A stretch of DNA of 64,000 nucleotides from NCBI GenBank assembly GCA_902564695.1, contig CACFCB010000003.1, forward strand, positions 1 through 64,000, given 5' to 3'. This DNA is from an uncultured Prochlorococcus sp. Lineage in GTDB: Bacteria; Cyanobacteriota; Cyanobacteriia; PCC-6307; Cyanobiaceae. Below the pieces are notes generated by a model that was given only the letters and a program-made list of their open reading frames with translations, was not told where the DNA came from and did not search any database. Made by a program: the position numbers and the translations under genes. Position 1 is the first letter of the stretch. Every line of letters begins with the position of its first letter. Shown in pieces: positions 1-64,000 of the stretch.

Positions 1-807
1 AACAAATTATTACTTGTTGCCAAACAAGCCGCAGAAAAAGGTGGAGCATCGCTCATGGATAATTATGGAAGAATTAAAACAATAAAATGCAAAGGAACTG
101 CTGGAGATCTAGTTACTAATGCAGATTTAGAATGTGAAAAAATAATATTAGATTATTTAGAAAAAGAGACTCCTAACATTTCTATTCTTGCTGAAGAAAG
201 TGGATATAAGTTAAAGGAAGGGGAATTAAAATGGTGTATAGACCCTCTTGATGGAACAACAAATTATGCACATGGATATCCATTTTTCGCAACGTCAATA
301 GGCTTAATATGGAATAGCAATCCAATATTGGGAGCAATATCAGTACCTTCTTTGAATGAAATTTACTATGCATCTCCAGAGCATGGTTCATTTTGTAATG
401 GCGAAAAAATTAATGTCAAAGACACAAAAACCTTGTCTGATTCGCTATTAGTTACTGGTTTCGCATATGACAGAAGAGAAGTATTAGATAATAATTACTC
501 AGAATTTTGTTGGCTAACACATCGTACACATGGCGTCAGAAGAGGAGGGGCAGCAGCGGTAGATTTAGCATTTGTAGCCTCAGGCAAAGTAGATGGCTTT
601 TGGGAACGCGGACTTGCAAAATGGGATATGGCAGCAGGAGTCCCACTAGTTGAAATGGCTGGGGGTATAGTTTCCAATTATCCTTCCGGTGATTTTAATC
701 TGAATACAGGTAGAATTCTTGCTTGTAGTCCAGAAATAAAAAATGAGATTTTAAATGAACTAGAAAAAATTAAACCATTATCTCCTAACTCTTATGGTGG
801 AAAATAG
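1..807 (+). CDS. Inositol monophosphatase family protein (SuhB-like), 5' truncated by window edge
   Basis: Frame is open from base 1 (NKLLLVAKQAAEKGGASLMDN...). Motifs ILAEESG, WCIDPLDGTTNYAHGYPFF and KWDMAAGVPLVEMAGG are typical of the IMPase family. Confidence 0.92.
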   Translation, partial: NKLLLVAKQAAEKGGASLMDNYGRIKTIKCKGTAGDLVTNADLECEKIILDYLEKETPNISILAEESGYKLKEGELKWCIDPLDGTTNYAHGYPFFATSIGLIWNSNPILGAISVPSLNEIYYASPEHGSFCNGEKINVKDTKTLSDSLLVTGFAYDRREVLDNNYSEFCWLTHRTHGVRRGGAAAVDLAFVASGKVDGFWERGLAKWDMAAGVPLVEMAGGIVSNYPSGDFNLNTGRILACSPEIKNEILNELEKIKPLSPNSYGGK

Positions 808-847
808 TCCTAATTTATGTGATCCTTAAGTAAAAAAGATTCAAATA

Positions 848-2023
848 ATGACCTTGCAACCTGCCTCGGGTGCGCGTGACTTAAATCCTCAGCAAGTAAA
901 AAAGAACCATCTCATTGCATCGAAACTTTCATCTCTATATCAACTATGGGGATATGAGCGAATATCACCGCCCCATATTGAACGTATAGACACACTTATG
1001 GCAGCTGGTGGGATCTCGAATAATGAAATACTAAAAATCGTTTCTGATGAACCTCTTGGATTAAGACCTGAAATAACAGCTTCAATAGTGCGTGCTGCTT
1101 CAACTAGATTTAATGAATACGAAAGGCCGCTTCGTTTTTGGTCAACAGGAACTTCATTTAAATGCAATCAAAGCATTGATGGAGGTTTTGATATTGAAGA
1201 GTCATTTCAAAGCGGAGTTGAATTGATAGGAACCAAAGCTATTAATGCAGAAATAGAACTCCTATCTCTGCTGATCGAAGCATTAAAAGTAATTGAAATT
1301 GATCAGAGATACAAAATGACATTGCTCATTGGAAATACATATCTATTAGAACTTATTTTAAGTTCATTTGATTCAACCGGAGCAGACCAAATAAAAAATA
1401 TTCTTTGCGATCTTGACTACATAGCATTGAGAAAATTAGATATAAAAGAAGAAACTAGAACTTTTATAAAAAACATTATGAATATGAGAGGAACCCCAAC
1501 AAAAGTATTAACTAAATTAAAAGAAATATATGGTTCGAATTCATACATTGATAACTTAGAGGAATTATTTACTATTATTGAACCATTTGCAAGAGATAAA
1601 GGGATAGAAGTACAATTAGACCCTACATTAGGCACTAAATATAGATTATATAGTGGATTAACATTTTCACTTGTTTCATCATACTCAGGTGCTCCAATCA
1701 TTATTGCTAAGGGTGGTAGGTATGACGATTTAGTAAAGAAATTTAGTTCAACCGATCATAATTGCTTCGGAATTGGTTTTAGTATTAGCATAGATAAAGT
1801 AAGAGAATTAGTTTCTTCCAATAAGGAATTCCAAGTTAACAATGAAAAAGTTTTAATTGCATATAAGCAAAGTGCAAGTTTATATAAAGCATTAAAACAA
1901 CAAAAGGAATGGCATAAAAAGGGGGTAATTTCAGTGATTTCGCATGAACCTTTAAGGACAAATGATTCTACCAAACAACTTTTAAAATCCAACAGATGTA
2001 CTAAAATCGAATGGATAGATTGA
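848..2023 (+). CDS. hisZ: ATP phosphoribosyltransferase regulatory subunit (HisZ-like, class II HisRS paralogue)
   Basis: HisRS-like core (LGLRPEITASIVRAAS, GGRYDDLVKKF, FGIGFSISID) in a short 391-aa protein without an evident anticodon-binding domain. Confidence 0.8.
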   Translation: MTLQPASGARDLNPQQVKKNHLIASKLSSLYQLWGYERISPPHIERIDTLMAAGGISNNEILKIVSDEPLGLRPEITASIVRAASTRFNEYERPLRFWSTGTSFKCNQSIDGGFDIEESFQSGVELIGTKAINAEIELLSLLIEALKVIEIDQRYKMTLLIGNTYLLELILSSFDSTGADQIKNILCDLDYIALRKLDIKEETRTFIKNIMNMRGTPTKVLTKLKEIYGSNSYIDNLEELFTIIEPFARDKGIEVQLDPTLGTKYRLYSGLTFSLVSSYSGAPIIIAKGGRYDDLVKKFSSTDHNCFGIGFSISIDKVRELVSSNKEFQVNNEKVLIAYKQSASLYKALKQQKEWHKKGVISVISHEPLRTNDSTKQLLKSNRCTKIEWID

Positions 2024-2153
2024 TATCAATCACCCACATCTTCTTAATAATTGTTAGGAATCGCAAACTATTGAGCATTAATCAATAACTCTTTTGCTTT
2101 TAATACCTAAATATAAATTTGTATCGCTATGATGATAAAAAATTAGTTAAGTC

Positions 2154-4058
2154 ATGTCTGTTAAAGAAGAAGGAACAATTCTAATTCATACAGAAAATAT
2201 ATTTCCAATAATAAAAAAAGCAGTCTACTCAGATCATGAAATCTTCATTAGAGAGCTTATAAGTAACTCTGTAGATGCGATCAAGAAAAGGAAAATGGCC
2301 GCCTTTGCAGGAGATTGTGTGGGAGCTGAAGATGAAAAAATAAAAATCTCAATTGACAGGGAACATAAGACATTGACAATTAGTGACAATGGAATAGGAA
2401 TGACTAGTGATGAAATTAAGAAGTATATTAATCAAGTAGCTTTCTCAAGCGCAGAAGAATTTCTTGAGAAATATAAACAACCTGATGATGGATTTATAGG
2501 CCATTTTGGACTCGGGTTTTATTCAAGTTTTATGGTTGCAGAAGAAGTCGAAATAATAACGAAATCAGCAAAGAATGATTCACAAGCTATTAAATGGAAA
2601 TGTAATGGTTCACCTCAATATTCACTTAATGAGTCAGAGAAAGAAGAAATAGGTACAGATATAATTTTACATTTAATGGAAGAAGAAATTGAATACATTG
2701 AACCAAGCAGGATTAAAACATTAATAAAGAAATATTGTGATTTCATGCCCATTGAAATCTCGCTTGAAGAAGAAGTTATCAACAAAATGAATCCGCCATG
2801 GAGAGAAAGCAAACAAAATCTAAAAGACGAAGATTATATAGAACTCTATAAATACCTTTATCCTTTTCAAGGCGATCCTCTTTTATGGGTTCACCTAAAC
2901 ACTGACTATCCATATAATTTGCAAGGTATATTATATTTTCCAAAGATCAGTGGAAGAGCCGATTGGGAAAGTGGTGAAATAAAACTATTCTGTAATCAGG
3001 TATTTGTTAGCGACTCAATCAAAGAAATTGTTCCAAGATATTTATTACCTTTGAGAGGAGTAATAGATTCACCAGACATTCCTTTAAATGTAAGCAGAAG
3101 CGCATTGCAATCAGACAGAAGAGTTAAATCTATAGGTAATTTTATTGCAAAGAAGTTAGCCGATAAGCTTAAAACATTAAAGAAAGATGAAACTCAATTT
3201 TACGCTGATATTTGGGACTCCATATCACCTTTTATAAAAATAGGAGCAATGGAAGATGAAAAATTTGCCGAACAAGTAAAAGAGATAATTTTATATTCAA
3301 CAACTAAAAACACTTCAGAAGAGAATGAAGATAATAATGAACTAATAAAATCTGGTTCAAAGACTTTTACCACCCTTGATGCTTATAAGAATAGGCTAAC
3401 TGATGAGAACAAAAAGGTTTTATATTCAACGGATGAAGTCTCTCAATCAACAGCACTAAATATGTGGACCTCTCAAGGCAAAGAAGTTTTAAAACTTGAT
3501 ACTGTTATTGATACCCAATTTATTCCTTGGTTAGAAGAAAAAAATAAAGAAATAAATTTTGTCAGAGTTGACTCCGAACTTGATGAAAGTATTAAAGATG
3601 ATTCGCCTGAAATCGCTGATAAAGATGGAAATACAAAGTCAGAAACACTTAAAAAGATGATTAGTTCAGCTCTAAACAATGAAAAAGTGACCGTACAAGT
3701 GCAAAGCCTTAAAGGTGAGAATTCTCCACCTTCATTAATATTATTACCAGAACAAATGAGAAGAATTAATGATATAACAGCATTAATGGAACAGAAACTT
3801 CCTGGTCTACCTGAATATCATAATTTAATCGTCAATTCAAACCACCCACTTATTCAAGGATTACTAAAGTTAAATTCCAACACAATAGTTGTTGAAGAAT
3901 CTAGCAAGTCAGAAGAAAGCCAATTAGCCAGTGACATCGCTATCCATGTTTATGAGATGGCAAAACTGTCAATTGGAGGTCTCGAGAATAAAGATATCGC
4001 AGCTTTTCAAACTAGGAATGCTGAGGTACTAGGGAAATTAATGAAAAAATTCGTTTAG
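2154..4058 (+). CDS. htpG: Molecular chaperone HtpG (Hsp90)
   Basis: GHKL motifs IRELISNSVDAIKKRK, ISDNGIGMTSDEI, GHFGLGFYSSFMVA; 634 aa. Confidence 0.97.
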   Translation: MSVKEEGTILIHTENIFPIIKKAVYSDHEIFIRELISNSVDAIKKRKMAAFAGDCVGAEDEKIKISIDREHKTLTISDNGIGMTSDEIKKYINQVAFSSAEEFLEKYKQPDDGFIGHFGLGFYSSFMVAEEVEIITKSAKNDSQAIKWKCNGSPQYSLNESEKEEIGTDIILHLMEEEIEYIEPSRIKTLIKKYCDFMPIEISLEEEVINKMNPPWRESKQNLKDEDYIELYKYLYPFQGDPLLWVHLNTDYPYNLQGILYFPKISGRADWESGEIKLFCNQVFVSDSIKEIVPRYLLPLRGVIDSPDIPLNVSRSALQSDRRVKSIGNFIAKKLADKLKTLKKDETQFYADIWDSISPFIKIGAMEDEKFAEQVKEIILYSTTKNTSEENEDNNELIKSGSKTFTTLDAYKNRLTDENKKVLYSTDEVSQSTALNMWTSQGKEVLKLDTVIDTQFIPWLEEKNKEINFVRVDSELDESIKDDSPEIADKDGNTKSETLKKMISSALNNEKVTVQVQSLKGENSPPSLILLPEQMRRINDITALMEQKLPGLPEYHNLIVNSNHPLIQGLLKLNSNTIVVEESSKSEESQLASDIAIHVYEMAKLSIGGLENKDIAAFQTRNAEVLGKLMKKFV

Positions 4059-4103
4059 TCTCAACCTCATTTGATAGAATACAAATACGATTAAGTTTAA
4101 AAA

Positions 4104-4340
4104 ATGTCTAGGGTTTGCCAACTTACAGGCACAAGAGCTAACAACGGAATGTCAGTAAGCCATTCCCATATTAGAACAAAAAAATTACAGCAAGCAAATC
4201 TGCAGCATCGCAGATTATGGTGGGAAGAAGAAAACAAATGGATTAATATAAGAGTAACGACAAGAGCACTAAAAACAATTCAGAAGAAAGGATTAGGAAA
4301 GTATGCCAAATCATTAGGGGTAGATTTAAACAAACTTTAA
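4104..4340 (+). CDS. rpmB: 50S ribosomal protein L28
   Basis: [27 protein letters not shown]...[28 protein letters not shown]. Confidence 0.97.
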
Positions 4341-4358
4341 ATTTGATTTGTTAATCAA

Positions 4359-4913
4359 ATGAAAAGAAGAGAATTTATAAAATCAATTATTTTATTTTCT
4401 ACTTTTTTAATTGGTAAACCTTCAAGATTATTTGCAAGTATAAATTCGGTTAGGCTTGGTCAAAAAGCACCTAATTTTTTTTTAAATGGTTTCAACAAAA
4501 ACAAACCGAATAAAAAAGAATGGTCTCTAGATGATTTTTCAGGGGAATGGTTGATTTTATATTTTTATCCTAAAGATTTCTCGAGTGGTTGTACATTAGA
4601 AGCTAAAGGATTTAAAGATAATCTTTCTAATTTTAAAAAACTTACTACCTCAATAGTGGGAATCTCTGCTGACAGTAAAGAAGAACATGAATCATTTTGT
4701 TCATCGGCAAAACTTGGATATACCCTACTTTCTGACACAACAGCAGAAATCAGTAAATCATATGATTCATGGTTAGATCACTATTCAAAAAGAAATACAT
4801 TTATGATCAATCCAAAAGGTATAGTTGTATACAAGTGGATAGGAGTAAGACCCATAGGACATGCTCAAGAAGTTTTAGAAGAGCTTATTAAACAGCAAAG
4901 AAACTATGCATGA
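4359..4913 (+). CDS. Peroxiredoxin (BCP/PrxQ-like) with a Tat-like signal peptide
   Basis: LGQKAPNFFLNG, LILYFYPKDFSSGCTLEAKGFKDN; N-terminus MKRREFIKSIILFSTFLIGKPSRLFAS. Confidence 0.88.
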   Translation: MKRREFIKSIILFSTFLIGKPSRLFASINSVRLGQKAPNFFLNGFNKNKPNKKEWSLDDFSGEWLILYFYPKDFSSGCTLEAKGFKDNLSNFKKLTTSIVGISADSKEEHESFCSSAKLGYTLLSDTTAEISKSYDSWLDHYSKRNTFMINPKGIVVYKWIGVRPIGHAQEVLEELIKQQRNYA

Positions 4914-5214
4914 ACTATCCTTAGGCACATGGTTTATCCATATTGCGACTCTATTTGAGTGGTCGATTGCAATAATAATAATTGACCATATTTCATCAAA
5001 ATCCAATAACAAGGCTTTGGGTTATTTTGCTTTAGCAATGTTGCCAAATTTAGCTAGTGCTATGGCCGCAATCACTTGGCATATATTTGACAACAGTATT
5101 GAATTAAAAGGATTAGTTGTACTACAGGCAGCTCTTACAACTGTGGGAAATATATGTCTTGCATTTGCAGCGTGGAATTTATTTAGATCTGAGTCATCAC
5201 AACAAAACCAATGA
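4906..5214 (+). CDS. DUF2499-type conserved membrane protein
   Basis: MHELSLGTWFIHIATLFEWSIAI...LPNLASAMAAITWHIFDN; overlaps the preceding stop. Confidence 0.75.
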   Translation: MHELSLGTWFIHIATLFEWSIAIIIIDHISSKSNNKALGYFALAMLPNLASAMAAITWHIFDNSIELKGLVVLQAALTTVGNICLAFAAWNLFRSESSQQNQ

Positions 5215-5555
5215 ATATTTCAGTTCTTAGTCTTGATTCAATTGCAAGAATTGACCCTAGTCCATTTTTCGTCCTTTCACTAATTCCTTATCTAGTATTT
5301 CTGCGTTACGCTGGCAAAACAAAAGCCATACCAAAAATATCATTTATTGGTTTTAATTTAACTCTCTTATTTGTATTCATGACAATTGTTTTTGCAATAA
5401 TTGCACAAATTTATTTTGGGGATGAATTAACAAATGTTGATGTACTGCACGGACTAGCAGAATCATTTTTAACGATTAGCGATGCATTTGTTGTTTACGG
5501 TTTTGTTTTGATGCTGCAGTCATTCAAAAACAAAACGGAAGTAAAAAACTCTTAA
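5211..5555 (+). CDS. DUF3593-type conserved membrane protein
   Basis: SIARIDPSPFFVLSLIPYLVFLRYAGKTK; 4-bp overlap with the DUF2499 gene. Confidence 0.7.
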   Translation: MNISVLSLDSIARIDPSPFFVLSLIPYLVFLRYAGKTKAIPKISFIGFNLTLLFVFMTIVFAIIAQIYFGDELTNVDVLHGLAESFLTISDAFVVYGFVLMLQSFKNKTEVKNS

Positions 5556-5625
5556 GAGGTGAGTAACATTTGTCGCAAAAGCAATCTTTATGGTTGATAA
5601 TGAATTTATTCAATAGGGATAAAAG

Positions 5626-5886
5626 ATGCTCACAACATTATTAGCAGCAGCTGATCCAGTGACATTTCAGTGGTCTCCAAAATGTGCCGTTGTGATGATC
5701 ATTTGCAATTTACTTGCATATGCCATAGCGAGATCCAATATTGAAAAGCCAAACGAAGGGTTCCCAATACCTAATTCACAATTTTTTGGTGGTCTAAGTC
5801 ATGGTTCTGTTGTAGCGGCAAACTGCTTAGGTCATGTATTAGGAATAGGATCAATTTTGGGTCTAGCAGCTAGAGGAGTTTTATAA
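5626..5886 (+). CDS. psaK: Photosystem I reaction centre subunit PsaK
   Basis: 86 aa; WSPKCAVVMIICNLLAYAIAR...GFGG-type loop (FFGGLSHGSVVAANCLGHVLGIG). Confidence 0.93.
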   Translation: MLTTLLAAADPVTFQWSPKCAVVMIICNLLAYAIARSNIEKPNEGFPIPNSQFFGGLSHGSVVAANCLGHVLGIGSILGLAARGVL

Positions 5887-5920
5887 GATTAATTCTAGAA
5901 TTTCTAAATTAAATATTATA

Positions 5921-5954
5921 AAAAGGATTATTATTTAATAATCCTTTTTTTTTT
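5921..5954. terminator. Bidirectional rho-independent terminator between convergent psaK and dxs
   Basis: AAAAGGATTATTA-TT-TAATAATCCTTTT followed by a T run; 13-bp perfect stem in the 78-bp convergent gap. Confidence 0.85.
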
Positions 5955-5964
5955 AATTAGATAA

Positions 5965-7851
5965 TTAATTAAAATTAAATTTATTTCTAATTTGATCTGC
6001 CATCATTTCTGGAGTCAATCCAAGTGATTCTTTGCTTTGCTGTGGAGTTGCATGATCTACCAATTTATCTGGTATTCCTATTCTTAATGTAGGAACAAAA
6101 ATATCATTGTCATTAAATGATTCAACGACTGCTGATCCAAATCCTCCCAATAATGTTCCTTCCTCCATTGTAACTACTTTACCAATTCTCTTTGCAGCCT
6201 TATGAATAGTTTCCTCATCTAATGGTCTTACAAAGCGAGCATTAATCACTGTGCTATTTATTCCAGATTCTCTAAGTATTTTCGCTGTTCTAATTGCTGG
6301 GCAAACCATAGAGCCATAAGCAATTATTAATAAATTAGCTCCTTCTTCTATTATCTCAGCTTTACCAATTTCTATAGATTCCCATCCTTCCTCCATCAAC
6401 GGTGCTCCCTCTCCAGAACCTCTGGGAATTCTTAAAACAGATGGACCATTGTTCTTAATACAGGTAACTAACATTTGCTGTAATTCAGATTCATCTTTTG
6501 GAGCCATAACAGTAAAATTAGGGACACATCTTAAATAACTAATGTCATATTGTCCTTGATGAGTTGGGCCATCAGCTCCAACAATTCCAGCTCTATCTAA
6601 TACAAAAGTTACTGGTAAATTCTGTATTCCAATATCATGAATTAGCTGATCATATGCTCGTTGTAAGAAAGTACTATAAATAGCTACAACTGGTTTAATC
6701 CCTTCACAAGCCATTCCACCTGCGAGAGTTACAGCATGCTGTTCAGCAATACCAACATCTACATATTGATCTGGAATAGCTTTCTGTAAAAGATTTAAAG
6801 CAGTACCTTCTGCCATTGCTGCTGTGATACCAACAATCTTGCTATCTTGCTCACAAAGCTTTACTAAAGTTTGACCAAAAACCTTACTAAAGCTAGGAGG
6901 TTTAGGAGTTTTAGAAGGAATAGATTTTCCTGTCGTCAAATCGAAAGAAGACTGAGCATGATAACCAACCTGATCAGCTTCAGCATATGGATAACCTTTT
7001 CCCTTGGTCGTAGCGACATGGACCATGACAGGTCCTCCAACTTTGTGCGCTGCGTTAAATGTTCTAGTCAATTCAGAAATATCATGCCCATCTACAGGCC
7101 CCATATAAGTGAAACCTAACTCCTCAAAAACAGCACCAACACTAGGAACTGCTAAACGTCTAACGCTGCCTGTAAGAGATTTAAACTCCTCCTGCATAGC
7201 ATCTCCCATAAAAGGAAGATTTTTGACACTTTCCTGAACACTATCAGATATGAATTGAACAGGTGGACTATGACGCATACGATTTAAATAAGTTGACAAA
7301 GCTCCAACAGGAGGGGAGATAGACATATCGTTATCATTCAAAACAACCAAAAGAGGAGTTTTTGGAAGATGACCTGCATGATTAATAGCCTCTAAAGCCA
7401 TTCCACCTGTTAGTGCGCCATCACCAATTACAGCAACACATTTATAATTTTCTCCTTTTCTGTCTCTAGCAATAGCCATACCAAGAGCAGCAGAAATTGA
7501 AGTGCTGGCATGTCCAGCCCCAAAATGATCAAATTTACTTTCTGATCTTTTTAGATAACCTGCGACTCCACCTTGTTGTCTAAGTGAATCAAATCTCTCA
7601 TATCTTCCGGTAAGCAACTTGTGTGGATAAGCTTGATGTCCAACGTCCCAAATAACTTTATCGACATCTAAATCTAATGTCTGATAAAGAGCAATTGTTA
7701 ACTCAACGACACCAAGACCTGGACCTAAGTGCCCACCACTAGTAGAAACAACTTGAAGATGCCTTTCTCTAATTTGACAAGCAACATCTTCCAATTCACT
7801 AATGGGTAAGCCATGCAGCTCATTCGGATGACTTAACTGGCTCAGACGCAT
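5965..7851 (-). CDS. dxs: 1-deoxy-D-xylulose-5-phosphate synthase
   Basis: [44 protein letters not shown]. Confidence 0.97.
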
Positions 7852-7970
7852 ACAACTCTGAGATTTAATCTCTCCAATCTACGAGGTCTACCCTACATTT
7901 TGAGAAAACTTGCACAAGAACAAATGTAATGTAGAAAATACACAAACCTAAAATCGGTGAAAAACTAGAT

Positions 7971-9506
7971 ATGGAGGATCTTTTACAGAAAATACTAAGA
8001 GCTCGGGTTTATGACGTTGCTGAAGAAACTCCACTAGAAAGGGCAAAAAACTTAAGCAAAAAATTCAAAAATGACATCTGGTTTAAGAGAGAAGATCTTC
8101 AACCTGTATTTTCATTCAAGCTAAGAGGTGCATTTAACCGTATGTCTCAGCTAACCAAGGAAGAACTTTCTAAAGGAGTAATTGCATCAAGCGCTGGGAA
8201 CCATGCACAGGGAGTTGCCTTAAGTGCATCATTTCTAAAATGCAGGTCAGTCATTGTTATGCCTCTTACAACTCCAATAATGAAAGTAAGGGCTGTTGAG
8301 TCGCATAAAGCTGAAGTTATTCTTTTTGGAGAAACTTATGATGAGTGTTACGAAAAAGCATTAGAAATATCAAAAAATGAAAATCTAACTTTCATTCATC
8401 CATTTGATGATCCTGAAGTCATAGCTGGACAAGGAACAATAGGGCTTGAAATACTTAGACAAAGTAATACTCCACCAGAAGCTATTTATATCGCGGTAGG
8501 AGGAGGAGGGCTAATAGCTGGAGTAAGTGAATATGTAAAAGCGATTTGGCCAGATATAAGGATCATTGGAGTTGAGCCAGAGGATGCGTGCGCAATGACC
8601 CTCTCACTTAAGGCAAACAAACCCATAGAACTTAAAAGTGTTGGACTTTTTGCAGATGGTGTTGCAGTTAGAAAAGTAGGTAAAAAAACATTCTCAATAT
8701 GTAAAAAAAATGTTGATGAAATGATCACAGTTAATACAGACGAAATATGTGCAGCAATTAAAGATGTTTTCGAAGATACACGCTCTATTCTTGAACCAGC
8801 AGGAGCACTAGCTATTGCTGGTTTAAAAAAACACGTTGTTAAGAATAAAATAAAAAATCAATGTCTTGTTGCAATAGCTTGTGGTGCAAATATGAATTTT
8901 GAAAGACTAAGATTCGTTGCAGAGAGAGCAGAATTAGGAGAAGAAAAGGAAGCAATGCTAGCTGTTGGTATTCCTGAAAAAGCAGGTAGTTTAAAACTTT
9001 TATGTAAATCGCTTGGTTCAAGAAGCTTAACTGAATTTAGTTATCGAATGTCAGAGGGTAGCAAAGCACAAATATTCATGGGAATAGAAGTAAAAAATAC
9101 TAATGATCGGCAATTATTGGTCAATGAAATAAAGAAAAAAGGTTTTGACTGTCTTGATTTAAGTAATGATGAACTTTCGAAAGTTCATCTCAGACACATG
9201 GTTGGAGGAAGACTTCCTAGATCAATAAATGAGATATCAAATATTAATCAAAAAGAATTAATATACAGATTTGAATTTCCAGAAAGGCCCGGTGCTCTAA
9301 TGAGATTTGTAAACTCTATGAGGCCGGAATGGACAATAAGTATTTTTCATTATCGAAATCATGGAGCTGATACTGGAAGAATAGTTATAGGAGTTCTGGT
9401 GAAGGATTCAGAAATACCAGCTTGGAATGATTTTGTTAACAAAATAGGGTATAAAAATTGGAAAGAGACCGATAATCCAGCATATAAATTATTTTTAGGT
9501 GCATAG
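7971..9506 (+). CDS. ilvA: Threonine ammonia-lyase, biosynthetic
   Basis: FKREDLQPVFSFKLRGAFN-type PLP lysine motif, AVGGGGLIAGV, C-terminal ACT-like domains. Confidence 0.96.
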   Translation: MEDLLQKILRARVYDVAEETPLERAKNLSKKFKNDIWFKREDLQPVFSFKLRGAFNRMSQLTKEELSKGVIASSAGNHAQGVALSASFLKCRSVIVMPLTTPIMKVRAVESHKAEVILFGETYDECYEKALEISKNENLTFIHPFDDPEVIAGQGTIGLEILRQSNTPPEAIYIAVGGGGLIAGVSEYVKAIWPDIRIIGVEPEDACAMTLSLKANKPIELKSVGLFADGVAVRKVGKKTFSICKKNVDEMITVNTDEICAAIKDVFEDTRSILEPAGALAIAGLKKHVVKNKIKNQCLVAIACGANMNFERLRFVAERAELGEEKEAMLAVGIPEKAGSLKLLCKSLGSRSLTEFSYRMSEGSKAQIFMGIEVKNTNDRQLLVNEIKKKGFDCLDLSNDELSKVHLRHMVGGRLPRSINEISNINQKELIYRFEFPERPGALMRFVNSMRPEWTISIFHYRNHGADTGRIVIGVLVKDSEIPAWNDFVNKIGYKNWKETDNPAYKLFLGA

Positions 9507-9563
9507 TTTAATTAGACGCGTTAATTTTGGATATCAAAGTAAATAAACACAAATTGCATACTT

Positions 9564-10070
9564 ATGAATGACAGCGACCAAATATCATTACCGGCCAGAA
9601 TTGAGGCGATACTTTACCTAAAAGGTAGGCCAACATCATCTAAAGAGATGGCTGAACTTCTTAACAAAGAGATTGATGAAGTAGAAAAAGCATTATGGGA
9701 ATTAAAAGCTGGATATGCTCAACGTGATACCGCATTAGAAATCAACGAAAGTAAAAATAATTACAGCTTGGAATTAAGACAAGGTCTTGGTGAATTAGTT
9801 CAAGATCTTTTACCTGCAGATTTATCTATTGCTACACTTAGAACCCTTGCTACTGTTGCATTAAAGAAAAAAATTCTCCAATCTGAATTGGTAGACCTAA
9901 GAGGATCAGGTGCGTACGATCACATAAAAGAACTTGTGAATAAGAATTTCCTAGAAAGAAGAAGGCAAAAGGATGGTCGATCTTTCTGGTTGACTCTTTC
10001 TGAAAAATTTCATCAAACATTTTCAGTATTACCTGAACCAAATCAAACAGATGATAAAAATGCTGCATAA
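9564..10070 (+). CDS. scpB: Segregation and condensation protein B
   Basis: PARIEAILYLKGRPTSSKEMAELL; winged-helix LATVALKKKILQSELVDLRGSGAYDHIKELV. Confidence 0.9.
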   Translation: MNDSDQISLPARIEAILYLKGRPTSSKEMAELLNKEIDEVEKALWELKAGYAQRDTALEINESKNNYSLELRQGLGELVQDLLPADLSIATLRTLATVALKKKILQSELVDLRGSGAYDHIKELVNKNFLERRRQKDGRSFWLTLSEKFHQTFSVLPEPNQTDDKNAA

Positions 10071-10096
10071 TATAAATTATCAACATTAAGTAAAAA

Positions 10097-10399
10097 ATGG
10101 GTTACGAAATTATTCCAACAATTCTGCTTGTATTACTTAAAACACTTGGAATTTATTCAACCATCCTAATCATTAGGGTATTGCTTACTTGGTTTCCAAA
10201 TCTTGATATGAGTAATCCTATACTTTTAAATTTGTGTGCCATTACTGATCCTTACCTAAATTTTTTTAGAGGAATTATCCCGCCTCTAGGAGGTTTAGAC
10301 CTATCTCCTATTCTAGCTTTTGTCGTAATTCGAGTTGTTCAAGGGATTCTTGGAAACGCAGCAGCATTAGCTATGGGCGGGTTCCAGATATATGGATAA
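10097..10399 (+). CDS. YggT family membrane protein
   Basis: VLLTWFPNLDMSNPILLNLCAITDPYLNFFRGIIPPLGGLDLSPILAFVVI. Confidence 0.92.
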   Translation: MGYEIIPTILLVLLKTLGIYSTILIIRVLLTWFPNLDMSNPILLNLCAITDPYLNFFRGIIPPLGGLDLSPILAFVVIRVVQGILGNAAALAMGGFQIYG

Positions 10400-10406
10400 A
10401 CAAAGA

Positions 10407-10736
10407 TTAACGATTATCTCCACTGCCTTGAATTTTTCCTCTAATTTTTCGACTACTTAGTTTTTGCAAGTTTGAATTAGCGACATCTTCTAATTCATAA
10501 CCCAATTCACTCGCGAGTTGTGAGACATACCAAAGAACATCTCCAAGCTCAAATTTAATTGCTTCTTTACTTTCATTATCAAAAATTCCCTTCTTATCTC
10601 GTAAAATTTTTTTTACTTTGTCGGCAACCTCACCAGCTTCTCCAACAAGACCTAATGTTGGATAAATTGGGTTAATACCAACTTCAGGATAAAGAGCTGT
10701 CTTTCGAGACTCTCTTTGATAATGATTCAATTCCAT
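10407..10736 (-). CDS. MazG-like nucleotide pyrophosphohydrolase
   Basis: LGLVGEAGEVADKVKKILR...FELGDVLWYVSQLASELGYELEDVA. Confidence 0.9.
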   Translation of the reverse strand: MELNHYQRESRKTALYPEVGINPIYPTLGLVGEAGEVADKVKKILRDKKGIFDNESKEAIKFELGDVLWYVSQLASELGYELEDVANSNLQKLSSRKIRGKIQGSGDNR

Positions 10737-10815
10737 TTTTCTTTTTCTTGAAAAAACAAAGTTGACATTTTAAAGACATTTAGATGTTAGTTTTTTGTTA
10801 TCACAAGTCCTCTTA

Positions 10816-12273
10816 ATGACAATACTCGACCTAACTAGAAGGACCAAAATAGTGGCCACAATCGGCCCAGCAACTGAAAGCGCGTCCCAAATAACTAAAT
10901 TAGTTAAAGCAGGAGCTACGACTTTTCGACTAAACTTCAGTCACGGTGACCATGATGAACACGCTCAGAGAATAAAAACAATTAGAAAAGTTTCAGAGGA
11001 TCTAGGAATACACATAGGAATACTCCAAGATCTTCAAGGACCTAAAATCAGACTCGGTAGATTTAAAAATGGACCTGTTACTGTCAAAAACGGAGAAAAT
11101 TATATACTGACCTCAAAAAATATTGACTGTAATAGTGAACAAGCAAATGTTACTTACGAAAAATTAGCAGAGGAGGTATCAGTAGGAAATAGAATTTTAT
11201 TAGATGATGGAAGAGTAGAGATGAAAGTTGAAGAAGTAGATTTAAAAGAACAAAGATTACACTGTTCAATTACAGTAGGTGGAGTGCTTTCAAATAATAA
11301 AGGAGTTAACTTTCCTGATGTTCAATTATCAATTAGGGCATTAACAGATAAAGATAGAAAAGATCTCAAATTTGGATTAAATCAAGGTGTTGATTGGGTA
11401 GCACTTAGTTTTGTAAGAAATCCCTCAGATTTAATTGAAATCAAGGATTTAATCCGAAATCATGGTTTTGATACACCAGTAGTTGCAAAGATAGAAAAAT
11501 TTGAGGCAATAGATCAAATCGACTCTGTTTTAAAACTTTGCGATGGTGTAATGGTCGCGAGAGGAGATCTTGGAGTTGAGATGCCAGCTGAGGAAGTACC
11601 TTTATTACAAAAACAACTTATTAAAAAAGCAAATAGTTTAGGCATACCAATTATTACTGCCACTCAAATGCTTGATTCAATGGCCTCAAGTCCTAGACCA
11701 ACAAGAGCTGAAGTAAGCGATGTAGCTAATGCGATTCTTGATGGTACAGACGCCGTAATGCTTTCAAATGAGACTGCTGTAGGTGATTACCCAATTGAAG
11801 CTGTAGCGACAATGGCCACGATTGCCAAAAGAATTGAAAGAGATTATCCACAAAGAGCTTTAGAAAGTCATCTTCCTAGTACTATTCCAAATGCGATAAG
11901 CGCAGCAGTTAGTAGTATTGCTAGACAAATAAATGCAGCCGCAATAATTCCATTAACCAAAAGCGGTGCAACAGCAAAAAATGTTAGTAAATTTAGGCCT
12001 GCAACGCCAGTATTAGCAGTAACTAATGAGAAAAGTGTTGCAAGTACTCTTCAACTTGTTTGGGGAGTTACACCACTTTTAATAGAAAATCAAACAAGTA
12101 CATCAAAAACATTTGATGATGCAATGAATATGGCAAAGGCAATGAATATACTCAAACAAGGAGATCTTGTTGTTGAAACGGCTGGGACTTTATCTGGAGT
12201 AAGTGGATCAACAGATTTAGTAAAAGTTGGAATTGTTAGTTCATCAGATGAATCTGAAACACCCTTTATTTAA
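10816..12273 (+). CDS. pyk: Pyruvate kinase
   Basis: RRTKIVATIGPATES, MVARGDLGVEMPAEEVP, ATQMLDSM. The track starts at 10795; the internal ATG at 10816 gives a more typical N-terminus. Confidence 0.96.
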   Translation: MTILDLTRRTKIVATIGPATESASQITKLVKAGATTFRLNFSHGDHDEHAQRIKTIRKVSEDLGIHIGILQDLQGPKIRLGRFKNGPVTVKNGENYILTSKNIDCNSEQANVTYEKLAEEVSVGNRILLDDGRVEMKVEEVDLKEQRLHCSITVGGVLSNNKGVNFPDVQLSIRALTDKDRKDLKFGLNQGVDWVALSFVRNPSDLIEIKDLIRNHGFDTPVVAKIEKFEAIDQIDSVLKLCDGVMVARGDLGVEMPAEEVPLLQKQLIKKANSLGIPIITATQMLDSMASSPRPTRAEVSDVANAILDGTDAVMLSNETAVGDYPIEAVATMATIAKRIERDYPQRALESHLPSTIPNAISAAVSSIARQINAAAIIPLTKSGATAKNVSKFRPATPVLAVTNEKSVASTLQLVWGVTPLLIENQTSTSKTFDDAMNMAKAMNILKQGDLVVETAGTLSGVSGSTDLVKVGIVSSSDESETPFI

Positions 12274-12279
12274 AAGTCC

Positions 12280-13509
12280 ATGAAAAGAAAACTGCCATTA
12301 TCTGAAACTTCAGGAATGGCAATAAAGAATCTTAAATCTAATAAGTTCAGAAGCTTATTAACAATGCTGGGAATAGTAATTGGAAATGCCTCAGTAATAA
12401 CACTAGTAGGCGTAGGAAGAGGTGCACAAAACCTTGCTGAAAATCAATTGAGTAATTTAGGTGCAAATGTTTTATTTGTTGTTCCTGGAAATAATGACAC
12501 GAGAAGACGGGGCGTAGCCTTTCCAAAAAATCTTGTACTCAAAGACGCAATAGCAATAGAAAAACAAGTCCCAACTGTGAAAAGAGTAGCGCCACAAATC
12601 TCAACTAATGAAGTAATTCAAACAGGCTCAAAAAGTACAAGCAGCTCTATTTCCGGAATCACAAGTGATTTCTTAATTGTTAGAAGCTTCGAAATTGCAA
12701 AAGGACGTTTTATAAATGATCAAGATACCAAAGGAGCAAAAAATGTTGTTGTTATTGGACCTGATCTTGAAGAAAAGCTCTTCAATGAAAATCAAGGTTT
12801 AGGGAAAAAAATCAGAATAAAAGATCAGTCATTTGAAATAATAGGAGTAATGAAGCCTAAAGGAGCAGTATTTGGAAATAATCAAGATGAGAATGCATAT
12901 ATTCCAATTTCAACAATGGTAAGCAGGATCACTGGCAAAGATCCAACATATGGAATAAGCCTTAGTTTTATAAGCGTTGAAGCTATTAATGAAAAATCAA
13001 CAAAAGCGGCAAAATTTCAAATCACAAATTTATTACGACAAAGGCACAAAATCATAAGAGATGACGATTTTGCTGTTAGATCACAAAAAGATGCATTAAC
13101 AATAGTATCAACCATTACAGGTGGTTTGACATTAATGCTCGCTGCAATTGGTGGAATATCATTATTAGTAGGTGGCATAGGGATTATGAATATAATGCTA
13201 GTTTCTGTTAGTGAAAGGACAGAAGAAATAGGTCTAAGAAAGGCTTTAGGGGCAAGGCGTCTTGATATATCAACTCAATTCTTAATTGAATCTCTTGTGT
13301 TATCTAGCTTAGGTGGAATTGCTGGTACAGGTTTAGGTCTTACAACTGTAAAAATGGTTGCATTATTAACACCTCTACCTGCAACTATTGGTTTAGGGAC
13401 TGTGTTAATAACAGTTATTATTTCAGGTACTATAGGTCTAACATTTGGTGTCTTGCCGGCAAAAAGAGCTGCAAAATTAGATCCTATTACTGCTCTTCGA
13501 AGTCTTTAA
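12280..13509 (+). CDS. MacB/FtsX-type ABC transporter permease
   Basis: MAIKNLKSNKFRSLLTMLGIVIGNASVI...GGIGIMNIMLVSVSERTEEIGLRKALGAR. Confidence 0.93.
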   Translation: MKRKLPLSETSGMAIKNLKSNKFRSLLTMLGIVIGNASVITLVGVGRGAQNLAENQLSNLGANVLFVVPGNNDTRRRGVAFPKNLVLKDAIAIEKQVPTVKRVAPQISTNEVIQTGSKSTSSSISGITSDFLIVRSFEIAKGRFINDQDTKGAKNVVVIGPDLEEKLFNENQGLGKKIRIKDQSFEIIGVMKPKGAVFGNNQDENAYIPISTMVSRITGKDPTYGISLSFISVEAINEKSTKAAKFQITNLLRQRHKIIRDDDFAVRSQKDALTIVSTITGGLTLMLAAIGGISLLVGGIGIMNIMLVSVSERTEEIGLRKALGARRLDISTQFLIESLVLSSLGGIAGTGLGLTTVKMVALLTPLPATIGLGTVLITVIISGTIGLTFGVLPAKRAAKLDPITALRSL

Positions 13510-13606
13510 ATACCATAAACAAAATATATATTTCCAGAACAAATCACTAAATAATAATTATAGTTTGTCAATATTTTATGAAAAAGAGGCGGTCATAGAT
13601 CAACGG

Positions 13607-13650
13607 AAAGGGGCATTTCCCCTTTAGAATCTCACAAAAAGATCAAAGGG
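13607..13650 (+). promoter_or_regulatory. ftsH leader with two mutually exclusive stems (possible translational control element)
   Basis: AAAGGGG(13607-13613)-CATTT-CCCCTTT(13619-13625); second AAAGGG at 13645-13650 just before ATG 13654 can also pair with CCCTTT. Confidence 0.4.
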
Positions 13651-13653
13651 ACC

Positions 13654-15576
13654 ATGGATAAAAAGTGGAAAGTTTTAGCTTTGTGGGTACTTCCGATAGC
13701 AATTGTTATTTTAATAACATGGCAAATACTTGGATCATCAACTAACACTCGAGTTAGTCAGGCAAGTAATGCAGCAACAAATAGAAATGCTCCAGTAGCC
13801 AAAATTAGTTACGGAAGATTTCTCGATTATTTAAAAACTGGGAGAGTTACATCAGTCGACATTTATGAAGGAGGAAGAAATGCAATAGTTGAATCAGTAG
13901 ATCCTGAAATTGATAATAGAGTTCAACGCTTAAGAGTTGATCTCCCAGGTCTGGCACCTGAGTTGATTTCTTCGCTCAAAGATGAAGGCATAAGTTTTGA
14001 TATACATCCTCCAAAAACAGCACCAGCAGGAATTGGAATACTTGGAAATCTCCTTTTTCCGTTAATACTTATTGGAGGTCTAATTTTACTTTCAAGAAGA
14101 TCTAACTCAATGCCTGGTGGCCCTGGTCAAGCTATGCAATTTGGAAAAACCAAAGCAAGATTCGCAATGGAAGCTGAGACAGGTGTGAAATTCGATGATG
14201 TAGCAGGAGTAAATGAAGCTAAGCAAGATTTAGAAGAGGTCGTTACTTTTTTAAAACAACCAGAGAGATTCACTTCTGTTGGCGCTCAAATACCAAGAGG
14301 TGTGCTTTTAGTCGGACCTCCAGGAACAGGTAAAACACTCCTAGCAAAAGCTATTGCTGGAGAAGCAGGTGTTCCTTTCTTTTCACTTTCAGGTTCTGAA
14401 TTTGTAGAAATGTTTGTTGGTGTCGGAGCTAGTCGTGTTAGAGATCTTTTTAAAAGAGCAAAGGAAAATAGCCCTTGTTTGATTTTCATTGATGAAATTG
14501 ACGCTGTTGGTAGACAAAGGGGTGCAGGTATAGGAGGTGGAAATGACGAAAGAGAGCAAACTCTCAATCAGTTACTTACTGAAATGGATGGCTTCGAAGG
14601 AAATAGCGGAATTATTATAATTGCGGCTACAAACAGACCTGATGTTCTAGATTCAGCTTTAATGAGACCTGGAAGATTTGATAGGCAGGTAACTGTTGAC
14701 GCGCCTGACATATCAGGAAGATTATCAATACTTAAAGTTCATTCAAGAAATAAAAAATTAGAAGATGATCTGACCTTAGAAAGTATTGCTAGAAGAACTC
14801 CAGGTTTTACAGGGGCAGATCTTGCAAATCTACTAAATGAAGCAGCAATTCTTACTGCAAGAAGAAGAAAGAATCATATAGGTCTTTCAGAAATTGATGA
14901 TGCAGTTGATCGAATTATTGCAGGAATGGAAGGTCAACCACTTGTTGATGGAAGAAGCAAAAGGCTTATTGCTTATCACGAGGTTGGTCATGCATTGGTA
15001 GGCTCCCTTGTTAAAGCTCATGATCCTGTCCAAAAAGTAACGGTCATACCAAGAGGTCAAGCGAAAGGACTTACATGGTTCTCACCTGATGATGATCAAA
15101 TGTTAATTAGTAGAGCACAATTAAAAGCAAGAATAATGGGCGCACTAGGTGGAAGAGCTGCAGAAGACATTGTTTTTGGTAGAGAAGAAGTAACAACAGG
15201 AGCAGGAGGCGATGTACAACAGGTAGCCTCTATGGCACGTCAAATGGTTACTAGATTTGGGATGAGCAGTCTTGGTCCTGTCTCCCTAGAAGGAGATAGT
15301 CAAGAAGTTTTCGTAGGAAGAAGTCTTATGAATACATCTGATATCTCAGACGAGATTTCAAAACAGATTGATGAACAGGTCAGAAATATAGTTAAACAAT
15401 GCTACGAAGAAACACTTGAATTAGTTTCAATAAATAGATCTGCAATGGATAAATTAGTTGAAATTTTAATCGAAAAAGAAACTATGGACGGCGAAGAATT
15501 TTGCAAGATTTTATCAACTTATACTGAAATTCCCAAAAAAGATAGATTTATTCCTGTTCTACAAGACCCTAAATAA
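13654..15576 (+). CDS. ftsH: ATP-dependent zinc metalloprotease FtsH
   Basis: [44 protein letters not shown] (HExxH). Confidence 0.97.
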
Positions 15577-15591
15577 ATAAAAATATTTCAA

Positions 15592-16182
15592 TCAGACTGA
15601 GTTTATTGGTCTTTTATTAAAGACATTATCAATAATTCCATATTCAACTGCTTCAGATGGAGACATATAAAAATCTCTATCCGTATCTTCTTTTATTCTT
15701 TCAATAGGCTGACCCGTCCTATCTGATAATTCGTTGTTGAGTTTGTCCTTAATGAAAAGTATTTCATCAGCTTGAATCCTTATATCACTAGCTTGACCTC
15801 TGGCTCCTCCCAAAGGTTGATGAATCATTATTCTTGAATGAAGTAAGCTACTTCTTTTTCCTTTGGCTCCCGCGCAAAGAAGAAAAGCTCCCATACTTGC
15901 TGCGAGTCCGACGCAAACAGTATGCACATCAGGCTTTACATGTTGCATCGTGTCAAAGATGCCAAGCCCATCATAAACTGAACCCCCTGGCGAATTTATA
16001 TATAAAAAAATGTCTTTTTCTGGATCATCAGCTTCTAGAAAAAGAAGTTGAGCAACAATTCGGTTGGCAGAATCGCTAGTTACTGGTTCGCCCAAAAAAA
16101 CTATTCTTTCTCTTAAAAGCCTTGAATAGATATCAAAGGCTCTTTCTCCTCTTCCAGATTCTTCAATAACTATGGGAATCAT
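15592..16182 (-). CDS. clpP: ATP-dependent Clp protease proteolytic subunit
   Basis: [16 protein letters not shown] catalytic serine, [19 protein letters not shown] catalytic histidine; 196 aa. Confidence 0.96.
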
Positions 16183-16261
16183 TAAACGATGGTGAAGGTC
16201 GGTTTTCTAGATCCTAGCCAAGACACAGGGTGAGCTATGGTCTCTTAAGAATTAACTAGGT

Positions 16262-16876
16262 TTGGCATTGAGCGTTAGAGCAACAATTTCAGACAGTAAA
16301 TCTGACTTCCATAAGGAATTTCCCTATGTTATCCCACCAATTTATAGAAAGTTGGCAGATGAACTCTTGGTGGAATTACACTTATTGAGTCATCAAGAAA
16401 GTTTCAGTAACAATCTTGTTTTTTCTACAGGTTTAAAAGAAATTTATGAAAAATTTACAAATGGATATGAACCAAATGAACACATAAGTAAACTCTTTAA
16501 TGCAATTTGCAATTGCAATGGATTCAATCCTAGTGAGATAAATTCAATGTCAGAACAATTATCAAGTAAAGTCAAAACACTTACAAAAGAAACACTAGAT
16601 AGTTATATGCAAGTAATTAAGGATAAAATAAAAGACAAAGATTATTACAGTCGCATAAATGCAATTGGGATTTATAAATTAGTATCTCAATTAACATATA
16701 TTGATGATTCAGATATCAAAGAAATAGAAAATGAAACACATAAAATTTCAGATATCCTTGGATATCAATACTCAAGAGTAGAAAAAGATATTAGCTTATA
16801 TAAATCTAATATTGATAAAATGCGCCAAGCTTTAGAAATAATTGCCTTGAACAGTACTTCCAAAAATAATAAATAA
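16262..16876 (+). CDS. thf1: Thylakoid formation protein Thf1/Psb29 (TTG start)
   Basis: [38 protein letters not shown] typical Thf1 N-terminus. Confidence 0.9.
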
Positions 16877-16877
16877 T

Positions 16878-17000
16878 TTATTTTCGTTTCTTATCTTTCC
16901 AGTCTATATAGCTAATATAAATTATACCTATTGTTATAAAAGACAATAGAAAAATCGATACAAACGAAAGAAAACTATAGAAAGAAAAATCTATAGGCAT
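16878..17000 (-). CDS. Hypothetical 40-aa membrane protein
   Basis: MPIDFSFYSFLSFVSIFLLSFITIGIIYISYIDWKDKKRK*; complete small ORF with one TM helix and basic tail, directly downstream of petN. Confidence 0.5.
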   Translation of the reverse strand: MPIDFSFYSFLSFVSIFLLSFITIGIIYISYIDWKDKKRK

Positions 17001-17008
17001 TACAACAC

Positions 17009-17110
17009 CTAAATATCAATAGATCCATCACCATTTCTGCCCCATACAACCATAGCTATAGAGAAACTAAAAATTGCAGCCAAAGAAGCCCAACCCAAAG
17101 TAAATAACAT
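17009..17110 (-). CDS. petN: Cytochrome b6-f complex subunit PetN
   Basis: Manual translation [33 protein letters not shown], matching the PetN signature; below the ORF-track size cutoff. Confidence 0.93.
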
Positions 17111-17221
17111 AATCAACATTCATTTGTAAAATTATAACTTATCAAAACGGGAAAATTGAAGAAATCAAACACTTTTCGAAAGTAACTTAAAAATTTAAAA
17201 TATCAAGAAAATATTCATCAA

Positions 17222-17521
17222 ATGGGAAGGCTTGTAAAAAACCACAGCACAAATATCGATGGTTTGATTAAGTGGTTGCAAAAGATCGCTGAAAACAAAG
17301 AAATAAAAACAGTTACTCCTGCCGCTTTGTCAAAAACCAATGGAAAGGGTGAAAAATTAGTTCTTAAAATTACAATAAAGACTAAAGAGGGATTTAAACT
17401 TCTAGCAAGAAAAGGGAAACTAGTACAAGAAGTTTTTATAGTAACCAACCTTGATAAAATTCTAATTAAAAAATTAATTGAAAAAACTAATCCTTATGCT
17501 TCTCGGAAAAAGTGTAGTTAA
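17222..17521 (+). CDS. DUF2103-like conserved protein
   Basis: GRLVKNHSTNIDGLIKWLQKIAENKEIKTVTPAALSKTNGKGEKLVLKIT. Confidence 0.7.
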   Translation: MGRLVKNHSTNIDGLIKWLQKIAENKEIKTVTPAALSKTNGKGEKLVLKITIKTKEGFKLLARKGKLVQEVFIVTNLDKILIKKLIEKTNPYASRKKCS

Positions 17522-17840
17522 TAGATGATACATTTTGATAATATCTATCTTTGTATTGCTGAGAAACAGATTCAGATAATTCTCGGATAATATCCTCTTT
17601 GATCATATTCATAGCGGAATCTATTTCAAATAAATTATCTTGCATAAAATAAGTAGATTTAAAGAATATTTTCATTAATTTTAGTTATATTTACTATAAG
17701 TGGGTTGAAATTTAACAAAAAATTCCGATTCATAGACAATTATTTTAAATATATATTTTAATTTATAAGAAAATATATAACTCCAAAAAGGATAATAGAA
17801 AATCTGAAATTGTTTATATAATAAAATAGATTTCTAGCTC

Positions 17841-18242
17841 TTATTTAAGACAAAAATCATTCAATATATTTAATTCAAATGTAAAAAAAGGTTTAAACCA
17901 GCCCTTCCAGTTAACCGTATCCTTAATATTAAAAATAGATTCATTACAATTTATAGCTAAAAATAATGGTTTATAATCAATATTCAAAATTGGAATAAAA
18001 ATAATTCCAGAGTATTGCTGAAGATTATTAATGTCTAATATCAAAGGACCATAAGACTTAAGAATAGGATAATTTTTTACAAAATCATTATTAACTATAT
18101 TACTAGAAATATAATTATACGATGAAGAGGGGCTTGATACTTTTGGTTGGGTAATTGCTGAATTAAGTTTATACGAACTTAATGGCAATAGCAAAAGAAG
18201 TAATTCTGCAATAAATATTGAAATTAAGTAACCCAATTTCAT
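17841..18242 (-). CDS. Hypothetical membrane-anchored/secreted protein
   Basis: 133-aa ORF with N-terminal hydrophobic helix (MKLGYLISIFIAELLLLLLPLSS). Confidence 0.55.
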   Translation of the reverse strand: MKLGYLISIFIAELLLLLLPLSSYKLNSAITQPKVSSPSSSYNYISSNIVNNDFVKNYPILKSYGPLILDINNLQQYSGIIFIPILNIDYKPLFLAINCNESIFNIKDTVNWKGWFKPFFTFELNILNDFCLK

Positions 18243-18304
18243 AATTGAGGATTTATAATCTTATAAAGGTATGAAATATGAAATTAAAAGAAAATGATTT
18301 ATAC

Positions 18305-18592
18305 CTATAATTCATATTCACTTTTAAATTTATCAAGATTAGATAAATAAAGTTGATAAAGACTATTTGTCTCATCATTAAAACCTAACTGATTGTACAT
18401 TTGATCAAGAGACATATAGGAACTCATTACTGGTAAAAAAGCAGATTTATATTCTTCCTGAATTTCCTCTTCATCAATATCATGAATAATTGCTGTAATT
18501 AATTCAACCTGTTTCTTTGCAAGAGAAATGTTTTTTTCTAGTTCAGGACTTAGCTTACGTCTTCTTTTAGCCATTGAATTCACTACATCCAC
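18305..18592 (-). CDS. Hypothetical protein
   Basis: 95-aa ORF, helical composition; internal Met at MAKRRRKLSPELEKN is a likely alternative start. Confidence 0.55.
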   Translation of the reverse strand: MDVVNSMAKRRRKLSPELEKNISLAKKQVELITAIIHDIDEEEIQEEYKSAFLPVMSSYMSLDQMYNQLGFNDETNSLYQLYLSNLDKFKSEYEL

Positions 18593-18798
18593 AAAAATAA
18601 TACACTATCTATAATCTAAAAATCAATCAACGGAACGTAGCAATCGCAAAAACATGAGATTAAGAGTAAATACTCATAATACACGCAATAGAGTGTTCCA
18701 TTTAAACAAATATAGGATATATTTTAATTGGTACAATATCGATACGATAAAAGCCAAACACCTTTTTAAAGATGGGCAATCTTATCTAACTATCTCTA

Positions 18799-19143
18799 AT
18801 GAAAAGTAATTCAGATAAAAATCAAACAAAACTTCCATGGTGGGTTGAACTCTTATTTGTTCAAATTGGATTACCTGACTCTTGGCTTGCTAAATATCTA
18901 AAAAAGAAGAAACAAACTTATAATTTTATTTCAGATAATAAAAAATATATTTTTTATTACTCGTTAATAATTGCTGGAATATTTTACATATATCCAATTG
19001 TTAGGTATACAGCATCAAGCTCATCATGTATAGATAAAACCACTAAGTATTTAAAAACAATTAAGATCAATAATCAACAAATAAAAATGGATATAAATTC
19101 AGTTGCAGTTGGATATTGTCACGGCGGGAAATTACCAGATTGA
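18799..19143 (+). CDS. Hypothetical single-pass membrane protein
   Basis: 114-aa ORF with a TM segment (IFYYSLIIAGIFYIYPIV) and acid/base balanced flanks. Confidence 0.6.
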   Translation: MKSNSDKNQTKLPWWVELLFVQIGLPDSWLAKYLKKKKQTYNFISDNKKYIFYYSLIIAGIFYIYPIVRYTASSSSCIDKTTKYLKTIKINNQQIKMDINSVAVGYCHGGKLPD

Positions 19144-19147
19144 TTAC

Positions 19148-19288
19148 TTATTTTTTTAAATTCTTTTTACCATCAATATCATAAGTTGGAGACTTTTCAG
19201 GTTTCTTACCCTCTATTAATGGAATAAAATATGAAATAAATCTCCCCATAATAGGGACCCAAAATTTTGTATAAAAATTCTTAAGCAT
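19148..19288 (-). CDS. Hypothetical 46-aa protein
   Basis: MLKNFYTKFWVPIMGRFISYFIPLIEGKKPEKSPTYDIDGKKNLKK*; complete ORF below track cutoff. Confidence 0.55.
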   Translation of the reverse strand: MLKNFYTKFWVPIMGRFISYFIPLIEGKKPEKSPTYDIDGKKNLKK

Positions 19289-19337
19289 AATATAAAGTTA
19301 TTTTTTCATAATAATCGAGAATCAATTAAACATTGAA

Positions 19338-20990
19338 TTAGTTAACAACTTTAATTAAAAACAATTTATCATCAACCTGTAGAACTGACTCATATGAATT
19401 TTTGGTATTTTCACTCACTGGTAAATTTAAATTGGAAGTTATAAAATAATCATATTTATAAATATCTTCTAAAGACTTAATAACCTTAGAAGAAGGCAAG
19501 TAATAGGATAATAAGGTCTCATTCTTACTATCGACTTTATATAAATAAATTGTTTTTGAATTAATAATTGATTTGATACTGAAATGATTAACAAACGACT
19601 TTAATTTAATATTTGGGCTTCCTAGTATTCCAAAATTATAAAGCAAAGACAATGATACATATTGTGGAATAAGAATATTGTACAAGAATCCTTTTAGATC
19701 AATATGATTTATTTTATTAGATCCAAAAAGATCTCGACAAGAATTAAGATGAGAAGAAATCAATAAGATAGAGATAAAATTAATTAATAATATTTGTTTA
19801 TATGAAAAATATTTAAATAAATCACCATAGAATAGTAATATTGATAAGAAAGAAATAAATATAAAAATAAGAAGTAATAATATTGAATACTTTATAACAA
19901 TATTTGAGAAAGAGTACCTATTAATAAATGATTGAACATTAACTGCGAGCAAAATTGATAAGGATGGTAGCAAAAAAAGAAAATAATGTGGGTATGAATT
20001 AGACATTAACAAAAGTAAAACAACTGATATAAATGGGTAGTAATAGATTAGTAATGGATATTTTATTGATTTATTACTTTTAGTAAAAATCAAAAGCAAA
20101 ACAAATAGAAAACCTATGGGGAAAGTTAAGAAAAGATAATTAATAGGAATTAATATAAAATTATTTAAATCAAAAGTACCTATTGCCTGATTTTTAGCAA
20201 AATCAAATAAGGCTGAAATACCAATTTCACCAAATAGTTTATAAGCATAAAGTAGATTAAAAAATAATGGTAATGATCCAATTAGAATTCCAGATAAAAA
20301 TACTGTTTTAAAGATATTCCTAGCTTGTATCAAATGAAATATTAGAAAAGGTGATAAGCCTATAATTGGGACTATAGCCATATAGCTTCTAATAAAAAAA
20401 GCAATAGAAATGAAGAAGCCAGATAAAAATATATAAAAAGATTTTTTTGAATTATAAGAAGTATCTAAATATTTAAGAAAGAAGAATATAACTAAAAGGA
20501 TTGAAAGAACAAATACCATATCAGGACTGGTATACCTTGAGTACTGAATCCAAAGTGGCATTGAAGATAGTGAAAATAAAGCTAAAAATCCAGATTCTTT
20601 ATTTGCAATAATTAATGCAATTAAATAACAAATAATTAAACAAATGAAAGAAGCTAAAATACTTGGAAGCCGAAGAGAAAGCTCACTATTACCAAATATT
20701 CTTATGGAGAGAGCAATTGGCCAATAACTTCCTAGAGTTTTATGATGAGGATTTTCAAAGGGAGGAATAAGCCAATTCTCAGATTCCTCAAGCAATCTTG
20801 ATCTTCTTGCATACAGCCCCTCGTCATGAGCAACTAGACTTTGTGAAGAGAAATCTAAAAAGAAATAAAAGAACGTATATGAAAGAATTAAAAATAAAGG
20901 GATAAGAAATTTTTTGCACTTCAGAAAACTAAAATCAAATCCAATGGTTTTAAATATATTTTGAAAATGTTCAGTAGAATTATTTTTCAT
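19338..20990 (-). CDS. ArnT/PMT-like membrane glycosyltransferase
   Basis: AHDEGLYARRSRLLEESENWLIPPFEN.PHHKTLGSYWPIALSIRIFGNSELSLRLPS is typical of ArnT/dolichyl-phosphate-mannose transferase families; multiple TM helices. Confidence 0.85.
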   Translation of the reverse strand: MKNNSTEHFQNIFKTIGFDFSFLKCKKFLIPLFLILSYTFFYFFLDFSSQSLVAHDEGLYARRSRLLEESENWLIPPFENPHHKTLGSYWPIALSIRIFGNSELSLRLPSILASFICLIICYLIALIIANKESGFLALFSLSSMPLWIQYSRYTSPDMVFVLSILLVIFFFLKYLDTSYNSKKSFYIFLSGFFISIAFFIRSYMAIVPIIGLSPFLIFHLIQARNIFKTVFLSGILIGSLPLFFNLLYAYKLFGEIGISALFDFAKNQAIGTFDLNNFILIPINYLFLTFPIGFLFVLLLIFTKSNKSIKYPLLIYYYPFISVVLLLLMSNSYPHYFLFLLPSLSILLAVNVQSFINRYSFSNIVIKYSILLLLIFIFISFLSILLFYGDLFKYFSYKQILLINFISILLISSHLNSCRDLFGSNKINHIDLKGFLYNILIPQYVSLSLLYNFGILGSPNIKLKSFVNHFSIKSIINSKTIYLYKVDSKNETLLSYYLPSSKVIKSLEDIYKYDYFITSNLNLPVSENTKNSYESVLQVDDKLFLIKVVN

Positions 20991-21136
20991 AATCGATTAT
21001 CTCTTAACTAAAAGAATAGTTCGAAATACTATACCTTTAAAATTTATTATATCCTTAGTAATATGATATGGGAGTCAGGTTTATTGAGAAATTAATAACG
21101 TCATGTATAATAGTTGATATTTTTTAAAATAATAAA

Positions 21137-21334
21137 ATGGCAACCGCTAAAGAAAAAAAAGAAGAAGTTAAAGCTTCATTAAAAGTCTTAAGATCCGAAC
21201 TCAGGAAGATGCATTTAGGTGTAACAGAAGAACTAGCACTTCCCGAACCCACAGAAGTTAAGAAATTAATGACACAAATGGAACAACTTTTAACAGTAAT
21301 TGAACCAAAGTCATCAAGAAAAAGTAAGAAATAG
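21137..21334 (+). CDS. Hypothetical conserved small protein
   Basis: 65-aa charged helical ORF MATAKEKKEEVKASLKVLRSELRKMHLGVTEELALPEPTEVKKLM. Confidence 0.65.
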   Translation: MATAKEKKEEVKASLKVLRSELRKMHLGVTEELALPEPTEVKKLMTQMEQLLTVIEPKSSRKSKK

Positions 21335-21386
21335 CCGCTAAATTCTTTATAAAAAATAGAACTAATGTAATAAAAAAGTTCTAAAA

Positions 21387-21620
21387 TTATTCGTTCGTTC
21401 TATATGTTTTTATTAGATTTGGAACAGTTATTAAAACTGCAAAAGCCAAGGGATGATCTAAAAGTGTATATATAAGTGTAGAAAAAGTAAAATAGTCTAA
21501 AAGAAGTAATATATCAATTCTTAAATCATATATAGATAAAAATATAAGTATAATTGGTATAAAATTTCTTTTAAAAAAAGAAATAAACCTATTTATTAAA
21601 CAAATAATCATATAATTCAA
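21387..21620 (-). CDS. Hypothetical membrane protein overlapping the secF stop by 4 bp
   Basis: 77-aa hydrophobic ORF, translationally coupled to secF. Confidence 0.65.
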   Translation of the reverse strand: MNYMIICLINRFISFFKRNFIPIILIFLSIYDLRIDILLLLDYFTFSTLIYTLLDHPLAFAVLITVPNLIKTYRTNE

Positions 21621-22582
21621 TCTATTTCTTTTTTACTTGTACTAGATAAAAGAGACGGGGCTAAAGCGATGCTTGACCAGGATCCAGCAACTACTCCAAT
21701 TATTAAGGAAAATGAAAACCAATATAAGGTAGAACCTCCCCAAATTAATATACATATCAAAGGTAGTAATGTAGTAAAGCTTGTATAAAGTGTTCTAGTC
21801 AATGTTGAACTAACTGCCTGATCAATTTGATATTTAAAGCTTAAATTTTTTTCAATTAAACTTTTTTCTCGTATTCTGTCAAAAACAACAACGGTATTAT
21901 TTACTGAATAACCAGCAATAGTCAAGAGAGAAACTGCAAATAATGAATCAATCTCAACGTCATAAAAATATCCCAACCAAGAAAATACACCGCAAACAAT
22001 AATTACATCATGAAAAAGTGCAAGTAATGCTAAAAATGAAAATCGACGATCATATCTAAAGTTAATATATAAAGCTATTCCCAAAAAAGCGAAAAATAAT
22101 GAAATTAAACTACTATAAAGCAATTGCTTGCCAAGACTTGGACCAATTATTTCTACAGAAGTATTTGCATTAATAAAAGGTCCAAATGATTTATTGACTT
22201 CAGAAACTACTGCTTCTGATTGATCTGCGGAAAGGAAAGGAAGTCTAATAGATATCAATTTTGAATTGTCGAGTAATTGAATTTGAGATCTAGTTAAATT
22301 AGGAGAATTATGTAATCTGAAATTTTTATCTACATTTTTTAACGATATTATTTTATTTGATATATCAATTGTATTCAATTGAATACAATCATCATTGCAA
22401 CTTCTCTCTAAAATAATTTGTGTACCACCAGTATATTCTAATCCAAGATTTAAAGGGGCATTAATAATAGGACTTTTAAAACAAATTACCATTCCAATTA
22501 TTGATATTAATGATAAAGAGAATGAAACAAACCAGACAATCTTTCTATTCTTATAGAGTTGAACATTAAAAATGGTTTTCAT
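21617..22582 (-). CDS. secF: Protein translocase subunit SecF
   Basis: LGLEYTGGTQIILE, SVNNTVVVFDRIREK. Confidence 0.95.
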   Translation of the reverse strand: MKTIFNVQLYKNRKIVWFVSFSLSLISIIGMVICFKSPIINAPLNLGLEYTGGTQIILERSCNDDCIQLNTIDISNKIISLKNVDKNFRLHNSPNLTRSQIQLLDNSKLISIRLPFLSADQSEAVVSEVNKSFGPFINANTSVEIIGPSLGKQLLYSSLISLFFAFLGIALYINFRYDRRFSFLALLALFHDVIIVCGVFSWLGYFYDVEIDSLFAVSLLTIAGYSVNNTVVVFDRIREKSLIEKNLSFKYQIDQAVSSTLTRTLYTSFTTLLPLICILIWGGSTLYWFSFSLIIGVVAGSWSSIALAPSLLSSTSKKEID

Positions 22583-22603
22583 AATTTAAAAGATTTAAAT
22601 TAG

Positions 22604-24103
22604 TTACTGTTGTACGTTGATTGATGGTGTGGAAATCTGTTTAAGATTAATAAAGTTAGAAATTTTCCTAAGCCCCTGATAACTCATTAAAAATTTTAAT
22701 ATTGCCTTAGTACATGTTAAGGCTGTAAATAAACTCAAAACAACGCCTATTCCCAATGTAGCGGCAAATCCTTTTACGAAACCTGTACCTAAATAAAATA
22801 AAGTGATACAACTTATCAAGGTGGTTAAATGTCCATCAATAATAGAAGAAAAGGCATTTTTAAAACTTGCATCTATTGAACGAATCAGAGTATTACCATT
22901 GCGAAGTTCTTCTTTTAATCTTTCAAAAATAAGAACATTTGCATCAACAGCCATTCCTATACTTAATATAAATCCAGCAATCCCCGGAAGAGTCAAAGTA
23001 ACCGGAAGAAGTGCGTAAATGGAAAGGGTAAATATTGAATAAAAAGATAATGCCAGAACAGCTACAAATCCAGCTAGTTTATAGATGAAGATCATAAAAA
23101 TACCAACAAACAGTAAACCTGATAAAGCCGCAAATAAGCTCAAACGAATATTTTGAGTTCCAAGAGAAGGTCCAATTGTCCTTATTTGTATGATTTCTAA
23201 GGGAAGAGGTAATGCACCTCCCCTTAACTGAACCTCTAAATTTCTAGCATCATCAGCAGTGAAATTACCACTTATTGTAGCCGCACCACCAGTTATGCCT
23301 GCTGTTTCAAATTGCCTACCAACGCTTGCCTCACTATATGAAATACCATCAATAACAATCCCAAGCAATCTAGAGGTGCCTGCAATAGATTTTGTGATAT
23401 CTGCAAATTTTTCTCCTCCCTCACTATTAAAGCTCAAAGTGACTTCCCAATTATTTGTATTTTGGTCTTGTCTTCTACCTGCATTAGTTAGATATTTACC
23501 AGTTAATGATGTTGGCTCAAATAAACCTGCGATTTGAGAATTTATTTTATTTCTTAGAACTTTAAATTGATCAGCATCAAATATCTGGTTAGATTTAATA
23601 TTATATTTTTCGAACAATTTATTAATTTCATTATTAATATTGATTTCCTTTATCAATTGAGCTGAATTATTGTTGTCCTCAATTAATTTTAAAACTGATT
23701 CAATACTATTTCTTTGAGTCTGTAAATCTCTTAATTGAACTTCAGTTCCATTTTTCTGTATTCTGAATTCTAATAAAGCAGTTTCTCCTAAAACTTTTGC
23801 TGCTCCAGAAGGATCTTCTTCACCTGGTAATTCCAATAACAATTGATTTGTCCCGACAGTTTGAAGTTGAGAATCAGAAACGCCTAATCCGTTAACTCTC
23901 TTATCAAGAACAGCTTTAACTCCCTCCATTTCATTAGAAGTTATTTTTGGTATTTCATCAGTAGGTTGAACTTCTAAAGTTAACTGACTACCTCCACGAA
24001 GATCTAAACCTAATTGCAAAGGGGTATTTGTGCAGATGAATATACTTAATACTGCAAGAATAATGATAACAAGAAACCAATAATTGTTTCTACCCATTAT
24101 CAA
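22604..24103 (-). CDS. secD: Protein translocase subunit SecD
   Basis: [34 protein letters not shown]. Confidence 0.95.
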
Positions 24104-25089
24104 TCTACTCCACCATTATTAATAATTTTCACAGCTGCATCAACAATCTGATGAGGTTGAATAATCGTTAGATTTTCTAGATTTCCATTATAAGGAGTAG
24201 GAATATCTTGACTAGACAAACGTACAGGAGGATAGTCTAAATCATCAAAACAGTTCTCAGTTATTAAAGACATTAATTCAGCTGCAATACCACCTGTTTT
24301 CATACATTCTTCAACAATAATAACTCTATGGGTTTTTTGGATTGATTTAGAAATTGTTTCCATATCAAAAGGCTTAAGACTTATTAGATCAATCAATTCA
24401 ACATCTATACCTTTACCTTCAAGTAATTCAACAGCTTTTAAACAGTGATGACGCATTCTTGAATAAGTCAAAATTGTAATATCAGTTCCTTCCTTTACTA
24501 GATCGGCTTGATCTAAGGCGCAAATATAATCTCCTTCAGGAAGTTCTTCTGTAAGGTTGTATAAAAGAACATGTTCAAAGAAAAGAACAGGGTTATTATC
24601 CCTAATAGCAGCTTTCATTAGGCCTTTAGCGTTCGTAGGAGTACTGCAAGCCACAATTTTTATTCCAGGTACTGCATGAAAATAGGCTTCAAGTCTTTGA
24701 CTATGTTCTGCTCCTAATTGTCTCCCCACTCCTCCAGGACCTCTAACAACTGTTGGAATTGTAAAATTTCCGCCACTTGTGTATCTCAGCATTCCCATAT
24801 TGTTAGAAATCTGATTAAAAGCAAGCAATAAAAAACCCATATTCATACCTTCCACAATTGGTCTTAAACCTGTCATAGCAGCACCAACTGCCATACCAGT
24901 AAAACTATTTTCAGCTATAGGCGTATCTAATACTCTGAATTCTCCATATTTTTCATATAAATCCTTCGTAACTTTATAGGAACCTCCATATTGCCCAACG
25001 TCTTCACCCATAATACAAACCAAAGGATCTCGAGCCATTTCTTCATCAATAGCTTCACGAAGAGCATTAAATAAAAGAGTACCTTTCAC
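24100..25089 (-). CDS. pdhB: Pyruvate dehydrogenase E1 component beta subunit
   Basis: [53 protein letters not shown]. Confidence 0.95.
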
Positions 25090-25152
25090 AGCATTAACAG
25101 ATCGTCCGGATTACCGGTTTGTTATTCCAAACTATCTCAAAACAGCGCCTAA

Positions 25153-25248
25153 TTAACCACCTGCCGCAAAAGTAGATAAGAGCAAAATAGAAAGCAACAT
25201 GCCTGGAGAGAGCAATAAAACTAGAAGTCCTAAATCATGAAGGGTCAT
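25153..25248 (-). CDS. Hypothetical 31-aa single-TM protein
   Basis: MTLHDLGLLVLLLSPGMLLSILLLSTFAAGG*; complete small ORF between pdhB and the DUF3082 gene. Confidence 0.55.
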   Translation of the reverse strand: MTLHDLGLLVLLLSPGMLLSILLLSTFAAGG

Positions 25249-25284
25249 AGGAATAACTACATATGTCAATTCAATATATAAATA

Positions 25285-25647
25285 CTAGTCTTTTTTTACA
25301 TTATTGCCTTTAATCAAGCTTCGAATAAATACTAAAAACAACCCCAGTCCAATGAAACCAAAAGTGAAAGTTGCAAGAAAGCTAATCCCTATAATTAGTG
25401 TTTTAAAGCCCGAAGCAATGCTTTGCGCAATTGTAGAAGAATAATTCGGAGTATGAATAGAAAAATATAAAACTATTTTTTTACTAATAAATAGACATAA
25501 AAAACTAAAAGATAAACTGGTAATCGAACCAGATAAGAAACTTAAGGGACCTTTTTGGGTTTCAGAACTAGCGGTATCAAAACTGCTTGATTCAGAATTT
25601 GCCAATTCATCTGTTTGTTTTTTAAAACCATTACTAGGTGAATTCAT
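25285..25647 (-). CDS. DUF3082-type membrane protein
   Basis: GPLSFLSGSITSLSFSFLCLFISKKIVLYFSIHTPNYSSTIAQSIASGFKTLIIG. Confidence 0.8.
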   Translation of the reverse strand: MNSPSNGFKKQTDELANSESSSFDTASSETQKGPLSFLSGSITSLSFSFLCLFISKKIVLYFSIHTPNYSSTIAQSIASGFKTLIIGISFLATFTFGFIGLGLFLVFIRSLIKGNNVKKD

Positions 25648-26599
25648 TTTTCAATTGAACTCCATTAGACATCATTGAACATGACCAAGCTGATAAACCA
25701 GCTCTTTCAAAATTAATAAAATTTTCATTTAGTACTTTATTGGCTTCATCATAAGTTGGGAACAATGCAAAACAACTTGGTCCAGAGCCACTCATCGAAA
25801 CAAGACGGGAACCAGGCAAAGCAGACAATAATTTCAAAGAATTTTTTACTTCTGGTGCCATAGGGCAAACAGATTTTTGTAAATCATTGTGGATACCGTT
25901 TCGATTAACAAATACGGACTTATCAGTCCAGTCATTAGATCTGATTATATTTCTCTTGATTTCAAAATCCTTTTCAGTTTCAAGATAAGTATAACCATAG
26001 TCTTCTTTATACTTTTTATATGCAACTGGTGTAGAAATTTGTATTGAAGGATCTTTAACCAAAATCACACCCAACTGATACTGATTACACTTTAATTTTT
26101 CTAAAACCTCTCCTCTACCAAAACATAATTGCCTTCCTCCTGATATACAAAAAGGTATATCTGATCCAATATCCTTAGATATAATCTCTAATTCATTAAT
26201 CTCAAGATTTAGATTCCATAGTTTATTTAAACCAACCATAGTAGCTGCTGCATCAGTTGAACCTCCTGCTAAACCTGCTCCAATAGGAATGTTTTTTTCT
26301 AGTTCTATAGCAACGCCTAATTCTGGCTTATTTACCTTATTCCTTAGTAACTTTGCAGCTTTTATTATTAGATTATCATCACCATTACTAATCTGTTGAT
26401 TATTTGATTTAAGAGTAATATTATTATTTAATGTTTTGAACATTTTCAATTGATCGCTTAAACTAATACTTTGCATTACCATTGCTAACTCGTGGAAACC
26501 GTCGTTTCTTATACCTAAAACCTCTAAATGCAAATTAATTTTTGCATTTGCTATCGCAATAATAAAATTATCATTTGCATTGGAAGGAACCATTTTCAT
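25634..26599 (-). CDS. ispE: 4-diphosphocytidyl-2-C-methyl-D-erythritol kinase
   Basis: AKINLHLEVLGIRNDGFHEL, KNIPIGAGLAGGSTDAAATM, SGSGPSCFALF. Confidence 0.95.
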   Translation of the reverse strand: MKMVPSNANDNFIIAIANAKINLHLEVLGIRNDGFHELAMVMQSISLSDQLKMFKTLNNNITLKSNNQQISNGDDNLIIKAAKLLRNKVNKPELGVAIELEKNIPIGAGLAGGSTDAAATMVGLNKLWNLNLEINELEIISKDIGSDIPFCISGGRQLCFGRGEVLEKLKCNQYQLGVILVKDPSIQISTPVAYKKYKEDYGYTYLETEKDFEIKRNIIRSNDWTDKSVFVNRNGIHNDLQKSVCPMAPEVKNSLKLLSALPGSRLVSMSGSGPSCFALFPTYDEANKVLNENFINFERAGLSAWSCSMMSNGVQLKNEFT

Positions 26600-27449
26600 A
26601 AAAACAAGATTCTTTTAAAGCTTTTGCCAAAGCAAACCAATTGGAAGGTGAAATTTCCTGTGGTCTTTGATCAAGACTAATACCTCTGAAGGCAAAAAAT
26701 TCTTTTATCTGATCGTTTGAAGTTACAAAACTTCCAATAGTATTTCTCAATTTTTTTCTTCTTCCTGAAAAAGCAAGTTTTAAAAGTTTCTCCAAAAAAA
26801 CCCCTATCTCATAAAAATCAGGATTAATTGATAGGAAAGGCTTAATTAAGATGACTTTAGAATCTACCTTCGGTGAGGGTTGAAAACACTTAGGAGGGAC
26901 ATCGCATACATCAATACATTTTGCTAAAAGCTGAATTCTTACGGTTAAAGCACTAAAATTTCTGTTTCCAGGAATAGCTAGAATTCTTTCAGCAACTTCT
27001 TTTTGCATAAGTAAAACTAAAGTTTCAAATCTCATTTCAGGTGCTTTGCCTAATTCACCAATCAACTTTTTTAATAATGGACCTGTGATGTTATATGGGA
27101 TATTAGCCACGACTTTATTAATAATCAGTCCATTTTCAGCCTCCAACGGAACAGATAAAACATCTCCCTCTTTCAAGCTAAATTTATTTTTATGACTAAA
27201 TCGTTTTTTCAACCCATGGACTAAATCTCTATCAAGTTCAATTCCTTGAATAAATCTTGCTTGGGATTCAATTAATTTTTCTGTTAAAGCTCCTTTCCCA
27301 GGACCAACTTCTAATACACAATCATCAGAACTCAATTCAGCAGCTTTTGTAATTTTATCAAGGACCCATTGATCTTTTAACCAATGTTGGCCAAAGCGTT
27401 TCCTAGGAATATGTCTAAAATCGTTCAAAATACTTTTACTTAATTTCAT
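26571..27449 (-). CDS. rsmA: 16S rRNA (adenine1518-N6/adenine1519-N6)-dimethyltransferase
   Basis: RKRFGQHWLKDQWVLDKI, VLEVGPGKGALTEKL, VANIPYNITGPLLKKL. Confidence 0.95.
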   Translation of the reverse strand: MKLSKSILNDFRHIPRKRFGQHWLKDQWVLDKITKAAELSSDDCVLEVGPGKGALTEKLIESQARFIQGIELDRDLVHGLKKRFSHKNKFSLKEGDVLSVPLEAENGLIINKVVANIPYNITGPLLKKLIGELGKAPEMRFETLVLLMQKEVAERILAIPGNRNFSALTVRIQLLAKCIDVCDVPPKCFQPSPKVDSKVILIKPFLSINPDFYEIGVFLEKLLKLAFSGRRKKLRNTIGSFVTSNDQIKEFFAFRGISLDQRPQEISPSNWFALAKALKESCFYENGSFQCK

Positions 27450-27554
27450 AATATCAAAACTAGATTAGAAACAATTACATATTTCACTCAAATAAAACTA
27501 ATTTATTTAAAATATACTCATAAAAAGTTCTTCAATCAATATAGCTTTACTAAA

Positions 27555-27920
27555 ATGACTTTTGACAGCCATAGCCTTGAACGTCTAAAAGAACTTGGGC
27601 GCAAACTTCCTAAAGAGATTTCACAATCTCAACCCAAGAAATCAAGAAATTCAAAAGAAAAACAAAAAGCAAAGTTACACCCAGTCGAGATCGAAAACAA
27701 TCCTGACAAACTATTTAGAGAATTGATGGATGTTAGCACTGATGGAAATGTACCTCCTCATTTATTAGATCGACTAAAACAACTTGAGTCTAAGAATAAT
27801 CAAAATCTAACCAATTTGGATGAACTCAAAAATGATGATTCAAAGAGCAAGACATCTAATACATCAATAAACCTTTATACCCAATTTAAGCAACTTCTAC
27901 TCGAAGACGATCCTCATTAA
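27555..27920 (+). CDS. Hypothetical conserved protein
   Basis: 121-aa ORF; LERLKELGRKLPKEISQ...NNPDKLFRELMDVSTDGNVPPHLLDRLKQLE. Confidence 0.7.
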   Translation: MTFDSHSLERLKELGRKLPKEISQSQPKKSRNSKEKQKAKLHPVEIENNPDKLFRELMDVSTDGNVPPHLLDRLKQLESKNNQNLTNLDELKNDDSKSKTSNTSINLYTQFKQLLLEDDPH

Positions 27921-27937
27921 TTAAATATTTATTTTCA

Positions 27938-28375
27938 ATGATAAACATTTCACAATATAAAATTATTGCAATCGGAAAAATTAAAAAAAAATGGATTCAA
28001 TCAGGTATAGAAATATATTTAAAGAGATTACCTGGTTTAAAAATTATTGAGATCAAAGACAGTAATAAAATTAAAGAAGGTTTGGCTATTAAAGAAATAA
28101 TAAAAAAAAATGAACTGTTAATAACACTCAACGAAAATGGACAATCTTATTCCTCAATTGAATTATCCAAAAAACTCCAAAATCACCAGCATCAAAATAT
28201 AAGCTTTGCAATTGGAGGTTCAACGGGGCTTAGCTCAGCACTAAACAATGCCGCCTCTTGGCAATTAAGTCTTTCACCACTAACCTTTCCGCATGAACTT
28301 GCACGACTAATTTTAATAGAACAACTCTATCGCGCAAAAATGATTGCCGAAGGAAGTCCATATCACAAAGACTAA
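27938..28375 (+). CDS. rlmH: 23S rRNA (pseudouridine1915-N3)-methyltransferase
   Basis: IAIGKIKKKWIQSGIEIYLKRLPG, FAIGGSTGLSSALN, LARLILIEQLYRA. Confidence 0.93.
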   Translation: MINISQYKIIAIGKIKKKWIQSGIEIYLKRLPGLKIIEIKDSNKIKEGLAIKEIIKKNELLITLNENGQSYSSIELSKKLQNHQHQNISFAIGGSTGLSSALNNAASWQLSLSPLTFPHELARLILIEQLYRAKMIAEGSPYHKD

Positions 28376-28423
28376 CTAACACAAACAATATTAGTTCAAA
28401 TGTACTAATATTGTTTGTGTTAG
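28376..28423 (+). promoter_or_regulatory. Perfect 20-bp inverted repeat with an embedded LexA-box-like palindrome upstream of umuDC
   Basis: CTAACACAAACAATATTAGT-TCAAATGT-ACTAATATTGTTTGTGTTAG; centre TAGTTCAAATGTACTA at 28392-28407. Confidence 0.75.
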
Positions 28424-28436
28424 CTTAGTACGGGTA

Positions 28437-28883
28437 ATGAGTTTAAAGAGTTCGCGCTCTTCTCCTGAAGAAAAGCCCTCGCAATTATTGATTCCATTAG
28501 CAGAAGAAAAAATTGCGGCAGGTTTTCCTTCCCCCGCGGAAGACTATATAGAGCTAGGTGTCGACCTTAATAAATACTTGATCAAAAATCCAATTAGTAC
28601 ATTCTTCCTACGCGTTAGTGGTAATTCAATGAATAAAGCAGGAATTTATAATAATGATTTATTAATCATAGATCGAAGTATAAATCCAAATCCTGGACAT
28701 ATTGTTGTTGCTATCTTAGATGGAGAATTCACATTAAAAAGATTAATTAAAGAACAAGATAAATATTATCTAAAAGCAGATAAAGAAAACTACCCAACTA
28801 TCAATTTAAATGAATATATAGATATCCAAATTTGGGGAGTCGCAATTTATTCAATACATGAATTAAAAAAATCAAATATATGA
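28437..28883 (+). CDS. umuD: UmuD-like S24 family protein (SOS mutagenesis)
   Basis: AAGFPSPAEDYIELGVDLNKYLI...FFLRVSGNSMNKAGI...ILDGEFTLKRL: Ser/Lys dyad and AG cleavage site. Confidence 0.93.
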   Translation: MSLKSSRSSPEEKPSQLLIPLAEEKIAAGFPSPAEDYIELGVDLNKYLIKNPISTFFLRVSGNSMNKAGIYNNDLLIIDRSINPNPGHIVVAILDGEFTLKRLIKEQDKYYLKADKENYPTINLNEYIDIQIWGVAIYSIHELKKSNI

Positions 28884-30163
28884 TTATGTCGAAAGCAATA
28901 ATACAAATAGATGCTAATAATTTCTACGCATCATGTGAACAAATGATCGATCCTTCAATAAAAGGTAAAGGGTTAGTAATTCTTTCAAATAATGACGGGT
29001 GCATAATCGCAAGGAACTCTGAGGCGAGAAAGATGGGTATCCCGATGGGAAAACCTTATTTCAAGTTAAAAAATAAGCTCAATCAATTAAATATAAATGT
29101 AAGAAGCTCTAATTACGAGCTTTACGGTGATATAAGCAACCGACTAATGCAGCTATTAAGAAAAAATTGTGAAGAGCTAGAAATCTATTCAATAGATGAA
29201 GCATTTGCCACTATAAAACGACCAAGCAATAAATACCTATATCAATGGGGTAGCGAGTTAAGAGGTTTGATTTATCAAAATATAGGTATACCAATATCAA
29301 TTGGGATTGGAGATACAAAAGTTCAGTCTAAAATTGCTAATCATATAGCAAAAAAAATCAAGAAGAACTCAGGCTTATTTGATATATCTATTATCGAAAA
29401 TAAAGATTATTTTCTTAGTCAAATTAGAATAGATGAAGTTTGGGGAGTAGGAAAAAGAATGTCAGAATGGTTAAGAATAAGAGGTATACATAATGCTAAA
29501 GATTTAAGAAACATGTCTAGCATGAAACTTAGAGAAAAATATGGGATAGTTGGTATAAGAATACAAAGAGAATTAAATGGTGAGAAATGTATTCCACTGC
29601 AAGTAAAACAACCAGATAGAAAAGAAATATGCATAAGTAGAAGTTTTGGATATCCAATAGATAGTCTGGCTGAGCTTAAAAAAGCAATAGCTAAATTTGT
29701 AATTAGTGGAAGTCAAAAACTTAGAAAATATAATCAATCAACCTCAATGATCACAATATTTACTAATACTAGTCATTATTCAGAAGGTTTTTTCAAAAGT
29801 GAAGCGAAGGCAAAGTTAGAGATACCAAGTGATGACACAATAACTATACTTAAACCATGTCTAGAATTAACTAATAAAATATTCAAGCCCTATAAAAAAT
29901 TAATAAAGGCAGGAATTATAATGAGTAACCTTCAAAGCAAAAAATATCAACAAAATATTCTATTTAACATACAAGATGTCAAACAAGAAATAAAGAGAAA
30001 CAAACTTAATAAAATAATTGATAGTATTAATACCAAGAATGGAAGAGAAACCTTGAACTGGTCATCATCTGTACTTGATAAAGAGTGGAGTCCACGTCGA
30101 AATAAAATATCAACTTTTAAAACCACAAAGATAGAAAGTATTCCAATAATATTCGCTAATTAG
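28880..30163 (+). CDS. umuC: Y-family DNA polymerase V subunit UmuC
   Basis: IQIDANNFYASCEQ, LSNNDGCIIARNSEARKMGIPMG, EIYSIDEAFA; ATGA overlap with umuD. Confidence 0.95.
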   Translation: MIMSKAIIQIDANNFYASCEQMIDPSIKGKGLVILSNNDGCIIARNSEARKMGIPMGKPYFKLKNKLNQLNINVRSSNYELYGDISNRLMQLLRKNCEELEIYSIDEAFATIKRPSNKYLYQWGSELRGLIYQNIGIPISIGIGDTKVQSKIANHIAKKIKKNSGLFDISIIENKDYFLSQIRIDEVWGVGKRMSEWLRIRGIHNAKDLRNMSSMKLREKYGIVGIRIQRELNGEKCIPLQVKQPDRKEICISRSFGYPIDSLAELKKAIAKFVISGSQKLRKYNQSTSMITIFTNTSHYSEGFFKSEAKAKLEIPSDDTITILKPCLELTNKIFKPYKKLIKAGIIMSNLQSKKYQQNILFNIQDVKQEIKRNKLNKIIDSINTKNGRETLNWSSSVLDKEWSPRRNKISTFKTTKIESIPIIFAN

Positions 30164-30257
30164 ATTAATAATTAAATATCAGGATTAAAAAATCTAAAAT
30201 AATTTTTAAAAGATTTTATGATAACTTAGGAAATAATATTTTCAACTAAAAAAAGAA

Positions 30258-30722
30258 ATGGAATTTATACAGTTCCTAGATAAAATGGAAAAACAAATAA
30301 TAAGATTAGTAGAAGAGGCTGGATATTCAACAGAAGAAAATAGCTCATTATGCTTGTTAAGCAAAGATTATGTAGGATTTATGAATAAAAAACAAAAAAA
30401 AATTATTATTTGTACTAAAAATGCAAAAGAAAAAGAAGGTTATAGGTTTCTAATTAAAAGAAATAATGAGGTTTTCGAAAGGACATCAATACATATAAAA
30501 AAAGCAGTAAGGCATGAGGCTGTTCATGTCGCTCAAGAATGTAATCAAGGGAAATTATTAGAAACTAACAAAGTATTATCTATTAACAACTCAAAACTAA
30601 ATGCTTTAAAAGGGTCGATAAAGATATCTGGAGAGAAAGAAAAGGAAAAAGAAATACAAGCATATATATTAGAAGATAATCCTAAATTAGTTTTAAAGGA
30701 ATTAGAAAAATATTGTCTATAG
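30258..30722 (+). CDS. Hypothetical protein with HExxH-like motif
   Basis: RHEAVHVAQECN...EKEIQAYILED resembles a zincin motif. Confidence 0.65.
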   Translation: MEFIQFLDKMEKQIIRLVEEAGYSTEENSSLCLLSKDYVGFMNKKQKKIIICTKNAKEKEGYRFLIKRNNEVFERTSIHIKKAVRHEAVHVAQECNQGKLLETNKVLSINNSKLNALKGSIKISGEKEKEKEIQAYILEDNPKLVLKELEKYCL

Positions 30723-30724
30723 GA

Positions 30725-31024
30725 TTAATTATCTTGCAGTAATTGGAAAGCTTTTAATTTATTGCTATAGATTAAAAGCATATTTTGTTGCTCACAATAA
30801 ATACCAGTATAAGCCTTAATTGTCTGAGAACTAACTAAAGCAGAACCACATGTCTCAAAAATTAAAACAGGTAAGGTTAGAGAAGATCCCTGCATTTTCT
30901 GAAGATCAAGCGCTTGTCGTACAGCTAACTGAGCTTTAGCTAGACCAATTTCACTTATAAAACTTGGCCATAATTGATTAGATAATGAGCATTTTTCAAA
31001 GTTAAATAATGAAGAGTTTTTCAT
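30725..31024 (-). CDS. Hypothetical conserved protein
   Basis: 99-aa ORF next to dnaG: LWPSFISEIGLAKAQLAVRQALDLQKMQGSSLTLPVLIFETCGSALVS. Confidence 0.65.
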   Translation of the reverse strand: MKNSSLFNFEKCSLSNQLWPSFISEIGLAKAQLAVRQALDLQKMQGSSLTLPVLIFETCGSALVSSQTIKAYTGIYCEQQNMLLIYSNKLKAFQLLQDN

Positions 31025-31042
31025 TTTATATGACAGAAGAGT

Positions 31043-33070
31043 TTATTTGGCACATCGCTGCTGATCTAAATGTAAAATATGTTTTCTCTCAGCGTAGTAA
31101 AGCTGTTGAAAATTAATAGCATCATTATTTAACTCTTTAAACATGCTAATAACTCGTTCTTCCATATCAGATGAATTAGAAGGATCGGAATTATCTTGAA
31201 TAATAAGTGAAGCAATACAATTCTCCAAAGTTTGTAATCGTTGAGAACTCCATGCTTCAATAAGATGTCTACATCGCTTTATTGATTTTTGTTTTTCAAG
31301 TACAGCCAAAGCACCTCGAATCTCTGACTTAGGTTCACATAAAGTAGCAAGCCTTAGCTCACTAGCCTCAATCAAAGGTGTAAGTTTAGGTAAATATTCA
31401 TTATTATTGGTCGAAAAATAATCTAACAAGCTATTTGTTAAATCAATTTTTATTAAAACATCACTTAAATCAGAACCACGATTTATATCTTCAATAATTT
31501 TAGAACCGCAAATATTTTCCTCTATATTACATATAGTAGACCAAATCACACGATGATGGTTTATCGCAAAGTCATCTAAATCCCTCAGACGAAGTTCTTT
31601 ACGAATAAAAGATCTATAATTAGAAAGATGTATATAAATAAACAAGATATCCGCTTCACTTCTTTCTCTAAGGCTTAATTCCTGTGGTTTTTCATATTTT
31701 TTAGATCGACCATGCCATCTTTGACCACTAATTTGATTGCGTAAATCTTCCTCAAGTTGAAGAGCAAACCTTCCTTGTCCTCCACTAAGACGATGAGCAA
31801 CTTTCTGAAGATAATGAGTTCTTATTGCTGTTTGAGGTAATTTTCCAAGAAGGCTTACTAAGTTAGTAACAGCTAATTGAAATTGTTCAGACTTAGTTAA
31901 ATCTAAATCTTTTAATGATTGCTCTATTTGCCAATCCATCCAAAGGGGAGATTTTTCCGCTAATACTTCATATTCAGAAGGAGAATTATCACTAAGAAAT
32001 TCATCTGGATCTTTACCAGATGGTAATTGAAGAACTCTTAAATCTAATTGGCCTTGAATTGCTAAATTTTCAACCTCACTGATAGCACGATTAGCTGCTC
32101 GAATCCCTGCACTATCAGAATCAAAGTTTAAAAGAATTTTCTTACTATCGGTAGAACGAGAAAGAAGAGTAATTTGACTCCGACTCAAAGCTGTTCCTAA
32201 AGATGCAACAACATTTGTAATACCTGCATCATGGAGAGCCATAACATCAAAATAACCTTCTACAACAACTGCATAATCTTTTTTTCTTATTGATAAGGCT
32301 GATTTATCCAAACCAAAAAGATTTTTACCTTTTTCAAAAATTTCAGTTTCTGGTGAATTTAAATATTTAGGCTCGGAACCATCAAGACTTCTTCCACCAA
32401 AGCCAATAACTCTTTTTTGTCTATCGTGAATTGGAACAATAATACGGTTTCTAAATCTGTCATAAAAACCATTCCCACCTTTTCGTGGAACTATAAGCCC
32501 AGCAGATTCAAGTAATTCAATACTGACTTTTTCTATATCCAAAAAATATGTAAGCAACGAATCCCAATTATCTGGAGCATATCCAAGTTCAAAGTTAATT
32601 AAAGTACCCTCGCTTAAATGACGTTTTTCCTTTAAATAATTAAGAGCATTTTCTCCACATGAAGAATTTAATTGATTACGAAACCATCCTGTCGCTAATT
32701 TTAAAACTCTATAAAGTGAGTCTCTACGAGAGAGTTGTTGCTTAATTCGTTCTTGTTGAGGTCCCTCAACTGTGTCAATGGGTACTTGATATTTTTTTGC
32801 TAATTCAAGAACGACATCACTAAAGCTTTGTCGTTGAAACTCCATTAAAAACTTTATCGCATTACCACCAGCACCGCATGAGAAACAATAGTAAAATTGC
32901 TTGCCAGGAATTACTGACATTGATGGCTTGCTATCATCATGAAAAGGGCATATTCCAACATATTCTTTACCTTTTTTCTTTAAGACAACATGTTCACCAA
33001 CAACATCAACTATGTCCACACGCTCTTTAACAGATTCTATTGTTTTTGGATGTAGTCGAACTGAAGCCAT
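31043..33070 (-). CDS. dnaG: DNA primase
   Basis: CPFHDDSKPSMSV...CFSCGAGGNAIKF zinc finger; VVEGYFDVMALHDAG; LNFDSDSAGIRAANRA. Confidence 0.97.
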   Translation of the reverse strand: MASVRLHPKTIESVKERVDIVDVVGEHVVLKKKGKEYVGICPFHDDSKPSMSVIPGKQFYYCFSCGAGGNAIKFLMEFQRQSFSDVVLELAKKYQVPIDTVEGPQQERIKQQLSRRDSLYRVLKLATGWFRNQLNSSCGENALNYLKEKRHLSEGTLINFELGYAPDNWDSLLTYFLDIEKVSIELLESAGLIVPRKGGNGFYDRFRNRIIVPIHDRQKRVIGFGGRSLDGSEPKYLNSPETEIFEKGKNLFGLDKSALSIRKKDYAVVVEGYFDVMALHDAGITNVVASLGTALSRSQITLLSRSTDSKKILLNFDSDSAGIRAANRAISEVENLAIQGQLDLRVLQLPSGKDPDEFLSDNSPSEYEVLAEKSPLWMDWQIEQSLKDLDLTKSEQFQLAVTNLVSLLGKLPQTAIRTHYLQKVAHRLSGGQGRFALQLEEDLRNQISGQRWHGRSKKYEKPQELSLRERSEADILFIYIHLSNYRSFIRKELRLRDLDDFAINHHRVIWSTICNIEENICGSKIIEDINRGSDLSDVLIKIDLTNSLLDYFSTNNNEYLPKLTPLIEASELRLATLCEPKSEIRGALAVLEKQKSIKRCRHLIEAWSSQRLQTLENCIASLIIQDNSDPSNSSDMEERVISMFKELNNDAINFQQLYYAERKHILHLDQQRCAK

Positions 33071-33118
33071 GTGATAATTTTAAATGATAAAAATTTATTT
33101 AGTTAAGAGATTTAGAAA

Positions 33119-34021
33119 TTGAGAAAAAAAAATTTTATAGAGTATTTAAAAAAGGATGAAAATTTAGAGGGATTCAAATATTTGATAGTTAGTGGATTAG
33201 CGTTTAGCCTTATGAGTGTATGTGTAAAAGCAATTGGAGAAAGGATACCGATTTCAGAATTAGTTTTTGCTAGAGCAACAATAAGTATAATAATTACAAG
33301 ATATATGATATTTAAACATAATGTTAATCCTTGGGGACATCAAAGAAAATTATTACTTTTAAGAGGAATACTCGGCACTGGAGCTCTATTTTGTATCTTT
33401 AAATCTCTTACAATTCTACCTATAGCCACAGCAACTATAATACAATATACATACCCAACTTTTACTGTAATTTGTGCATATATTATACTTAAAGAATACA
33501 TATTCAAGAGAATAATCCTATCAATATTAATCGGTTGGATTGGCATTATTTTAGTAACTCAACCAGAGTTTAACTTAGACACTAATAATTTAAAAACCAT
33601 TTTTTCATTATCAATTGCAATACTCGGAGCTTTAATGACATCATTAGCTTATATATGTGTAAGAAAACTATCGTCCAAAGAACATCCACTAGTGATAATC
33701 TACTACTTTCCATTAGTATCAATTCCTTTATCATTACCATTCATTATTAAGGATTTTGTACTACCGATAGGTATTGATTGGTTATGGATATTAGGGATAG
33801 GTATTTTCACACAAGTTGGACAAATATTTATTACTGAGGGTTTAAGACTCATTCCAGCGGGACAAGCAACCTCATTGAATTATTCACAAGTTATCTTTGC
33901 CAGTTTATGGGGGACATTGATTTTCAATGAAAACATAACAAATTCAATTTATTTAGGTGGTCTATGCGTACTAATATCTACTATTATAAGTATGAGTGCA
34001 TCAAAAAGTTTACAAGCTTAA
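33119..34021 (+). CDS. EamA/DMT superfamily transporter (TTG start)
   Basis: Ten-TM pattern; ISELVFARATISIIITRY, LRGILGTGALFCIFKSLTILPIATATIIQYTYPTFTVI. Confidence 0.88.
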   Translation: MRKKNFIEYLKKDENLEGFKYLIVSGLAFSLMSVCVKAIGERIPISELVFARATISIIITRYMIFKHNVNPWGHQRKLLLLRGILGTGALFCIFKSLTILPIATATIIQYTYPTFTVICAYIILKEYIFKRIILSILIGWIGIILVTQPEFNLDTNNLKTIFSLSIAILGALMTSLAYICVRKLSSKEHPLVIIYYFPLVSIPLSLPFIIKDFVLPIGIDWLWILGIGIFTQVGQIFITEGLRLIPAGQATSLNYSQVIFASLWGTLIFNENITNSIYLGGLCVLISTIISMSASKSLQA

Positions 34022-34030
34022 ATTCTGAAT

Positions 34031-34417
34031 ATGAAATTGAAGTCTGTTCTTTTTTCAATCATCATAATTTGCACTGGATCAACAACGATTCTTGCAGATG
34101 AATATCAAAGAGGCTTTTCTTCTACTAAAACTTGTACAAGAAATGAATATAGAGAAGAATATATACCTGGGACAAGAAAAGATCCTGGTTATGTAAAAAA
34201 ATGGGAAGAGACTGTAGAAGTTCCTTGCCCAGGTGTTGAATCAAAAAACTATAAGCAGGAATTCGACAACAATGATTGTTCTGAAGGAACTATTGCTGGT
34301 GGAATTTTAGGCGGAGGATTGGCCACCGCAATATCACGAGGCAAAGATCGATGGTGGGCAATACCTGCCGGTGTAGTTGGTGGATCAATGGTTGGATGTC
34401 AAATTGACGGTGGTTAA
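34031..34417 (+). CDS. Secreted glycine-zipper protein
   Basis: Signal peptide plus C-terminal GTIAGGILGGGLATAISRGKDRWWAIPAGVVGGSMVGCQ. Confidence 0.75.
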   Translation: MKLKSVLFSIIIICTGSTTILADEYQRGFSSTKTCTRNEYREEYIPGTRKDPGYVKKWEETVEVPCPGVESKNYKQEFDNNDCSEGTIAGGILGGGLATAISRGKDRWWAIPAGVVGGSMVGCQIDGG

Positions 34418-34459
34418 ATAATTTTTATTGTTAAATTATTTCAACTAAATTCTTATATA

Positions 34460-35134
34460 ATGATTAGTTGGTTAAAAGGTAAAATCATACACTCATGTAA
34501 CGACTCATCTAAAATAGTTGTAGTAATAGATGTTCAAGGAGTTGGTTATGAAGTACAAATCTTACAAAACGAATTTAATATAATAAAAGATTCTAAAGGA
34601 ATAGAATTTTGGGTTCACCAAATTAATAGAGAAGAAAGTATAAACTTATATGGTTTCCTCAAACTTGAACAAAGAGATTTTTTTAGAAGAGTCATTTCTG
34701 TTACAGGAATTGGACCACAAATTGGTATGGCCTTACTAGAGAAGTATGAAATAAATCAACTAGTAAATGCAATCGAAGAAAATGATGTGAATCTTCTAAC
34801 AAATTCAAAGGGCATAGGGAAACGAATAGCCGAGAGATTAATCGTTGAACTAAAAGACAAACTTCATCAATTTAATGATAATAAAGAAATAAATAATTAT
34901 AACCAAAAAACAAAATCATCAACTCAAATAGATAAATATATAGAAGAAATAAAATCCACTCTCAATTCACTTGGATACTTAGATAATGAAATAAAAGATT
35001 CAATAAAATTAATAATATCAAAAGAAAAAGAAAAAAGTTTATTACTAAATACATTCTCAGCGGAAGAAAAAAATGAGTTGCTTAACAAAGACATTAAGAA
35101 GATTCTTATAGTATTGAGTCAAAAAAACACTTGA
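34460..35134 (+). CDS. ruvA: Holliday junction DNA helicase subunit RuvA
   Basis: MISWLKGKII, VTGIGPQIGMALLEKYE, GIGKRIAERLIVELKDKL. Confidence 0.93.
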   Translation: MISWLKGKIIHSCNDSSKIVVVIDVQGVGYEVQILQNEFNIIKDSKGIEFWVHQINREESINLYGFLKLEQRDFFRRVISVTGIGPQIGMALLEKYEINQLVNAIEENDVNLLTNSKGIGKRIAERLIVELKDKLHQFNDNKEINNYNQKTKSSTQIDKYIEEIKSTLNSLGYLDNEIKDSIKLIISKEKEKSLLLNTFSAEEKNELLNKDIKKILIVLSQKNT

Positions 35135-35186
35135 TAGAAGGATAGGAGCTAAATTAGACTAATAGATAAGTAAAGACAAAAACAAA

Positions 35187-35456
35187 ATGTCACTTGGAAC
35201 AGAAGAGAAACAAAAGCTAATCAACACACATCAAGTTCATCCAACTGATACGGGCTCTGCAGAAGTTCAAGTGGCAATGCTGACCACCAGGATCTCGAAA
35301 TTAAGCAAGCACCTTCAAGGTAATATCCATGATTTCTCCTCAAGGCAAGGATTGTTAAAAATGATTGGTCAACGCAAAAGACTTTTAGGTTATGTCAGAA
35401 ATAAAAGTGAGAAAAGATACGGAGAGCTAATAGAAAAATTATCCATTAGAGGATAA
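35187..35456 (+). CDS. rpsO: 30S ribosomal protein S15
   Basis: [25 protein letters not shown]...[19 protein letters not shown]. Confidence 0.97.
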
Positions 35457-35482
35457 TCACTGACAAAGCATTAACAAAACAT

Positions 35483-35926
35483 ATGAAAGACGAAAAAATA
35501 AACAAAAATTCTAAACCAGCAAAAGATATTAAGATAGGTTTTTCCAACAGTGGCAAAACTCCGATCATCAAAGAAAAAAATTCTTCAAAAAAAATAAGCA
35601 CTAAATCTAATATTCCAAAATATGTTGCAAACAGAATGGCAAGAAGAATTGCCTTCACAACAGGAATTCCAACACTAAGTGGTATGGGTGTTTTTATTGG
35701 CAGTTATTTTTTGATTAGTAAAGGTATTGCCGAAATATCACCTTCTCTTACACTCGTTACATCAGCGATATGTTTTTTACTCGGCTTAATAGGATTAAGC
35801 TACGGAATCCTTTCAGCTAGTTGGGATTTCAACCCAGGAAGTTTTTTAGGCTTTGAGAATATAAAACCAAATATAAATAGAATGAAAGATGCATTTAAAA
35901 ATAATAATAAAGATATTACGAATTAA
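35483..35926 (+). CDS. PAM68/DUF3464 family protein (photosystem II assembly-related)
   Basis: VANRMARRIAFTTGIPTLSGMGVFIGSYFL...LGLIGLSYGILSASWD. Confidence 0.85.
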   Translation: MKDEKINKNSKPAKDIKIGFSNSGKTPIIKEKNSSKKISTKSNIPKYVANRMARRIAFTTGIPTLSGMGVFIGSYFLISKGIAEISPSLTLVTSAICFLLGLIGLSYGILSASWDFNPGSFLGFENIKPNINRMKDAFKNNNKDITN

Positions 35927-35933
35927 AAGATTT

Positions 35934-38900
35934 TTAATTTACAAGACTATTACTAGATCTAGCTAAGAAAGAATTTTTAGATAACGTATTTAATGCAAGC
36001 TGAGCATCTTTAACACAAAATTGATCTCCCAACCTTACATACCTAGTATTAGATTTATCCTTAAGGCATGCTACTACTGGTATTCGAACTCCTAATTCAT
36101 TCCTTGCTGGTCTATTTTGAGAAAGACATTCCCTTAACTTATGTTGGACTTTTATATCAATAGCTTCTTCAGGACTAAGGTCAATTAATAAAAATCTTAA
36201 GTCGTCAATCTCTCTACAATCATCAATTATTAATTGCACAGTCTCATCACGCCAATCGACGCTAGCCCAAATCAATAACCTTGTTTCTACCATTAAATGA
36301 TCAGATAATCGTTCGTAACTCTTTGGAAATACAACTGCCTCACAAGAACCTGTTAAATCCTCTAGCTGAATAATCGCCATCCTATCTCCTTTTCTTGTTG
36401 TTACTTCTCTCATCTCTGGGATCATTGCTATAACACTAACCCTAGACTTATCCTTCTGTTCTTCTAAGGAACTAATACTTATTGGTGCAATCAATTTGGC
36501 AGGTTCTGATAGTTGCTTCAAAGGATGATCTGAAAGATAAAAACCAACATATTCTTTCTCTAATTTAAGCTTATCTGAAGGTGAATATTCTTGTACTTCT
36601 TTTGCTTTTGGGGCTGTCATATAATCATTAACTTGTGTTTCATCATTAGTTGAGGAAGAGAAATCGAAAAGATTACCTTGTCCACTATTTCTATCTTTGG
36701 CCCTTGATGAAGCCCATTCGACTATTAAATCTAAATCAGCTATTAGCTGCGCGCGATTTGCATTTTTATCCAAAGAGTCCATTGCCCCACAATGAATCAA
36801 AGCTTCAAGTGCTCTTCTATTAACAGCACTTGAAGAGATTCGATCACAAAATTGAGCTAAAGAGACAAATTCTCCATCGGATTCTCTAGAGTTAATAATT
36901 TTTTTAATTGCGCTATCGCCTAAATTTTTGATAGCAGAAAAACCAAAAAGAATAGAATTTTCCTTGGGAGTAAAATCTACTCCAGAAGTATTTATATTCG
37001 GAGGCATTACATTTATGCCCATCGAATTACAGTTAGAAATATATCTCTGAACCTTTTCAGTCGAGCCTGCGTTGACTGTCAACAAAGCTGCCATATAAGC
37101 CACAGGGTAATGTGCCTTTAAATAAGCTGTTTGATAAGTAACAGCTCCATATGCAGTTGAATGGCTTTTATTGAAGCAATACTCTGCGAATAAAACCATT
37201 TGATCAAATAATCTATCAGCTATTGCTTCAGATACTCCATTCTTTACAGCTCCTTGAACAAAAAGTGTTCTGTGGCGTTGCATTTCAGAAACTTTTTTCT
37301 TACCCATTGCTCTTCTTAGCAAATCAGCCTGACCCAGTGAATAACCAGCTAAATCTTGAGCAATCTTCATAATCTGCTCTTGATAGACCATGATTCCATA
37401 TGTCTCACTTAAAATGGGTTTTAATGAATGATGAGGAAAATCTATATTCTCTTTTCCATGTTTTCTATTTATAAATTTTGGAATTAATCCCGCATCAAGA
37501 GGACCAGGGCGATAAAGAGCAAGTATTGAAGAAATATCCTCAAGTGATGTAGGTTTCAGATCTTTAACTATTTGCCTCATTCCACTGGATTCAAGTTGAA
37601 AAATGCCTTCTAAGTCTCCTCTAGATAGCAAATCAAATGTTTTCTCATCAGTAAAAGGTAAAGAATCTGGATCTAATCTCTTACCAATAGATTTCTCTAC
37701 TAAATTAATAGTTTTTTCTATCATTGTAAGATTTCTTAGACCTAGAAAATCCATTTTTAAAAGGCCAAGTGATTCAATATCTTCCATAAAATATTGGGTA
37801 ATTATTTGACCATCATTATTTCGTTGAAGAGGTACTAAATTATCAAGAGACTTTGCTGCTATAACTACACCAGCAGCATGTACTCCAAAAGTCTTATTAG
37901 TTCCCTCTATTCGCATTGCCATATCGACCCATTTTTTTACTTTTGAATCATTATTATATTTTTCTAAGAAATCTTTATTTGGTGAATCATTCGAAATCAT
38001 TGAAGATAGTTTTGCTGGCTTACCCCTAACAACAGGAATTAATTTTGCCAAACGATCAGCTTCTCCATATGGTATATCTAATACTCTTGCTACATCTTTC
38101 AGAACCGATTTAGAAGTCATTCGGTTGAATGTAATTATTTGTGCAACTTTATCCTCACCATACTTTTTTGTAACATAGTCAATTACTTCTCCACGTCTTT
38201 CGATACAAAAATCAGTATCAATATCAGGCATAGATTTTCTCTCAGGATTCAAAAATCTTTCGAATAATAATCCATTTAATACTGGGTCAATATTAGTTAT
38301 ATGTAGAGAAAAGGCTACCAAAGAACCTGCTGCAGAACCTCTTCCAGGTCCAACTGGTATGTTTTTTTCTCTGGCAAATCTAATATAATCCCAAACGACA
38401 AGAAAATAAGTTGGAAAACCCATTTGTTTAATAACATTTAATTCATAATCGAGTCTTTCTTTATAGGTAATAGGAACGTTATTATAATCAATAATATTTA
38501 ATCTTTCTAGAAGGCCTTGAATAGATATTTCCTCTAAATATTCAATTGGATTATACCCCTTAGGGATAGGAAAATTAGGCATCTTATATGTTCCTAATAT
38601 CTTATATTCCTCAACCTTAGATGCTAATTTTACAGTATTATTAATTGAATTATTTATAACATTTTTATCAATATGATCAGTAAATAAATTCCTCATTTCT
38701 TCTTCTGATTTTATATATTCAGTGCCTGTATATCGTAATCTCTTATGATCACTTATTAATTTTCCAGTTAATACACAAATCAACGCATCATGCGCTTCAA
38801 TATCATTTTTAGATACATAATGTGCATCATTAGTAGCTATTATTTCTATATCTAACTCTTGAGATATCTTCACTATTTCACTATTAACTATTCTATCTTC

Positions 38901-39449
38901 AATTGATCCATGATCTTGAATCTCAAGATAGAAATCAGTATTAAAAATTTCTTTATACCAAGATGCTATTTCTCTAGCAACATCATTTCTTCCTTTTAAT
39001 ATTGCCTGTGGTATCTCCCCGCCCAAACAAGCTGTTGAACAAATTAATCCTTCGCTGTATTTTTTTAATAATGATTTATCAATGCATGGTCTAGAAAAAA
39101 TTCCTCTACCTCTAACACCATTCAAATGGCTAAGGGTTGTTAATTTAACAAGATTTTCATATCCAATTTGATTTTTTGCAATAACCACAAGATGATATCT
39201 TTTTTCTTTTTTAGGTTGAGGATCATCTATAGAGCCATTAATGACATACATCTCATTACCAATAATTGGTTTAATTTTTGCTTCCTTGCATAACTTCAAC
39301 AATTCAATAGCTCCATACATAACTCCATGATCTGTTAATGCAAGAGCAGGCATTCCCAATTCTTGAGCCCTTCTTACCATCAATGGAAGTTGACTAGCTC
39401 CATCTAGAAGGCTGTAATCACTATGATTATGAATTGGTACAAAAGACAT
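35934..39449 (-). CDS. dnaE: DNA polymerase III subunit alpha, single uninterrupted ORF
   Basis: FVPIHNHSDYSLLDGASQ, PGRGSAAGSLVAFSLHITNIDPVLNGLLFERFLNPERKSMPDIDTDF; 1171 aa. Confidence 0.98.
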   Translation of the reverse strand: MSFVPIHNHSDYSLLDGASQLPLMVRRAQELGMPALALTDHGVMYGAIELLKLCKEAKIKPIIGNEMYVINGSIDDPQPKKEKRYHLVVIAKNQIGYENLVKLTTLSHLNGVRGRGIFSRPCIDKSLLKKYSEGLICSTACLGGEIPQAILKGRNDVAREIASWYKEIFNTDFYLEIQDHGSIEDRIVNSEIVKISQELDIEIIATNDAHYVSKNDIEAHDALICVLTGKLISDHKRLRYTGTEYIKSEEEMRNLFTDHIDKNVINNSINNTVKLASKVEEYKILGTYKMPNFPIPKGYNPIEYLEEISIQGLLERLNIIDYNNVPITYKERLDYELNVIKQMGFPTYFLVVWDYIRFAREKNIPVGPGRGSAAGSLVAFSLHITNIDPVLNGLLFERFLNPERKSMPDIDTDFCIERRGEVIDYVTKKYGEDKVAQIITFNRMTSKSVLKDVARVLDIPYGEADRLAKLIPVVRGKPAKLSSMISNDSPNKDFLEKYNNDSKVKKWVDMAMRIEGTNKTFGVHAAGVVIAAKSLDNLVPLQRNNDGQIITQYFMEDIESLGLLKMDFLGLRNLTMIEKTINLVEKSIGKRLDPDSLPFTDEKTFDLLSRGDLEGIFQLESSGMRQIVKDLKPTSLEDISSILALYRPGPLDAGLIPKFINRKHGKENIDFPHHSLKPILSETYGIMVYQEQIMKIAQDLAGYSLGQADLLRRAMGKKKVSEMQRHRTLFVQGAVKNGVSEAIADRLFDQMVLFAEYCFNKSHSTAYGAVTYQTAYLKAHYPVAYMAALLTVNAGSTEKVQRYISNCNSMGINVMPPNINTSGVDFTPKENSILFGFSAIKNLGDSAIKKIINSRESDGEFVSLAQFCDRISSSAVNRRALEALIHCGAMDSLDKNANRAQLIADLDLIVEWASSRAKDRNSGQGNLFDFSSSTNDETQVNDYMTAPKAKEVQEYSPSDKLKLEKEYVGFYLSDHPLKQLSEPAKLIAPISISSLEEQKDKSRVSVIAMIPEMREVTTRKGDRMAIIQLEDLTGSCEAVVFPKSYERLSDHLMVETRLLIWASVDWRDETVQLIIDDCREIDDLRFLLIDLSPEEAIDIKVQHKLRECLSQNRPARNELGVRIPVVACLKDKSNTRYVRLGDQFCVKDAQLALNTLSKNSFLARSSNSLVN

Positions 39450-39520
39450 AAAGAAGCGGCTAAAGTACGCTGCATATAGTGTAGCTTCAACTCAGAAGAC
39501 CACATAAAGTGGTTCAAATA

Positions 39521-40981
39521 TTAAAATGTGAAATCGGTTTTGGGTCTATTTTTAAATACATCAGCAGTATTTTCAAATTGATTAGCAACTTGAAGAAGTC
39601 TTTCCTCGTCAAAAACATTTGCTATTAATTGCAAGCCAATTGGTAATCCATTTTTATCAAATCCACAGGGCAAATTAATAGCTGGCAATCCAGCAAGATT
39701 AGCTGGAATAGTTAATAAATCAGATAAATACATTGCCATAGGGTTATCTACATTTTCACCTGAACCAAAAGCTGTAGTTGGAGAGGTAGGCGCTAACAAA
39801 ATATCAACTTTTTTAAAAGCATTATCAAAATCATTGCGAATCAATGTTCGAACTTGCTGAGCCTTTTTGTAATAAGCATCAACGTAACCAGCAGAGAGAG
39901 CATATGTACCTATTAGAATTCTTCTTTTTACTTCGCTACCAAAACCTAAAGCTCTACTTCTTGATGTCATCTCAATAAGAGATTGAGAATCCTTGGAACG
40001 AAATCCATACTTAACCCCGTCATATCTGGCTAAATTGGCAGATGCTTCAGACGGAGCAATAACGTAATAAGTTGCGATACCATCATTAAAACGAGGGCAA
40101 GAAACATTAATTATCTCTGCACCTAAATTTTCAAGAAGTGATGCAGAGCCAAGGACAGATTCCTTTACTTCGGAAGATAAACCCTCATGCTGAAAACAAT
40201 TATCAATCAAGCCTATTTTTAACCCTTTAATTGACTTAGAAAGACTCTCTAGATAATTTGGAACTCGAATATCGACTGTAGTTGAATCTTTGTCATCCTT
40301 CCCGGAAATAACCTGAAGAATCTCGGCAGCATCAGAAACATTATTAGCAAATGGGCCTACTTGATCCAAAGAACTTGCAAAAGCAATAAGGCCCCATCTG
40401 CTAACTCGACCATAAGTTGGTTTCAAACCAACAACACCACAAAATGAAGCAGGCTGTCGTATTGAACCTCCAGTATCAGAACCTAAGGAACCAAAACATA
40501 ATCCTGCTGCAACGGAAGCAGCACTGCCACCTGAACTTCCTCCTGGAACTTTACTTATATTCCAAGGGTTTAAAGTAGGACCAAATGCAGAGGTTTCGGT
40601 TGAACTTCCCATTGCGAATTCATCCATATTAGTCTTACCAATAATCACAGCACCTGACTTAAGAAGCCTTTCAGTGACAGTTGACTCATAAGGGGGAACG
40701 AAGTTACTTAAGATATTGCTAGCACAGGTTGTCTTTAAACCTTTAGTGCATAAGTTATCTTTTATTGCTATTGGTATCCCTGCCAAAGGAGGAAGATTAT
40801 TACCAGAAGCGCGTTGGATATCAATTTTCTCTGCTTGTTCTAATGCTTTTTTAGTATTAACAGTTAAAAAACTATTTAGAGTTGGATCTAACTCATTAAT
40901 ACGATTTATTTTTTCTTGAACTAATTCCTTGGATGAGACCTCACCACTCGATAGTTTCTGGCGTAAGTCTGCAAAAGTCAT
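39521..40981 (-). CDS. gatA: Aspartyl/glutamyl-tRNA amidotransferase subunit A
   Basis: [52 protein letters not shown]. Confidence 0.97.
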
Positions 40982-41009
40982 TATTTAATTAGAAAAATTG
41001 ATATCAAGC

Positions 41010-41240
41010 TTATGATGTTAAAGGCTCATTACGACGACATCTAATTAAACTATGGCTGATTTTCTGTGGAGATTCAACAGAAAGGTCCTCAACAAAACTA
41101 GTTAATCTTACTTTTAAGCTACGGCGAGTAAGGAAAGGACCAAACCAATAAGTAACGCTAGGTTGATTTGTCTCAACCTTGGCCCACCAGGCCAAGCCAA
41201 AACTATTACCCAAGCTTCGAAGAGCCCTAATGGGACCCAT
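41010..41240 (-). CDS. DUF1816-type protein
   Basis: AWWAKVETNQPSVTYWFGPFLTRRSLKVRLTSFVEDLSVESP. Confidence 0.85.
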   Translation of the reverse strand: MGPIRALRSLGNSFGLAWWAKVETNQPSVTYWFGPFLTRRSLKVRLTSFVEDLSVESPQKISHSLIRCRRNEPLTS

Positions 41241-41456
41241 AAGTAAAATGCATTTATTTTATTTTACTTTCTGAACCATATATTTATCAAATAAAAAGCA
41301 ACTATATGTTCACTTGATGATGAAACATATTTGTGAATAAGAAAATTTATCTAGATAAAAATCTGCGGGGAACATAATTAATTGTGTATTTAATTATGTA
41401 TTTTACAAAAAATATAAATAAGCTATTAGGAATACATTTGCCATTTGAGATCATTT

Positions 41457-42638
41457 TTAAACAGATTTGTTGTTAAGTTCAGATGAAATCTGAGGTTTCA
41501 ATAAACGGGGAGATGGATCTTGGCCAGATATTTTACGCATCCATCCACACCTAGCAACTTCATATAAAAAAATGGAAGTAGCGACTGAAGCATTGAGACT
41601 AGTAGTTACTCCTTTAAGTGGAATCCTTACTAATTGATCGCATAATCTTCTTGTTATTAAAGAAATTCCTTTATCCTCTGATCCCACAACAACAACTAAT
41701 GGGCCATTAAATTTAATCTCAGAAATTGTTGAAGCTCCTTCTTCAGCAAGGCCAAGAACTGTATATCCTTCATCCTTTAATTTCTCGAGAGATCTGTTTA
41801 AATTAACTACCCTTGCAACAGGTAAATGCTCTAGAGCACCTGCAGCAACTTTTGCTACTGATCCAGTTAAACCTGCACTCCTCCTTTGTGGAAGTATCAA
41901 GCCTTGTGCACCAAGTGCCTCTGCAGATCGAATAATTGCACCAAGATTTTGTGGATCAGTTAATCCATCTAGAGCTAAAAGCAATGATGAATCTCCAAAA
42001 GGTTTACAAGCATCTATTAAATTCTTTAAATCATGTGTTTTTGAAGCTGCAATTTGAATAACAATTCCCTGATGAACTGCGCCGTTAGTAATCTGACCAA
42101 GCCTAGACCAAGAAACCTCCTCAACCAAAACACCAGATGATTTCGAATCTTTAAGAAGTTGAAAAAATTTTGGTGTACTTCGTAGTTCAGAAGTACACCA
42201 AATCCTATGAATAGCTCTACCAGATAAAAGAGCTGCCTCTGTTGAATGACGACCCCAAATCAAATCATCACTTAATACTTTAGTGAAGGGTTCTGAATAT
42301 GAAATTGGTTGTCTGAAACCATCTTTAATTTTATTACTTTCATGATATTTATTAGAATTATTGTAAGTACGAATAGTTGAATTTCTCTCGAATCGGCCAT
42401 TACTTCTGTTATTGGATTGTATCTGATCATTACTTCTAGATCCTTTTTTAGTTTGATAATCAAAAGAAGGATGATTTGTTTGATCAGAAGATTGGCGATT
42501 GAAATTATTGGTTGAACTTCTTCGATCTTTAAAGTTAGACTTCTTGGAAACATTATCAGAACGATAATAATTACTACTTCGTTTATTAAAAGAAGAGTTT
42601 TTAGAATTCCTTGTGTCTTTATTGAAACGATAACTCAT
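41457..42638 (-). CDS. SpoU/TrmH family RNA 2'-O-ribose methyltransferase (RlmB-like) with long low-complexity N-terminus
   Basis: LDGLTDPQNLGAIIRSAEALGAQGLILP, VVGSEDKGIS, LNASVATSIFLYEVAR; about 110 aa of S/N/R-rich N-terminus. Confidence 0.93.
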   Translation of the reverse strand: MSYRFNKDTRNSKNSSFNKRSSNYYRSDNVSKKSNFKDRRSSTNNFNRQSSDQTNHPSFDYQTKKGSRSNDQIQSNNRSNGRFERNSTIRTYNNSNKYHESNKIKDGFRQPISYSEPFTKVLSDDLIWGRHSTEAALLSGRAIHRIWCTSELRSTPKFFQLLKDSKSSGVLVEEVSWSRLGQITNGAVHQGIVIQIAASKTHDLKNLIDACKPFGDSSLLLALDGLTDPQNLGAIIRSAEALGAQGLILPQRRSAGLTGSVAKVAAGALEHLPVARVVNLNRSLEKLKDEGYTVLGLAEEGASTISEIKFNGPLVVVVGSEDKGISLITRRLCDQLVRIPLKGVTTSLNASVATSIFLYEVARCGWMRKISGQDPSPRLLKPQISSELNNKSV

Positions 42639-42657
42639 TTTTAAAAAGAACTATTTT

Positions 42658-43056
42658 CTAGTTAATTGATCGATCAAGAAGATCGAATAAATAGGCAAGT
42701 CGTTCAGGATTTTTCAAAAACAACCATCCAACAATAGTCTCAAATCCGGTAGCAGAAGCATATGTGCATGCATCTACATTTTTGGGCCCTTTTCCTGCTT
42801 TATTTCTACCGCGTCTAACAAAGTCTTTTTCTTCTTCAGTAAGGAAAGGTTCTAATTGTCTCATCACCCTAGCTTGGCTAGAAGCATTTACCTCGTTAAC
42901 AACAGAATTGTGCAATTCTTTCGATCGCATAGGGAAACGGCAATGACGCAACCTTTGATGCATTTCCCAAACAGCATCTCCCAACCAAGCCAATTGCAAA
43001 GGGCCCAATCCATCTGGTGAAATGGTTGATTTTGTATAGCGAATCCAATCAGTCAA
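42658..43056 (-). CDS. mrnC: Mini-ribonuclease 3
   Basis: LAWLGDAVWEMHQRLRHC...RRGRNKAGKGPKNVDACTYASATGFETIVGWLFL. Confidence 0.9.
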   Translation of the reverse strand: MTDWIRYTKSTISPDGLGPLQLAWLGDAVWEMHQRLRHCRFPMRSKELHNSVVNEVNASSQARVMRQLEPFLTEEEKDFVRRGRNKAGKGPKNVDACTYASATGFETIVGWLFLKNPERLAYLFDLLDRSIN

Positions 43057-43355
43057 GCTGATAATTTAACAATTGCAGTAGCAAGATCAGGTGCAAGATT
43101 TAGGAACTCTTCCAAGCGCACAAGCTTAATGGTTTGAATAACTCTAGGGTTTCCAACAACACTAAAAGGTCTTTTTGATTCGTTGCATTTCTTGGCTGCT
43201 TGAACCATGGCTCCTAATCCAGAAGAGTCAATGAAATCGATATTAGTTAAATCAATGACTACTGATAGTTGATTTGAAGCTATAACTTCATTGGTAAATG
43301 TAGTGAATTGCTTCTCAGAATAAGCATCTAGCTGGCCGGTAAAATTTAAAACCAA
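43053..43355 (-). CDS. STAS-domain anti-anti-sigma-factor-like protein (likely extends to ~43418-43427)
   Basis: VVIDLTNIDFIDSSGLGAMVQAAKKC; coding-like sequence ITELQRLTVSLRGGFNHQDGC continues in frame upstream of the track start. Confidence 0.88.
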   Translation of the reverse strand: MVLNFTGQLDAYSEKQFTTFTNEVIASNQLSVVIDLTNIDFIDSSGLGAMVQAAKKCNESKRPFSVVGNPRVIQTIKLVRLEEFLNLAPDLATAIVKLSA

Positions 43356-43469
43356 ACAACCATCTTGATGGTTAAAACCACCTCTAAGAGAAACAGTAAG
43401 TCGTTGTAATTCGGTTATGGGATCAATCCCCTATTACTTCATGTTGAAAGTGTAGTGATATAAACCAAA

Positions 43470-44624
43470 TTAATCCACGATTGGTCGTCGTTCTTCTATT
43501 AAGGTTACGAAATGATTAAAATGATGGTCAGCATCGTGAGGTCCAGGACTGGCTTCAGGATGATATTGAACTCCAAAGAAAGGCATATCAATTACAGAAA
43601 TAGCGGCAACGGTTTGATCATTTAAATTAAATCGAGTAATTTTTATTTTTTCTGGATTTAAGGATTTAAAATCTAAAGCGAATCCATGATTTTGACTTGT
43701 TATTTCGACACTTCCATTTAATCCACATGGATGGTTCAGTCCTCTGTGTCCATAAGATAATTTAAATGTTTTTCCACCTAAGGCCAATCCAAGAATTTGA
43801 TGACCCAAGCAAATACCGAAAACAGGCAATTTCTCATAATTAATTAGATTATTAGTTAACTTAATACCACTTTCGACTGTTGATGGATCACCAGGACCAT
43901 TAGAGAGGAAAACACCCTCTGGAGATAAATCTAAGACATCTGATATAGAAGCATTGGCAGGTAAAACAGTTACATCACATCCATGTGCTACTAGACGATC
44001 TAGTATTGATTTTTTTATGCCAAAATCTATTGCAACAACTTTGTAAGGAGGATTTTTAATATTCTTAATTCTTTTATCAAATGATACAGGACAGCTCGAA
44101 TTGACTTTAAAAAGTTTCTTCGTTGTTACTTTATCAACAAGATTCAATCCATTCATGGAAGGAGACTTTTCTAAAATTGAAAATAATTCTGCTATTGAAT
44201 ATTTTGGATCTGATGAAATAATTCCATTTAAAGTTCCTGACTCTCGAAGATGTCTTACTAGTGCTCTTGTGTCTATGCCTTTAATTCCTATAACATTTTC
44301 ATTCTTTAACCATTTATCAAAACTCATATCATGCCTCCAATTACTTGGAGTCATAGATATTTGACGAGAAATAACGCCCTTAACTGACGGATTAGCCGAT
44401 TCATTATCATTAATATTCACTCCAGTATTACCAATCTCTGGATATGTGAAAGTAATTAATTGGCCATAGTAACTAGGGTCAGTTATCACCTCCTGATATC
44501 CAGTCATACCAGTATTAAATACAACTTCTCCGGTAATAGTCCCAAGTGCTCCAAAAGATGTTCCTTCAAAATATGTTCCATCCTCCAATAACAATATTGC
44601 AGTACTTTCAGTATTAAAAAACAT
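43470..44624 (-). CDS. carA: Carbamoyl-phosphate synthase small chain
   Basis: [38 protein letters not shown]. Confidence 0.96.
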
Positions 44625-44654
44625 AATAAAAAAGTTGGAATAAGTCTAAAAGTA

Positions 44655-45728
44655 TTAGATGGCTAAAAAATCTCTGAGCTGTTTAAATTTCAGCCAGGAT
44701 TTATCTGAATTCAAACAATCTAAAGATTTTTGTACACCTAAAGATAAGTTATCTTCAACACCTGAAACCCATAAGACCAATGCGGTGTTTAGGGCAACAA
44801 CTTCTTTGTGACTCTTTTTTCCCTCCCCTTTAAGTAAAGATTTTAAAATTTGACCATTGGATTGCAAATCATCTCCTTTTAAACTTTCATTAGAAACTAC
44901 TGTAAGGCCAAGATCACCAGGTGTAATTAGCTCTGACCTAATTGAATCTTTTTCTAAGAATCGAAATTGATTTGTACCAGCAAGCGATGCCTCATCTAAA
45001 CCTCCTGCCCCATGAACAACGACAGCTCTAGTAAGTCCCATCCTTTTAAGAGCAAGTGACATTGGATCAAGTAAATCAGATTTAGCTACACCCAATACTT
45101 GAGATTTTGGTCTAAGAGGGTTAACTAATGGTCCAAGTAAATTAAAAATAGTTCTAACGCCCAAGCTTTTTCTTAAAGGAGCAAGATTAACTAAAGAAGG
45201 ATGCCAAGAAGGTGCAAAAAGGAAAGTAATCCCATAATTTTTTAGAGACTCAATAACCTTTTCAGGGGATACATTTAAAGGCATACCTAGATTCTCTAAA
45301 ACATCAGCTGATCCAACCTTTCCACTAGCACTTCTGTTTCCATGTTTAGCTATTTTTACACCTAAAGCTGAAGAGACAAAAGCTACAGCAGTTGAGATAT
45401 TAAAGGTATTTGCACCATCACCTCCAGTACCGCAGGTGTCAACCAAGTCAAAGTTGGGAAGATCTGGAGGAGAGCTGGATGCATCTTGAAGGATTCTAGC
45501 CATCACAGAAAGTTCATTACCTGAAATACCTTTTGCTCTAAATGCAGCTAAAAAAGCTCCAGTTTGAACTGGTTCAATTTTATTATCCAACCATGAATTC
45601 ATTAGATAATTTGATTGTTCCTCGCTTAATTCATCGCCATTAAGAAGTAATTCAAGAATTAGTGAGAAAGTTATTGGATTTGAAGAAGTCATATATTCAG
45701 AAAGATCAAAGAGTAACTGACTGGCCAA
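44655..45728 (-). CDS. trpD: Anthranilate phosphoribosyltransferase
   Basis: [38 protein letters not shown]. Confidence 0.96.
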
Positions 45729-45804
45729 GTAAAATATTTTTTATAACTTAGTCATAAACATATCAATTATTGAGGGATTTAAATAAAAAATAATTTCACA
45801 ATTT

Positions 45805-46116
45805 TCAAGACGAAGAGGAATCAGAAGTATCAAATCCAGAACCAACATTATCTGGACTTGGAGAATTGGTCGGTCTAAAACCATTTGACCAAATTTTTCT
45901 TGTAATATTTTCTAAACCTTCTTTATCCAAATTCCATTTTTTTAAAATTTTTACCATGTCTTTGTTGAGGTCGTCAGCACCTATAAAGTCCTGATAGCGA
46001 ATAATTAATCTAGCTAGCTCTACATAATCAATAGGAGATGGAGTATCCAATGCGCAAAGTCGATCAAGATTTTCTCGATCAGTAGCATATAAAGGGTGAT
46101 TTTGAGCCTCGTTCAT
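45805..46116 (-). CDS. DUF3288-type protein
   Basis: HPLYATDRENLDRLCALDTPSPIDYVELARLIIRYQDFIGADDL. Confidence 0.8.
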   Translation of the reverse strand: MNEAQNHPLYATDRENLDRLCALDTPSPIDYVELARLIIRYQDFIGADDLNKDMVKILKKWNLDKEGLENITRKIWSNGFRPTNSPSPDNVGSGFDTSDSSSS

Positions 46117-46190
46117 AATTTAATTAAAATTAGTTTTAGTCACATTCATGGGCTTATATTGCCTAGGTTGATGAGTATATCAATAAAAGA

Positions 46191-47942
46191 ATGGCAGCTT
46201 TAAGACTTGATCTAATAAAAAACTATCTTAGACCCCACAAGAAGGAACTAATAATTGGTGCGCTATGTCTCATTTTTGTAAATATTCTGAGTGTTGCTAT
46301 TCCAATGGAAGTAAAAAATATCGTAGATGATCTGAAAAAGGGTTTTACATTTTCAGATGTACTAAATAAGTCGACATGGTTGATTCTTCTTGCAACTGTG
46401 ATGGGAGGAGTAAGACTAATTTCTAGACAACTTGTGTTTGGAGTTGGCAGACAAGTTGAGGTTTCTCTGAGACAGAAACTTTTTGATCATATGTTGGGAC
46501 AAGATCCTGGATGGGTTCAAACCTTAGGAACTGGAGAAGTTATCACAAGAGCAACAAGTGATTTAGAAAATATTAGAAGATTATTGGGCTTTACGATACT
46601 TAGTCTCACAAATACTTTATTGGCCTATACCTTCACTTTGCCAGCGATGCTGACAATTGATCCGGCTTTAACATTTTTTGCCATATCTATATATCCAATA
46701 TTACTTGGGACAGTTGGATTGTTTGGGGGACGTATGGTTCAACAAAGAAAGAAGCAACAAGAAGCATTATCTGCTTTAAGTGAGTTAATACAAGAAGATC
46801 TCGCAGGAATTAGCGCAATTAAAATTTATGGTCAAGAAAAAGCTGAGCAAGAGGCATTTAAAAAATTAAATATTAGATATAGAAATGCTGCAATTAATCT
46901 CGCAAGAACAGCAAGTACATTATTCCCATTATTACAAGGTTTATCATCAATATCATTACTACTTTTAATTGCTATTGGTAGCGGTCAACTTTCGGAAGGA
47001 ATAGTTACAGTAGGAGGGCTTGTTGCAATGATTCTTTATGTCGAAAGACTTGTTTTCCCAACTGCATTATTAGGATTTACTCTAAATACTTTTCAACTAG
47101 GTCAAGTTAGTTTAGAAAGAGTAGAAGAAATATTAAATCATGAGCCTTCAATTAAAGATAAAGAAGATCCTGTAAACATTTCCAAACCGATATCAGGTAA
47201 ATTAGAAGCAAGAAATATGTCGATAAGATATGAAGACTCTCCTAGAAAAATACTTAACAATATATCTTTTACAATAAACCCTGGGGAAATAGTTGCATTA
47301 GTTGGTCCTGTTGGTTGTGGCAAAACGACTTTAGCTAGAGCCCTTGGAAGAATGGTAGATATTGAAGAAGGTAGTTTATTTTTAGATGATTATGATGTAA
47401 CTAACTTAAGGCTCAAAGAACTAAGAAGTAATATCGCATTAGTACCTCAAGAAGGTTATCTATTCACAGAAACACTTACAGAAAATATTAGATATGGAAA
47501 TCCAAAAGCCTCAATAGAAAAAGTTCAAGAGTCAGCTTATGAAGCACGCATGACAGAAGATATCAAAGGTTTTCCAGATGGATTTAAAACTCTTGTTGGT
47601 GAAAGAGGTATTACTCTTAGCGGCGGACAAAGACAAAGAACTGCCTTAAGTAGAGCACTATTAGTAGATTCAAAAATAATAGTCTTAGATGATGCATTGG
47701 CTAGCGTGGACAATAAAACAGCCTCAGCAATACTTCAAACAATAAAAAACCAATTCAATAAAACTGTATTAATGATTAGCCATCAATTATCTGCAGCAGC
47801 ATCATGTGATCGTATTTTAGTAATGAATAATGGAAAAATAGTACAAGAGGGTAAGCATCATAATTTAATAAATAAAAATGGTTTATATAAAAGCATGTGG
47901 GAACGAGAAAAAGCAAAAGAGCAACTTCAATCATATGATTAA
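46191..47942 (+). CDS. MdlB/MsbA-type ABC exporter (fused permease-ATPase)
   Basis: ALVGPVGCGKTTLARALGRM, GERGITLSGGQRQRTALSRALL, IIVLDDALASVD. Confidence 0.94.
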   Translation: MAALRLDLIKNYLRPHKKELIIGALCLIFVNILSVAIPMEVKNIVDDLKKGFTFSDVLNKSTWLILLATVMGGVRLISRQLVFGVGRQVEVSLRQKLFDHMLGQDPGWVQTLGTGEVITRATSDLENIRRLLGFTILSLTNTLLAYTFTLPAMLTIDPALTFFAISIYPILLGTVGLFGGRMVQQRKKQQEALSALSELIQEDLAGISAIKIYGQEKAEQEAFKKLNIRYRNAAINLARTASTLFPLLQGLSSISLLLLIAIGSGQLSEGIVTVGGLVAMILYVERLVFPTALLGFTLNTFQLGQVSLERVEEILNHEPSIKDKEDPVNISKPISGKLEARNMSIRYEDSPRKILNNISFTINPGEIVALVGPVGCGKTTLARALGRMVDIEEGSLFLDDYDVTNLRLKELRSNIALVPQEGYLFTETLTENIRYGNPKASIEKVQESAYEARMTEDIKGFPDGFKTLVGERGITLSGGQRQRTALSRALLVDSKIIVLDDALASVDNKTASAILQTIKNQFNKTVLMISHQLSAAASCDRILVMNNGKIVQEGKHHNLINKNGLYKSMWEREKAKEQLQSYD

Positions 47943-48033
47943 CGATTACTTTTTAAAGTTTTCTAATCAAATCTATTAAAATCAGATAAAAGCTTAAAAA
48001 AACAATTATGTTCTATTTATTAAATTTTAAATC

Positions 48034-48279
48034 ATGAGCAATTTCTCAAATTTTAAACTTATTTGTGACCTTGAATTTGGTGATATCTACATACAAATTC
48101 TCGCATGGATGGGTGTAATCTTTGTGAGTCTGGCAGCTGGTCTTGCACTTATGGGATCATCAAGACCAATTTTTGCACTTTTAGGAGTAGGATTAATATT
48201 AGTACTTAGCCTACCTTTCTTATTATTTGCATTTGTCACTACATTAATAAACCATATCAGAATAGAAACTATAAATTAA
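48034..48279 (+). CDS. Hypothetical small membrane protein
   Basis: 81-aa ORF with two hydrophobic segments. Confidence 0.65.
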   Translation: MSNFSNFKLICDLEFGDIYIQILAWMGVIFVSLAAGLALMGSSRPIFALLGVGLILVLSLPFLLFAFVTTLINHIRIETIN

Positions 48280-48283
48280 AATT

Positions 48284-49033
48284 ATGATTAAAAAAATAAA
48301 CGAATATTTTTCTAAGATTATAGATAAGCTATATTCTTACAAAGCCTCAAATCAAAATAATAAAAAGGTGTTCCATACAATATTAAAAAGTGACATTAAA
48401 TCAGAACCAAAAGAACATGAAGAAGAAATTCTATTTGGCTGCGGATGTTTTTGGGGAGCGGAGAAGGGTTTTTGGAGATTGCCCGGAGTAATAACAACTG
48501 CTGTCGGCTACGCTGGTGGAGAAAAAGAAAATCCAAACTATAGAGAAGTATGTACTGGCCTCACAAGGCACTCAGAAGTTGTAAGAGTAGTGTGGAATAC
48601 AAAAATAATTGATCTAAGTGACTTATTAAAATTATTCTGGGAATGTCACGACCCTACTCAAGGAAATAGGCAAGGGAATGATACTGGAACCCAATATAGA
48701 TCTGCAATTTATACAACAAATGAAAGTCAATTAATCAAAGCAATAGAAAGCAAAAGCAGCTATCAAAAAGAGCTTAAAGCATTTGGATATGGGAAAATCA
48801 CTACTGAGATTTTAAATAATGTTAATTTCTATTTTGCTGAAGAATATCATCAACAATATCTATCAAAACCAGGTAGCAGACCTTATTGTTCTGCAATGCC
48901 AACCAAAATAAAGTTAAAAGATTTTAATGGTTCAAATTTTAAACTTAATAATAATGTATGGTTGAATTACAACTGGGAAATAGATCATTGTATTCTTAGA
49001 GGAAATAATACACCTATTTCTCTTGAAATATAA
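48284..49033 (+). CDS. msrA: Peptide methionine sulfoxide reductase MsrA
   Basis: LFGCGCFWGAEKGFWRLPGVITTAVGYAGG, ECHDPTQGNRQGNDTGTQYRSAIY. Confidence 0.95.
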   Translation: MIKKINEYFSKIIDKLYSYKASNQNNKKVFHTILKSDIKSEPKEHEEEILFGCGCFWGAEKGFWRLPGVITTAVGYAGGEKENPNYREVCTGLTRHSEVVRVVWNTKIIDLSDLLKLFWECHDPTQGNRQGNDTGTQYRSAIYTTNESQLIKAIESKSSYQKELKAFGYGKITTEILNNVNFYFAEEYHQQYLSKPGSRPYCSAMPTKIKLKDFNGSNFKLNNNVWLNYNWEIDHCILRGNNTPISLEI

Positions 49034-49197
49034 TGAATGAACAATTACCTGATAAAACAGTATTACTTATAATATTGGCAACATTATTATTAGTATTTTT
49101 CCTAGCATTTAGCTTTAAATCAAAAAAGATTGAACAGGAAAGGGACATTCAATGGATGGACAGTTCATTAAATTCTGAATTTGTTTCGCAAGTATAA
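49033..49197 (+). CDS. Hypothetical 54-aa single-TM protein
   Basis: MNEQLPDKTVLLIILATLLLVFFLAFSFKSKKIEQERDIQWMDSSLNSEFVSQV*; start overlaps the msrA stop. Confidence 0.55.
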   Translation: MNEQLPDKTVLLIILATLLLVFFLAFSFKSKKIEQERDIQWMDSSLNSEFVSQV

Positions 49198-49231
49198 ATT
49201 TAATATCGTGGTTTTGAATTTTTAAATAAAA

Positions 49232-49576
49232 ATGAAAAGAAATGAATTAAACAAACAAATAGAGAAAGCTCGAATAAATATATATAATATACTTGCAATT
49301 TTGATTGTTATTATTCCTGAACTTTTTGCAGAATTTATATATGCAATAGAAATATCGCAACACAACAATAAAATCCCTAGAGAGGGAGAGGCTTGGTCAA
49401 GAAATACGGAATTAAAATTATCAAAAATGAATATCTATGAATTAAGATTAATGGCTAAAAAACTATGTATTCATGGATATTCAAATGAAAATAGGAATTC
49501 ACTAATAAGGCGAATAAAAAGCAAAACAAAAAATAGAGTTAAATGGAAAAAATTAAATATTCAAAATTCTGGATGA
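49232..49576 (+). CDS. Hypothetical protein with TM helix and C-terminal Rho-N/SAP-like motif
   Basis: LKLSKMNIYELRLMAKKLCIHGYSNENRNSLIRRIKSK. Confidence 0.6.
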   Translation: MKRNELNKQIEKARINIYNILAILIVIIPELFAEFIYAIEISQHNNKIPREGEAWSRNTELKLSKMNIYELRLMAKKLCIHGYSNENRNSLIRRIKSKTKNRVKWKKLNIQNSG

Positions 49577-49597
49577 ACTTATGATAATTTAAAATGA

Positions 49598-49671
49598 CGG
49601 GACGTAGCGCAGTTTGGTAGCGCACCACTTTGGGGTAGTGGGGGTCGTGGGTTCAAATCCCGCCGTTCCGA
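49598..49671 (+). tRNA. tRNA-Pro(GGG)
   Basis: Acceptor CGGGACG/CGTTCCG, anticodon arm CCACT-TTGGGGT-AGTGG (anticodon GGG), T-arm with GTTCAAATC loop, discriminator A. Confidence 0.95.
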
Positions 49672-49689
49672 TAAATAATTTTCAAGTCA

Positions 49690-49908
49690 CTATTCAGAAT
49701 CACTAATAAATGATTGAATTAATTTAGTTGTACTTATCAATACAGCTAAAAAAATAAAAACAGTTAGGAAAATAATTAAATAAAACATCACCGGCGGTAT
49801 ATCAATTTCGCCAAATGAAATACTGAATAAATCTAAGATGTCCATCAGGAGTGAATCTAAATTAATAATGGAATAATAAGTCAATAAACAAAAAAAGGTA
49901 AACATCAT
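49690..49908 (-). CDS. Hypothetical membrane protein
   Basis: 72-aa ORF, 4-bp overlap with uppP stop. Confidence 0.6.
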   Translation of the reverse strand: MMFTFFCLLTYYSIINLDSLLMDILDLFSISFGEIDIPPVMFYLIIFLTVFIFLAVLISTTKLIQSFISDSE

Positions 49909-50744
49909 AACGTTGACAATATAAAAATCCCAAATGCCAATCTATAGTATACAAAGATAAAAATACTATTTTTACCTAAAAAACCAAGAAGAAAATCAAT
50001 CGCATATATAGAGGAAACAAAGGATGAAATAATACCAATTAGTATAGGAATAAGATCTATTGAATTTGAAGTTCCTAAAAGAGTAAAAAATTCAATAAGT
50101 CCTGAGAGAAAAATAGCAGGAATGCCTAACAGAAAAGAGAATCTAGCTGCTGTTTTCCTTTCGATACCAGCAAATAATGCAGCTGTCAAAGTAATCCCTG
50201 ACCTAGAAACTCCAGGAAATATTGCCAAACATTGTGAAATTCCTATGAAGAAAATATCTTTGATCTTTATATCTTTAAAAAACTTATGATTTTTACCACA
50301 CCGTTCAGAGAAACCAAGTAAAAAAGCCATTAAGATAGAAACAATGGCAATAAAAGCTAAACTCCTAAAATATGAATTTGAATAATCAGACCAAAATAAT
50401 TTGATCATTAATCCAGTAAATAATATTGGTAGAGTGGCTAAAAAAATAAAACAAGCGAATCTATTTTCGTCATCATAAATAAGTTTTGGATCAAAATAAA
50501 TAGAAGAAAATGAATTAATAATTACAGAGATCTCTTTCCTAAAGTAAAAAATAATTGCAAAAGCGCTTCCTAATTGAAGTGAAGCTGAAATGGAGACACC
50601 AGGATCATTCCATCCCATGTAATATGGAACAATTTTTAAATGAGCTGTACTACTAATTGGAAGGAATTCACTAACACCTTGAATAATGCCTAAAATAAAA
50701 GATTGAAAGCAATTGAATACAAATTTATTTAATTGATCTGGCAT
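49905..50744 (-). CDS. uppP: Undecaprenyl-diphosphatase
   Basis: GIIQGVSEFLPISSTAHL, QCLAIFPGVSRSGITLTAALFAG. Confidence 0.96.
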   Translation of the reverse strand: MPDQLNKFVFNCFQSFILGIIQGVSEFLPISSTAHLKIVPYYMGWNDPGVSISASLQLGSAFAIIFYFRKEISVIINSFSSIYFDPKLIYDDENRFACFIFLATLPILFTGLMIKLFWSDYSNSYFRSLAFIAIVSILMAFLLGFSERCGKNHKFFKDIKIKDIFFIGISQCLAIFPGVSRSGITLTAALFAGIERKTAARFSFLLGIPAIFLSGLIEFFTLLGTSNSIDLIPILIGIISSFVSSIYAIDFLLGFLGKNSIFIFVYYRLAFGIFILSTL

Positions 50745-50831
50745 ATCTTAAAGTAAATCAAAACTAAAGTTCTCGAACATTAAACAATTTCTCAATTAGT
50801 ATATATATAATTTACTTAATGCTAATGACTT

Positions 50832-51113
50832 ATGGAAAAGAGAATTATTCTCTTAATAGTAATGCTCGCAACATCATTTGTTGGATTTCAATCTAAGGCG
50901 AAGGCAGATTATTGGCTTGTTATAGGAAGCTATAGACAAGGCCCCGGTGGAAAACCTCAAGTAAGTGGTATTACTAGTCCATCATTATTTGCTATACCTA
51001 TTGGATCAAAAAAGATGTGTATTGAGGCAGGTAATCAAATCGTTAATGATATTTACAAGCCTGTTTGGCAATTTGATAACAAATGGACATGTATCAAGAA
51101 TACAATTGATTAA
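50832..51113 (+). CDS. Hypothetical secreted protein
   Basis: Signal peptide MEKRIILLIVMLATSFVGFQSKAKA; two Cys in the mature part. Confidence 0.6.
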   Translation: MEKRIILLIVMLATSFVGFQSKAKADYWLVIGSYRQGPGGKPQVSGITSPSLFAIPIGSKKMCIEAGNQIVNDIYKPVWQFDNKWTCIKNTID

Positions 51114-51147
51114 TAAAAATACCAATTTATTTTATCAACTTAAATAA

Positions 51148-51282
51148 TCACCTTTGTACATCATGTGCACATCCATCACCCTGGTAGTCATCACTGTTGT
51201 AGTAACCATTTTTAGTACCAAAAAAAATAGCTGATAAAACGAATGGCACAGCTACAAAAATTAGAAAACTGGAAAGAACCAA
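51148..51282 (-). CDS. Hypothetical 44-aa membrane protein (TTG start)
   Basis: MVLSSFLIFVAVPFVLSAIFFGTKNGYYNSDDYQGDGCAHDVQR*. Confidence 0.55.
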   Translation of the reverse strand: MVLSSFLIFVAVPFVLSAIFFGTKNGYYNSDDYQGDGCAHDVQR

Positions 51283-51391
51283 GTTATTTAGAAGTAATTA
51301 ATTTAATAAATCTAACAAAAATCATATAGTAGTGACATTAAAATTATAAAAATAATATTAATAAATTAATCTTTCGAAATTAAACATAAAA

Positions 51392-51769
51392 TCAACTAAA
51401 TCTAGCAATAATAGGATTTACAGCAACCTCAATAATAAAATAAGTAATTAAAATCCAAGAAATCATAAAAAAGACAAATAAACCGGTACCTCTTAAAAAA
51501 GGTTGGAAATAATTATTTGAATCGTCGCCCTCTAGCAAAGAAGTACATTCTTTAACTTGTGAATTAGCCAGACGATAATAATCAGAACCTGGCAACCTAT
51601 TATCAATATATAATTTACGTATATTTCTAATAACAGGCTCAGGCTTATCAGTTGTTAAAAAAGCGATCAATTCACCAGGCCTCAAATCAATTCTTGTCCT
51701 TTCAAGATTGTTAGTAAGCCCAATATTAAATAAATCACCATTTTGAATCAAATAAATATATGAAGTCAT
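51392..51769 (-). CDS. GIY-YIG/T5orf172-like domain with C-terminal TM helix
   Basis: SYIYLIQNGDLFNIGLTNNLERTRIDLRPGELI followed by FVFFMISWILITYFIIEVAV. Confidence 0.65.
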   Translation of the reverse strand: MTSYIYLIQNGDLFNIGLTNNLERTRIDLRPGELIAFLTTDKPEPVIRNIRKLYIDNRLPGSDYYRLANSQVKECTSLLEGDDSNNYFQPFLRGTGLFVFFMISWILITYFIIEVAVNPIIARFS

Positions 51770-51924
51770 ATTATTTTAAACGGTTGTATTATTTTAATAA
51801 TATATAGACTAAACCAATGAAAAGATATAAGTTTAACAAAACATAAAAAAGAGTAAAAATGAATTAATATAAAAAAAATAATAATTCTTTTAACTATTTT
51901 AAGGATAACGATAATATCTAAAGA

Positions 51925-52923
51925 TTATAATAGATAATCTTTGGTATATAGTTTTACAATCCTCCTAGAAGCATTAATTTCAATTGTCGTATCAGAATTA
52001 ATGCTAGATAGTGAATGTTGCGGAATTGATGATTGAATCATACGAATAAAATCAGCTAAATTCTTTCCTATTAAGGCAGAGCCTTTCATCTTCAACATTT
52101 CTAGCTCTTGTTGTGTTTTCCATTGAATTGTATTATTAAAGTCTGTAGATTTTAAATGAACGATTTTATCAAATTTATTCCAAATCTTACTGTAGTCTAA
52201 AAGTTTACTTTGAATAAGATTTCGATATTTTTTTTCCTCATAAGTTAATGATAAATTTATGTCATCAGATTCATATATATTTCCAGTTGGAAAATCAGAA
52301 ATTGGTTCACAACCAACAAACCATCCCTCTAAAATTATAATTTTTGTATTTATTTCCATCCATCCTGATCTATCACCCTTCCCATCCCTAAGGGACTTAT
52401 CAAAATGAGGACTTTTTAAAATACCAGTATCCATAAAAGTATCTAAAGCATAATTCAATAAATCTAAAGAATGACTTCCTGGGAAGCCTCTTGGAACATT
52501 CCAGGGATTCCCATGCATTGCAATATCCATTTCAATTCCAGGTAAATAGAAATCATCCAAAGATATAACCTTAATATCTAAATTCAAATCTTTAGCTACA
52601 TTATTAATCCATGATCCTAATGTAGATTTTCCAGAGCCAGGAAGTCCAGAAAAACCTATAATTTTTGGATAATTACACTTTTTAAGATATTCCTCTAAAA
52701 GTGAAAAAATTGGGAAAGACAAAGACCATTTCCAATCTAAATGAGTATTTCGCTGCCAATATCCTTCTATGATTGACTCTCTTTTAAAATTTGACCACTC
52801 CTCTAAAAAAAGTATTGGATCAATATTCAAACCTTCAAGGAAAGACTGATAAGAATCAAAATCAAAAAGAAATTCGTCTCTTATAAATCTAGGAAATACG
52901 GATTTAAAATCATTATTAATCAT
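51925..52923 (-). CDS. P-loop kinase, probable glycerate kinase (GLYK-like)
   Basis: IIGFSGLPGSGKSTLGSWINN (Walker A), ISLDDFYLPG, MHGNPWNVPRGFPGSHSLDLL, ILEGWFVGC. Confidence 0.85.
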   Translation of the reverse strand: MINNDFKSVFPRFIRDEFLFDFDSYQSFLEGLNIDPILFLEEWSNFKRESIIEGYWQRNTHLDWKWSLSFPIFSLLEEYLKKCNYPKIIGFSGLPGSGKSTLGSWINNVAKDLNLDIKVISLDDFYLPGIEMDIAMHGNPWNVPRGFPGSHSLDLLNYALDTFMDTGILKSPHFDKSLRDGKGDRSGWMEINTKIIILEGWFVGCEPISDFPTGNIYESDDINLSLTYEEKKYRNLIQSKLLDYSKIWNKFDKIVHLKSTDFNNTIQWKTQQELEMLKMKGSALIGKNLADFIRMIQSSIPQHSLSSINSDTTIEINASRRIVKLYTKDYLL

Positions 52924-52932
52924 TATTAATTA

Positions 52933-53724
52933 TTATATATTTTTTAAAATCTCTTCTATGCTATTTGACCAACCCTTAGCATGTGGAGCATTAGCTAATC
53001 TAAATAGACCATTATCAATACCACTTTGCAAATACTTATTAGGTCCATTTCTACCTGGTATTACAATAGATATATCTGCATATTCAAGTAACGGAAGATC
53101 ATTTTGAGAATCACCAAGGGCAATAATATTTACATCTTCTTTATTTAAATACAGCTTTAACTTATTAACAGCTTCCCCTTTATGACTTAAATTAGATAAA
53201 AGGTGACTCATCCGATTCCCCTTAAATATATGTACATTATAATTATTACAGAGAGTTATTAGCTTATCAAAAATTTCATCAGGTGGATTCAAGAAAGGAA
53301 CACTCCAATGTCTATCTAAAGCTCTAATAATTTCATTATTAGATAAACCTGTAAGATCGAAAATTTCTTCATTGCTTAAATCATTTAAAGGTATTAAACG
53401 GTAGCCAACTTCATTAGATAAATTGGATAAAATTATCTTTAATTCTAAATAACTTTTTCCTAAGATTAATTCCCACTCAGATGAATCATTATTACTAATC
53501 CCATAAACCGCAGCACCATTTTCAACAATATAAGGATCAAATAATCCATTTTCTTGTCTAAAATACCTAACCTCAGAAGCAGTTTTACTAGTACAAGGAA
53601 TTACAGGAATTGATAAATCAGCTAACAGGCTTAAAGTCTTTTTGGCAGGTGAAATATCATAGTTCTCATCCATTAATGTTCCATCTAAATCAGTAACTAT
53701 CCAATATTTTGAATCATTTGGCAT
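52933..53724 (-). CDS. gpgP: HAD phosphatase, glucosyl-/mannosyl-3-phosphoglycerate phosphatase
   Basis: IVTDLDGTLMDENYDISPA, IPCTSKTASEVRYFR, IALGDSQNDLPLLEYADISIVI. Confidence 0.85.
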   Translation of the reverse strand: MPNDSKYWIVTDLDGTLMDENYDISPAKKTLSLLADLSIPVIPCTSKTASEVRYFRQENGLFDPYIVENGAAVYGISNNDSSEWELILGKSYLELKIILSNLSNEVGYRLIPLNDLSNEEIFDLTGLSNNEIIRALDRHWSVPFLNPPDEIFDKLITLCNNYNVHIFKGNRMSHLLSNLSHKGEAVNKLKLYLNKEDVNIIALGDSQNDLPLLEYADISIVIPGRNGPNKYLQSGIDNGLFRLANAPHAKGWSNSIEEILKNI

Positions 53725-53729
53725 AAAAA

Positions 53730-55481
53730 CTAATTCATCAATGATATCCAGACTACTTGATAAGGATTAAGTTTAAAATTATTAGGGTCTAAATAAGAAC
53801 CTGTAATATTATCTAACAAACGCATATTAGAAAAATCTTTGAACAATTCAATTTCATTTGACAAATGAACCCATAAGACGTTATCCGATATATTACAAAA
53901 GACAAAAACTCTATCTTCAGCTGAACCTCTTTTAATAACAACACAATTAGGAATATTAGTTTTTAAACATTCCATTAATGCTTCAGGGTGAAATGCCTTG
54001 AGTCGTCCTCTTACTTTAATAATATGACTAAGGTATGAAATATTTCTACTAGCTGGAGAATCAAATTTTTTTAATCTTTCAAGTAATTTATTTGCCTCAA
54101 ATTTCTCTCGATTTAAATCTCTCCTTTGACCAGTTTTCCTAAAAGTATCTAAGTCATTAGGTGAAGCTAGAATTGTTGGAAGATAAAAAGCTGGAACCCC
54201 TTTTAATGACAAGGTAAATAGTTGACTGAGCAAGAATCTTTCAAATTGAAAGAGAGTAATATCTGATCCAATATCTGACATAGCACTCCACCAACTAATG
54301 TTTAATTCATAAGGCTGATCTTGACCGTTTGACAGACGTCTATGACTAACAAGACCCCCTCGTTTTTCTGACTCAACCAAAAGTTTGTGTATTCTGTCAT
54401 TTTCCATCATTCCTTCTAATGCCCTCAAGCCAATTCCGTCGTGAGAAGAAGTAAAATTAAGAAGTGATGTATTTTTTGGGAGATTATTCCAATTAGATAT
54501 CCATTTATTTAATAAGTCTGTTTGGCCGGTATAAATAGCTTCTAATAATAAAGGAGGAAGAGTAAAGTTATAAGCTAGGTTAGCCTCATTTCCATCAATT
54601 AAATAAGAAAGATTTTCAGTTTCAGGAACATTTGTTTCTGTAATTAATACCGAAGTCGGTTTAATAGCTTTCAAACATTTATTTAATAGTTTCACAATTG
54701 AATGTACTGGTTTTAAATGTAAGCATGTAGTATGAGGTTCTTTCCAAATAAAAGCAATTGCATCTAATCGAATCCAGTCAGCACCATTATTTACATATTT
54801 AACTAATAATTTTAAAAATTCCAAAAATATATAAGGATTTTTCCAATCAACATCTATTTGATCAGGGCCAAACGTAGTCCATACATTTTTAAAACCATTA
54901 TTAGTTTTTATATTAGTAAATAGAGAAGAGTTCCTTGGTCTAATAACTTGCTCCCAAATGTCAATTTGTGAGGGTGCAACTATGTAATTACATCCAGGTT
55001 TATCTGAATTTATAAATTGATGAACCCAAGGATGAGAAGAAGAGACATGATTTAATACAAGATCAGCCATTATCTTGTAATTTTTTGATATATTTTTTAA
55101 ATCATTCCAACTTCCAAATGATTCGTCTATTTTTTCATGACTAGATACAGCAAACCCACCATCACTTGAAGAAGGTAAAAAAGGTAAAATATGTATCACT
55201 GAGGAAAGACCACTCAATCTACTCTTTAAAAATTCGTCTAATGTTTTTAAAGTTGATTCATTTTCCCTATAAATTGAATCTGGGTAAGTAATCAAAATAA
55301 CACTTGAGGAATCCCAAATCGAATCAATTTCTGCTTCATTGATTCCTCTATTAACACGATATGGATCCAAAATCTGCAACAATTGAGACCACACTAAATT
55401 GATTTCTTCTTCAGAGTGACCATGGTAAATTTCCCTGAGAGATACTCTCAACTCTTCTAATTCTCTATCCAACTCAGACAC
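53730..55481 (-). CDS. GH13 sucrose-phosphorylase-like enzyme, probable glucosylglycerate phosphorylase
   Basis: IMADLVLNHVSSSHPW, GADWIRLDAIAFIWKEPHTTCLHLKPVHSIVKLL, VLITETNVPE, FTSSHDGIGLRALEG. Confidence 0.82.
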   Translation of the reverse strand: MSELDRELEELRVSLREIYHGHSEEEINLVWSQLLQILDPYRVNRGINEAEIDSIWDSSSVILITYPDSIYRENESTLKTLDEFLKSRLSGLSSVIHILPFLPSSSDGGFAVSSHEKIDESFGSWNDLKNISKNYKIMADLVLNHVSSSHPWVHQFINSDKPGCNYIVAPSQIDIWEQVIRPRNSSLFTNIKTNNGFKNVWTTFGPDQIDVDWKNPYIFLEFLKLLVKYVNNGADWIRLDAIAFIWKEPHTTCLHLKPVHSIVKLLNKCLKAIKPTSVLITETNVPETENLSYLIDGNEANLAYNFTLPPLLLEAIYTGQTDLLNKWISNWNNLPKNTSLLNFTSSHDGIGLRALEGMMENDRIHKLLVESEKRGGLVSHRRLSNGQDQPYELNISWWSAMSDIGSDITLFQFERFLLSQLFTLSLKGVPAFYLPTILASPNDLDTFRKTGQRRDLNREKFEANKLLERLKKFDSPASRNISYLSHIIKVRGRLKAFHPEALMECLKTNIPNCVVIKRGSAEDRVFVFCNISDNVLWVHLSNEIELFKDFSNMRLLDNITGSYLDPNNFKLNPYQVVWISLMN

Positions 55482-55550
55482 TCTTTAAAGGAAACAATCT
55501 TCACTACTTCATCGTAGCTCCCACCTTGAATCTGTAGCACTTTTTATTGA

Positions 55551-56738
55551 ATGGATTTTCAGCAAGGTTTAATTACAACAATTCATGAGTATGGATTAGC
55601 AAAAGATCCAGTTACTCAATTAAATAAAGACTTACTAAAGCGTCCAACAACAATACTTATCCCATGCCTTTTTGATGAATTCAGTAGGCCTGCATTAAAA
55701 CTAATAAAAAGCACATTAAAGGAATTAAAAAATTTAAATCAACTTGTCATAGCCTTAGCAGCAAACAATAAAAATGAAGTTTTACAAGCTAGAAAATATT
55801 TCAATGAGATGCCATTCCCAGTTCATGTCCAGTGGACAAATAGTCCTTCTGTAATTGAATTGCTAAAAGATCAAGAAAAAAATGGTCTTGATCTATTGGG
55901 TGTTCCTGGAAAAGGCTGGGCAGTTTGGCAAGGGGTGGGCGTGAGTACAAAAAGCTCTGAAGTAGTAGCGTTATTTGATGCTGATATCAGAACATTTAAC
56001 TCATTCTATCCAACAAGAATGTTGACTCCATTGTTAGAAAAGTCTAATGGAATTTCTTATGTGAAAGCATTTTATAGTCGTTTATCCCTTGAAACCAATG
56101 CTCTTCAAGGAAGGGCAACGAGATTATTTGTAGGACCATTGCTTTCAAGTTTGGAACAATTAATTGGTAATGCTCCATTCCTGCAATATTTACAATCTTT
56201 TAGATACCCCCTCGCTGGTGAATTTGGCTTTACAAGTGACCTAGCAATGAACTTAAGAATCCCCTGTGATTGGGGTTTAGAAATAGGTCTACTCTCAGAA
56301 GTTTATAAAAATGTAAGGATATCTAGAATCGCACAAGTAGATCTTGGGATTTTCGACCATAAACATAAAGAAATAGGTACAAAAGCGAGTGAGGGTCTAC
56401 AAAAAATGTGTACTGAAATTTTATCAAGCGTATTACGAGGTTTAATGGAGCATCAAGCTGAAACACTTAGTAGTTCACAACTAGCAAATTTAGAAGTTTT
56501 ATATAGAAGAGTTGGAGAAGATAGAGTTAAACAATTTAGTTTAGATTCATCTGTAAATCAGTTACCATATAGCAGACATAAAGAAGAACTAGCTGTACAT
56601 ACTTTTGGAAAATTATTAAGGCCTGCAATTAATAAATTCCTCGAATCACCTGTAAAACAACAATTACCTTGTTGGTCAAGAGTTTTAGATTGTGAAAGTA
56701 AATTACAAGATGATTTAGAATTAGCAGGTGGGAAATGA
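55551..56738 (+). CDS. gpgS: Glucosyl-3-phosphoglycerate synthase
   Basis: GVPGKGWAVWQGVGVS, VVALFDADIRTFNSFYPTRMLTPLL, FPLAGEFGF-like YPLAGEFGFTSDLAM. Confidence 0.9.
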   Translation: MDFQQGLITTIHEYGLAKDPVTQLNKDLLKRPTTILIPCLFDEFSRPALKLIKSTLKELKNLNQLVIALAANNKNEVLQARKYFNEMPFPVHVQWTNSPSVIELLKDQEKNGLDLLGVPGKGWAVWQGVGVSTKSSEVVALFDADIRTFNSFYPTRMLTPLLEKSNGISYVKAFYSRLSLETNALQGRATRLFVGPLLSSLEQLIGNAPFLQYLQSFRYPLAGEFGFTSDLAMNLRIPCDWGLEIGLLSEVYKNVRISRIAQVDLGIFDHKHKEIGTKASEGLQKMCTEILSSVLRGLMEHQAETLSSSQLANLEVLYRRVGEDRVKQFSLDSSVNQLPYSRHKEELAVHTFGKLLRPAINKFLESPVKQQLPCWSRVLDCESKLQDDLELAGGK

Positions 56739-56758
56739 AAATTATTTAAATAAAATAT

Positions 56759-57529
56759 TTAAAATAAGGCCTTAATAATTAATGATAAACCAACGAAGAA
56801 AGAAACAATTTGAAAAATTCGCTTAATAAATATAGAACCTTTAATAATAGAAAAATAGGCACCAAGATATCCTCCAATTAGAGAACCTAAAATCAAAATA
56901 GGTATATAATTCCAAATAATATTACCACTTAGGCCTAAAGAAAATGCACCAATACCATTCCAGAAAATACCAACAAAAACTAGTGTATAAGCAACAGAAA
57001 GAGTAAATGATAATTTAAATACAGAAATCATCCAAACTGTAACAAACAACCCTGTACCAGATGAAAGATATCCATTGAGAAAACCAATAATAAATAGACC
57101 AGAAGAACCAAGAATTAAATTAGATTTAGTTAGCTTTATAGATTGGGATAGATTACCAAAATTATTATTAATTAAGGAATATAGGCTAAGGGCTAAAGTT
57201 AATAACCCTAATAAAAGGGTAGAAAATTCTGAAGTTGAAATTGAAGCCATATTAGCTCCAAGAAGAACACCTGGTATACCAGAAATTAAGATTAATAAAG
57301 TATAATTCACCTTGAAATTATTTCTCTTTATATGAGGAACAGAAGCACCAATACCTAGAGCAACACTAGCAACCTTATGGGTTGCTAGTGCTTTAGAAAA
57401 AGGTAATCCAAAAAATAATAAAGCTGGGAGTTGTATTAAGCCAGCCCCTCCACCTGAAAGCGCTGAAATAAAGTTAGAAAATATAGATATAAAAAACAAG
57501 CAAGACTGGGAGAAAATATCAGTATTCAT
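56759..57529 (-). CDS. TauE/SafE family membrane protein
   Basis: ALSGGGAGLIQLPALLFFGLPFSKALATHKVASVALG, SGTGLFVTVWMI. Confidence 0.88.
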   Translation of the reverse strand: MNTDIFSQSCLFFISIFSNFISALSGGGAGLIQLPALLFFGLPFSKALATHKVASVALGIGASVPHIKRNNFKVNYTLLILISGIPGVLLGANMASISTSEFSTLLLGLLTLALSLYSLINNNFGNLSQSIKLTKSNLILGSSGLFIIGFLNGYLSSGTGLFVTVWMISVFKLSFTLSVAYTLVFVGIFWNGIGAFSLGLSGNIIWNYIPILILGSLIGGYLGAYFSIIKGSIFIKRIFQIVSFFVGLSLIIKALF

Positions 57530-57577
57530 CTTTAATAATATAAAAAGACATATAAAGAATCCCTAATTTTTTTTTAA

Positions 57578-57793
57578 CTAAATATTCTTAATTATTTCTC
57601 GCCGTATCAAGTCAATACAATTGGGATGTTCATGAATATATCTATTGAATTCCATAGCGAGCAATCTTGCCTCGTATGCATCACATGCATAAAAACAATT
57701 TTCAAATCGTTGATTATCACAGTCTCTATAATGGACTGTGTAAGGCCTTAAGTCTGACACTGGAATTGCAAATTGATTTTGATTCATTTTCAA
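57578..57793 (-). CDS. Hypothetical conserved protein
   Basis: RPYTVHYRDCDNQRFENCFYACDAYEARLLAMEFNRYIHEHPNCIDLI. Confidence 0.6.
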   Translation of the reverse strand: MKMNQNQFAIPVSDLRPYTVHYRDCDNQRFENCFYACDAYEARLLAMEFNRYIHEHPNCIDLIRREIIKNI

Positions 57794-57942
57794 CTTATAT
57801 TCCTTTTTTAGTTATGCATCCATTTGAAAAATTTTTCTACAGATATCTTGTAACCCAAATAAATTAAAAATCATTTTAAAAAAAAATCAATTGGCTAAAA
57901 ATAAGGTATGAAAGATTAAATTAATAATTAAAACTAATTAAC

Positions 57943-58134
57943 ATGTCAAAATTATCGGAAATAGATCTAGGGTCTACTTTATTATCTACGTTTATTTTTG
58001 TAGGATATGTTGCAACAGCTTTGGTAATAATAAGAATAACAATTATAGGAATAAACTATATAAAAGTAAATTTCCTACCAGAAGAAAATGAGATTGAACC
58101 TGAAAAAAGTGAAAATAAAAGCAAGGGTTTTTAA
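57943..58134 (+). CDS. Hypothetical single-TM protein
   Basis: 63-aa ORF with TM helix and acidic/Lys tail. Confidence 0.55.
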   Translation: MSKLSEIDLGSTLLSTFIFVGYVATALVIIRITIIGINYIKVNFLPEENEIEPEKSENKSKGF

Positions 58135-58248
58135 AATAAGCGTAGTCATATAAGGAAGTTTCTAAGAATCCTCAAACACAATGATTAGTAGGTATATACT
58201 AAATTCAGTCAACGATAAAATATGTTAATTTAGATAAATCTAAAGTCA

Positions 58249-58653
58249 GTGATAATGAAAACGAACGAACTAATACCAATTGGTACAAAAATAAAAGTGG
58301 ATAAAACAAAATTAAAAAATGTGCTCCCTAAAAAACTAATAGATGATTTGCCAGAAATAATACTCGGTAAAGTAATTGATTACAAGATGACAGATGGTAT
58401 GGATATTGGTTATGTTTTACATACTGAAAGAAATATGAAGATATGGATTTTTAATAATGAACTAGATCAAGAAACAAGAAAGAAATTCAATCTTAACGAG
58501 ACATATAGATTTAGGGATGATAGTAAAAATCAACTTTCTTTGTGGAAAGACTCAATCAACTATGAATTGACTGGAACCAAAAAAATTCAAACACTGTTTA
58601 ATCCAATTAATTTGTTTTCGTGGCTCATATTTACTTTAAAAGATATTTTTTAA
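58249..58653 (+). CDS. Hypothetical protein
   Basis: 134-aa ORF with structured, non-repetitive sequence. Confidence 0.6.
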   Translation: MIMKTNELIPIGTKIKVDKTKLKNVLPKKLIDDLPEIILGKVIDYKMTDGMDIGYVLHTERNMKIWIFNNELDQETRKKFNLNETYRFRDDSKNQLSLWKDSINYELTGTKKIQTLFNPINLFSWLIFTLKDIF

Positions 58654-58657
58654 AGAT

Positions 58658-58948
58658 TTACTCAACTTGCCTTTTCATAATTAGAAATAACATCGTCCCA
58701 ATTCTGATTGACTCTGAAAGTTCCCATTGATCAAGACCCTTTTTATTTAAAAATTTGCTGAGCTGAATGGCTGGATGGTCTGAATTTTCATTCTCTTTAT
58801 ACTGATCTGGGAATTGATCTTTAAGGAAACCAGGACTTAGAGAGCCTTTGAGCTTTTCACTAGCAACTTCAGGGTTTGAGACTTCAGAACTTTTGTTTGA
58901 TGAATCATCTACGTTTAGATGAACTACATGATATTCCCACTTCATCAA
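58658..58948 (-). CDS. DUF4177-like hypothetical protein
   Basis: MKWEYHVVHLNVDD...FLNKKGLDQWELSESIRIGTMLFLIMKRQ pattern. Confidence 0.6.
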   Translation of the reverse strand: MMKWEYHVVHLNVDDSSNKSSEVSNPEVASEKLKGSLSPGFLKDQFPDQYKENENSDHPAIQLSKFLNKKGLDQWELSESIRIGTMLFLIMKRQVE

Positions 58949-59085
58949 TATAGATTTTTAATAATAACTATTATACATAAATTATCTAAAATATTTTCAT
59001 TATACTCAGATTTCAAAATAGTTAAAAATCTAAAATTTAACCAATAAGAGATTAATATGAAAAAATAAATATCTAATTAAGAATC

Positions 59086-59253
59086 GTGGAAGGATTTGAT
59101 CCAGCAATTAATTATGGTCCAAATGATGCTGGCATATCGGCTCTAACGATAGTTTTAGGAATAATTGGATTAATAGTTTTTTTGTGGTTATTTGGAGAAA
59201 TATACTCACAGATAACTAGATTTTTTCAAAACAATAATAAAAATGATAAATAA
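59086..59253 (+). CDS. Hypothetical 55-aa single-TM protein (GTG start)
   Basis: VEGFDPAINYGPNDAGISALTIVLGIIGLIVFLWLFGEIYSQITRFFQNNNKNDK*. Confidence 0.55.
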   Translation: MEGFDPAINYGPNDAGISALTIVLGIIGLIVFLWLFGEIYSQITRFFQNNNKNDK

Positions 59254-59416
59254 TACCAAGAGTATATCAAATGTTTAACTCTCAAAAATTTATAATATTT
59301 GTATAAATAATCATTAAAAATTTCCAAACATAATCCACTTGTTAATTATTGCAAACTATAAAAACAAAACATTAATACCTGTAGTATTTTAACAAATATT
59401 CTAATAGTGATTTATT

Positions 59417-59536
59417 ATGTTGGCTTCATTAATGGTTCACGACTGGGCAACTCCCTTAAACCTTTCAGCGCCGATAGCAGGGATACTTACAATTGGAGGC
59501 TTTATGGGTTATTACAGTTTATCTAGAAAATTTTAA
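59417..59536 (+). CDS. Hypothetical 39-aa single-TM protein
   Basis: MLASLMVHDWATPLNLSAPIAGILTIGGFMGYYSLSRKF*. Confidence 0.5.
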   Translation: MLASLMVHDWATPLNLSAPIAGILTIGGFMGYYSLSRKF

Positions 59537-59578
59537 AATAAAACTATTAAATTTTGATGATAGTTTAAAAGCCAATTT

Positions 59579-59965
59579 ATGAAGAAATTGAACTGGATAG
59601 AGTTTGAAAAATGTGTATATTATATATATAACAAATGTAAAAATAAAAAATTTAATGGTGTTTATGGTTTCCCAAGAGGCGGGCTATGCTTGGCTGTTGC
59701 GTTAAGTCATTCACTTGAAATACCTTTATTAGAAAAACCAGAAAATAATTGTCTTATAGTTGATGATACTTATGAAACAGGCTACACACTTAATAAAATC
59801 AAATATTTAAAAGGAATAGAGGCTCATGTATGGATTAGTAAAACTGAGCCAACCTGGTGGAAGGCTTATAAAATCTACAATAAAGATGAATGGGTTGTTT
59901 TTCCTTGGGAAAACAGTAATAATTCAAATAATGATAAAGACTTATATTACAAATCCAGAAATTAA
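59579..59965 (+). CDS. Phosphoribosyltransferase-fold protein
   Basis: GVYGFPRGGLCLAVALSHSLEIPLL...NCLIVDDTYETGYTLNKIK (PRPP-binding motif). Confidence 0.75.
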   Translation: MKKLNWIEFEKCVYYIYNKCKNKKFNGVYGFPRGGLCLAVALSHSLEIPLLEKPENNCLIVDDTYETGYTLNKIKYLKGIEAHVWISKTEPTWWKAYKIYNKDEWVVFPWENSNNSNNDKDLYYKSRN

Positions 59966-59970
59966 TACAC

Positions 59971-60477
59971 CTACCACATTAATTTCCTTGATTTATTTAT
60001 ATTTTTTGTAGAGCAGATTGGCCTATAACTTAATATCTTTTCTAATTTTACTGCAAAACTATATATATTTCCCTTTAGCCCTTTATTAATAAAAATATTT
60101 TTGGTTTTTAACTGCTTTCTAAAAGTTAAAAGTCTGATATATTTTCTCCATAAATACTCATCAGAAAAATTATATGCCCATAAATCAAAAATATCTTCTA
60201 TTACATTCAATGGAATTTCAGAGGAGTATCCCTCTGGAGGACTTTCAAAAACATAACCATCATTTCGAGAATCAGAAACAAGTAACTCCAAGGTAGCAAT
60301 AATTGCTTTTTTTACTTGAATTGCAGCATCAATACCAAATAATTCTTTTCTATAACACTCAAGAAGTTTTATGTTTAAAGGATTGACAATATCAACATTT
60401 TCAGAATAGTTAATAACCCAGAAACCTATATCAGAAGTAACTCCTGAAGCCAAGTATAGATATACAGATTTCGACAT
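59971..60477 (-). CDS. Hypothetical protein
   Basis: 168-aa ORF, no recognised motif. Confidence 0.6.
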   Translation of the reverse strand: MSKSVYLYLASGVTSDIGFWVINYSENVDIVNPLNIKLLECYRKELFGIDAAIQVKKAIIATLELLVSDSRNDGYVFESPPEGYSSEIPLNVIEDIFDLWAYNFSDEYLWRKYIRLLTFRKQLKTKNIFINKGLKGNIYSFAVKLEKILSYRPICSTKNINKSRKLMW

Positions 60478-60625
60478 TAATTTATTTCTATGAAAGCTTG
60501 ACTAGAATTAGATCTCAAAAACAAGATAAATTAATAAAGTTTCAAATATGAAAATAATAATGTTTATTTACAAAAATTGAAAAATTTATTTTTATAGCAA
60601 AAATAAAAAAGTTATTCCAAAATAT

Positions 60626-61939
60626 ATGGAAAGAATAAAACCAAGTAAGACCATTGGTTATAGAAAAAGTCTTGGCCCTGGAATTCTTTTAGCCGCAGCA
60701 TGCATAGGTGGATCACACCTAATGTCATCTACTACAGCGGGTGCTAAATTTGGATTTTCCCTTATTGGACTTATTTTATTAACGAATCTTGTTAAATATC
60801 CATTTTTACTTGTTGGAACAAGATTTACAGCCGTCACAGGACTATCACTTTTGGAGGGATTTCAAAAGCGTAATAAATTTTATTTACCTATATATTTGAT
60901 AGTTGGATTAATAACAGGTACGTTTACTATTTCAGCCGTTAGTTTTGTTACAGGTCTTCTTTTAAAAAATATACTAGTTTTTTCATCCTTTCCTGCTTTA
61001 GATTTAGCAATAGGCATATTAATAGTCTGTTCATTAATATTATTTATAGGCCAATATAAAGCTCTTGATAGGATATCTAAAATTCTTGTCTTTTTGCTTA
61101 CATTATTAACATTTTTTGCTGTTTTATCTTTACTTATTAAAGGTCCTTCTGGTGATATCAATATTTCATTCTTGAATAGCAGTCCTTCTCCATGGACTCT
61201 CTCAAACCTTGGTTTTCTAATACCTCTTATGGGTTGGATGCCTGGTCCAGTAGAGCTTTGTATTTGGCCATCATTGTGGATGTTTTCAAGAGCTAAAGAG
61301 ACAAAACACACAGCCACCTTGAAAGAAGCAGAATTTGATTTCAATCTTGGATATTTCATTACAGTTCTAACGGCTATTTTCTTTCTAATTCTTGGTGCTT
61401 ACACAATGTATGGCACTGGCAATGAAATGCTTACAGGATCAGGAGTTAGTTTTGCTCAGAATTTAATCCGTTTGTATACAGAATCTATTGGTGGATGGGC
61501 AAAGTGGATAATTGTACCTGCAGCTTTTGCAGCAATGTTTAGCACCACGCTTACTTGTCTAGATGCATATCCCAGGAGCATCTCATCAGCACATGGATTG
61601 ATAACTCGCTCAGACAAGGGGAACAGCTCAACTGTAACTGAAAAGAAACGTCTCAAAAAATGGATCATATTTCATGTTTTTGCATCACTTTGTGCACTTC
61701 TTATTGCAAAATCTGGAGGAATAGGAGTTAAAGACTATGTCTTCGGGGCGATGACAGGTAGTTTCCTGACAGCTCCTTTGTTTGCCTGGATGGCTATGGA
61801 TACAATGAACAGCTCATTAGTAAAAAGTCAATTTCGTTACGGTATCGCTCTAACAACACTTTGCTGGTTTGGTATTTCATTCCTCTCAATCTTTAGTTTA
61901 TTATTTATATTCAATGCGTTCTTTGGCATTGGACAATAA
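60626..61939 (+). CDS. NRAMP-like transporter with non-canonical motifs
   Basis: LGPGILLAAACIGGSHLMSSTTAGAKFGFSLIGLILLTNL aligns with NRAMP TM1; 437 aa, multiple TM helices. Confidence 0.8.
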   Translation: MERIKPSKTIGYRKSLGPGILLAAACIGGSHLMSSTTAGAKFGFSLIGLILLTNLVKYPFLLVGTRFTAVTGLSLLEGFQKRNKFYLPIYLIVGLITGTFTISAVSFVTGLLLKNILVFSSFPALDLAIGILIVCSLILFIGQYKALDRISKILVFLLTLLTFFAVLSLLIKGPSGDINISFLNSSPSPWTLSNLGFLIPLMGWMPGPVELCIWPSLWMFSRAKETKHTATLKEAEFDFNLGYFITVLTAIFFLILGAYTMYGTGNEMLTGSGVSFAQNLIRLYTESIGGWAKWIIVPAAFAAMFSTTLTCLDAYPRSISSAHGLITRSDKGNSSTVTEKKRLKKWIIFHVFASLCALLIAKSGGIGVKDYVFGAMTGSFLTAPLFAWMAMDTMNSSLVKSQFRYGIALTTLCWFGISFLSIFSLLFIFNAFFGIGQ

Positions 61940-61995
61940 ACCAAAAATTTAATATCGTTAAAAATAAATAAGATTAAATGTAATTAATTAAATAA

Positions 61996-62784
61996 TTAAC
62001 TAGAGGCAGAAGTGTAATGTTTAAGGGCAAACATCCAGAAGTATCTGCTAAAAACAAAGAATAGGCTACTTAACATCAAACCATAAAATAATATATTAAA
62101 TTTTAGTTCCCCCAAAATTGCTTCAGCCGGAAAAGTTGTTAAAAAAGCTACTGGTAAAACCAATGTAAATATGAATCTCAAAACAACAGGATAAGCTGAA
62201 ATAGGATATCTACCTGCAGCCAATAAAGCTCGAAGAACTTCCGTAGCATTCCATGTCTTAACAAACCAAATACTAGATGCAGCAATCAAAAACCAAACGG
62301 AATAAAGGATTACAAAACCAATCAATAAGGAAATAATGAATACAAATAAAGAATAAAGTGAAAAAGTTGAACCTGATTGAATGGCCGCCCAAAAAACAAT
62401 TGAAATCCCTAAAATAATTTCAGGCAACCCTGCAAAAGAAAACTTATTAACTGATAACCAAAATTGACTATCAATTGGTTTTAATAAAACATAATCAAGA
62501 GTACCCTCTCTAACATAATTAACTATTTCAGTTAAATTTGGTCGTAAAAGAGCATTCGTTAAACCATCAAGAAATGTATAAACACCCTGAATAACTAGGG
62601 CTGATTCCCAAGTCCAATCTCCTAATTCCCTTCCTTCAGTAAAGAAAAGTGATAAAATAAATATACTTCCACAAAGAGTTCCCAACATAGCTAAGAACTC
62701 AATCAAAAAATTTAATTGATATTCAAGTTGAGAAGCCAATGCTGTAGACCAAAATAATCTAATAGTTTTAAAGTATCGCTGCAT
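61996..62784 (-). CDS. ABC-2 type transporter permease
   Basis: Six-TM protein; IVNYVREGTLDYVLLKPIDSQFWLS. Confidence 0.88.
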   Translation of the reverse strand: MQRYFKTIRLFWSTALASQLEYQLNFLIEFLAMLGTLCGSIFILSLFFTEGRELGDWTWESALVIQGVYTFLDGLTNALLRPNLTEIVNYVREGTLDYVLLKPIDSQFWLSVNKFSFAGLPEIILGISIVFWAAIQSGSTFSLYSLFVFIISLLIGFVILYSVWFLIAASSIWFVKTWNATEVLRALLAAGRYPISAYPVVLRFIFTLVLPVAFLTTFPAEAILGELKFNILFYGLMLSSLFFVFSRYFWMFALKHYTSASS

Positions 62785-62785
62785 A

Positions 62786-63583
62786 TTAGGCTCCCATTGC
62801 TGTATATCTTTTTAAACCAAGTTTCCAAAGAATATTTACAGAAGGTACCAGTATTAAAATCCACAAAAACTGAGCTAAAAAGCCATTAAAAATATTAACT
62901 GGCATAGCCGATAAAATCTTTGCTGGAAAATTAATTAGATAGGGAAAAGGGGTTAACATTGCAACTTTTAGAACGTTAGAAGGAAACGCTGATAAAGGTA
63001 CTAATAAACCAGAAAGAAAAAGATATGGAACAAATATTAATCTCTCAAGAGCACTAGATTTTTCAGTCCAAAAGCAAAGTGCAGCAACTAAACTTTGAAG
63101 AAGGAAGGCGATAGTAAAAGCAAAATGAGTTGATAAGTATGCAAGAAATAATTGAGGTAGTGAGGGGAGCCAAAAGGATGATGGATTTAATATGAAAAAA
63201 GTAATAGCTATGGCTATTGCGAAAGGAAGTCTAGTTGCCTGCTCTGCCAAGTGAGAAGCTACATATCTAAATAGAGGATGCAAAGGCTGTAGCAAATATG
63301 GTGATAATCGACCAGAAAGAGAATCTTCTTCAAACGAGAAGACAACCCAAACAACTGAAAATTGTCTAACTAGAAAAGCACTTAGAAAATATCTTGCTAA
63401 CCCAATATCATTTAGACCAAATGAATTACCAACATCATTTTGACTCCAAAGAGAAAACATAATAAATGGTAGTACTCCAGATAGAGCCCATAAAGCTATT
63501 TCGATTCGATATTCCAACATGTATGCATATTGAGTTGTAAGTAAGGTCTTAATAACCTTGAAAGACAATCCAAATATTCTCAA
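62786..63583 (-). CDS. ABC-2 type transporter permease (paralogous partner)
   Basis: Six-TM protein; SFEEDSLSGRLSPYLLQPLHPLFRYVASHLAEQ. Confidence 0.88.
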   Translation of the reverse strand: MRIFGLSFKVIKTLLTTQYAYMLEYRIEIALWALSGVLPFIMFSLWSQNDVGNSFGLNDIGLARYFLSAFLVRQFSVVWVVFSFEEDSLSGRLSPYLLQPLHPLFRYVASHLAEQATRLPFAIAIAITFFILNPSSFWLPSLPQLFLAYLSTHFAFTIAFLLQSLVAALCFWTEKSSALERLIFVPYLFLSGLLVPLSAFPSNVLKVAMLTPFPYLINFPAKILSAMPVNIFNGFLAQFLWILILVPSVNILWKLGLKRYTAMGA

Positions 63584-64000
63584 TTTACTTCTCCCTTTTT
63601 AAATAATTCTCCTATTAATTGATCAATAGGAGGATCACTAATCTCTAAATCGATAATATCGAAATCAGTTAATAGATTACTTACTACATCCGTCAATTTA
63701 TCCCTTGAAACTAACAAACATACAAAACGATCATTTAAATCTTGAATCTCACCATATTTTTCAAATTGTTCACTTGCACATGGATTTTTTAATTCAACTT
63801 TTACCTCTCTTGATGGTGATAATGAATTAGCCAGTAAATCAAGGTCACCATCATAAAAAAGCTTTCCTTTATGAATACAAATAACTCTCGGACATAATGC
63901 TGTTATGTCAGCCATGTAGTGACTAGTTAATAAAATGGTCGCACCAGTTCTTTTGTTGTATTCGGATAAAAAGCTACGAACTCGAGCTTGAGCATTTACA
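63580..64000 (-). CDS. ABC transporter ATP-binding protein, N-terminal part beyond window
   Basis: Frame open to the window edge: VNAQARVRSFLSEYNKRTGATILLTSHYMADITALCPRVICIHKGKLFYDGD. Confidence 0.9.
   Translation of the reverse strand, partial: VNAQARVRSFLSEYNKRTGATILLTSHYMADITALCPRVICIHKGKLFYDGDLDLLANSLSPSREVKVELKNPCASEQFEKYGEIQDLNDRFVCLLVSRDKLTDVVSNLLTDFDIIDLEISDPPIDQLIGELFKKGEVN

Follow-up and report, generated by a model that had tools for sequence, protein, structure and literature searches.

Glucosylglycerate (GGA) is an anionic, nitrogen-free compound and a major osmolyte of Prochlorococcus, and the genes of its turnover therefore matter for how carbon is stored and exchanged in the open ocean. 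A stretch of 64,000 nucleotides from an uncultured Prochlorococcus sp., here termed the window, contains four neighbouring genes that raise the question whether they make GGA and recycle it, and whether the glycerate kinase among them serves this cycle only. Three genes lie on the minus strand, spaced by only 5 and 9 bp: a GH13-family gene (53730-55481, 583 aa, GTG start), gpgP (52933-53724, 263 aa) and the glycerate kinase gene GLYK (51925-52923, 332 aa). The fourth, gpgS (55551-56738, 395 aa), is on the plus strand. A preliminary description had named these genes and strands and a gap of 69 bp between the divergent starts, and all of this is borne out: the four open reading frames were found intact at the same coordinates, the catalytic motifs are complete in all four proteins, and the gap spans 55482-55550. 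The gap is presumed to hold both promoters, and its length is narrowly kept, most members of the window's genus having 69-72 bp and other Prochlorococcus commonly 56 bp. A promoter scan gave fewer matches than in shuffled sequences and none inside the gap, and an Rfam search found no element at the four-gene locus. The only Rfam match within the whole window is a tRNA gene at 49598-49671.

The GH13 protein has TIGR03852, the sucrose phosphorylase family, as its best-named family match, and its best PDB matches are sucrose phosphorylases as well. It could hence be a phosphorylase of sucrose (or of sucrose-6-phosphate or glucosylglycerol) and sit by chance beside GGA genes, and a bifunctional sucrose-active GGA phosphorylase, XpGP, does exist (PMC11009771). 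However, its TIGR03852 score in the profile search (187.2 bits) is only about half of the cut-off (334.4), which would be expected of an enzyme with a different specificity. Glucosylglycerate phosphorylases are told from sucrose, sucrose-6F-phosphate and glucosylglycerol phosphorylases by a (T/S)ETN motif and a loop A Glu (PMC7178133, PMC6720575). Both signatures occur in the window's protein, the first as ITETN 280-284 (TETN 281-284) at strand beta-5, the second as PYELN 390-394 (wider reading QDQPYELN) with Glu392 in place of Gln, and both TETN and PYE are present in each of the 125 inspected homologues. The loop A motifs N(L/V)D(I/L/V)YQ, GFDVHQ, KXXYYQ and VGAIYQ of the sucrose, sucrose-6-phosphate and glucosylglycerol enzymes are absent from it. 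The Asp nucleophile D240, the Glu acid/base E282 and the third Asp D348 are invariant in an alignment of 12 sequences from across the cyanobacteria. E. coli YcjM, which is annotated and has been reported as a glucosylglycerate phosphorylase (PMC7178133), is 34% identical over 531 residues and scores 308 bits, as compared to 156 bits for the best solved sucrose phosphorylase, the two scores coming from different programs. A chance neighbour acting on sucrose or the other two substrates is thus highly improbable, and the assignment as a GH13_18 2-O-glucosylglycerate phosphorylase (GGaP) is supported by both signatures and the YcjM identity.

The TETN motif, the loop A Glu and the catalytic residues are common to the EC 2.4.1.352 enzymes of GH13_18 from Meiothermus silvanus, Spirochaeta thermophila and E. 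coli (YcjM) described by Franceus and Desmet (PMC7178133). Genes of such phosphorylases often neighbour a glycerate kinase, GpgS or GpgP (PMC7178133), an association shared by the window's locus, whereas ycjM lies in an unrelated sugar operon without GpgS or GpgP. The sequence support thus favours the phosphorylase reading over labels such as sucrose phosphorylase or glucosidase. A glucosyl(mannosyl)glycerate glucosidase, gmgG, is named alongside gpgS and gpgP in marine strains (PMC9361551), and this gene may be the GH13 gene at 53730-55481 under a hydrolase name that its motifs would contradict. Phage GH13 matches were less than 60% identical, and the host names among the matches listed were not cyanobacterial.

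On the synthesis side, the GpgS protein matches NF040724 over its full length with 390.9 bits, which is under the cut-off of 700. A solved mycobacterial GpgS was matched in the PDB search, and the DxD metal site (DADI) and the conserved-His motif (DHKH) are invariant in more than 120 homologues. The assignment as glucosyl-3-phosphoglycerate synthase is supported by these matches; the use of NDP-glucose and 3-phosphoglycerate is predicted, the sugar-nucleotide donor not being settled by sequence. GpgP exceeds the cut-off of NF001217, the MpgP/GpgP-type HAD phosphatases (413.6 against 373 bits), contains the HAD motifs DLDGT, CTSKT and GDSQND and is related to the MpgP of PDB entry 3ztw, as is appropriate for a glucosyl-3-phosphoglycerate phosphatase of the HAD-IIB, MpgP family. 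A phage search gave no phage-borne copies of GpgS. Every marine picocyanobacterium examined in one study had gpgS and gpgP, and none of its freshwater isolates did (PMC9361551), and transcripts annotated as gpgS and gpgP drop in strain NATL1A at low salinity (PMC9606707). The latter study places gpgP of NATL1A and MED4 far from gpgS (NATL1_05721 versus NATL1_09131), whereas in the Prochlorococcus loci analysed here gpgP is found beside the phosphorylase gene and gpgS, and its table may indicate another phosphatase.

The kinase has no Pfam match. In phmmer searches it matches the solved D-glycerate 3-kinases 7xpc (E 6e-14) and 6ckg (E 5e-13), distantly at about 55 bits, and its motifs, Walker A GLPGSGKS, SLDDFY, PGSHS, FDKS, GDR and EGWF, are conserved in 111 homologues. 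These data support a class III, plant-type GLYK, for which 3-phosphoglycerate is the expected product. The P-loop kinase motifs and the expected product are those of the plant-type enzyme (7xpc; Bartsch et al. 2008 as cited in PMC10970406); the window's GLYK differs by its distant relationship and by the position of its gene within an osmolyte cluster. All four protein names of the preliminary description can therefore be kept, GpgS on the basis of the NF040724 and PDB matches, GpgP on that of the NF001217 score, GLYK on that of 7xpc, 6ckg and the P-loop, and the phosphorylase as discussed above.

Gene content, gene order, catalytic and specificity motifs and their conservation can be read directly from the DNA; the reactions and their regulation in the organism are predicted from them. 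GpgS would condense NDP-glucose and 3-phosphoglycerate to glucosyl-3-phosphoglycerate, which GpgP would dephosphorylate to GGA. The phosphorylase would cleave GGA with phosphate to glucose-1-phosphate (G1P) and D-glycerate, and GLYK would convert the D-glycerate with ATP to 3-phosphoglycerate (3PG). As gpgS would have its own promoter, divergent from that of the phosphorylase-gpgP-GLYK unit, the cell could presumably shift synthesis and recycling separately, although the split between the two is not clean because gpgP belongs to the recycling transcription unit, apart from gpgS. It is very likely that the locus serves such a turnover of GGA by synthesis, phosphorolysis and rephosphorylation in Prochlorococcus. 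The preliminary description had proposed the same loop, and it agrees in this with what is published on strain NATL2A. In Coe et al. 2024 (PMC11631117), the compatible-solute genes form a glucosylglycerate operon in which GGA is made by way of glucosyl-3-phosphoglycerate and returned to G1P and 3PG, and which has a putative transporter next to it. Dark-tolerant NATL2A cells have increased recycling transcripts and decreased synthesis transcripts according to the same study, and these opposite shifts fit the divergent gene layout. Judged by this published description, no functional difference between the two loci was found; the nearest loci in our survey are about 80% identical in the phosphorylase. 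The cluster is thus real and well conserved but already known, its operon and recycling having been drawn for NATL2A. The comparison with relatives makes small additions, namely the four-gene form of the Prochlorococcus loci versus the three-gene form of Synechococcus, the retention of GLYK beside a gpgP remnant, and the usually non-adjacent transporter gene.

Within the window's family, 49 genomes including the window's own were surveyed, and the phosphorylase and GpgS are encoded in most of them, the exceptions inside the window's genus all being incomplete assemblies. A second survey covered 80 named loci, of which those extending over 3.5 kb ahead of the phosphorylase gene and over 2.5 kb behind it were considered to have enough flanking DNA. 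In all 58 Prochlorococcus loci of this kind, the genes of GpgS, GH13, GpgP and GLYK have the same order and orientation, which is far beyond chance and shows that Prochlorococcus generally has the four-gene form. The preliminary description had let its reading depend on conservation of this neighbourhood in relatives, and the neighbourhood is indeed conserved there. The genes gpgS, phosphorylase and gpgP are found together in other marine cyanobacteria too. The five non-Prochlorococcus loci with enough flank (four Synechococcus and one cyanobacterial MAG) have only these three genes, whose order is unchanged in the Synechococcus loci analysed, and in Synechococcus WH8102 gpgS and gpgP are SYNW2436 and SYNW2434 (PMC2874817). 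The Synechococcus genomes differ from Prochlorococcus in that GLYK is outside the cluster. In four of the five genomes GLYK turned up at another position, in the fifth it was not found, and it is also apart from the three-gene cluster in the family genomes G044 and G048. Linkage of GLYK thus characterises Prochlorococcus and its close relatives, G041 and G043 included. The GLYK tree does not conflict with this, but several weak forks leave the number of linkage events unsettled.

The kinase is the only one of its function detected: relatives have one GLYK gene each, and searches of 16 genomes gave no glycerate kinase of class I (PF02595) or class II (PF13660). A phage search gave no phage-borne GLYK. 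Four family members without gpgS (G042, G045, G046, G047) retain the kinase. In G046, contig C15 contains only the second half of gpgP (L046:4486-4870), directly before an intact GLYK; the catalytic N-terminal half is missing, the remnant starts after stops, and motif IV is altered to GDSPID. Neither gpgS nor another gpgP nor a close phosphorylase turned up in this assembly, which is 83% complete, so that their absence elsewhere in the genome is not certain. The arrangement resembles a scar left by the loss of the cluster, with the kinase retained, and such a retention after loss of gpgS and the phosphorylase argues for a job of the kinase outside the loop, probably in glycerate salvage. The preliminary description was therefore right about a make/recycle loop, as also described in the part of PMC11631117 on NATL2A, but calling it self-contained was an overstatement, because the only glycerate kinase detected, kept by relatives without the other genes, would serve another glycerate-producing route too.

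One could go further and regard GLYK as a purely photorespiratory or other glycerate kinase whose position in the cluster is incidental, as its retention without gpgS and its unlinked position in Synechococcus and other cyanobacteria would allow. In Prochlorococcus, however, GLYK lies close to gpgP and in the same direction wherever the flank is long enough, the phosphorylase would generate its substrate, and an association with glycerate kinases occurs elsewhere (PMC7178133), which makes this reading very unlikely. A tentative reading, with chances somewhat below even, is that in Prochlorococcus the cell's only glycerate kinase was captured into the GGA recycling unit, which would tie glycerate salvage (e.g. 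from 2-phosphoglycolate) and osmolyte turnover to one promoter. Searches for the photorespiratory enzymes glyoxylate carboligase and tartronate semialdehyde reductase gave only matches below cut-off, and the same searches match in all 14 control genomes. A tartronate semialdehyde reductase-like gene, below the family cut-off, is located just past the window (G000:C3:65311-66150). Its distance to gpgS is about 8.6 kb, much as in several complete relatives, and it is a possible source of glycerate for GLYK.

On its other side, gpgS is followed by a convergent gene of a TauE/SafE-family permease (56759-57529, minus strand, 256 aa; PF01925, E 8e-37), a neighbour that is probably not a core part of the cluster. 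By its position it would correspond to the adjacent transporter in the operon description of PMC11631117, where an external supply has been proposed for NATL2A from transcript changes of dark-tolerant cells that include this transporter. As the TauE gene adjoins the cluster throughout the window's genus, the cluster might mainly serve the uptake and use of external GGA, e.g. from Alteromonas, with TauE/SafE as the carrier. The intact and conserved gpgS and gpgP, however, indicate that synthesis is kept, and an uptake system is an unlikely main function in comparison to the turnover of GGA made by the cell. TauE is within the fetched gpgS-side flank in only 10 of the 58 named Prochlorococcus loci and not always adjacent there, with two more in the other orientation, and the remaining Prochlorococcus and Synechococcus genomes that were checked have it at another place. 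This low adjacency weakens the case for TauE as a dedicated carrier, and a 49% identical TauE persists in G046 without gpgS or phosphorylase.
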